A stretch of 32,353 bases of DNA from Patescibacteria group bacterium (GTDB lineage Bacteria > Patescibacteriota > Patescibacteriia > UBA1558 > GWA2-36-10): the NCBI GenBank assembly GCA_018062885.1, contig JAGORJ010000007.1, positions 3,107 through 35,459 of the forward strand, given 5' to 3'. Under the pieces are notes generated by a model that saw nothing but the letters and a program-made list of their open reading frames with translations, made no database searches and had not been told where the DNA came from. The first letter of the stretch is position 1. Each line of letters begins with the position of its first letter. Shown here in pieces: positions 1 through 32,353 of this stretch. The translations under genes and the position numbers were made by a program.

Positions 1-1
1 C

Positions 2-1315
2 TGGCTTATGAAGTTTGGCTATTTTTTTTCTGATGATTTCACTTGGTTGTGGCACGCCCAAAAAATGCATAGTTTACAGGATATTTTGACTTTCAAAATG
101 GCCAGTTATTATTCGCCGGTGATGAATGCTTTTTATTATGTACATTATCATTTATTTTATTATCAAACAGCTTATTATTATCTAAGCACTATCATTGTTC
201 ATGTGCTTATTAGTTTTATTATCTTTTTGATTATAGGTAAGATTAGTTCCCAAAAAAAACTGGCAATTTTGGGAGCGATATTTTTTTTGATAGCTGGATC
301 TGCTCATGAGCCTGTTATGTGGTTGGCGGCCAACATCCATGTCTTTGCTACACTTTTTGTGGTGTTGGCGGTATATTTTTATATATTGTTTTTAGATAAT
401 CATAAGTTACAATATGCTGGTTTAACTTTGATAGCTTTTGTTTTGGCCCTATGCAGCAAAGAGATTGCCTTTGTTTCTTTTCCTTTGATTGTTTTGACTG
501 GTCTTTATTTTGGACTTAAAAATAAAAAATTAGATAAAACTTTTGTGCACAAAGTTTTATTGGCCTTATTAGCAGCGGGGACTATTGTTTATGCTTTATT
601 TGAATATCAATGGCAACGCCATAGCACAGCGCTTAGTAGTGGTTATTGGCAATTAGATTTGAGCCAATTTTTACGTTGGCCAGTTATCATCGTAGATACC
701 TTGTTACCCTTTTCTAAACTAGTTGATTTTCAAAGTCGTTACTTTTTTTATTTAGCCAGTGTTTTATTGCTAGCTATTTTATTTTATTATCTCAGAAAAT
801 CCAAGCTTTTTTATTTTGGTTTATTGTGGATTATGCTGGCTTCTTTGCCAACTATTTTTGCCGTAGATAAATTATGGATGCCATTTGCTTCTCGCTACAC
901 TTATTTGCCAAAAATAGGAGCGGTTTTGTTGCTCGTTGCTTTGTTACACAAGTTGTTTGCTACTTGGAAGCCAAAATATGTGTATTCCTTGGTGGGGCTT
1001 GTGTTTGCTTGTAATGTAGCGTATTTTGTTTATGTAGCCCGATCTGAATATCCAGCGGTTTATCAGACTGGCTTGAGTTTGACAGAGGTGGTAGAAGAAA
1101 TTGGTCAATTGCAGGCAACGCAGGTATTTATGGTTTATCCTTTTCCTTTCAAAGAGAATCACGCTCATGTTGTCGGAGTGTTTTCCACCTTGATTAATTT
1201 ACCTGAAGATAAGATTATTCTCATTGACCCTAAAGAATTAGAAAGCGTGGAGAGCGAGGCGAATTCTGTGAGAGTGTATTGGGATGCTAAAAAAGAATCT
1301 TATTTTATAAAGTAG
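2..1315 (+). CDS. Polytopic GT-C-like glycosyltransferase (5' partial)
   Basis: This is a hydrophobic membrane protein with about ten predicted transmembrane segments. Near its visible N-terminus it carries an acidic pair followed by aromatic residues (SDDFTWLWH), the layout of the first periplasmic loop of GT-C glycosyltransferases, which use lipid-linked sugar donors. The reading frame is open to the first base of the window. An ATG exists at 8, but starting there would put the acidic loop ahead of any membrane helix, whereas the family normally has a helix first; I therefore think the true start lies upstream. The C-terminal ~70 residues are soluble. The next gene begins 23 bases later on the same strand and is another GT-C-like protein, which suggests a surface-polysaccharide or protein-glycosylation operon. 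Acceptor and donor cannot be told from the sequence. Confidence 0.6.
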   Translation, partial: WLMKFGYFFSDDFTWLWHAQKMHSLQDILTFKMASYYSPVMNAFYYVHYHLFYYQTAYYYLSTIIVHVLISFIIFLIIGKISSQKKLAILGAIFFLIAGSAHEPVMWLAANIHVFATLFVVLAVYFYILFLDNHKLQYAGLTLIAFVLALCSKEIAFVSFPLIVLTGLYFGLKNKKLDKTFVHKVLLALLAAGTIVYALFEYQWQRHSTALSSGYWQLDLSQFLRWPVIIVDTLLPFSKLVDFQSRYFFYLASVLLLAILFYYLRKSKLFYFGLLWIMLASLPTIFAVDKLWMPFASRYTYLPKIGAVLLLVALLHKLFATWKPKYVYSLVGLVFACNVAYFVYVARSEYPAVYQTGLSLTEVVEEIGQLQATQVFMVYPFPFKENHAHVVGVFSTLINLPEDKIILIDPKELESVESEANSVRVYWDAKKESYFIK

Positions 1316-1338
1316 CTTTATTTCATTGAAATACACAT

Positions 1339-3054
1339 ATGTTGAGTTTAACGACGATTGCAATTTTAGCCTGGGCAAAGATTTTTGGTTTTGCCTTTAT
1401 TTTTTTCGGCTTGTATTTTATTTGGCGTAAGAAATCAGTTACTTATTGGCTGTATTTGACAGCGGCAGTAGTAATTTTGTTTTATTGGGTTTTAGCTAAA
1501 GATTTACAGACCATGTTTTGGGGCAATGTCGGTGACGAGATGTTTATTTTGGCTTATTTGTCCAAAGTTTTATTAGGCAATTTTGGTCATGATTTTTATT
1601 ATGATTGGTTACCACAATTTTATCCACCCCTTTATTTTTGGTTGACTGGCATTTTAGCCAAACCAATAGCCGTTAATGCTATTGGGGCTGCCAAAATTGG
1701 AATACTTGGTACTTTATTTATTTGGCTAGTCGGCGCTTTTTATTATCAAAAATTTTGGTGGGAAAAAATTTATCGTTATAAGTTTAAATTTGATTCTATT
1801 TTGGAAAAAGCTTGGTTTTGGTATTTATATCCAGTTATTTATTTTGTGAGTTTAGATTTTGATGCCATTATTTTGAAACCATATGAAGCAGTTTCTGCTT
1901 TGTTTGGTATTTTGTTGTTAGTATTTTTTGCTCGAGCAATTTGGCAAGCAAATTGGCCAAAAAAATATTATCTCTTTTTTGGTATTAGCGCTGGTTTAGT
2001 ATTTTTGACTTTTTATTTTTGGTTTGTCATTTTTATACCAGTAGCTTTAGCTCTGATTTATTTTAGTAAAAATAAAAAAGATAATTTTAAGCGTTTAGCT
2101 ATTATAAGTAGTATAGCTTTAGCACCAGCCTTGTTGTTTGTTGGGCCATTGCTGTGGTCCTATCTGAAATATGGTTTGGACACGGCTCAGGCCACCCATT
2201 TTGTCGCTGGTGATTTCTTTAGTTTCTTAGCCTGGCAGAATTTTTCTCTCAAAGCCTTGCTTAGTCTCTTGGGTCTGACTGGCATTTTTCTTTTTTACAA
2301 AAAGAGTGCTATTAAAAGTGCAGCTTTAGTATTAATTTTTAGTTTTGCTTATCAAATAATAAATTTCATTTTATTTATCAGCGGTTTTAAGCCAATACAA
2401 GCTTCAAAACCATTTTATTTTTTAGCAACAGCAGCTTTAAGTTTATCAGCTAGCTATCTTTTGATTTATGTTTACCAAAAATATTTAAGCAAAGTGAGTA
2501 AAAGATATTTAATGACAATTTTAAGTGTCAGTTTTATTTTATTAAGTGGCTTGTTACCTCATTTTAGTTTTATTGATCAGCCAGAAATTTTGCAGCAAAT
2601 TGAAAAAGATCTAAGGCCAGCAAACGAAGCTGTTTTATCTCAGGATTTAAAAAATGTTGTAGCAGATTATCAAAGTCGCACTTGGCTTTCTACTGGGCCA
2701 GCAGCTCTCAATGCCTATATTCCGATGTCTTATTATCTAGCTAACGCTGTACATTTTAGTCACCACTCAGCTTTATTTACTAGGCGTTGGCAAGAGCTGG
2801 AAGATTTGACTCAGGCCTCTTCAAGTTTTGAATTTATGAAACTCATAGACCAGGGTGAGCCTAGAAAAATTGATAGTTTGTTATTTTACAATGATACTAG
2901 CAATGCAGAGCACTATGTTTTTGATTTTTGGGTGGATAATTATCCTAATGGCGGCAGAAATCAGAAGATTTATTTAGCCAAAGATTTGATCAGCGAAGAG
3001 GATTGGAATTTGGTGTACAATAAAAATAATTGGTTAATTTTTTTAAGAAAATAA
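1339..3054 (+). CDS. GT-C-like membrane glycosyltransferase
   Basis: A 571-residue polytopic protein with about 11 to 12 hydrophobic segments. After two N-terminal helices it has an acidic loop (WGNVGDEMF, around residue 62) and then the motif YPPLYFW near residue 95. Both resemble GT-C transferases of the arabinofuranosyltransferase/mannosyltransferase type, where the acidic residues of the first loop are catalytic. The last ~140 residues are soluble and probably extracytoplasmic. It lies 23 bases after another GT-C-like gene and 9 bases before an ABC exporter, so it may add sugars to a lipid-linked glycan that the exporter flips. The membrane topology and loop motif are seen; the exact reaction is unknown. 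No clear Shine-Dalgarno sequence precedes the ATG. Confidence 0.6.
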   Translation: MLSLTTIAILAWAKIFGFAFIFFGLYFIWRKKSVTYWLYLTAAVVILFYWVLAKDLQTMFWGNVGDEMFILAYLSKVLLGNFGHDFYYDWLPQFYPPLYFWLTGILAKPIAVNAIGAAKIGILGTLFIWLVGAFYYQKFWWEKIYRYKFKFDSILEKAWFWYLYPVIYFVSLDFDAIILKPYEAVSALFGILLLVFFARAIWQANWPKKYYLFFGISAGLVFLTFYFWFVIFIPVALALIYFSKNKKDNFKRLAIISSIALAPALLFVGPLLWSYLKYGLDTAQATHFVAGDFFSFLAWQNFSLKALLSLLGLTGIFLFYKKSAIKSAALVLIFSFAYQIINFILFISGFKPIQASKPFYFLATAALSLSASYLLIYVYQKYLSKVSKRYLMTILSVSFILLSGLLPHFSFIDQPEILQQIEKDLRPANEAVLSQDLKNVVADYQSRTWLSTGPAALNAYIPMSYYLANAVHFSHHSALFTRRWQELEDLTQASSSFEFMKLIDQGEPRKIDSLLFYNDTSNAEHYVFDFWVDNYPNGGRNQKIYLAKDLISEEDWNLVYNKNNWLIFLRK

Positions 3055-3063
3055 TTTTTATAT

Positions 3064-4821
3064 ATGCAGTTTATTTTTAAATATCTCAAAGAGTATAAAA
3101 AAACTTTAGCGCTAGTGCTGGTTTTGGCAAGTATTAATCAGATTTTTTCTTTACTTGATCCACAGATTTTTCGTTTGTTGATAGATAACTATGCTACCAA
3201 GATAGATGTCTTACCAAAAAATGAATTTTTTAGCGGAGTAGCTTGGTTACTTTTAGGCTTTGTCGGGGTAGCACTGATTTCGCGTCTTGCTAAAAACTTT
3301 CAAGACTATTATGTCAATGTGATTACCCATCGTTTGGGCACCAAGCTCTATGCGCAGAGTTTACAGCACGCCTTGTCTTTGCCTTATCAAGTTTTTGAAG
3401 ATCAAAGTTCAGGCGAGGTCTTGCGTAAAATGCAAAAAGCTAGAGAAGATATTCAAAGACTGATTACTAGTTTGATTAATATCGCTTTTGTCTATTTATT
3501 AGGCATTACTTTTGTATTAGTTTATGCCTTTTTGTCGTCCTGGGTGATTGGACTGACTTTGTTTGCTATTATTCCTACTTTAGGTATTACAATTTTTTTG
3601 ATCAGCCGTCGTATCGGTGCAGTACAGAAAAAAGTAGTGGCCGAACAAGCAGCTTTAGCGGGTTATACAACCGAGACTTTGCGCAATGTTGAGTTAGTCA
3701 AAAGCTTAGGTTTAGAAGATCAAGAAATTGCTAGACTAAATAAAGCCAATGACAGTATTTTGAACTTAGAATTAGAGCGAGTAAAGTTAGTCAGGACTTT
3801 GAGTTTCATCCAAGGTACTTTGCTGAATTTTTTGCGGGCTGTGATCATGCTGGTGATGTTGATTTTGATGTTTAAGCAGATTTTGAGCGTCGGTCAATTT
3901 TTTACTTTATTATTTTATTCTTTCTTTTTGTTTAATCCACTAGCTGAGCTATCTAATATCGCTGAACAGTATCAGCAAGCCAAAGCTAGTGACGAAGCCT
4001 TACAGGGCATCTTAAAAATGACTCCAGAAGCTAAGCCCGAACACCCGGTCACTGTGAATAAAATAAGTTCCATTGATTTTAAAGACGTTTTTTTTGCTTA
4101 TACTCAAGATGAGTCCAAAGGCTTGCAAGCTATCAATATGAAAATCAAAGCCGGAGAGACTGTGGCTTTTGTCGGGCCTAGTGGTTCTGGCAAAACTACT
4201 TTACTGAAACTTTTGGTCAGACTTTATCTGCCACAGCAAGGTGAAATTTTGCTTAATGACAGTGTAAATTTACAAGCCGTTGATCAGCATAAATTTCGCC
4301 GACGCATTGGACTAGTGTCTCAGGAGACACAGCTATTTTCTGGTACTATCAAAGAAAATTTATTGTTTGTGCGTCCAGAAGCAAGTGATGCTGAGTGTCT
4401 AGCGGCTTTAAAATCTGCCGCGGTTTTGAATATTGCCGAAAGAGGAGAACTTGGTTTAGCTACTCGTATTGGTGAAGGTGGCATGAAGCTCTCTGGTGGT
4501 GAAAGACAGCGTCTAGCGATTGCCAGAGCTTTATTGAGAGAGCCTGATATTTTGATTTTTGATGAAGCGACTTCGTCGCTAGACTCTTTGACAGAAAAAG
4601 AAATCACTGAGACTATCAAGCGCATCGAAAAAGAACATCCAGAAATGATTCAGATCATTGTGGCTCATCGCTTGTCTACTATTGCCCATGTCCAGCGTAT
4701 TTATGTCTTGGCTAAGGGTGAGATCATTGAGACTGGTCAGCATCAAGATTTGATCAAAGGTGATGGCTTGTATGCCGCTTTGTGGCGTCAGCAGTCAGCT
4801 ACCGGCGAAGATAAGATATAA
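3064..4821 (+). CDS. ABC exporter, fused permease-ATPase (MsbA-like)
   Basis: A 585-residue half-transporter of the usual exporter length. The N-terminal ~310 residues form a six-helix transmembrane domain and the C-terminal ~240 residues the nucleotide-binding domain. All ATPase motifs are present: Walker A GPSGSGKTT near residue 370, Q-loop VSQETQLF near 417, signature LSGGERQR near 475, Walker B ILIFDEATSSLDS near 496, and the H-loop VAHRLST near 533. Such proteins work as dimers that export lipids, glycolipids, peptides or drugs. Its position 9 bases behind two membrane glycosyltransferase genes favours a lipid-linked glycan as substrate, but that is inference. The stop codon is followed only 4 bases later by the next start. 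Confidence 0.9.
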   Translation: MQFIFKYLKEYKKTLALVLVLASINQIFSLLDPQIFRLLIDNYATKIDVLPKNEFFSGVAWLLLGFVGVALISRLAKNFQDYYVNVITHRLGTKLYAQSLQHALSLPYQVFEDQSSGEVLRKMQKAREDIQRLITSLINIAFVYLLGITFVLVYAFLSSWVIGLTLFAIIPTLGITIFLISRRIGAVQKKVVAEQAALAGYTTETLRNVELVKSLGLEDQEIARLNKANDSILNLELERVKLVRTLSFIQGTLLNFLRAVIMLVMLILMFKQILSVGQFFTLLFYSFFLFNPLAELSNIAEQYQQAKASDEALQGILKMTPEAKPEHPVTVNKISSIDFKDVFFAYTQDESKGLQAINMKIKAGETVAFVGPSGSGKTTLLKLLVRLYLPQQGEILLNDSVNLQAVDQHKFRRRIGLVSQETQLFSGTIKENLLFVRPEASDAECLAALKSAAVLNIAERGELGLATRIGEGGMKLSGGERQRLAIARALLREPDILIFDEATSSLDSLTEKEITETIKRIEKEHPEMIQIIVAHRLSTIAHVQRIYVLAKGEIIETGQHQDLIKGDGLYAALWRQQSATGEDKI

Positions 4822-4825
4822 GTAT

Positions 4826-5518
4826 ATGAATTTTTTTAAAAATTATCCTCAGGTTTTAGATTGTTATTCTACCAAGCAAGCTGGTGATATGAACTGGCGA
4901 GCGGAAAATGTAGAAGCCTTAAAGCGCAGGGGAAAATTTTTGCAGACACAGCAAGTTGCTTTGGAAAACTTAGTTACAGCTGGCTTAGTGCATGGAGACA
5001 AGATAACGATTGTATCTGCCAAAGATGCAGGCAAGATAATGCCTGAGACAGACGCTTTGATCACCAGAGATAAAAATGTTTTTTTGAGTGTGACTTTTGC
5101 GGATTGTTTGCCGATATTTTATTTTGCGCCATCTCATAACATCGTCGGCCTAGCACATGCTGGCTGGCGGGGAGCGGCCAAAAATTTAAGTTCTAAAATG
5201 CTGCAAGTTTTGAGCCAAGAGTTTCAGGTAAAGGCTCCGGACATTCTAGTTGCTATTGGTCCGCATATTTGTCAGCGACATTATCAGGTTGGCGCTGAAG
5301 TAGTGCAGGCATTTGGCGAGTATTCTGAAGCTTTAGATAATAGTTATTTAGATTTAGAGCAAGTAGTCAAAACACAGCTTTTAGAGGCTGGTTTGCCGGA
5401 GGTTAATATTAGTACTAGCAATTTATGTACTTTTGAAAGAGATGATTTATTTTTTTCTTATCGTCGTGATAAGTCACAAGATTTACAGATTATGTTAGCA
5501 GTGATTGGCTTGAGATAG
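4826..5518 (+). CDS. pgeF: YfiH/PgeF family protein (polyphenol-oxidase-like)
   Basis: A 230-residue member of the multicopper polyphenol oxidase (laccase-like, YfiH/PgeF) family. In other bacteria these proteins act as purine nucleoside phosphorylase/adenosine deaminase-like enzymes and in E. coli remove mis-incorporated L-Ser from peptidoglycan precursors. The family signatures are visible: TFADCLPI, LAHAGWRG and a GPHICQRHYQVG segment containing the metal-ligand Cys and His. I chose the ATG at 4826, four bases after the ABC exporter stop, because starting further upstream would overlap that gene by 60 bases and the protein starting at MNFFKNYPQV has the expected length. It is the last gene of the operon. 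The substrate here is unknown. Confidence 0.85.
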   Translation: MNFFKNYPQVLDCYSTKQAGDMNWRAENVEALKRRGKFLQTQQVALENLVTAGLVHGDKITIVSAKDAGKIMPETDALITRDKNVFLSVTFADCLPIFYFAPSHNIVGLAHAGWRGAAKNLSSKMLQVLSQEFQVKAPDILVAIGPHICQRHYQVGAEVVQAFGEYSEALDNSYLDLEQVVKTQLLEAGLPEVNISTSNLCTFERDDLFFSYRRDKSQDLQIMLAVIGLR

Positions 5519-5539
5519 TGTTTAAATTTTTTAATGTGC

Positions 5540-5545
5540 TATAAT
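5540..5545 (+). promoter_or_regulatory. Probable -10 element of the ZIP gene
   Basis: A perfect TATAAT lies 25 bases before the ATG at 5571. No good -35 is visible at 16-18 bases upstream, where the sequence is only T-rich. The spacing implies a leader of about 20 nt. Confidence 0.4.
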
Positions 5546-5570
5546 TTATTTGTTATTATTAATTAATTTT

Positions 5571-6332
5571 ATGTTATTAAGTATTATTTTAGCGACAGTC
5601 TTGGTCAGTTTGATTTCTTTAGTCGGCATATTACTGATTTTTAATCGGCCAATCAAAGAAAGATTTTTGCGTATTTTGATCAGTGTTTCGGCTGGTAGTT
5701 TATTGAGTGTAGTTTTTTTGGATTTATTGCCAGAAGCGATTGAGGCAGAGATGTATGAGCCACATTTGATTTTTGGCGTAGTGCTGGCTAGCATTATCTT
5801 TTTCTTTTTGTTTGAAAAAGTTTTGCATTGGCATCATTGTCGCTGTGAATATCATCATGAAGAGGCTAATCCCAAAAAACATTTGGCCTATATCAATCTG
5901 ATAGGTGACGTAGTGCACAATGTTGTTGATGGTTTTTTGATTGCTGCTTCTTTTATGCTTGATTTTCAAACTGGTCTGATAGTGACCGCGGCTGTTATCT
6001 TGCATGAAATTCCTCAAGAAATTTCTGATTTCGGTGTTTTGCTTTATTCTGGTATGTCAAAAAGCAAGGCTTTATTGGCTAATTTGTTAGTAGCTTTAAG
6101 CGCGGTAATCGGCGCTGTTGTCTTTTATTTTTTTGGACAAAGTTTTACTCAAGCTATTCCACTGATGGTGGCTTTTGCGGCAGGTAATTTTATTTATCTG
6201 TCGATGTCTGACTTGATCCCAGAATTACATCATGAAAAAAATCCCAAAGTTATTTTGAAAAATTCTCTCTGGCTATTATTTGGTGTCTTAATAGTTTATT
6301 TTTTAGTCAGTGTTTTGCCTCACGCGCATTAA
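5571..6332 (+). CDS. ZIP family divalent metal transporter
   Basis: A 253-residue integral membrane protein with eight hydrophobic segments. Helix IV carries HNVVDGFLIA and helix V carries HEIPQEISDFGVLL, the two conserved metal-binding helices of ZIP transporters. Between helices III and IV is a His/Cys/Glu-rich cytoplasmic loop (HWHHCRCEYHHEE), typical of the family's metal-sensing loop. The likely substrate is Zn2+ or another divalent cation taken into the cytoplasm. I chose the ATG at 5571, 26 bases after a TATAAT box; a TTG seven codons earlier would lie almost at the transcription start. A hairpin terminator follows the stop. It is the first of five metal-transport genes in this window. 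Confidence 0.9.
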   Translation: MLLSIILATVLVSLISLVGILLIFNRPIKERFLRILISVSAGSLLSVVFLDLLPEAIEAEMYEPHLIFGVVLASIIFFFLFEKVLHWHHCRCEYHHEEANPKKHLAYINLIGDVVHNVVDGFLIAASFMLDFQTGLIVTAAVILHEIPQEISDFGVLLYSGMSKSKALLANLLVALSAVIGAVVFYFFGQSFTQAIPLMVAFAAGNFIYLSMSDLIPELHHEKNPKVILKNSLWLLFGVLIVYFLVSVLPHAH

Positions 6333-6352
6333 AGTGGTTGAAAATAGTTTTT

Positions 6353-6379
6353 AAAAAATCGCTAATTAGGCGATTTTTT
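6353..6379 (+). terminator. Rho-independent terminator after the ZIP gene
   Basis: Arms AAAATCGC (6355-6362) and GCGATTTT (6370-6377) enclose a seven-base loop and run into a T tract. It lies 20 bases after the ZIP stop codon. Confidence 0.75.
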
Positions 6380-6381
6380 GT

Positions 6382-6387
6382 TATAAT
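6382..6387 (+). promoter_or_regulatory. Probable -10 element of the 6436 operon
   Basis: A TATAAT follows directly on the preceding terminator and lies 48 bases before the ATG at 6436. The -35 region would overlap the terminator and is not recognisable. Confidence 0.35.
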
Positions 6388-6406
6388 AAAATCAGATTAT
6401 TAAATA

Positions 6407-6435
6407 TCCGGCATGCGCCGGAGCAAACAAAAAAT
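6407..6435 (+). repeat. Palindromic 5'-leader repeat, copy 1
   Basis: The imperfect palindrome TCCGGCATGCGCCGGA (6407-6422) is followed by G-C-AAACAAAAAAT and then directly by the ATG at 6436. A second copy, with only two changed bases in 29, lies on the minus strand at 11984-11956, ahead of another gene. The hairpin would form in the mRNA just before the initiation region. Confidence 0.75.
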
Positions 6436-6744
6436 ATGAAACTAAAAAAATTGCCTTTGCCGCTCATTTCTTTTTTACAAGCATTTTTATTAAGCATCTA
6501 TGTTTTGCTGGTTGGTTATTTTATGCAACACATAGATGAAGTGACTTTTGGACCAAATTTCATCGGCATTGCTATGATGCTGTGTTTGTTGGTTTTGTCA
6601 GCCTCTATATCTGGTTTTTTGATTTTTGGCTATCCAGTTTATTTATTACTAGACAAAGAAATTAAAAAAGCTTTATGGTCTGTGGCCTATACTTTTTTAT
6701 TTTTAATTTTGATAATTATTTTATTTTTAATCATTGCTTTATAA
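6436..6744 (+). CDS. Small three-helix membrane protein, unknown function
   Basis: A 102-residue protein that is almost entirely hydrophobic, with three predicted transmembrane helices (about residues 9-30, 40-65 and 78-101) and a lysine-rich N-terminus (MKLKKLPLP). I recognise no family. The ATG comes directly after a palindromic repeat that forms its 5' leader. The stop codon is followed one base later by the start of the tspO-like gene, so the two are almost certainly co-transcribed. Confidence 0.6.
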   Translation: MKLKKLPLPLISFLQAFLLSIYVLLVGYFMQHIDEVTFGPNFIGIAMMLCLLVLSASISGFLIFGYPVYLLLDKEIKKALWSVAYTFLFLILIIILFLIIAL

Positions 6745-6745
6745 T

Positions 6746-7225
6746 ATGTCACATGTTCAAAATTGGCCAAGATTATTAATGAGTTTGGTGATCGGGCAGA
6801 GTGCTGGCTTGATCGGCTCATTTTTTACTATGCCGCAAATCTATAGCTGGTATAGCACTTTAGTGAAGCCAAGCTTTAATCCACCAAATTGGGTCTTTGG
6901 ACCAGTTTGGACCCTGCTCTATGTTTTGATGGGTATCAGTTTGTATCTGGTGTGGCAGTCTACGGCTAATAAAAAAAAGAAAGACAAGGCAGTTGCTATT
7001 TTTAGTGCGCAATTGATTTTGAATATTTTCTGGTCTATTATTTTCTTTGCTCTACATAGTCCTGGCTTTGCTTTTTTGGAGATTATTATTTTATGGATTA
7101 GTATTGCTTGGACGGCTATATTATTTTATAAGATCAATAAAACAGCGGCTTATCTTTTGTTACCATATATTGCCTGGGTATCTTTTGCCAGTGTTTTAAA
7201 CTTTGCGATTTGGTATTTGAATTAG
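6746..7225 (+). CDS. tspO: TspO/MBR family membrane protein
   Basis: A 159-residue, five-helix protein matching the TspO/mitochondrial benzodiazepine receptor family in length and motifs: a PSFNPPNWVFGPVWTLLYVLMG segment (residues ~46-67) and W-rich helices, ending in an FAIWYLN segment. TspO proteins bind porphyrins and sterol-like ligands and modulate tetrapyrrole or stress responses. I took the ATG at 6746, one base past the previous stop; a TTG four codons earlier would overlap that gene. The preceding gene has the same orientation. The cytochrome b5-like and ferric-reductase-like proteins elsewhere in this window would need haem, but a link to TspO is only a suggestion. Confidence 0.88.
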   Translation: MSHVQNWPRLLMSLVIGQSAGLIGSFFTMPQIYSWYSTLVKPSFNPPNWVFGPVWTLLYVLMGISLYLVWQSTANKKKKDKAVAIFSAQLILNIFWSIIFFALHSPGFAFLEIIILWISIAWTAILFYKINKTAAYLLLPYIAWVSFASVLNFAIWYLN

Positions 7226-7243
7226 TCAGAGGACTTGGGATAT

Positions 7244-7271
7244 TTGCCTTTATTTATAAATATGTTATTAT
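7244..7271 (+). promoter_or_regulatory. Promoter of the copper operon
   Basis: A -35 TTGCCT (7244-7249) and a -10 TATTAT (7266-7271) are separated by 16 bases. The downstream palindromic operator begins at the last base of the -10, as expected for a repressor-controlled promoter. Confidence 0.7.
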
Positions 7272-7293
7272 ACCTACACCTGGGGTGTAGGTA
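7271..7293 (+). promoter_or_regulatory. Putative CsoR operator
   Basis: A perfect inverted repeat with arms TACCTACACC and GGTGTAGGTA and a three-base centre (TGG) covers the region from the -10 box to just past the predicted transcription start. CsoR repressors bind such GC-tract palindromes and release them when loaded with Cu(I). The first downstream gene is a CsoR homologue, so autoregulation is likely. The repeat is seen; binding is inferred. Confidence 0.75.
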
Positions 7294-7315
7294 TTTAATT
7301 TATAAGTAAATTTTT

Positions 7316-7585
7316 ATGAACAACGAAAACAAAAGTTTAAGTGCTTTAAAAAAAGCTCACAGTTTACTGGCTAAGATTATCCAGATGAAAGAGGATGGTA
7401 AATATTGCGTAGATATTATGCAGCAAAATCTAGCAGTTATCGGTCTACTGAAGTCAGCTAATCAGCAATTGTTAGCTGATCATTTGAATAGTTGTTTTAA
7501 GGCAGTCTTAAATTCTAGTAATACGACTAAGCAAAAGCAAATGATTGAAGAGATTTTGCAACTCAATAAATTATCTTTAAAATAA
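7316..7585 (+). CDS. csoR: CsoR-type copper-sensing repressor
   Basis: An 89-residue all-helical protein of the CsoR/RcnR (DUF156) family. The Cu(I) ligands of true CsoR are present in the right register: Cys31 in KYCVDIMQQ, His56 and Cys60 in LADHLNSCF. The x-C-H-C arrangement favours copper over nickel/cobalt or formaldehyde sensing. It is the first gene of a copper operon; a palindromic operator lies between its promoter and its ATG, and the fused copper-binding protein starts one base after its stop. The apo-protein probably represses its own operon and copper relieves repression. Confidence 0.9.
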   Translation: MNNENKSLSALKKAHSLLAKIIQMKEDGKYCVDIMQQNLAVIGLLKSANQQLLADHLNSCFKAVLNSSNTTKQKQMIEEILQLNKLSLK

Positions 7586-7586
7586 G

Positions 7587-8936
7587 ATGGCAGAGCATAA
7601 AAAAACCAAAATTTATTTAGCCGGTTTGACTTGCGTGGCTTGTGAAAACATCATCAAAGAAGAAACAGAAAATATTAGTGGTGTTGTTAGCGTTGAGGCT
7701 TCCGCCAAAACACAAAGCGCAGAAGTAACTCATGAGCATGAGCTAGCTTGGTCAGAGCTGAAACAAGTTATTGAAAATTTGGGTTATCAAGCAGCCCTCA
7801 GGCCAGAGGATTTAGTAAAAACTCAGGCTAAAAAAGCGAGTCTTGAACAATGGCTTTATGCTTTTTTAATTATTTTAGGTTTATATTTAGTTTATATTTA
7901 TTTGCGCTGGATTGGTTTATTAGATTGGCTAGATTTTCAGCCAAAAGATATAAATTTTGGTGCTGCTTTGATGATCGGTATCGTAGCCTCTTTATCTACT
8001 TGCTTGGCAGTGGTCGGTGGAGTAGTTATTTCTTTTGCGGCTAAATATCAGAGTCGTGGTAATGCTTGGCAGCGTAATATTGAGCCACATTTATTATTTC
8101 ACCTTGGTCGTTTAGTTTCATTTTTTGTCTTAGGTGGGCTTTTGGGTTGGCTGGGTAGCAAAATCAATTTATCAACCTCATTTTTTTCTTGGTTTACTAT
8201 TCTGGTGTCGCTAGTTTTACTTTGGCTAGCTTTAAATATTTTAGGCTTATTACCAAGCTTGAGTAAATTTGGTTTGAGTATGCCAAAAAGTAGTTTTAAA
8301 ATTTGGCAAAAGTTAAAAAATTCTGAACATAAAGCGGCGCCATTATTGTTAGGAGCTTTTACTTTTTTCTTGCCCTGTGGTTTTACGGCTAGCATGCAGC
8401 TTTTTGCTATCAGCTCTGGTAGTTTTTGGTTAGGGGCGATGACTTTGTTTTTATTTGCTTTAGGTACAGCCCCGGTTTTATTTTTAGTCGGCTCTACCAC
8501 TTCTCGTTTTCAGCATTTAAAGAGCGTGGTTTTTGAAAAGGCTATTGGCTTGTTGATTTTATTTTTTGCTCTTTATACTTTAAGCGCCGGTTTAAATCAG
8601 TATGGTTTGAATTTGCCAGCTTTTAAGAATACTGATAATAATGTTAAACCAAATAATATTGTTTTAACTGATGGTGTACAGATAGTCAAAATGACAGAAG
8701 ATAATTATGGTTATTCACCAAATAAATTTAGCATCAAAAAAGATATTCCCGTCAAATGGATTATTGATGCTCAAGCGCCTTATTCTTGTGCTGCTAGTTT
8801 GATAGTACCAAAATTAAATATCAGGAAAAATTTAGTTTTAGGAGAAAATGTGATTGAATTTACGCCCAAAGAAACGGGTAAGATTAGCTTTTCTTGTAGT
8901 ATGGGTATGTATAATGGGGTTTTTATTGTTGAATAA
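7587..8936 (+). CDS. HMA + SafE/DsbD-like membrane + cupredoxin fusion
   Basis: A 449-residue fusion protein of three parts. Residues ~5-70 form a heavy-metal-associated domain with the copper-binding CxxC in GLTCVACE (the usual Met replaced by Leu). Residues ~85-340 hold about seven transmembrane helices of the sulfite-exporter TauE/SafE (DsbD/CcdA-like) type, with Cys in STCLAVVGG and LPCGFTASM. Residues ~365-449 resemble a cupredoxin whose potential ligands are Cys and Met (YSCAAS, FSCSMGMYNG) with no obvious His, which would suit Cu(I). It lies one base after csoR and 15 bases before copA. It probably moves or presents copper across the membrane, or supplies it to an extracytoplasmic cupredoxin; this role is inferred from its domains. 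Confidence 0.82.
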   Translation: MAEHKKTKIYLAGLTCVACENIIKEETENISGVVSVEASAKTQSAEVTHEHELAWSELKQVIENLGYQAALRPEDLVKTQAKKASLEQWLYAFLIILGLYLVYIYLRWIGLLDWLDFQPKDINFGAALMIGIVASLSTCLAVVGGVVISFAAKYQSRGNAWQRNIEPHLLFHLGRLVSFFVLGGLLGWLGSKINLSTSFFSWFTILVSLVLLWLALNILGLLPSLSKFGLSMPKSSFKIWQKLKNSEHKAAPLLLGAFTFFLPCGFTASMQLFAISSGSFWLGAMTLFLFALGTAPVLFLVGSTTSRFQHLKSVVFEKAIGLLILFFALYTLSAGLNQYGLNLPAFKNTDNNVKPNNIVLTDGVQIVKMTEDNYGYSPNKFSIKKDIPVKWIIDAQAPYSCAASLIVPKLNIRKNLVLGENVIEFTPKETGKISFSCSMGMYNGVFIVE

Positions 8937-8951
8937 ATTAAGATAAATTAT

Positions 8952-11198
8952 ATGCAAGAAGTAAATTTAAAAATATCAGGCATGCATTGTGCAAGTTGCG
9001 CGCATACTATTGAAAAAAAGCTGGCTAAGATCAGTGGCGTGCAAAAAATAGCCGTAAATTATGGCACTGAAAAAGCTAAGATTATTTTTGATCCCGACAA
9101 AACTGGTTTAGAATTTTTAACTACTCAAATCAAGCCTTTGGGCTATGATTTTATTTTGGATAAACAAACTGATAGTCAAGTAAGTGATAAGCAAGTAGAA
9201 ATATTGTCGATGAGAAGACAAGTTTTGACCGCTTTGCCTTTGGCTATTTTTAGTATTCTTGTCATGACTTGGGATATTTTGGCAGAGTGGCAAAAAGTGC
9301 CAATGATGTCTGAATTCTTCTTTGATTTTTTTCATCATTTGATACCTATTTTTGCTACTTATATTTTATTTAGCATTGGCAAGCCATATTTATTAGGCCT
9401 GTATCGTTTCTTGCGTTTTGGTAAAGCTAATATGGATACTTTGATTGGCTTAGGCACAGTGGCTGCTTTTTTATATAGTTTTATAGTGAGCGCTTTTGAG
9501 GCATCTCTAGCTCCATACTTAAACGTCAATCAAACTTATTATGATGTCACTATTGTGGTCATTACTTTTATTGCGCTAGGAAAATATCTAGAGGCTAAGT
9601 CAAAATTAAAGACTGGCGATGCGATTGAAAAATTATTAAATTTACAAGCCAAAATTGCTTTAGTAATTCGAGATGGAAAAGAAATAGAAATTGCTATCGA
9701 TCAAGTGGTGCGTGGTGAAATCATTATTATCAAACCGGGAGCTAAAATACCAGTGGACGGTGTGATCCAAGACGGTTCTTCTTATGTGGATGAGTCCATG
9801 GTCACTGGTGAGCCGATGCCGGTCAAAAAATCTAGTGGAGATTCGGTGCTAGCAGGTACGATAAATACCAGTGGGCATTTTAGTTTTCAGGCTAGCAAAG
9901 TCGGTGCAGCCACTATGCTTGGACAAATAATCAAAATGGTAGAAGAGGCCCAGGGTAGTAAGGCGCCGATTCAGGCTTTGACTGATAAAATATCAGCTGT
10001 CTTTGTGCCGATTGTTTTAGTGCTTGCTTTTGTGACACTTGGCATCTGGTTGTCAGTTGGTGTGAATTATTTTGGTTTTGCCCAAAGCTTATCTTACGGC
10101 TTAGTTTCTTTTGTTAGTATTTTGGTAATTGCCTGCCCTTGTGCTTTGGGTCTTGCGACTCCAACTGCGATTATCGTCGGTGTGGGTAAAGGTGCACAAG
10201 CGGGTATCTTGGTCAAAGATGCGGCAACTTTAGAAAAATTGCATCAAGTCAATACCGTTGTCCTTGATAAGACAGGGACACTGACGCGCGGTAAGCCAGA
10301 GCTAGTAGATGTGAAAAATTTTTGCACTCAAAGTGATGATGACTTGTTGGCTATTTTGGCTAGCTTAGAAAATAAATCAGAACATCCATTAGCACAGGCT
10401 ATTTTCAATACTGCTAAAGCAAAAAAATTACAACTTCAAACTGTACAAAATTTTGAAGCCATCAAAGGCCAGGGCTTAAAAGGAGAGATTCAAAATCAAG
10501 AATATTTTGCTGGCAATCTAAAATTAATTCAAGATTTAAAATTAAATTTTGATAAACAATTTATCGAAGCAGAAACTTTACACGGCAAAACGCCGATAAT
10601 TTTGGCAACTAAAGAAAAAGTTTTAGCTATTTTTATGGTAGCAGATAGCGTCAAGCCAGAAGCAGTAGAAGCTATCAAAGATTTGCATAAACTAAATATC
10701 AAAGTAGTGATGCTTACTGGGGACAATAAAAATACTGCGCAATTTATTGCCAAGCTTTTAAATATTGATGAAGTAGTGGCTGAGGTTTTACCACAAGACA
10801 AATTGGCTAAAATAAAAACTCTGCAAGCAGAGGGAAAAATTGTCGCTATGGCTGGTGATGGCGTCAATGATGCGCCGGCACTGGCTCAAGCTGATGTAGG
10901 TATTGCGATGGCGACTGGGACTGATGTGGCGATTGCTTCGGCGGGGATTACTTTGTTACATGGCGATATCTCTAAACTAGTCAAAGCTATTAGGCTGTCT
11001 AAGCTTACTATGCGTGGTATCAAGCAAAATTTATTTTGGGCTTTTATTTATAATATTATTGGCATTCCTTTGGCGAGCGGCATATTTTTTCCCTTTTTTG
11101 GCTGGCTTTTATCACCAGTCTTTGCGGGACTTGCGATGGCCTTATCTAGTGTATCGGTAGTGAGTAATTCTTTGAGATTAAAATTAAAAAAGTTATAA
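8952..11198 (+). CDS. copA: Copper-translocating P-type ATPase
   Basis: A complete 748-residue P1B-1 ATPase that exports Cu(I) using ATP. In order: one N-terminal HMA domain with GMHCASC (residues ~8-14); membrane helices; the actuator TGEPMPV motif; the transport site ACPCALGLATPTA; the phosphorylation site DKTGTLTRGKPE; the nucleotide-binding SEHPLAQAI histidine; TGDN; the hinge GDGVNDAPAL; and two final helices. The CPC motif together with the csoR and cupredoxin neighbours makes copper the likely metal. It is the last gene of the operon and is followed by a hairpin terminator. Confidence 0.96.
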   Translation: MQEVNLKISGMHCASCAHTIEKKLAKISGVQKIAVNYGTEKAKIIFDPDKTGLEFLTTQIKPLGYDFILDKQTDSQVSDKQVEILSMRRQVLTALPLAIFSILVMTWDILAEWQKVPMMSEFFFDFFHHLIPIFATYILFSIGKPYLLGLYRFLRFGKANMDTLIGLGTVAAFLYSFIVSAFEASLAPYLNVNQTYYDVTIVVITFIALGKYLEAKSKLKTGDAIEKLLNLQAKIALVIRDGKEIEIAIDQVVRGEIIIIKPGAKIPVDGVIQDGSSYVDESMVTGEPMPVKKSSGDSVLAGTINTSGHFSFQASKVGAATMLGQIIKMVEEAQGSKAPIQALTDKISAVFVPIVLVLAFVTLGIWLSVGVNYFGFAQSLSYGLVSFVSILVIACPCALGLATPTAIIVGVGKGAQAGILVKDAATLEKLHQVNTVVLDKTGTLTRGKPELVDVKNFCTQSDDDLLAILASLENKSEHPLAQAIFNTAKAKKLQLQTVQNFEAIKGQGLKGEIQNQEYFAGNLKLIQDLKLNFDKQFIEAETLHGKTPIILATKEKVLAIFMVADSVKPEAVEAIKDLHKLNIKVVMLTGDNKNTAQFIAKLLNIDEVVAEVLPQDKLAKIKTLQAEGKIVAMAGDGVNDAPALAQADVGIAMATGTDVAIASAGITLLHGDISKLVKAIRLSKLTMRGIKQNLFWAFIYNIIGIPLASGIFFPFFGWLLSPVFAGLAMALSSVSVVSNSLRLKLKKL

Positions 11199-11201
11199 AA
11201 T

Positions 11202-11227
11202 AAAAATACCCCAAGGGGTATTTTTTT
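11202..11227. terminator. Bidirectional terminator between copA and the phosphatase gene
   Basis: Arms AAAAATACCCC and GGGGTATTTTT flank a two-base AA loop. T tracts on both strands let it serve copA (plus) and the convergent phosphatase gene, whose stop codon overlaps the right end. Confidence 0.85.
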
Positions 11228-11948
11228 ATTGTTCGATAGCAAATCTAAATAAATCTTCAGCCGGATGATGTGGTAAGTGACCGATATTATTTATATAGTT
11301 TATTTTAATATAGCCATTTTTGTCTATTACTATTTTAGAAATAGAGGACTGATAGAGCTCGATAGATAGAAAACCAATCACGTCAGTGTTGAGGATGCTG
11401 GTAAGTATGGAGCGAATGACATTGCCGTGACAGAAAATCATCACATTTTTACCTTTATTGTTTTTCCACACGTCAGCTAAGATGCGACGATAACGAGCTT
11501 GTAAAATATTGAGGCGCTTGTCCATCTCTTTATAAGCCTTGACTCTTTTGACGCGAGATTTTTCCGACATATTAAAGTATTTGATCTTGTACCACTCAGT
11601 CCAATCAACTTCATTAAAGCGTTTGTCAATCAATGGTTCTATTTTGCGTTTTTTCAAAAAATTTTCAGCTGTTTGTTGGGCACGTAATAATTCACTGGTA
11701 TAAACTACTTGAATTTCTTTGAGAGAAAATAATTTTTTGTTTAGCAGTTTTCTTTGTTTTAAGCCGATCTTATCTAGAGGCATATTGTGGTCGCCAACTA
11801 AGTGTTGTTGGGCATAATCTGGCTTGCAATGTCTGACCAAATAAATTTGGGTGTAAGGTCCGGAGATTTCCGGGCGAGACCTGCCATAAGCAGTTTGTTG
11901 CATGAGTTTTCCGTAGTCTATTGGAGTGGTTGTTTTTTGTTTTTTCAT
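11226..11948 (-). CDS. Histidine phosphatase superfamily protein
   Basis: A 240-residue protein of the phosphoglycerate-mutase-like histidine phosphatase family. The catalytic histidine lies in YLVRHCKPDY (near residue 37; RHC in place of the usual RHG). SELLRAQQTAENF supplies the second arginine, FNEVDWTEW the acid/base region, and MIFCHGNVIRSIL (near 170) the second histidine. About 30 residues precede the core without a signal peptide, so it is probably cytoplasmic. Members dephosphorylate sugar phosphates, nucleotides or proteins; the substrate is not evident. Its 5' leader carries the palindromic repeat also found ahead of the 6436 gene. Confidence 0.82.
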   Translation of the reverse strand: MKKQKTTTPIDYGKLMQQTAYGRSRPEISGPYTQIYLVRHCKPDYAQQHLVGDHNMPLDKIGLKQRKLLNKKLFSLKEIQVVYTSELLRAQQTAENFLKKRKIEPLIDKRFNEVDWTEWYKIKYFNMSEKSRVKRVKAYKEMDKRLNILQARYRRILADVWKNNKGKNVMIFCHGNVIRSILTSILNTDVIGFLSIELYQSSISKIVIDKNGYIKINYINNIGHLPHHPAEDLFRFAIEQ

Positions 11949-11955
11949 GATTTTA

Positions 11956-11984
11956 ATTTTTTGTTTACTCCGGCGGATGCCGGA
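11956..11984 (-). repeat. Palindromic 5'-leader repeat, copy 2
   Basis: Read on the minus strand this is TCCGGCATCCGCCGGA followed by G-T-AAACAAAAAAT. It differs at only two of 29 positions from the copy at 6407-6435 and lies seven bases upstream of the phosphatase start codon. Confidence 0.75.
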
Positions 11985-12031
11985 TGATACAGCTATATTT
12001 TACATTTTTTCTCTTATTTTAGCAAACTATT

Positions 12032-12048
12032 TATAATATTTTTATAAT
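12032..12048 (+). promoter_or_regulatory. Probable promoter region of the cytochrome b5-like gene
   Basis: Two TATAAT boxes (12032-12037 and 12043-12048) lie in a very AT-rich stretch 54-70 bases before the ATG at 12102. Which one is used cannot be decided, and no clear -35 is visible. Confidence 0.35.
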
Positions 12049-12101
12049 ATGATATTATATAGCTACTTTATAAAAGTTTAATTTTGATTAAGTAAAATCA
12101 T

Positions 12102-12542
12102 ATGCAACAAAAATTTTTGATTTTGGCCGTCGTCTTTGCTTTTATTTTGACAGCTTGTGGACAGGCTAAAGATTTGGGAAAACCTATGTTTAACCCAGAG
12201 ACAGAAAATGGTGAAACCGTAGCTGAAGCTTTGGATGAAATAGGAGAGGAGCTTCCTCCAGAAGAAGATGGTAGGCTACTTGAGGCCGAAGCTTTTAATT
12301 GGATTTCTGCGGAAGAAGTAGCTAAACACAAGACAGCTAGTGATTGCTGGACTATTATTCATGGACAAGTTTTTGATATCACTAAGGCGATTGGCTCTCA
12401 TCCTGGTGGGGAAGCTATTTTAGCTGGCTGTGGAATAGACGCTACCGAAATGTTTGACTCAAAACCGGTGACTGGTACGACGCATTCAGAAATGGCCCGA
12501 CAAAATTTGGATAATTTTTATTTAGGTGATATTGCGCGATAG
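12102..12542 (+). CDS. Cytochrome b5-like haem-binding lipoprotein
   Basis: A 146-residue lipoprotein precursor. The signal peptide ends in the lipobox LTAC (Cys19), so the protein should be lipid-anchored on the outer face of the membrane. An acidic linker (residues ~20-65) follows, then a cytochrome b5-like domain (residues ~68-144) with the first axial haem ligand in SHPGGEAIL and a candidate second ligand in TTHSEMARQNL, ending in YLGDIAR as in the family. It may carry out extracytoplasmic electron transfer or bind haem. It stands alone between terminator-like hairpins; a ferric-reductase-like protein elsewhere in the window could be a partner, but that is speculative. Confidence 0.85.
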   Translation: MQQKFLILAVVFAFILTACGQAKDLGKPMFNPETENGETVAEALDEIGEELPPEEDGRLLEAEAFNWISAEEVAKHKTASDCWTIIHGQVFDITKAIGSHPGGEAILAGCGIDATEMFDSKPVTGTTHSEMARQNLDNFYLGDIAR

Positions 12543-12564
12543 TATCATTTAAATAATTTTTTAT

Positions 12565-12600
12565 ATTTTAAAACAAGCTAAAACAGGCTTGTTTTAAAAT
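12565..12600. terminator. Hairpin terminator after the b5-like gene
   Basis: Perfect 14-base arms ATTTTAAAACAAGC and GCTTGTTTTAAAAT enclose an eight-base loop. The outer A/T pairs supply a T tract in either direction. Confidence 0.7.
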
Positions 12601-12615
12601 TATGCGTTTTTTGTC

Positions 12616-12644
12616 TTGACAGATTTTTTGTTATTGTATAGGGT
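12616..12644 (+). promoter_or_regulatory. Promoter of the tRNA-like gene
   Basis: A consensus -35 TTGACA (12616-12621) precedes TAGGGT (12639-12644) by 17 bases, with an overlapping TATAGG as an alternative -10. It lies about 25 bases before the tRNA 5' end. Confidence 0.6.
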
Positions 12645-12667
12645 AGCTTTTGTGTCTGTTCATTTCT

Positions 12668-12792
12668 GCGGGTGTAGCTCAGTTTTGGTTCAGCAAGTTT
12701 CCCTAAGTTTTCTTTCGCGCTTTTGGGAAAGGCCAAGTGGTAGAGCGCCCTCATTCCGGGGGAGGTCACGGGTTCGGCTCCCGTCACCCGCT
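12668..12792 (+). tRNA. tRNA-like gene with ~54-nt D-loop insertion (Gly-UCC?)
   Basis: The ends pair as a perfect acceptor stem (GCGGGTG 12668-12674 with CACCCGC 12785-12791, discriminator T). The T arm is perfect (ACGGG, loop TTCGGCT, CCCGT). The D stem GCTC (12677-12680) pairs with GAGC (12743-12746), but the D-loop between them is 62 nt instead of 7-11. Removing about 54 nt would leave a classical D arm. The insert itself pairs (TTGG 12685-12688 with CCAA 12733-12736; TTTCCC 12698-12703 with GGGAAA 12725-12730). The anticodon arm is imperfect and the variable loop only 2-3 nt: loop ATTCCGG gives UCC (Gly, matching the acceptor stem and U73), while a shifted register gives CCG (Arg). It could be a functional unusual tRNA, a tRNA with removable insert, or a pseudogene. 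No CCA is encoded. Confidence 0.65.
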
Positions 12793-12793
12793 T

Positions 12794-12820
12794 ACTCTCA
12801 TTAGGAGAGTTTCTTTTTTT
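12794..12820 (+). terminator. First terminator after the tRNA-like gene
   Basis: Arms ACTCTC (12794-12799) and GAGAGT (12805-12810) enclose a five-base loop and are followed by a T-rich tract. Confidence 0.8.
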
Positions 12821-12851
12821 GAAGCACCGTTACGGCGGTGCTTCTTTTTTT
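12821..12851 (+). terminator. Second, tandem terminator
   Basis: Arms GAAGCACCG and CGGTGCTTC with a six-base loop and seven T residues lie immediately behind the first terminator. Confidence 0.85.
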
Positions 12852-12861
12852 GTTTAAAATT

Positions 12862-12890
12862 TTGACAACTTGTGTTTATTGAGCTAGATT
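12862..12890 (+). promoter_or_regulatory. Promoter of the zinc-ribbon gene
   Basis: A TTGACA (12862-12867) and a TAGATT (12885-12890) are separated by 17 bases. A second TTGACA at 12910 lacks a -10. Confidence 0.6.
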
Positions 12891-12949
12891 GAAAGCAATA
12901 AAAAGATCATTGACAGTTGAATCACAAGCAGCAAAAGGAGGATTTGCTA

Positions 12950-13171
12950 ATGTCAAAAGTTAAGACACTGTCAATCTCTATACCAGGCAGGGTTCGTAGA
13001 GTTGGCTCTGGTTGTCCACTTTGTAAAGGCAAATTGATTGCTCATCGTGGCGCCACAACATACTACCTGCTTTGTGATCAAAAGCCATGCCCTAGTGCGC
13101 ATATGTTTCCCCTTTCAAAAGAAGAAGAGGGACGCGCTAAGAGAGCATGGCGCAGAGCACTTAGTGCATAA
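12950..13171 (+). CDS. Small zinc-ribbon-like protein, unknown function
   Basis: A 73-residue basic protein with two cysteine pairs, GCPLCKG and LLCDQKPC, spaced like a zinc ribbon, followed by an Arg/Lys-rich C-terminus (RAKRAWRRALSA). I recognise no named family; binding of zinc and perhaps of nucleic acid is inferred. I chose the ATG at 12950 because a near-perfect Shine-Dalgarno sequence AAAGGAGG lies eight bases upstream; an in-frame TTG 11 codons earlier has none. The gene stands alone between its own promoter and terminator. Its G/C-rich codon use and strong ribosome site contrast with adjoining genes and resemble those of the gene at 30459. Confidence 0.65.
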   Translation: MSKVKTLSISIPGRVRRVGSGCPLCKGKLIAHRGATTYYLLCDQKPCPSAHMFPLSKEEEGRAKRAWRRALSA

Positions 13172-13178
13172 GAATTTC

Positions 13179-13223
13179 AGCTCACCCTTCCTTGCATACG
13201 CGAGGATCAGGTGAGCTTTTTTT
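13179..13223 (+). terminator. Terminator after the zinc-ribbon gene
   Basis: Arms AGCTCACC (13179-13186) and GGTGAGCT (13210-13217), with an inner CTTGC/GCGAG pairing, are followed by a T tract. Confidence 0.85.
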
Positions 13224-13275
13224 CTTAGCTAAATTTTGTTATACTAAAGCTAGTTAAATTTTCTCTAAAATAAAA

Positions 13276-13989
13276 ATGAAAAAAATAAATACCAAAAATT
13301 TCGTACATCATCAGGACTCTAAAATATCAACTAATATTCGTGAAGTCATTTTTGGCGCAGAAGATGGCATGGTTTCTACTTTAGGAGCCATCACTGGTAT
13401 AGCAGCTGGAACTGCTAATAGCAAAATAGTTATCTTATCAGGCCTAGTTATTATCGCGGTAGAAAGTATCTCTATGGGCATTGGCTCATACTTGTCTAAT
13501 AAGTCAGTCATTGACTTGAGTAAAAGAAAATTATACGAAGAGAAATTAGAGATAGAGCATTTTCCCCAAACCGAAAAAAAAGAATTATTAAATATTTATT
13601 TAAAAAACGGCTGGCCTAAAAAATTAGCTAGTCAAATGGTTTTGGCTGCTTCCAAAAATAAGAAATTGATGCTAGAGGAGATGGCTTATCGGGAGCTATT
13701 GTTACCACCCAAAATGCAGGACAATTCGATGACTGGTGCTTTGTTTATGTTTTCTTTTTATATCATCGGTGGCACTATACCTTTGTTAAGCTACGTTTTT
13801 TTGCACTTACCACAAGCTATTTATTTTTCTATTGGTAGCACTTTGTTTAGTTTATTTATTTTGGGAGTTTTTAGTACGCAGTTTACCAAGGTCATTTGGT
13901 GGAAAGCTGGCTTACAAATGTTTGTTTTGGCTTCAATTGCAGCTGCGGTTGGTTTCGTTGTTGGTAATGTAGTAGAAAAGATTTTTTAA
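13276..13989 (+). CDS. VIT1/CCC1 family iron/manganese transporter
   Basis: A 237-residue membrane protein of the VIT1/CCC1 family, which moves Fe2+ or Mn2+ out of the cytoplasm. The family's first-helix segment is clear: REVIFGAEDGMVSTLGAITG (residues ~22-41), followed by the SMGIGSYLS segment, a charged cytoplasmic metal-binding region (residues ~75-140), and three C-terminal helices. A TATACT box at 13240-13245 suggests a promoter shortly before it. The CorA-like gene starts nine bases after its stop, giving a two-gene metal-transport unit. Confidence 0.88.
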   Translation: MKKINTKNFVHHQDSKISTNIREVIFGAEDGMVSTLGAITGIAAGTANSKIVILSGLVIIAVESISMGIGSYLSNKSVIDLSKRKLYEEKLEIEHFPQTEKKELLNIYLKNGWPKKLASQMVLAASKNKKLMLEEMAYRELLLPPKMQDNSMTGALFMFSFYIIGGTIPLLSYVFLHLPQAIYFSIGSTLFSLFILGVFSTQFTKVIWWKAGLQMFVLASIAAAVGFVVGNVVEKIF

Positions 13990-13998
13990 ATTTAGCTT

Positions 13999-14922
13999 AT
14001 GATAAAAAGTTATAAAAATTCAGTTCAACAAAAAAAATTGCGTCAGGCAACAGAATTCTCTGATCACTCTTGGCTATCAGTGGTAGAGCCAACCAAAGAG
14101 GAGATCGCAAAACTAAGTAAAAGTTTAAATTTGGAAGAAGATATCTTAGCTGACAGTTTAGATAAATATGAATTACCTCGTATTGAGATAGAGGGAGAAA
14201 ATATTTTGGTTATTTTGCGAGCGATCGTAGAAGAAAAAGCTTCTTATACCACTTATCCTTTGACGATTATTTTTCGGCCAAAATTATTAGTGACCATCAG
14301 TCCGGTTAAGAATATTGTCATTGATGATTTTCTGAATCAAAAAGTAAATTTTTTTACCAGCCAACATTCTAATTTGTTGATCAATGTTTGTTTGCGTGTG
14401 ATTTATTATTATCAAAAATACATTGTAGTCTTGAATCGCAAAGTGCAAAAAGAAAAATCACAAATTCATGGCATTAGTAAAAAAGATGTCTATGATCTTG
14501 TGGAGATTGAAGAAAGTTTAAATAAAGTGATTGCTGCTTTGACCCCAACTATCAGTACTATCAAAAAATTATTGCAATACAATTATATTCATCTTTACAA
14601 AGAAGACAAAGATTTGATTGATGATGTGTCAGTTGATGGCGAGCAAGTTTTGGAGCTGGCGATCACCAATTTGAAAACTGTCAAAAATATTAGAGATGCT
14701 TATACCACTGTCATGTCGATTGAGTTAAATCAAACTATGAGACTTTTGACTTATATCACAGCTTTATTTACCATCCCGATGTTAATCTCTAGTATGTATG
14801 GCATGAATATCAAATTGCCCTTGGCTGAGTGGCCCCATGCTTTTTTAGTAGTTTCTGGCCTAGCTTTATCTTTAGTAGTCGTGGCAGTCATAATTTTTAT
14901 CTCTTTTAAGAAAAAAATCTAG
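13999..14922 (+). CDS. CorA-like Mg2+/divalent cation channel
   Basis: A 307-residue protein of the CorA family: a long cytoplasmic N-terminal domain of mixed alpha/beta and then helical structure (residues ~1-245), and two C-terminal membrane helices. The diagnostic GMN motif appears in SSMYGMNIKLP (near residue 272) at the end of the first helix, with basic residues FKKKI at the C-terminus. It forms pentameric channels for Mg2+ (sometimes Co2+ or Ni2+) uptake. It lies nine bases behind the VIT1/CCC1 gene and is followed by a hairpin terminator. Confidence 0.92.
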   Translation: MIKSYKNSVQQKKLRQATEFSDHSWLSVVEPTKEEIAKLSKSLNLEEDILADSLDKYELPRIEIEGENILVILRAIVEEKASYTTYPLTIIFRPKLLVTISPVKNIVIDDFLNQKVNFFTSQHSNLLINVCLRVIYYYQKYIVVLNRKVQKEKSQIHGISKKDVYDLVEIEESLNKVIAALTPTISTIKKLLQYNYIHLYKEDKDLIDDVSVDGEQVLELAITNLKTVKNIRDAYTTVMSIELNQTMRLLTYITALFTIPMLISSMYGMNIKLPLAEWPHAFLVVSGLALSLVVVAVIIFISFKKKI

Positions 14923-14953
14923 TTTTTTGGCTAATTTTAGTCAAAATACAATC

Positions 14954-14988
14954 AAAAACACATTATATAGCAAAATAATGTGTTTTTT
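14954..14988 (+). terminator. Terminator after the CorA-like gene
   Basis: Arms AAAAACACATTAT and ATAATGTGTTTTT enclose an eight-base loop and run into a T tract. It separates the native metal-transport unit from the G+C-richer region that follows. Confidence 0.8.
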
Positions 14989-14989
14989 A

Positions 14990-15152
14990 GCTTGCTTTTA
15001 TTGACAAAGCAGGTTAATTTTAGTATGGTATCTAGTTATTTATGCTCTTTGTCAAACCAGTGTTTCTAGGTAAACATTGCTTAGAGGCATTTGCATATCG
15101 ATTCGAAAGATTGAAAAACAAACGATCACAACATAAACACACGAGGTGTGAG
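14990..15152 (+). promoter_or_regulatory. Promoter and conserved leader, unit A
   Basis: TTGACA (15001-15006), a 17-base spacer and TATGGT (15024-15029) form a strong promoter, followed by a leader of ~120 nt ending in the ribosome site GAGGTG (15143-15148). The whole block is homologous to 20303-20448: the shared blocks include TTGCTTTTATTGACA, TTTTAGTATGGTAT, CTTTGTCAAA, TTGCTT, ATATCGATT and GAGGTG. A nine-base inverted repeat, TTGACAAAG (15001-15009) and CTTTGTCAA (15047-15055), surrounds the -10 box. The leader is AT-rich although the gene behind it is not. Confidence 0.7.
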
Positions 15153-16730
15153 ATGAAGAACCTGCTTTTTTTGGGATTAGCATTGCTGTTTTGCAGCATG
15201 GCTTTTGCCCAAAGCGCGATCGACTCCACCTACTTTTGGGTGGACAGAGCCAACAGTCAGACGCCGAATGCGTCAAGCTTGTTTGCCGAGAAATTGGCAG
15301 ACGACAACATGTTGGGCCTGTGGTATGCTGGGCAAAACGCTCCCTACTGGGCTGATGCTTATGCTACAATCTACAGCCCAGAAGGGGTGGCTTTGATCAG
15401 TGATCAGTTGTTACTGAATCACCCAGCCTTTTATGGCGAGGTAGTAGCTGATCAAGTCGGTGGTTTTGTTTTGGTGGAAACGGAGTTTAGCCTCACTGTG
15501 GTTAACACCACTACCATGCATTACCATCGTTTTCACCCAGACTATCAGGCCGGACAGTTTGTCCACGATTGGTCTCTCAGTGAAGGCCCTTTGGATAGTC
15601 TAGGGATTGATCCAGGCACTGGTTTTCAACCGGTACTGAATGGAGATCGTCTCTTGATCGTCAAACAAATCTCCGATGGCCATTTTGGTCAGCAGGCGCC
15701 GAGCTACTATGTGCAGGTGCTTGATCTGAGCACTGGTAATTTGTTGCGGGACGATCCCGTGACTTATTTCGGAGATAGCTTCTCCTCGGAGTTGGCAATG
15801 ATTGCGTATGCTGATGGTTTTGTTTTGCAAAACTCTGCGCACACGGCTTTCTTGTCAGCTGATGGAGAGCTTGTCTGGGTGACTGAGAACGCCTTTCCTC
15901 ATGCTCGACCTCGTTTGAGTATCAGAGGAGAGCAGCTCTATTCCATTGGCATCGTGGGTAACGATGCGCACTGGAATGATTACCTGCATCTCACGGTGAC
16001 CGATCTTTATGAGGGTCAGCAGGTGAGAGCAGACACGCTCTATCACGGCGTGCATTGGTATGGTGTGCCTGTTTGGCAAGATGATGTTTTACTAGTAGCT
16101 ACTGCTCACTTGCTTTTTGCTTTTAGCGAAGCAGGTGAAATCTTGGACACTTTGGCCATTGACGATGTGGTGCTCGCGGTGGATTTGCTCGACAACCATC
16201 TCTTGTGGTATCAGTCGAGTTTGACCGCCCAAAAAGCTCTGTGGTTTGAATTTGACGGCTCCTCCTTTGTGCGGAGCAATCAATTTTCTCTGCCGGGCTA
16301 TATGGCGGCTAACGACGCAGCGCGGCCATACTCGCAGGCCAAGGTAACTATCTCTACTCAGGGAACGTACTCGGGCATGTCTTGTGATTATGTAAATAAT
16401 CATTGGGTGACCACTGCTTGGGGTTTGCTTGTGGATCAAGTATCCATAAAGCAGCCAATTGACATGCCGCAAGAGTTCAACTTGCACTGCTACCCCAATC
16501 CGTTTAACACGCAAAGCAATTTTGATTTCACTGTGCCACAAGCTCAGCGTTTATCGATTGCTGTGTACAACATGTTGGGAGAGCGTGTCCAAAGCTTTCC
16601 ATCACAACTTTACTCAGCTGGCCGGCATCAGCAGATGTTGGATTTTTCTGAGCAAAGCAGTGGTGTCTATATAGTCGTACTGGAGACTCATAACAGTCTC
16701 TTCTGTCGGAAATTGACCATGGTCAAATAG
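15153..16730 (+). CDS. Secreted beta-propeller-like protein with T9SS sorting tail
   Basis: A 525-residue protein with a clear signal peptide (MKNLLFLGLALLFCSMAFAQ). The body (~25-430) is rich in beta-strand and aromatic/Gly residues and repeats a pattern of the kind 'VLDLSTGNLL', 'FLSADGELVWV', 'LFAFSEAGEILDTL', suggesting a PQQ/WD40-like propeller. Residues ~438-525 are a type IX secretion C-terminal sorting domain: CYPNPFNTQ, a VYNMLGERV strand, SAGRHQ and a final RKLTMVK. The ATG at 15153 has the ribosome site GAGGTG upstream and gives a proper signal peptide; an in-frame ATG at 15042 does not. G+C and codon use differ strongly from the flanking native genes, pointing to acquisition from a T9SS-bearing (Bacteroidota/FCB-type) lineage; that origin is inferred. 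Confidence 0.72.
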   Translation: MKNLLFLGLALLFCSMAFAQSAIDSTYFWVDRANSQTPNASSLFAEKLADDNMLGLWYAGQNAPYWADAYATIYSPEGVALISDQLLLNHPAFYGEVVADQVGGFVLVETEFSLTVVNTTTMHYHRFHPDYQAGQFVHDWSLSEGPLDSLGIDPGTGFQPVLNGDRLLIVKQISDGHFGQQAPSYYVQVLDLSTGNLLRDDPVTYFGDSFSSELAMIAYADGFVLQNSAHTAFLSADGELVWVTENAFPHARPRLSIRGEQLYSIGIVGNDAHWNDYLHLTVTDLYEGQQVRADTLYHGVHWYGVPVWQDDVLLVATAHLLFAFSEAGEILDTLAIDDVVLAVDLLDNHLLWYQSSLTAQKALWFEFDGSSFVRSNQFSLPGYMAANDAARPYSQAKVTISTQGTYSGMSCDYVNNHWVTTAWGLLVDQVSIKQPIDMPQEFNLHCYPNPFNTQSNFDFTVPQAQRLSIAVYNMLGERVQSFPSQLYSAGRHQQMLDFSEQSSGVYIVVLETHNSLFCRKLTMVK

Positions 16731-16749
16731 CGCAGAAAGGGAACGACGC

Positions 16750-19700
16750 ATGACACGGAAAAATTGTTTGACCCTTTTGCTGCTGTGCCTGACGGCGCAG
16801 TGGGCAATAGCCATTCCGGGAACCCAGCTTTGGAATGGTCAGGAAATCCTGACTCAGACCAATGCCTGGGGAATGAGCATCTGTGATAGCGACGGGCGCC
16901 CGCTGGCGCCCGTCTGGGGGAGTAATAACGATTTTCAACACTGGCAGTTCGGCCCCAACGGTCCGGTGCCCTTTCACGAAGTTGAAGAATTTGTCTACCT
17001 GAATTTGTCGCCAGAAGGGGACTTCGTGCCTTCGGGTATGATTTTCCCTTCGGCGAATCCGCCGGCAACCGAAGGCTTGCTACGCCAGTTCGTTGATGCA
17101 CAACGCCAAGCTTTTAACCTCAACAGCGGCGTTCCTCTGCCAATCGTGGAGGATGTGCGTGTCACGTTCGTTCCGCTGACGCTGTATTGCGAAATCGATG
17201 GCGTGGTCTACTTCGATGATGAGACTTTTTGGACTCACCCCGAAGCACCAGGTCAGCCGATTGATTTTGATCTGTGGTATGACTCTCGGTTTGCTCCGGA
17301 GATGCCCGCTGGTGCACAAACGCCCATGGGGCGAGAGATGGACTTTAGCCTCCCAGCTATTTGGGAGAACAATCAAGACGTGGTGGTCTCACGGATCCTG
17401 CCGGACACGGAGCGTTGCTCCTGGTACGGTGATCGCCCGGGTGTGATTCTGGATCCGGCTACCAATGCACCGTTCCGCTTCAACATGGCGGACATGATGA
17501 TCGATGTGAGTAGATTGTTTACCATGCTTGAAGAAAGCGGTGTCAATCTGCAGAACATCAACCGTTACGATGCAGTGATCTATGAGCTCTCCGGGAATCA
17601 TTTTCTGACCGATGTTAACTCCTCTCCAGCTGGAGGTTTTTCTTTCATCAACGCCTGGGTTCGTCCTGCGGAGCTGATGAATTTTGAGCCCGTGGATCAG
17701 ACTGGACCGGCGTGGATCATGCGGGCGCTCTTGCATCTCCATGGTTACAAAGACACCTTCATCGACATGTCGGCTGATGACGGTGGTAGTGACTGTTGGG
17801 ATCTGATGGGATTTGGCTACTGTGGCTATGCTCGCAATGCGCGCGTGTCGATGGCTTCACTTGAGCGTCACCTCTACGAACCAGCTCTGTGGAATCCAGT
17901 TGATCGACGCAAGGCAGGATGGCTGCAAAACGCTGTCTTGCTTGAAGAGGCTGGCACTTATGTCCTGGATGGCCAAAGCTTCTACTTGGAGGACCCAACC
18001 AGCGATGAAGAGCTGCATTTCTACTCCTGGTCGACGGCTCCGAGTAGCCAAATGAGGAATTTTCCGCTGAACGCAGAAAGCTTCGGTTCGGCTCTCGCTT
18101 TTGCCTCTCACAATGGCCAGCATGTCTGGTGGGAGGGGCTTGAAGCTGTGCCGGAAATCATTCGTTCGGAGAGTATATCTCTGGATGGAGACAATTTCTG
18201 GCCCTGGGATGAGACTCAGGCAGCCTTTCCCAGTGCCAATAACTCATCGTTGGCAATGAGTGAGTGGACAAGTACAGGAACACCGTTTTCCTGGCAAGTC
18301 AGCTTCAGTGTCAACGAGAACCTGCAAACCGTGTTGCACCTGGATAACGCTCCGGCTGACCAGGTAGCGCTTGTTGCTCAGGATGGTATGTGGCAGAGGG
18401 AGGTTCCCTTGGGCTACCAGGGTAACCTCCTGGCTCCGATGTACAATGTCGGACTGCCGGTGCAACAGGTACAGATGTTCGTGGGTGATGAGGAGGGCTG
18501 GGTAGACTTTGCTACTCAGCTGTCTGGCAACTGGTCACAGAACCAGACAGTGCCTTTCCTGATCCCCAGTCAACAATTGTCCCTACCCAGTCAGCAAGCC
18601 TATCTGGGGGAGCAATGGAATCTCGACTTGTTCGTGCAGCCCTTGCAGCCCACTGGAGCAGACTTACACCTGGAGGCCAATCCGATCATCGGAACCCCGA
18701 TGAGCGACTTCGCTGTTTCTTGCAGCGAGAACTATCAGTCGGCCTCCAATGGTGAGTACCTGGCCATCAGTGATGCTGGTCAGGTGCGCGTTTACTACCG
18801 AAGCAGTCTGGTGAGTACCTGGAACATTTCGGATATCCAGGACATACTTCTCACGGATTTCTGTGGTAGCGAGACTCCTGAGCTGATTGTCTCGACGCAC
18901 AATCAAATCCGCATCTGGCAACTCAACGGCATTGTAGTGCCGACGGACTTGTCCGGTTGGCCGGTGAGCGGTGAGAGTGTTCGTCGTCTCATGGTCATCG
19001 ATGATCCCGAGCTTTCCGACGAAGGTCGCGTCTTGGCCTATGTTGACGAGCAGTACCTCTTACTGCGTCGACCTGATGGTGGCATAGTGCGGCCAAGTCG
19101 GACGAGCATTCACCTGCCCTCAACAATTTTGCCGGTCAGGCAAATGGCTTACATGGGAGGTGATGCCTTGGGTCCGCATTTTGCCGTCGCTGGTGGTGAT
19201 CTCACTGACCCATTGCTCGTGACTCTCGATGCTGATGGTAATGAGGGCTTGCGGATCACCAGGGAGATTTTTGGTAACCACCCCATCGAAGTGAGGCAAC
19301 TGCTTGTCGGAGATTTCCTGAACAACGGGTTTTACGACCTGTTGGCCATTATCGATGTTGGGGCTTTGGTGCCCGATGAGGGTACCTACCAAGCTCTGTT
19401 GATGGCCTCTTGGTCGGAAGCAGAGCAAGAGTGGGTCTACAACATCGACTATCTCCGTACCAGCTATACTGGCAATGGGCCAGAAGCAATGGTGCCTTTG
19501 GTTTCCAACTCTCCATCGGAAGCTACACGGGTGGCTTTCAATTTCTGGCGGACACATCTCAATGCTTCGCCGGATAGCTCGATGATTGTGGTCTGTGATT
19601 TTTCTCAGGAGAACTGGGAGTCCGAGATCGAAGTGATCATGGACGCTGAGCTCGCTCATCGCTACATGTTGGCGCATGACCTGGACGACGACGGTCGGAC

Positions 19701-20238
19701 TGACATGGTGGCGCAAAAGAGAGGTCTTGGCCTTGAGGCTTGGCGAGGACTTGGAGCTACAAGCTTTGAGCCCTGGTCGGATGGAGCCCTGATTCACAAG
19801 AGTTCGTCCGATCTGTTTCCAGTGCCACTGATGATCAATGCTCAAGCTCACTTCGGTCAATGGGAAGACGGTGTCTTGCGCTTCAGCAATTCCCTGTCAA
19901 CCAATGAACCTAGCTGGCCTGATCCGCTTGGCCCTGGACACACAGGACAAGTCAGACATCTTCACAACGCCAGCTTGCTTCCGCCGATCTTTGATCTGCG
20001 CATTGTGGCTGGTCGACCGGTGCTGACTTTCCAGGAGCATGCGCCCTGCAACAATTTGAAAATCTACCGTAGTTCGGAGGTCTACGGTAATTACGAGTTG
20101 ATCGCCACTGTTCCCTGGAATGGCATGGGCGGTTTTCAGTGGCAGGACAACACACTGACTGGTCTGCCCAACGCCGCTTTCTACCAGGCAAGGGTGGAAA
20201 TCACTTTCAACGGGCCGGACGGCAGTTCGATCCGTTGA
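16750..20238 (+). CDS. Large secreted protein with degenerate M6-like protease region
   Basis: A 1162-residue protein with a signal peptide (residues 1-21, cleavage near AIAIPG). The region ~100-400 resembles M6 (immune inhibitor A-like) metalloproteases: WDLMGFG (350-356) and the following KAGWL match the conserved core. At the zinc site, however, R325-A-L-L-H-L-H-G-Y-K-D335 stands where H-E-x-G-H-x-x-G-x-x-D is expected, so the first His and the catalytic Glu are missing and activity is doubtful. From ~660 to ~1050 come FG-GAP/VCBS-like repeats (DFCGSETPELIV, GDFLNNGFYDLLAI, DLDDDGRTDMVA), then a fibronectin-III-like end (LKIYRSSEVYGNYELIATV). Unlike its neighbours it has no T9SS tail. The ribosome site AAAGGGA precedes the ATG, and it is co-transcribed 20 bases behind the propeller gene. 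Confidence 0.68.
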   Translation: MTRKNCLTLLLLCLTAQWAIAIPGTQLWNGQEILTQTNAWGMSICDSDGRPLAPVWGSNNDFQHWQFGPNGPVPFHEVEEFVYLNLSPEGDFVPSGMIFPSANPPATEGLLRQFVDAQRQAFNLNSGVPLPIVEDVRVTFVPLTLYCEIDGVVYFDDETFWTHPEAPGQPIDFDLWYDSRFAPEMPAGAQTPMGREMDFSLPAIWENNQDVVVSRILPDTERCSWYGDRPGVILDPATNAPFRFNMADMMIDVSRLFTMLEESGVNLQNINRYDAVIYELSGNHFLTDVNSSPAGGFSFINAWVRPAELMNFEPVDQTGPAWIMRALLHLHGYKDTFIDMSADDGGSDCWDLMGFGYCGYARNARVSMASLERHLYEPALWNPVDRRKAGWLQNAVLLEEAGTYVLDGQSFYLEDPTSDEELHFYSWSTAPSSQMRNFPLNAESFGSALAFASHNGQHVWWEGLEAVPEIIRSESISLDGDNFWPWDETQAAFPSANNSSLAMSEWTSTGTPFSWQVSFSVNENLQTVLHLDNAPADQVALVAQDGMWQREVPLGYQGNLLAPMYNVGLPVQQVQMFVGDEEGWVDFATQLSGNWSQNQTVPFLIPSQQLSLPSQQAYLGEQWNLDLFVQPLQPTGADLHLEANPIIGTPMSDFAVSCSENYQSASNGEYLAISDAGQVRVYYRSSLVSTWNISDIQDILLTDFCGSETPELIVSTHNQIRIWQLNGIVVPTDLSGWPVSGESVRRLMVIDDPELSDEGRVLAYVDEQYLLLRRPDGGIVRPSRTSIHLPSTILPVRQMAYMGGDALGPHFAVAGGDLTDPLLVTLDADGNEGLRITREIFGNHPIEVRQLLVGDFLNNGFYDLLAIIDVGALVPDEGTYQALLMASWSEAEQEWVYNIDYLRTSYTGNGPEAMVPLVSNSPSEATRVAFNFWRTHLNASPDSSMIVVCDFSQENWESEIEVIMDAELAHRYMLAHDLDDDGRTDMVAQKRGLGLEAWRGLGATSFEPWSDGALIHKSSSDLFPVPLMINAQAHFGQWEDGVLRFSNSLSTNEPSWPDPLGPGHTGQVRHLHNASLLPPIFDLRIVAGRPVLTFQEHAPCNNLKIYRSSEVYGNYELIATVPWNGMGGFQWQDNTLTGLPNAAFYQARVEITFNGPDGSSIR

Positions 20239-20244
20239 AGACTT

Positions 20245-20301
20245 GAATCGATACGCACACAAGCAGGCCCGGTTTCTCTTAGGAGGAACCGGGTCTTTTT
20301 T
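20245..20301 (+). terminator. Conserved 3' block and terminator, unit A
   Basis: The hairpin CCCGGTTTCTC (20268-20278) / GAGGAACCGGG (20283-20293), with one wobble pair, is followed by a T tract. The 34 bases from 20245 through the left arm match 21219-21252 behind unit B at all but about four or five positions. Confidence 0.85.
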
Positions 20302-20302
20302 A

Positions 20303-20448
20303 TTTGCTTTTATTGACATAGTGGGCTATTTTTAGTATGGTATTTAGTTAAATCAGTCCTTTGTCAAAGTAATATTTTTAGGCAAGTCTTGCTTGAAAAT
20401 AGTTGTATATCGATTTGAAATATATAAAAATAAAAAGCACAAGAGGTG
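20303..20448 (+). promoter_or_regulatory. Promoter and conserved leader, unit B
   Basis: TTGACA (20313-20318), 17 bases and TATGGT (20336-20341), followed by a leader homologous to that of unit A and ending in GAGGTG (20443-20448). The inverted repeat of unit A is kept with one mismatch (TTGACATAG at 20313; CTTTGTCAA at 20359-20367). Confidence 0.7.
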
Positions 20449-20491
20449 ATTGCCTTTTGTATGGAAAAACTCATCAATGGGGAGACGAATC

Positions 20492-21217
20492 ATGTGCAAC
20501 TTCATCGCACTATTGATCTTACTCTGTGGTCTGCTCTTGCCAGTTAAAGCTATGCAGATCAGTGTGTTGAGTGTTGTTTGGCGATCTGCTGGTTGTCAAC
20601 CTCTGTCCATGCGTATACATTGGTGGCATGGTGATGGTGGTTCTGGTTGGTGTTGCCTCGGAGTTCAAAGTGGTCCAGCTGGTTTTCCGGAGTATCACAA
20701 TTGGGTTTGGTGTCCGGAATTGACTGACGAGTTACCGCCGATGTATTCGGTCATTGATAGCGTCTGGGTCACTTTGGATATCCACGATACTTTTGGGCAG
20801 CCCATTGAACAGATCATTGCTTTGCAACCGACAGACATGTGGTTGCTCTATGATGGTTGTGCTCCAGGTTTGCCTTGGGAGATTCCCGAGAGTGCTTTTG
20901 ACGGCTGTAACCCCATGGGTAACAGCACCGCCATTGTTGAGGATGATCTGCTCCAAGCTTTCGAGCTCAAGCAGAACTACCCCAACCCCTTCAACCCCAG
21001 CACCACGATCAAGTTCAGCTTGCAGTCGGCCAATCATATTAGCCTCAAGGTCTACGACCTGAAGGGTGAGCTGGTGGCCACGCTTGCCAACGAGCAGATG
21101 TCGGCCGGCGAACATCAGCTTGATTTTCATGCCGGCAACTTGAGCAGTGGCATTTACTTGTACACGCTGATCTTTGATGATCGGTCCGTGACGAAGAGAA
21201 TGTTGTTGCTCAAGTAA
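20492..21217 (+). CDS. Secreted protein with T9SS sorting tail, unit B
   Basis: A 241-residue protein with a signal peptide (MCNFIALLILLCGLLLPVKA). The mature part (~21-145) is rich in Trp and Cys (HWWHGDGGSGWCC, YHNWVWCPEL) and matches no family I know; the cysteines could form disulfides outside the cell. Residues ~150-241 are a typical type IX sorting domain: QNYPNPFNPSTTIKFSL, LKVYDLKGELVATL, MSAGEHQLDFHAGNLSSG, and a basic end TKRMLLLK. I chose the ATG at 20492 because GGGGAG lies seven bases upstream and a signal peptide follows directly; the leader's GAGGTG lies near an in-frame TTG at 20450 that would add 14 residues. Base composition is as in unit A. Confidence 0.7.
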   Translation: MCNFIALLILLCGLLLPVKAMQISVLSVVWRSAGCQPLSMRIHWWHGDGGSGWCCLGVQSGPAGFPEYHNWVWCPELTDELPPMYSVIDSVWVTLDIHDTFGQPIEQIIALQPTDMWLLYDGCAPGLPWEIPESAFDGCNPMGNSTAIVEDDLLQAFELKQNYPNPFNPSTTIKFSLQSANHISLKVYDLKGELVATLANEQMSAGEHQLDFHAGNLSSGIYLYTLIFDDRSVTKRMLLLK

Positions 21218-21270
21218 CGAGTCGATATGCACACAAACAGACCCGGTTTCTCGCAGAGAAACCGGGTTTT
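21218..21270 (+). terminator. Conserved 3' block and terminator, unit B
   Basis: Perfect 12-base arms ACCCGGTTTCTC (21241-21252) and GAGAAACCGGGT (21256-21267) with loop GCA are followed by TTT. The sequence before it (CGATATGCACACAAACAG) matches the block behind unit A. Confidence 0.85.
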
Positions 21271-21284
21271 AACTTGTATAAAAT

Positions 21285-21352
21285 TAAAATCAGACTAAAT
21301 TTTTTATTAACGCACTAGCGTGCTAAAACATCAAAAATTTAGTCTGATTTTA
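21285..21352. terminator. 20-bp perfect inverted repeat with nested hairpin
   Basis: Twenty-base arms (21285-21304 and 21333-21352; left arm TAAAATCAGACTAAATTTTT) enclose a 28-base loop that itself folds (GCAC/GTGC). It lies seven bases beyond the stop of the minus-strand Smr gene and behind unit B, so it is most likely a bidirectional terminator, although it is longer than the other terminators here. Confidence 0.65.
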
Positions 21353-21358
21353 TTTAAG

Positions 21359-21667
21359 CTAAATCAAATCAACTACCAAAACACCTTCGCCACCTTGGGC
21401 AAATTTACCCAAAGATACTTTGGCTACATCAGGATGATTTTCTAAATATTTTTTTAATAAAGGCTTGATCACGGGACCGTTTTTTGAGTGTTTACCTTGA
21501 CCTACTATGAAGCTTATTTTTTGTCCGCCAGCTGGCGGATTATTTTTTTGTGAATTTTGAATAAAATCAGCAGCTAAACTATAAATTTCTTGAGGAGTCA
21601 AAACACCTAAATTATGGAAATCAAATTCAGCCTGGATTTTATTTAAGTTTTCGTATTTATTAGCCAT
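21359..21667 (-). CDS. Stand-alone Smr-domain protein
   Basis: A 102-residue protein that is essentially one Smr domain (small MutS-related). The family motifs are visible: DFHNLG (residues ~16-21) and GQGKHSKNGPVIKPLLKKYL (~56-75). Smr domains are nucleases that act on DNA or RNA; in E. coli and yeast relatives they cut mRNA on stalled ribosomes. Residues ~42-47 (NNPPAGG) are encoded by a palindromic repeat whose twin is intergenic at 26856-26882; the insertion keeps the frame and lies between the two motifs, probably in a loop. Its ATG overlaps the stop of the upstream Xer-like gene by one base, so the two are co-transcribed. Confidence 0.8.
   Translation of the reverse strand: MANKYENLNKIQAEFDFHNLGVLTPQEIYSLAADFIQNSQKNNPPAGGQKISFIVGQGKHSKNGPVIKPLLKKYLENHPDVAKVSLGKFAQGGEGVLVVDLI
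21524..21550. repeat. Palindromic repeat inside the Smr gene
   Basis: The palindrome TCCGCCAGCTGGCGGA (21524-21539) with the tail TTATTTTTTT is identical to 26856-26881. Within the Smr gene it is read on the minus strand as K-N-N-P-P-A-G-G without breaking the frame. Confidence 0.8.
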
Positions 21668-22470
21668 TAGAGTTTTTTATAATAATTCTCTGCTGCTAGT
21701 TTGTTTTGAAAATGCAGAGCATTTTGGATAGTATTTATATCGGCACCATCTTTTTTTAGATGATAAGCTAAAGTATGCCTCAATGTTTGGGGAGTGATGC
21801 GGAGGATGGGCTGAAACTGATGAGCGTATTTTTCCAAAATTCTTTCTACAGAGCGAATAGAGAGTTGCTGTTCATTGTTTAGGTTTTTTTGCGCTCGATC
21901 AAAGTTTAAAAACAAATAGCTAGAGTCGTCAGTTCTTTTGTTTAAATATTTTAGTAGGTTCATTTTACTTTGTTGGGGTAAAATGATTTTTTTGTTTTGC
22001 CAATTTAGAGCACTTTGTTTAGTTTGAAAGTCTTCTTTTTTTAAGCTTACAATTTCACTGACTTTTAGGCCACTAAAGTATAAGCATTCTAATAAAGCCT
22101 GGTCTCGTAAAGAGCTTAGATCGGTTTTTTTGCTGGCCATTAAAAAAAGTTTGTTTAGCTGATTTTTATCCAAGACTTCTATGGCTTGTTTTTCAGTGGT
22201 CAGCAAAGTAAATTGCCAGTTTATTTTTTGATAATGCAAATAGTCATTCAAAATCACTAAGCGTAGGTTGAGACTAGCGACACGATGATATTTACTAAAT
22301 AATTCTGTTTGATATTTTTTGAGTTGCACAGCATTGAGCGTCCTATCATGAAAGTCAGTTAAAAATTTTGTCACATGCCACAGGTAAGTCTTGATGCTGG
22401 AGGGCTGTAGTTTTTTGCCGGTCAAATATTTTTGGTAAGCCAGCAAACTATCTTTTTCTTTTTGTGTCAT
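21667..22470 (-). CDS. Xer-like tyrosine recombinase homologue, degenerate active site
   Basis: A 267-residue protein with the two-domain layout of XerC/XerD: an N-terminal core-binding region (~1-90, SSIKTYLWHVTKFL) and a C-terminal catalytic fold. Compared with XerD, box I reads SGLKVSE (Lys136 in place of catalytic Arg), box II reads TPQTLRHTLAYHL (Gln228 for His, Arg231 kept), the LGH motif reads LHF (Phe254 for His), and the nucleophile is plausibly Tyr263. Only Arg and Tyr of the canonical set are certain, so it may be inactive, or bind DNA without cutting. It ends a little short of typical XerC/D. The Smr gene overlaps its stop by one base. It is unlikely to be the cell's main XerC/D chromosome-resolution enzyme. 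Confidence 0.75.
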   Translation of the reverse strand: MTQKEKDSLLAYQKYLTGKKLQPSSIKTYLWHVTKFLTDFHDRTLNAVQLKKYQTELFSKYHRVASLNLRLVILNDYLHYQKINWQFTLLTTEKQAIEVLDKNQLNKLFLMASKKTDLSSLRDQALLECLYFSGLKVSEIVSLKKEDFQTKQSALNWQNKKIILPQQSKMNLLKYLNKRTDDSSYLFLNFDRAQKNLNNEQQLSIRSVERILEKYAHQFQPILRITPQTLRHTLAYHLKKDGADINTIQNALHFQNKLAAENYYKKL

Positions 22471-22531
22471 ATAATATATTTTAGCATATAATTTTGTCTA
22501 ATAAAAATTAAGTATAGGCTGAAAGTCTGGG

Positions 22532-22560
22532 TTGACTTTTGTTTTGAAAAATGGTAGTAT
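22532..22560 (+). promoter_or_regulatory. Promoter of rpsO
   Basis: A TTGACT (22532-22537), 17 bases and a TAGTAT (22555-22560) lie 95 bases before the rpsO start. The leader between contains a possible hairpin (TAAGC ... TAGT / ACTA ... GCTTA, 22598-22626) that could be a regulatory site for S15. Confidence 0.6.
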
Positions 22561-22654
22561 GTTTTTACTTATTATTAATTACCTTCAACTTGGTTTAAGC
22601 TGTATTTAGTCTAAAAACTAGCTTATTGACTCGGTTGCAGGCGAAAGAAACATT

Positions 22655-22999
22655 ATGTTAGACAAAAGAAAAAAGTTAAAGTTGGTAGAAAAGTTTCGTA
22701 CCCACAAAAACGATACTGGCTCTACTGAAGTACAAGTCGCTATTTTGACAGAAGAAATCAAAGAGTTGACTTCACACTTAAAAACCCATAAGAAAGACTT
22801 TTCTTCTCGTCGTGGTTTACTTGCCAAAGTGGCTTTGCGTCACAAACTATTACGCTACCTAGAGCGTGAAGATGAAAAGCGTTTTATCAAGTTGTTGAAG
22901 GCCTTAAAACTTAAGATGCCAAAAAGACAACAAGTAAATATGGCTGAGTATTTGGAAAAAGAAGAACCAACAGAAGAAGAGGAAATAATCGAAGAATAA
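22655..22999 (+). CDS. rpsO: 30S ribosomal protein S15
   Basis: S15 binds 16S rRNA at the platform and is an early assembly protein. The family core is plain: [22 protein letters not shown] (residues ~15-36), [13 protein letters not shown] and [12 protein letters not shown]. The protein has 114 residues against about 89 in most bacteria; the extra part is an acidic C-terminal tail ([17 protein letters not shown]). The start at 22655 gives the usual N-terminal length. pnp follows after 184 bases, the ancestral bacterial order. Confidence 0.97.
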
Positions 23000-23004
23000 A
23001 AATT

Positions 23005-23037
23005 ACAGTCCTGCAGCCTTTTTGGTTGCAGGACTGT
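23005..23037 (+). terminator. Strong hairpin between rpsO and pnp
   Basis: A 14-bp stem, ACAGTCCTGCA(GCC) with (GGT)TGCAGGACTGT, and a TTTTT loop lie five bases after the rpsO stop. The T tract behind it is weak (TTTAAAT), so it could be a partial terminator, a processing site or an mRNA 3' stabiliser. Confidence 0.65.
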
Positions 23038-23084
23038 TTAAATAAAAAAGAATTAAATAATTATTGGTAGCCAAGAATTTTTTG

Positions 23085-23147
23085 GACAACAAACGCTAGT
23101 TTATTAGTAAGCCATTTGGGCTTTACTAACAATCTGATGCTTGTTGT
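23085..23147 (+). promoter_or_regulatory. Structured leader of pnp
   Basis: An outer stem ACAACAA (23086-23092) / TTGTTGT (23141-23147) surrounds an inner stem TTAGTAA-GCC (23104-23113) / GGC-TTTACTAA (23119-23129, one bulge). In E. coli the pnp leader hairpin is cut by RNase III and used for autoregulation by PNPase; a similar role is possible here, but inferred only from position. Confidence 0.45.
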
Positions 23148-23183
23148 AACAAATTCTCTTGCTACTTAAAAGGAAATTGTTAT

Positions 23184-25424
23184 ATGTCTAGTCAAAAATT
23201 TAGCACCGAAATCGGTGGCCAAAAGCTAGAAGTAGAAATTGGCAAATTAGCCCAACAGGCTCACGGTTCTTGTACTGTCACTTATGGTGAGACAGTAGTT
23301 TTAGCTACCGCTGTTACTTCATCTTCACCCCGAGAAGGAATTGATTACTTTCCTTTGATGGTTGATTACGAAGAGAGATTGTATGCGGCCGGAAAAATCA
23401 AAGGCTCTCGTTTTATCAAGCGTGAAGGTAGAGCTACTGACGAAGCGGTTTTGACCTCTCGTCTGATTGATCGTTCTATCCGTCCTTTATTTAAAGAAAG
23501 TGAACGCAATGATGTCCAAGTAGTTATCACTGTTTTGTCTTATGATGGCATCAATGCCCCTGATTTTCCTAGTGTGATTGCAGCTTCAATTGCTTTGGGC
23601 ATTTCACCTATTGTTTGGGATGGACCGCTAGCTGGTATTTCTATTGGGCATATTGGTGGTGAGTGGGTGATTAACCCTAGTGTAGAAGCCAAAGCCAAAA
23701 GTGATTTGGAATTGTTTGTGTCAGGCTCAGCCAAAGAAGTGATTATGATTGAGGCTGGCGCCAAACAAGTTCCAGAGAGCGTGATGTTTGAAGGTATTCA
23801 GTTTGCTAACAAGCATTTAGCCAGACTAGTTGAGTTTATTAACTCTGTTATCAAAGAAGTTGGCAAACAAAAGAACGTGGTGAAGCTAGATGAGGAGACA
23901 ATGACGGCTCGCAATTTAGTCAAAAATAAAGTTTCAGAATTTTTAGCCACCAAAGATTTGAGCGCTTGCTTTGATGCTGACAAATCCAAAATGAAAGCCG
24001 CTATTGTAGCGATTGAAGAAGAATTAAACGATATCTTAAAAGCTGACAATGAAGTTTCCAAAGATATGCGCGCCATGGGCTTGGGCATGATTGACCAAGC
24101 TTTGGAGCTGGCTTTCAAAAATTTAGTTTTAGAAAAAAAACAACGTCCAGACGGCAGAAAGTTTGACGAAGTAAGACCATTGGCCGCTGAAGTGGCTTTG
24201 TTGAGTCGTACTCATGGTTCTGGTTTGTTTACTCGTGGTGAAACTCAAGTCTTGTCTATCGTCACTTTGGGTGCCCCAGGAGATGAACAGACTTTGGATG
24301 GCATGGAAGACTCCGGTACCAAAAAATATATGCATCACTATAACTTCCCTGGCTTTTCTGTCGGTGAAGTCAAACCTTTGCGTGGTCCAGGTAGACGAGA
24401 AATTGGACACGGTGCGCTGGCTGAAAAAGCTTTGGTGCCTGTTTTACCAGAAAATGAAATTTTTCCTTATACCATTCGCGTGGTGTCTGAAGTTTTGGGC
24501 TCAAACGGCTCATCTTCACAGGCTTCTATCTGCGGCTCTACTTTGTCTTTGATGGACGCTGGTGTGCCTATCATTGCTCCGGTGGCTGGTATTGCCATGG
24601 GTTTGGTCAGAGACGATCAAAATCCAGATAGATATCAGTTATTGACTGATATCCAAGGTATTGAAGATCACGCTGGTCATATGGACTTTAAAGTGGCTGG
24701 TACCAAAGATGGTATTACCGCTATTCAGCTAGATATTAAGCTTGGTGGTATTAGCTATAAAATCGTAGAGGAGACCTTAGCAGCTGCTCGTGTCGCTCGT
24801 TTGCATATTTTGGAAGTGATGGCTCAGGCAATTTCCGCTCCACGCACAGAGCTATCTCCTTATGCTCCTCGTATCACTACTTTACACATTGATCCAGATA
24901 AAATCAGAGATGTGATTGGTACTGGTGGAAAGATTATCAATGAGATTATCGACAAATGTAACGTCGCCATTGATATTGAACAAGACGGTACGGTGATGAT
25001 TACTTCTCATGACGAAGAAGGTGCTGCCAAAGCGAAAGCTTGGGTAGAAAATATTGTCAGAGAAGTGATGGTGGGAGAAATTTATGAAGGTAAAGTCATT
25101 CAGATTGTGAAAGATAAAATTCGTGGCAGCGAGATCGGTGCTATCGTAGAACTTTTGCCTGGTAAGGATGGTATGGTGCACATTTCTGAGGTTGATCACA
25201 CTCGTATCAACAAGGTAACTGACAAGATAAATGTTGGTGATGTCGTCAAAGTAAAAGTGGTGGAAATTGATAAAGAAAAAAATCGTACTTCTTTGTCCAT
25301 CAAAGCCTTATTGCCTCGTCCGGCTTTTTCTGATACTCTAAAAACAGCTGATAACTTTTCAGACAAATCACCTCGAACAGATTCAAGAGATAAAAAACCA
25401 TTTTTTAAAAAATTTAATAAATAG
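23184..25424 (+). CDS. pnp: Polyribonucleotide nucleotidyltransferase (PNPase)
   Basis: A full-length 746-residue PNPase, which degrades RNA 3' to 5' by phosphorolysis and can also polymerise. It holds two RNase PH domains (~1-230 and ~310-550; GSRFIKREGRATDEAVLTSR and MHHYNFPGFSVGEVKPLRGP), an active-site segment HMDFKVAGTKDGITAIQLDI with the catalytic aspartates, a KH domain (~560-620, GTGGKIINEI) and an S1 domain (~628-700, GSEIGAIVELLPGKDGMVHISEV), ending in a charged tail. AAAGGAA lies ten bases before the ATG, one of the better ribosome sites among native genes. rpsO precedes it. Confidence 0.97.
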   Translation: MSSQKFSTEIGGQKLEVEIGKLAQQAHGSCTVTYGETVVLATAVTSSSPREGIDYFPLMVDYEERLYAAGKIKGSRFIKREGRATDEAVLTSRLIDRSIRPLFKESERNDVQVVITVLSYDGINAPDFPSVIAASIALGISPIVWDGPLAGISIGHIGGEWVINPSVEAKAKSDLELFVSGSAKEVIMIEAGAKQVPESVMFEGIQFANKHLARLVEFINSVIKEVGKQKNVVKLDEETMTARNLVKNKVSEFLATKDLSACFDADKSKMKAAIVAIEEELNDILKADNEVSKDMRAMGLGMIDQALELAFKNLVLEKKQRPDGRKFDEVRPLAAEVALLSRTHGSGLFTRGETQVLSIVTLGAPGDEQTLDGMEDSGTKKYMHHYNFPGFSVGEVKPLRGPGRREIGHGALAEKALVPVLPENEIFPYTIRVVSEVLGSNGSSSQASICGSTLSLMDAGVPIIAPVAGIAMGLVRDDQNPDRYQLLTDIQGIEDHAGHMDFKVAGTKDGITAIQLDIKLGGISYKIVEETLAAARVARLHILEVMAQAISAPRTELSPYAPRITTLHIDPDKIRDVIGTGGKIINEIIDKCNVAIDIEQDGTVMITSHDEEGAAKAKAWVENIVREVMVGEIYEGKVIQIVKDKIRGSEIGAIVELLPGKDGMVHISEVDHTRINKVTDKINVGDVVKVKVVEIDKEKNRTSLSIKALLPRPAFSDTLKTADNFSDKSPRTDSRDKKPFFKKFNK

Positions 25425-25427
25425 AAT

Positions 25428-26765
25428 GTGGATTTTTTAAGAGCTATCAAATCACAAAGATTGTCTTCTGAGTTAAACTCAGATACTAAAGAAGAAAAAA
25501 GAAAATTTCAGCCACTTAAGTATTTAGTGGCTTTAATTTTGTTATTGATTGTGAGCAGTGTTTTGTTTTCTTTGAAACCCAGTGTACAAGCTTTTGCTTA
25601 TCTGCCTGAGGACACTAGTTTTTATTGGCAGTGGGCAGATAAGTCTGCAATTTCCGGTAATTTTGATGATTTTCAGTTATTAGATTTTAGTCAGTCACAA
25701 GCCTCTTTAGCTACATTGCAGACTATTTTGCAAGAGACTTTTATGTTAAGCGAAGAGATTATTTGGTTTAAGCAAGCAAATTTAGAGACGGATAATTTTT
25801 TATTGAAGCTGACCGGTACCTTGACCAAAGACGAGCTAAAATTGTTAGCCGCCCAAAACCAAAACCTGCATTTTAAGCTACTAGCTAAAGATGTTTTATT
25901 GATCAGTCCAGATCAAAGCTTGGGTGAGCGTCTACAAATTAACGCGACTGACAAGTTTAGTCAGAGTTTGCATCACGAGGGGATCAATATTTATTTAGCG
26001 GCGAAAAATTTTGAAAATTTTGTCAAAGTGGGGAAAATTTTAACGCTCGATTTTAGCTTAGAGGCCGATGTTTTTGTCCACCTAGATAGCAACAAGTTTG
26101 ATGTCTACCAAACACAGTCACAAGAGCAAGTTTCAGCTTGGCAAGGACTTGTTTTGCCAGACAAGGCGAAAACAATTTTGGCATTTGCTGAAAAAAAATT
26201 AGAAAATAAAGCACAGTGGAAAGCATTATTGTCAGCTGACATTTTCACTGCTTTGCCGGAGAGTATTTTATATAGACCGGAGCTTCAAGATCAGCAAATT
26301 TTATTTTGGGAAAACAGAGCGGGGGAGTATTTGCTGGTTAGCCGTCAAAATTTTACTGATGTCATGACTTTGTTTATAGACAATCTGCCTCTTGAGCCTG
26401 AATCCAGGCTTTTGCCTGATGGCACAAGTTACGAGGCCTTAGTTTTGGCTGACTTGGCTTGGCAAGAGCTGGCTTGGCCAGGACAAAAAGCTTGGCAAGT
26501 GGCTAATATGTTTGTTTTGGAGCAAGCGGGTTTTTATTATCTGAGCAATGCAGAGCAATTATTAAAATCTTTAGCTAATCAGACGCTTATTGCAGACTCG
26601 GCTGAGTGCTTACAGCCCTCAGAATCGCTGGCTGATTGGTTTTTCTTGGACAAGCAAGGCTTGATTAGCTTGAAGTTGGCAGATTTTATCCCTAAAGAGG
26701 CTGATTTATTTCAAAGTTTGACTTATAGTGATCAATTTAAGCATGGTTTACGTTTGTGTTGGTAA
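25428..26765 (+). CDS. Membrane-anchored extracytoplasmic protein, unknown function
   Basis: A 445-residue protein starting with GTG four bases after pnp; an overlapping ATG two bases earlier hits a stop within five codons. It has a charged cytoplasmic N-terminus (~30 residues), one transmembrane helix (YLVALILLLIVSSVLFSL, ~34-51) and a large domain outside. The extracytoplasmic part opens with AYLPEDTSFYWQWAD, which recalls proteins of the DUF3352 type found in AT-rich and photosynthetic bacteria, but the match is weak. It holds many aromatic and Leu residues with no catalytic motif. Its position directly behind pnp looks like operon read-through rather than shared function. Confidence 0.6.
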   Translation: MDFLRAIKSQRLSSELNSDTKEEKRKFQPLKYLVALILLLIVSSVLFSLKPSVQAFAYLPEDTSFYWQWADKSAISGNFDDFQLLDFSQSQASLATLQTILQETFMLSEEIIWFKQANLETDNFLLKLTGTLTKDELKLLAAQNQNLHFKLLAKDVLLISPDQSLGERLQINATDKFSQSLHHEGINIYLAAKNFENFVKVGKILTLDFSLEADVFVHLDSNKFDVYQTQSQEQVSAWQGLVLPDKAKTILAFAEKKLENKAQWKALLSADIFTALPESILYRPELQDQQILFWENRAGEYLLVSRQNFTDVMTLFIDNLPLEPESRLLPDGTSYEALVLADLAWQELAWPGQKAWQVANMFVLEQAGFYYLSNAEQLLKSLANQTLIADSAECLQPSESLADWFFLDKQGLISLKLADFIPKEADLFQSLTYSDQFKHGLRLCW

Positions 26766-26855
26766 AATTTATTTGTTTGCAGTGAAATAAACATGCTGTG
26801 GATAAAATGTTGATAAGTTTTAATATAAGTTTACAAGTTTGTCAAAATATGTTTT

Positions 26856-26882
26856 TCCGCCAGCTGGCGGATTATTTTTTTT
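26856..26882. repeat. Palindromic repeat, intergenic copy
   Basis: The palindrome TCCGCCAGCTGGCGGA (26856-26871) with the tail TTATTTTTTTT is the twin of the copy at 21524 inside the Smr gene. Here it lies between the pnp operon and the RNA gene and could act as a terminator, having a stable hairpin with a T tract. Confidence 0.8.
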
Positions 26883-26906
26883 GCTAATATTAGTTAAGTT
26901 ATAGCG

Positions 26907-26935
26907 TTGACCAAAGTGAAAATATATGCTATACT
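26907..26935 (+). promoter_or_regulatory. Strong promoter of the structured RNA
   Basis: A TTGACC (26907-26912), a 17-base spacer and a TATACT (26930-26935) place the start of transcription near 26942. Confidence 0.75.
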
Positions 26936-26941
26936 TATATT

Positions 26942-27310
26942 GTTAATAAGTAAGCGGCCCTTTGATAAAAATAAAGACTTGTTCGTTAAAGAAATTTAGT
27001 GAGCAGTTCTTTCCATTTTACTGTGTTTTCAATATCAGATAGGGCCCTGACCCTTATCACCCATAAAACAAAAATAAAAATATAAAACGGATCATCCTCG
27101 CCGCAACAAAGAATGGCGGAGATCGATACCAAAATATGGTAAAGTGGCTAATGCTTTGAGTCAGGAATAAGCGCTATGTTTTTGTAAACCAAAATCTTGC
27201 CAACATTCTAGTCTTCGAGACTGGAAACAAGTGGTTTATAGAGACAGTAGGCGCACACCCGCTAAAAAATATCAACATGATTTTAAGTAGCGCCAGTGTG
27301 CGCCTCTTTT
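26942..27310 (+). ncRNA. Structured non-coding RNA, family unknown
   Basis: This ~370-base stretch has no convincing open reading frame but has its own promoter, a terminator, and nested complementary segments. Domain 1: ATAAG/CTTAT, GGCCCT (26956-26961)/AGGGCC (27041-27046), GATA/TATC and AAAGAA/TTCTTT form a long interrupted hairpin. Domain 2: TACCA/TGGTA (27127-27141), then TAAACCA (27185-27191)/TGGTTTA (27232-27238) around CTTG/CAAG and an apical CTAGTCT-TCG-AGACTGG hairpin. Terminator: GGCGCACAC (27250-27258)/GTGTGCGCC (27296-27304) followed by TCTTTT, with an inner CGCTA/TAGCG stem. I do not see the hallmarks of RNase P RNA, tmRNA or SRP RNA. Domain 1 alone recalls a short 6S-like hairpin. 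It may be two RNAs. Confidence 0.55.
27250..27310 (+). terminator. Terminator of the structured RNA
   Basis: Nine perfect base pairs, GGCGCACAC with GTGTGCGCC, enclose a 37-base loop with its own five-pair stem and are followed by TCTTTT. Confidence 0.75.
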
Positions 27311-27404
27311 GATTGCCAAAATTTCGCCCTATACATTGATTTTTTGAGCAAAATCTGCTAATATAGACTATATCTAAATTAAGCAATTTAAGAAGGGTAA
27401 ATAT

Positions 27405-27767
27405 ATGAAATTAGATGCTACTTTTATTAAAGAGATGAAAACTGCTTTAGAACAGAGAAAAAGTGAGCTTTTGAAGGAATTAAATATTGATGCTGTCAAA
27501 GTAGCTGGGGACGACTATGATGCTAAATTTCCAGACTATGGCGAAAAAGAAGATGAAAATGCCGCTGAGGTAGTGGCCTTTGAAAAGAATCTATCGATGG
27601 AAAAAACCTTGGAAGTTTCCTTGTTTAATGTAAATAAAGCTCTAGAGAAAATAGAGGAAGGAAATTATGGTATTTGTGAAAAATGTGGTGCGCCCATCAA
27701 CCCAAAACGTCTAGAAGCTTTTCCTTCGGCCTCAACTTGTATGGAATGTAAGAAAAAATCTCTCTAA
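27405..27767 (+). CDS. TraR/DksA-type zinc finger protein
   Basis: A 120-residue protein: an N-terminal helical hairpin (~1-80) rich in charged residues, then a C4 zinc finger (GICEKCGAPINPKRLEAFPSA, with a second Cys pair in TCMECKK). This is the fold of DksA/TraR proteins, which bind in the secondary channel of RNA polymerase and adjust initiation in response to stress. The hairpin lacks an obvious DxxDxA tip motif, so the effect on polymerase may differ. AGAAGGG precedes the ATG. lspA starts on the last base of the stop codon (TAATG). Confidence 0.88.
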   Translation: MKLDATFIKEMKTALEQRKSELLKELNIDAVKVAGDDYDAKFPDYGEKEDENAAEVVAFEKNLSMEKTLEVSLFNVNKALEKIEEGNYGICEKCGAPINPKRLEAFPSASTCMECKKKSL

Positions 27768-28204
27768 TGTTATTCTATTGGTTAACAATTTTTTCTTTCT
27801 TTATTGTTGATCGTTTGCCTAAAGTTTATATTTTACAAAAATCGTCCCTAGTCTCGAATTTAGTCGAGTCTGTGCAGGACGATTTTTTTGCTTTGTATTT
27901 AAATCAAAATTTAGCTTTTTCTTTACCAGCCCCAAATTTTATTTTGTGGCCCTTATTAGTTTTGGTTTTGAGTATTTTATTGTTTTTTTGTTATCAGGCT
28001 TATCAGGCTAAACAATTGACTGTCTGGCCACTGACTTTGATAATCATCGGCGCGGTTTCAAATATTTTGGATCGCTTATTGTATGGCGGGGTAGTGGATT
28101 TTATTAGTTTTTGGAATTTCCCGGTTTTTAATTTGAGCGATGTCTATATTAGTTTCGGAGTAGTTTGGTTTTTATACTTGGAGTTTAAAAAACCAAAGTC
28201 TTAG
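27767..28204 (+). CDS. lspA: Lipoprotein signal peptidase (signal peptidase II)
   Basis: A 145-residue, four-helix aspartyl protease that removes signal peptides from lipoproteins. Both catalytic aspartates are in their motifs: SNILDRLLYGGVVDF (Asp102) and FNLSDVYI (Asp125); the conserved Asn appears in YLNQNLAFS and Asp15/Lys19 stand in IVDRLPK. The start is fixed by the one-base overlap with the zinc-finger gene. Its presence agrees with lipoproteins in this genome, such as the cytochrome b5-like one. It ends three bases before the convergent mscL stop, with no terminator visible between them. Confidence 0.88.
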   Translation: MLFYWLTIFSFFIVDRLPKVYILQKSSLVSNLVESVQDDFFALYLNQNLAFSLPAPNFILWPLLVLVLSILLFFCYQAYQAKQLTVWPLTLIIIGAVSNILDRLLYGGVVDFISFWNFPVFNLSDVYISFGVVWFLYLEFKKPKS

Positions 28205-28207
28205 AGT

Positions 28208-28522
28208 TTATTTTTTATCTTCAGCTTCAGACAGTAATTTTTTGACTACAATAAAGATAATAAAAGCCAAGATAATAAAATGAATAGCAGTAGCCAAAAA
28301 TGAACCCCAGGCTAAATTTATTTTACCCCAAGTCCAAGTAGCTTCTTGCCAACCACCAGCAGGTAGTAGGGGGCTTAAGAGAGGCATAAAAATGTTGGTC
28401 ACAAAAGATTTGACCAAATCATTGACAGCTTGGCCCATGACAAAGGCAACGGCGACTGAGACTACTTTGTACTCTTTTAAAAATTCTCTAAATTCATTGA
28501 CTACTCTTACTTTTTTTATCAT
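28208..28522 (-). CDS. mscL: Large-conductance mechanosensitive channel
   Basis: A 104-residue MscL, slightly shorter than the E. coli protein (136). It has an amphipathic N-terminus (EFREFLKEYKVVSVAVAFVMGQAVNDLVKS) with the pore-lining first helix, a short periplasmic loop (PAGGWQEATWTWGKIN), a second helix (WGSFLATAIHFIILAFIIFIVV) and a short charged tail (KKLLSEAEDKK). It opens under membrane tension and lets solutes out during osmotic down-shock. It overlaps the ferric-reductase-like gene by four bases (ATGA) and is the last of a four-gene operon. Confidence 0.95.
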   Translation of the reverse strand: MIKKVRVVNEFREFLKEYKVVSVAVAFVMGQAVNDLVKSFVTNIFMPLLSPLLPAGGWQEATWTWGKINLAWGSFLATAIHFIILAFIIFIVVKKLLSEAEDKK

Positions 28523-29163
28523 ATTTGTTTAAATTTTAAAGTTATTTTTTTATATTCCAAAATTTTTAAAACTATAAAAATAATATTTAAGGCTATCAAG
28601 CCGAAAGTATCTTCCAGCTCAATCTCTACTAGAATTTGGTGGATACTTATCAGCGGCAAAAGCAGATAACTAAAAGATTGGAGTCGTTTCCAATTTTTTT
28701 TCAAAACACGCATGGCAAAATTATTTGAGCTGAGGTATAAAAATATCAAAATAATGCCAGCAATTGCTCCGTAGAGCATGAAGTTATTTAGTCCTAGATA
28801 ATTTTTCACTTGGTAGCCTTTGAGCAGGAAAATGATAGTGGCTAAATGGCTAAAAGCTAGATAAAAACATAAAATACCAAGCTCACGGCGATAAGTCAAA
28901 AGCCACATTAGCTCACGGCGGGCAATGATTTTGACAATTGGTTTGATAAACAAAACGAGGATCAAAATTTGCCAAGCCCATTCTCCTAGCTGGCCGGCGA
29001 GTGTATGTTGTTGCAAGACGACGAGTAAGATAAATAAAGCTAGTGGGACAAAAACATAGATCAGCCAGTGTATGTTAGTTCTAAATTTGTTAGACTGTAA
29101 GTAGTTTAGCCAGGGCTCTAGTTTTTCTAACATTTTGGGATTTTTTTGCACTTCATTTTCCAT
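28519..29163 (-). CDS. Ferric-reductase-like haem membrane protein
   Basis: A 214-residue protein with about six membrane helices in the pattern of the ferric reductase-like transmembrane domain (MsrQ/YedZ type), which carries haem b. RRELGILCFYLAFSHL supplies one histidine and LISIHQIL another; where MsrQ has RLH the sequence reads RLQSFSY, so one usual ligand is missing. It may pass electrons across the membrane; redox partners are not encoded next to it. The following mscL overlaps by four bases and the preceding MgtE-type gene ends seven bases upstream. Confidence 0.7.
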   Translation of the reverse strand: MENEVQKNPKMLEKLEPWLNYLQSNKFRTNIHWLIYVFVPLALFILLVVLQQHTLAGQLGEWAWQILILVLFIKPIVKIIARRELMWLLTYRRELGILCFYLAFSHLATIIFLLKGYQVKNYLGLNNFMLYGAIAGIILIFLYLSSNNFAMRVLKKNWKRLQSFSYLLLPLISIHQILVEIELEDTFGLIALNIIFIVLKILEYKKITLKFKQI

Positions 29164-29170
29164 AAAAAAC

Positions 29171-29725
29171 TTATAACATTATTAGGCTAGTGACAATGCC
29201 ATAAATAATGACACTGATCATATCTTGGATGACAGTAGCAATGGGCCCAGAGCTTGCGGCGGGATCTTTGTGGTTGCTTTGAAAGCTTTGGGTCACCAGC
29301 AAAGCAATCACTGGGGCAGTGCTGATGGCAATAAAAGTGGAAAGAGTGATACTGAGAGCCAAAGGAATGTCTTGTAGCCACCACAAAACTATCAGGCCAG
29401 AAAATATACCAAAAAGTACACCAAAGATGATGCCTAATAAAAATTCTTTGTGTAAATAGGTATAAAATTTGGCGTGTCCACTTTTGAGGTCACGAGCATA
29501 AATAGAGCCGGTTTGACTACCGATGGCCGCTGAAATGTAGACAATAAAAGGTATAAAAAAAGCTACATGGACATTAGCAGCTAGTACTTTTTCAAAATTG
29601 GAAATAATAAAAGAAATAGCGATACCCAAGAAAAGTCCAACCATCAAAGAGGGTGCTCGTAAAAGAAAAATTGTTTTGATGGACTCATAGTCATCGTCTA
29701 CATAGACGGTTTTTTTATTTTTCAT
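29171..29725 (-). CDS. MgtE-type transmembrane domain protein (SLC41-like)
   Basis: A 184-residue membrane protein matching only the C-terminal channel domain of MgtE magnesium channels: IPFIVYISAAIGSQTGSIYARDL (~57-79, in place of the usual GNxGxQ) and DPAASSGPIATVIQDMISV (~153-171) with the conserved acidic residues. The N-terminal and CBS regulatory domains are absent, so it is either an unregulated Mg2+ or other divalent-cation transporter or half of a pair. The start overlaps the DedA stop by four bases. Confidence 0.8.
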   Translation of the reverse strand: MKNKKTVYVDDDYESIKTIFLLRAPSLMVGLFLGIAISFIISNFEKVLAANVHVAFFIPFIVYISAAIGSQTGSIYARDLKSGHAKFYTYLHKEFLLGIIFGVLFGIFSGLIVLWWLQDIPLALSITLSTFIAISTAPVIALLVTQSFQSNHKDPAASSGPIATVIQDMISVIIYGIVTSLIML

Positions 29726-30345
29726 TTGTTTGTTTTTTTGTGTTTTAGATATTCAAATAAAATAGGCAGGAGCGAGACCAAGATAATGCCTAAGATGATA
29801 AAGCCCAAGTTTTCTTTGACTATAGGCAGATTGCCAAAAAAGAAGCCACTCAAAGTAAATAAGCTTACCCAGACTAAAGCGCCAATAATATTGAAACTCA
29901 AAAAAGTTAAGTAGTGCATTTTGCCTACACCGGCTACAAAAGGAGCAAAGGTACGGACGATGGGTACAAAGCGAGCGAGGATGATAGTTTTTTTGCCGTA
30001 CTTATCAAAAAAGTTTTGAGTTTTGGCTAGATGTTCTTTTTTGATGAATTTACTAAAAACATTTTCACCAAAGTATTTGCCCATGGCGTAGTTGACGGTG
30101 TCGCCTAAAATGGCAGCTAAGGACAAAATAAAAAATAGAATCCAGATATTAAAATCTCCGACCGCAGCCATGGCTCCAGCCACAAAAAGCAGTGAATCGC
30201 CCGGTAAAAACGGAGTGACCACTAGGCCGGTTTCTAGAAAAACAATCAAAAATAAAAAGCCATAAACCCAAAGGCCGTAGCTGGCAACTAGAGCAGCCAA
30301 ATGGCTATCTAGATGTAAAATAAAACTAATTATATTTGTAATCAT
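29722..30345 (-). CDS. DedA family membrane protein
   Basis: A 207-residue DedA (SNARE-associated/VTT domain) protein with about five to six membrane helices. Characteristic features are ETGLVVTPFLPGDSLLFVAG (~37-56) and the later FxxRFVPxxRTFxPFVAG pattern (ARFVPIVRTFAPFVAGVGKM), with the conserved Arg and Pro. DedA proteins flip or recycle lipid carriers such as undecaprenyl phosphate in some bacteria; here the role is open. It is the first gene of a four-gene minus-strand operon, with a promoter at 30352-30380. Confidence 0.93.
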   Translation of the reverse strand: MITNIISFILHLDSHLAALVASYGLWVYGFLFLIVFLETGLVVTPFLPGDSLLFVAGAMAAVGDFNIWILFFILSLAAILGDTVNYAMGKYFGENVFSKFIKKEHLAKTQNFFDKYGKKTIILARFVPIVRTFAPFVAGVGKMHYLTFLSFNIIGALVWVSLFTLSGFFFGNLPIVKENLGFIILGIILVSLLPILFEYLKHKKTNK

Positions 30346-30351
30346 GAACTT

Positions 30352-30380
30352 ATTATATCATTTGCTGCATAGCGAGGCAA
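30352..30380 (-). promoter_or_regulatory. Promoter of the dedA operon
   Basis: On the minus strand TTGCCT (30380-30375), 17 bases and TATAAT (30357-30352) lie directly upstream of the ATG; the -10 is only six bases from the start codon, so the mRNA is probably leaderless or nearly so. Confidence 0.65.
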
Positions 30381-30409
30381 TTGACAAAAGCTTTAATTTT
30401 GTCTATAGT
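30381..30409 (+). promoter_or_regulatory. Promoter of the 30459 gene
   Basis: TTGACA (30381-30386), 17 bases and TATAGT (30404-30409). Its -35 begins on the base next to the -35 of the divergent dedA promoter. The spacer contains the inverted repeat GACAAAA/TTTTGTC. Confidence 0.7.
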
Positions 30410-30458
30410 TAGGAACTAAAAAAGTTCATTGGCAGGAAACAATCGGGAGGAAACAGAC

Positions 30459-30812
30459 ATGTTGCGCAAAGTTTGGGTGACCTTTCTCATGTTTGCGCCG
30501 ATATGGGTGGTCTATAATCAGGGGTCATGCTACTTTGATTCCCGATACTACGCCTATATCTACGCGACTATCAACAAATACATGGCGGTGGCTATGCTTA
30601 TCATGTCAGCGATTACCACGATAATCGTCTTATCCCTGCTCCAGGAGGCAGCAACGAAACTTGGCTGGGTGCTAGTCGGTATTTTTCTGGGTATTTGTTT
30701 CACAGGGATGACTGCGATTTTTTGTCCAGGTCTTAGCTTTCAACTTTTCTATTTCCTGGTCTGGTGTAGCGGCTATTTCTGCGTACCTCTCTTGATTCGC
30801 ATCCTCATCTAG
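30459..30812 (+). CDS. Small four-helix membrane protein, unknown function
   Basis: A 117-residue hydrophobic protein with four likely membrane helices (~5-20, ~38-56, ~66-86, ~92-114) and several cysteines (GSCYFDSRYY, IFCPGLS, WCSGYFCVP). No family is recognised. I chose the ATG at 30459 because GGGAGG lies eight bases upstream. The gene stands alone between its own consensus promoter and a strong terminator. Its codon use is richer in G and C than that of the genes around it, like the zinc-ribbon gene at 12950. Confidence 0.6.
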   Translation: MLRKVWVTFLMFAPIWVVYNQGSCYFDSRYYAYIYATINKYMAVAMLIMSAITTIIVLSLLQEAATKLGWVLVGIFLGICFTGMTAIFCPGLSFQLFYFLVWCSGYFCVPLLIRILI

Positions 30813-30853
30813 TCTTCAGCATGATCCAGGATCAGGTGTGTGTGATGATGAAG

Positions 30854-30887
30854 AAAGCCCCTCCGTGTCCAACGCGAAGGGGCTTTT
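30854..30887 (+). terminator. Terminator after the 30459 gene
   Basis: Arms AAGCCCCT (30855-30862) and AGGGGCTT (30878-30885), with further pairing inside, are followed by T residues; it may also serve the converging DUF1801 gene on the minus strand. Confidence 0.85.
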
Positions 30888-30893
30888 ATAATA

Positions 30894-31241
30894 TTATTTT
30901 AAATTTTCTTTGACTCTAAATTTTACTATTTTTTTGATCAAGGCCAGAGGAAGTTTTTGATCAAGAGCAAATTGCACTGAGCCTTTAGCGCCTTTATATT
31001 TTGCCAATTCTTTTTCAAAAGCTTTGATTCCACTAGGTGTCGGATAAAAACCAATATGCTTTTTGAAAGCGCCGAAATGAACTAAATTGCCATTTAGTTT
31101 GAAAGTGGCTAGTCCATAGCTGATACTTTCGGTGGCTTTTGGTGCCGCCTGAGCAATGCTTTGACGTAAAGCATTGAGTAAAACTTGAGTCTCTTTGGGA
31201 AATTGAGCGATGTATCCGTCAATAGAGTTATTTGTTTTCAT
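30894..31241 (-). CDS. DUF1801 (YdhG/YjbR-like) protein
   Basis: A 115-residue cytoplasmic protein of the DUF1801 family. The family pattern is clear: SIDGYIAQFPKETQVLLNALR at the start (residues 6-26), ESISYGLATFKLNGN, VHFGAFKKHIGFYP, and a C-terminal lysine-rich segment. Relatives include YdhG-type proteins sometimes called iron chaperones, but their activity is poorly defined. It ends a minus-strand group, seven bases behind the PP2C-like gene. Confidence 0.85.
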   Translation of the reverse strand: MKTNNSIDGYIAQFPKETQVLLNALRQSIAQAAPKATESISYGLATFKLNGNLVHFGAFKKHIGFYPTPSGIKAFEKELAKYKGAKGSVQFALDQKLPLALIKKIVKFRVKENLK

Positions 31242-31248
31242 ATAACTT

Positions 31249-32031
31249 TTAATTTTTTAGTTGAATAATTGCTACTGTCCTATCATCTTTTGATTTGGTG
31301 GACTTATATTTTTTCCACTTGTCCGGATCTTCTTTTTCTACTTTTGCTGCTCCTTTTTCCCAGTCATCAATTGTCGTGCCAGTGGGTGTGATAAAATAAC
31401 CATCGGTGAATAGTTCAATTAAGTTCACGTCGTCACTTGGATATTTAAATACTTTAATAAATTTTGCTGGTGTATTAGTACCATCGATAAAGCCATAGCC
31501 TAAATGGTGTGTAGGGTGATTTTGATATTCAAGTTCTTTGAATAATAGTGGCATGATATGATCCCTGCTGCCTTTGATATCGGAAGTTTTTTTGATATAT
31601 TTAGCCCTTAGTTTGGCATTTGCAAGGTCTATGGGGATTTTTTCTTGGTAAGTATTTTTAGCGTTTATTCGAAAACCTAAATTACCTAAATAAGTAATGA
31701 TTATTTCCTCTTTAATAAGCCTGACTACAATACAAGCGCAAGTAAATCTATATTGTGCTTGGGCTATGTCTTTGTTAATACCGAGTTTTTTGTAAAGATT
31801 TGCTAATTTTTTATTTAAAAATTTTATTAGCTCCACGCCATTTAAGTCAGAAGAGAGGGCAGACTTTACTACTAATTGTGCAGCAATTTCTCCGCCAGTT
31901 TTTCCTTGGTATTTACGGCCGCTTTTATCTGTAGAGCCATCGGCAATGACAAAATTTTTTTTATTATAGTCAAAATAATCTTCATTTCTTTCTGCTGTTT
32001 TGCCTTGGGAAAAAGTTTGAACTTTAAGCAT
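31249..32031 (-). CDS. PP2C-like protein phosphatase
   Basis: A 260-residue protein with the layout of PP2C serine/threonine phosphatases. NEDYFDYNKKNFVIADGSTD (~16-35) contains the first metal-binding acidic residues, followed by GKTGGEIAAQLVV; LFTDGYF (~209) and KSKDDRTVAIIQL (~247-259) supply the later metal-binding Asp residues. One usual DG site in the middle is not obvious. It has no membrane segment or signal peptide and probably removes phosphate from cytoplasmic proteins. No kinase gene lies in the window. The upstream gene ends 17 bases before it, so they are likely co-transcribed. Confidence 0.75.
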   Translation of the reverse strand: MLKVQTFSQGKTAERNEDYFDYNKKNFVIADGSTDKSGRKYQGKTGGEIAAQLVVKSALSSDLNGVELIKFLNKKLANLYKKLGINKDIAQAQYRFTCACIVVRLIKEEIIITYLGNLGFRINAKNTYQEKIPIDLANAKLRAKYIKKTSDIKGSRDHIMPLLFKELEYQNHPTHHLGYGFIDGTNTPAKFIKVFKYPSDDVNLIELFTDGYFITPTGTTIDDWEKGAAKVEKEDPDKWKKYKSTKSKDDRTVAIIQLKN

Positions 32032-32048
32032 GAAAAATTATTGATTAT

Positions 32049-32353
32049 TTATTTTAATCTTTTATTGGTAAAATCTAAAACTTTAAAATGATTTTTTTTC
32101 AGATATTCTCTGGTGACAGGGTAAAGTACGGGAGCAAAGTTGGTGGTAATTTTTTCAATTTTTTCTACTTTGCCATTTATTTTGGTTTCTTTGTAGATTT
32201 CGTTGTATCTGAAATATTTTTTAGCTCGTTTGATAAAAAAATGATTTTTTTCAAAGACATGAAATTTTTCTGCGATAGGCTGAGGAGAAAGTATTTGTCC
32301 TTTGAGATGATTTTCTGTTAGCCAGATTTTGAGCTGTAGGGGATAGGCGGACT
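32049..32353 (-). CDS. C-terminal part of an unidentified protein (5' partial)
   Basis: On the minus strand an uninterrupted frame runs from the window edge to a TAA at 32049-32051, giving the last ~100 residues of a protein whose start lies outside. It is Lys/Phe/Tyr-rich (GQILSPQPIAEKFHVFEKNH, NGKVEKIEKITTNFAPVLYP) with native AT-rich codon use. I recognise no family. It precedes the PP2C-like gene by 17 bases in the same orientation. Confidence 0.55.
   Translation of the reverse strand, partial: SAYPLQLKIWLTENHLKGQILSPQPIAEKFHVFEKNHFFIKRAKKYFRYNEIYKETKINGKVEKIEKITTNFAPVLYPVTREYLKKNHFKVLDFTNKRLK

Follow-up and report, generated by a model that had tools for sequence, protein, structure and literature searches.

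The region described here lies in a window of 32,353 nucleotides (the whole stretch of DNA that was analysed), which was taken from contig C28 of a Patescibacteria genome (G000; 731 kb, 94.8% complete). It contains two transcription units, each of which opens with a promoter and leader and closes with a 3' block, and between these ends lie the genes for the secreted proteins c1, c2 and c3, referred to below as the cargo (Table 1). A search of Rfam gave no match within the window.

Table 1. Features of the two units, with positions numbered from the first nucleotide of the window.
Feature	Position	Strand	Basis or remark
Promoter, unit 1	15001..15029	+	TTGACA-17-TATGGT within conserved TTTTAGTATGGTA; invariant in leaders 1 and 2 and in G017
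boxA-like element GCTCTTTGTCAA, leader 1	15044..15055	+	Agrees with the motif found de novo in leaders of tail genes
15-bp hairpin of leader 1, directly 3' of boxA	15059..15091	+	Fold; compensatory changes
GAGGTG ribosome-binding site of c1	15143..15148	+	Sequence
c1, 525-aa secreted protein, type IX-like C-terminal tail	15153..16730	+	PF18962 2.8e-10, TIGR04183 3.7e-9
c2, 1162-aa secreted protein	16750..20238	+	Homologous (23%) to G017 protein
3' block 1	20240..20298	+	Terminator hairpin 20265-20296
Promoter, unit 2	20313..20341	+	TTGACA-17-TATGGT
boxA-like element GTCCTTTGTCAA, leader 2	20356..20367	+	Motif match
13-bp hairpin of leader 2, 3' of boxA	20373..20401	+	Fold; compensatory changes
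c3, 241-aa secreted protein, type IX-like C-terminal tail	20492..21217	+	PF18962 6.2e-11
3' block 2	21217..21270	+	Terminator hairpin about 21239-21269

The resemblance between the ends of the two units, which was the basis of the initial annotation, is real. The leaders (14980-15132 and 20293-20443) give a single local alignment of about 150 bp at about 73-75%, with a score of 105, against a maximum of 32 for 200 shuffled pairs, and their promoter hexamers and spacing are identical. Between the 3' blocks, the similarity extends for about 53 bp up to and including the terminator hairpin, and the two terminators fold with z scores of -5.5 and -4.5. The cargo was also correctly described as GC-rich within AT-rich DNA: the region 15001-21000 has 44-56% GC compared to 31-44% in flanking 500-base blocks, with the coding parts at about 51% and the surroundings at about 36%. 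The proteins c1 and c3 share only their PF18962 / TIGR04183 tail, which c2 lacks. Two details needed to be amended. The first unit contains two genes, c1 and c2, and the most likely start of c3 is the ATG at 20492, and not the TTG that follows GAGGTG.

The protein c2 has no match in Pfam or NCBIfam, and its structure model is poor, with a mean pLDDT of 30. A sequence search of the PDB with c1 and with the G017 protein c2a (the relative introduced below) also gave no match. The tail of c3 is modelled as a β-sandwich with a pLDDT of about 90-97 over most of its length, and the many weak fold matches to the whole c3 model include the type IX substrate domains 8gl8_D and 8qb1. The PF18962 / TIGR04183 C-terminal domain of c1 and c3 is like that of type IX substrates; unlike type IX systems, it occurs here in a family in which Omp85 (PF01103) was detected in none of 21 genomes, while seven controls were positive. 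Because Omp85 is undetected, classic type IX secretion does not fit, and an outer-membrane route is not evident. A search for SprA/Sov likewise found none in the 21 family genomes, but it also found none in the control genomes. We therefore describe c1 and c3 as having type IX-like tails, rather than as type IX substrates; our guess is that they are attached to the surface by another route.

Among named relatives, the closest one in which this locus occurs is Parcubacteria group bacterium GW2011_GWA2_36_10 (LBRC01000022.1; here G017), which belongs to a sister genus. There the island occupies the corresponding chromosomal position, in the gene order VIT1, leader, c2', c3', 3' block, Smr, Xer, rpsO, pnp. 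The proteins c2 and c3 have 23% and 41% amino-acid identity to the G017 cargo, aligned over most of their length, while most flanking proteins are 78-91% identical and three are lower, at 28-50%. At two other loci, compared in other genera, cargo at the same site is likewise homologous, with 39% identity over the full length at the clpB-glyS locus, and homology also at the lysS locus. The G017 homolog of c2 (L015 8918-12089) bears a HELGH motif, which is not conserved in c2 of the window, and its gene is split by an apparent frameshift. The window has a gene for a CorA-type transporter (13999-14922) between VIT1 and leader 1, which is absent there in G017. At the right edge of the island is a 20-bp inverted repeat (21285-21352) whose counterpart in G017 (L015 about 12890-12955) has the same shape but another sequence; it may be a convergent terminator, next to the genes for Smr and the tyrosine recombinase.

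The initial annotation proposed a cassette whose cargo is exchanged or independently acquired, and named as support three or more loci that agree in their ends while their cargo differs. Such loci were not found. The leader occurs twice in its own genome; among 91 related genomes its full-length similarity is confined to one, namely G017, with otherwise weak short matches; and its pattern matches once across 84,980 species, again at the syntenic G017 locus, where the cargo is homologous. The same annotation had allowed that a simple tandem duplication with divergence might be enough, and such a duplication, of an old island, explains a leader sequence confined to one locus in two genera. The leader pattern is absent from 2.9 million viral contigs, and c2 has no match in viral contigs or plasmids, so an origin from a phage or plasmid was rejected.

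The exchange model in its full form comprises a fixed host leader and terminator, between which cargo acquired independently from type IX-bearing donors is swapped by recombination between the shared ends. It draws on the foreign-looking codon usage of the cargo (leucine TTA at 0.02-0.07, compared to 0.19-0.39 in host genes), on the better conservation of the leader than of the cargo, and on the tyrosine recombinase gene adjoining the island. However, G017 has a recombinase of 50% identity in the corresponding position, and the cargo at that site is homologous along its length, while the leader is found nowhere else in the collections just listed. Divergence at fourfold-degenerate sites is 0.39-0.53 for the cargo and 0.42-0.58 for the flanks; this similarity fits co-inheritance and not recent swapping. 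On the grounds of synteny, homologous cargo and flank-like divergence we rejected an exchange of cargo here, and we consider the cassette model as a whole quite improbable.

Of 47 tail genes compared with their neighbours, 39 have the higher third-position GC (mean difference +0.11, p 6e-9); the effect is strongest in G000, G007 and G017. Recent transfer of the cargo was rejected, because GC at fourfold sites is equal in the two lineages despite 30-53% divergence, and so was the codon usage of highly expressed genes as the reason for high GC, because the tail genes lack the codon choice of rpsO, pnp and dksA. The high GC of the cargo possibly comes from an old acquisition that is still drifting towards host composition, or from selection. 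The strong jump in composition could also suggest foreign contig pieces introduced by assembly or binning, but the same arrangement is present in the independent genome record LBRC01000022.1, and tail genes occur in the single-contig genomes G016 and G027. Synteny refutes an artefact of this kind, which we regard as extremely improbable.

The best explanation of the region is an island of genes for secreted tail proteins that is old and has been passed on vertically in Parcubacteria-group Patescibacteria. The leaders of unit 1, unit 2 and G017 are roughly equidistant pairwise, at 70-73%, whereas the 3' block after c3 is 86% identical to the G017 block and 67% to block 1. We infer that a unit of leader, c2, c3 and 3' block was duplicated in tandem, after which one copy lost c3, the other lost c2, and c1 was gained, to leave c1 and c2 in one unit and c3 in the other. 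The cargo proteins would have diverged fast after the duplication, while the two leaders would have stayed alike because they carry a functional RNA element, consisting of a boxA-like sequence followed by a hairpin.

The leader differs between the genera at about 27-30% of positions, compared to 42-58% for fourfold-degenerate sites of the flanking genes, which bears out the earlier suggestion of a shared and constrained expression leader. The boxA-like element begins about 15 bases 3' of the -10 hexamer and lies about 90-120 nt upstream of the ribosome-binding site; TTTGNCAAA is near-palindromic. A scan of the same genome with the boxA pattern found a third match, inside a glycosyltransferase gene. 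In the alignment of the three leaders, 6 of 15 hairpin pairs are changed on both sides, compared to 0-2 when the partner strand is slid, and 89% of cells pair, compared to 36-56% in slid versions. These compensatory changes, seen in three sequences, are suggestive but not conclusive support for a conserved leader hairpin. Together, these sequence features suggest that the leader is a conserved control element, made up of a sigma-70-like promoter, a boxA-like sequence and a hairpin.

A simpler view is that a plain tandem duplication left the two leaders alike by descent only, each being a strong promoter and ribosome-binding site with no special function. The duplication itself is well supported, and both leaders do have strong sigma-70-like promoters. 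Against this stand the conservation of the leaders beyond that of synonymous sites, the compensatory changes in the hairpin, and the enrichment of the same motif before unrelated tail genes in other families, described below; we therefore regard a plain duplication as unlikely.

PF18962 tail domains are found in 9 of 21 genomes of the family and in 63 of 286 genomes sampled in the class, mostly in dispersed genes. We compared the upstream regions of 49 tail-gene units with 213 control upstream regions from the same loci. De novo searches gave GTTCTTTGAAAA from the tail leaders of the family and order, and GAACTTTAACAA from those of the class. With -35 boxes masked, each motif recognises the other (held-out) set, with p values of 2e-7 and 1.8e-9, and 15/22 and 17/27 held-out tail leaders lie above the 90th percentile of the controls, after a correction of labels that somewhat favours the motif, the three corrected loci having been spotted through their high scores as controls. 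The correction added two tail genes that an earlier filter had missed and, for the tail gene L119, replaced the gene itself by its operon head. With the uncorrected labels and no masking, held-out p values of 4e-6 and 4e-8 were obtained. An earlier masked run did not converge on the motif in one direction; convergence was obtained after relabelling of the tail genes, narrower masking and more starts. A consensus that was settled before the fresh loci had been inspected gave weaker support, with a p value of 2e-4 for the first set and 0.004 for the fresh one.

The published boxA consensus, GYTCTTTAANA (PMC5725501), is gamma-proteobacterial, and in its strict form separates the groups only modestly, with 24/47 tails and 62/216 controls matching at 9 of 11 positions. 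In 13 genomes, the only exact GNTCTTTRACAAWT matches with a ribosome-binding site and an open reading frame of more than 100 aa close downstream stand ahead of tail genes, in four instances, and ahead of one radical SAM gene that adjoins a tail gene (in G247). The two adjacent units in G247 (L123, contig C2, 3010-3106 and 5480-5572) carry unrelated cargo, namely a tail-protein gene and the radical SAM gene; their promoters, boxA elements and ribosome-binding sites are near-identical, while their hairpins differ in sequence and have the same shape. In many tail leaders boxA is 1-21 nt from the ribosome-binding site, and no hairpin follows it. It is concluded that the boxA-like element marks tail-protein genes across the Patescibacteria class, at unrelated loci and with unrelated cargo. 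In the literature collection searched, no publication dealt with type IX tails or with boxA leaders of Patescibacteria. The common boxA-type leader suggests, from the sequences compared, that these surface proteins are controlled in a common manner which has yet to be described.

The motif might instead be a signal in DNA, either an operator or an initially transcribed region, through which a regulator acts on genes for surface proteins, rather than a boxA site in RNA. The position of the window element, about 15 bases after the -10 hexamer, would fit this, as would the near-palindromic form of TTTGTCAAA. A DNA signal would be harder to reconcile with the enrichment of the gamma-proteobacterial consensus in tails over controls, which is found on the sense strand only (pooled MW p 1e-4, against 0.2 on the reverse strand), with the non-palindromic forms GATCTTTAACAATT and GTTCTTTAACAATT at other loci, with the widely varying distance from motif to start codon among tail leaders, and with the RNA hairpin with covariation that follows the element. 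We consider it distinctly unlikely.

Similar elements are found in ribosomal RNA leaders of the family: six of the eight rrn leaders scored contain GCTGATTGAAAA, GCAGATTGAAAA or GCTGATTTACAA, although the scores are moderate (best 7.6-9.6 bits in most), and two have no good boxA match. In several, GCTGATTGAAAA or GCTGATTTACAA sits after the promoter, and in this respect the tail-gene leaders appear to resemble rrn leaders with their boxA (NusB-NusE site). They differ in that the transcripts here are protein-coding, and in that a hairpin follows the box in the window copies. NusB is encoded in the genome that holds the window (PF01029, 2.2e-35). The lambda nut site consists of boxA and a boxB hairpin, and the window leaders are similar in having, close to where the transcript starts, a boxA-like sequence and then a hairpin. 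Unlike the short boxB of lambda, the window stem has 13-15 pairs and a 3-nt loop, and a phage context was not found in the viral contigs; we know of no N-like protein for this system.

On balance, a Nus-factor (boxA) leader probably controls the surface proteins encoded on this old, duplicated island. The nascent leader would recruit NusB-S10 and the Nus complex, which would set the efficiency of mRNA elongation, of translation, or of both, so that the output of surface proteins would depend on how much of the Nus factors and S10 is available. Rho (PF07497) was detected in none of 21 family genomes, while nine controls were positive, which makes classic antitermination unlikely. Translation of E. 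coli suhB is repressed by the boxA in its leader, and this persists when up to 100 nt are inserted ahead of the Shine-Dalgarno sequence; the Nus complex controls both suhB and a ParE-like toxin gene of Citrobacter koseri via boxA (PMC5725501). Given that Rho is undetected, that the suhB boxA works at a distance, and that boxA is near the ribosome-binding sites of many tail genes, we favour translational control of the suhB type, or an effect on elongation independent of Rho, as more likely than protection from Rho. As with suhB and the C. koseri toxin gene (PMC5725501), protein genes here have a short leader with a boxA-like sequence, which is often only a few nt away from the Shine-Dalgarno sequence. 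The difference is that the genes here encode secreted tail proteins, that they belong to Patescibacteria of a family in which Rho was not detected, and that the system is known from sequence.

More tentatively, the separate tail-gene units with boxA leaders may form a dispersed regulon, in which the surface proteins of Patescibacteria would be tied to the ribosome-synthesis machinery in cells without Rho; we regard this as possible rather than probable. Patescibacteria depend on cell contact, and the making and control of their surface proteins are poorly known. The findings raise the questions of how type IX-like tails are used where the outer-membrane assembly protein is undetectable, and of what role boxA has where Rho is undetectable. 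A recognisable leader on tail-protein genes offers a concrete connection, open to test, between the making of ribosomes and the output of surface proteins. If the regulon is real, Nus factors would be global regulators of the make-up of the cell surface and would link it to growth.
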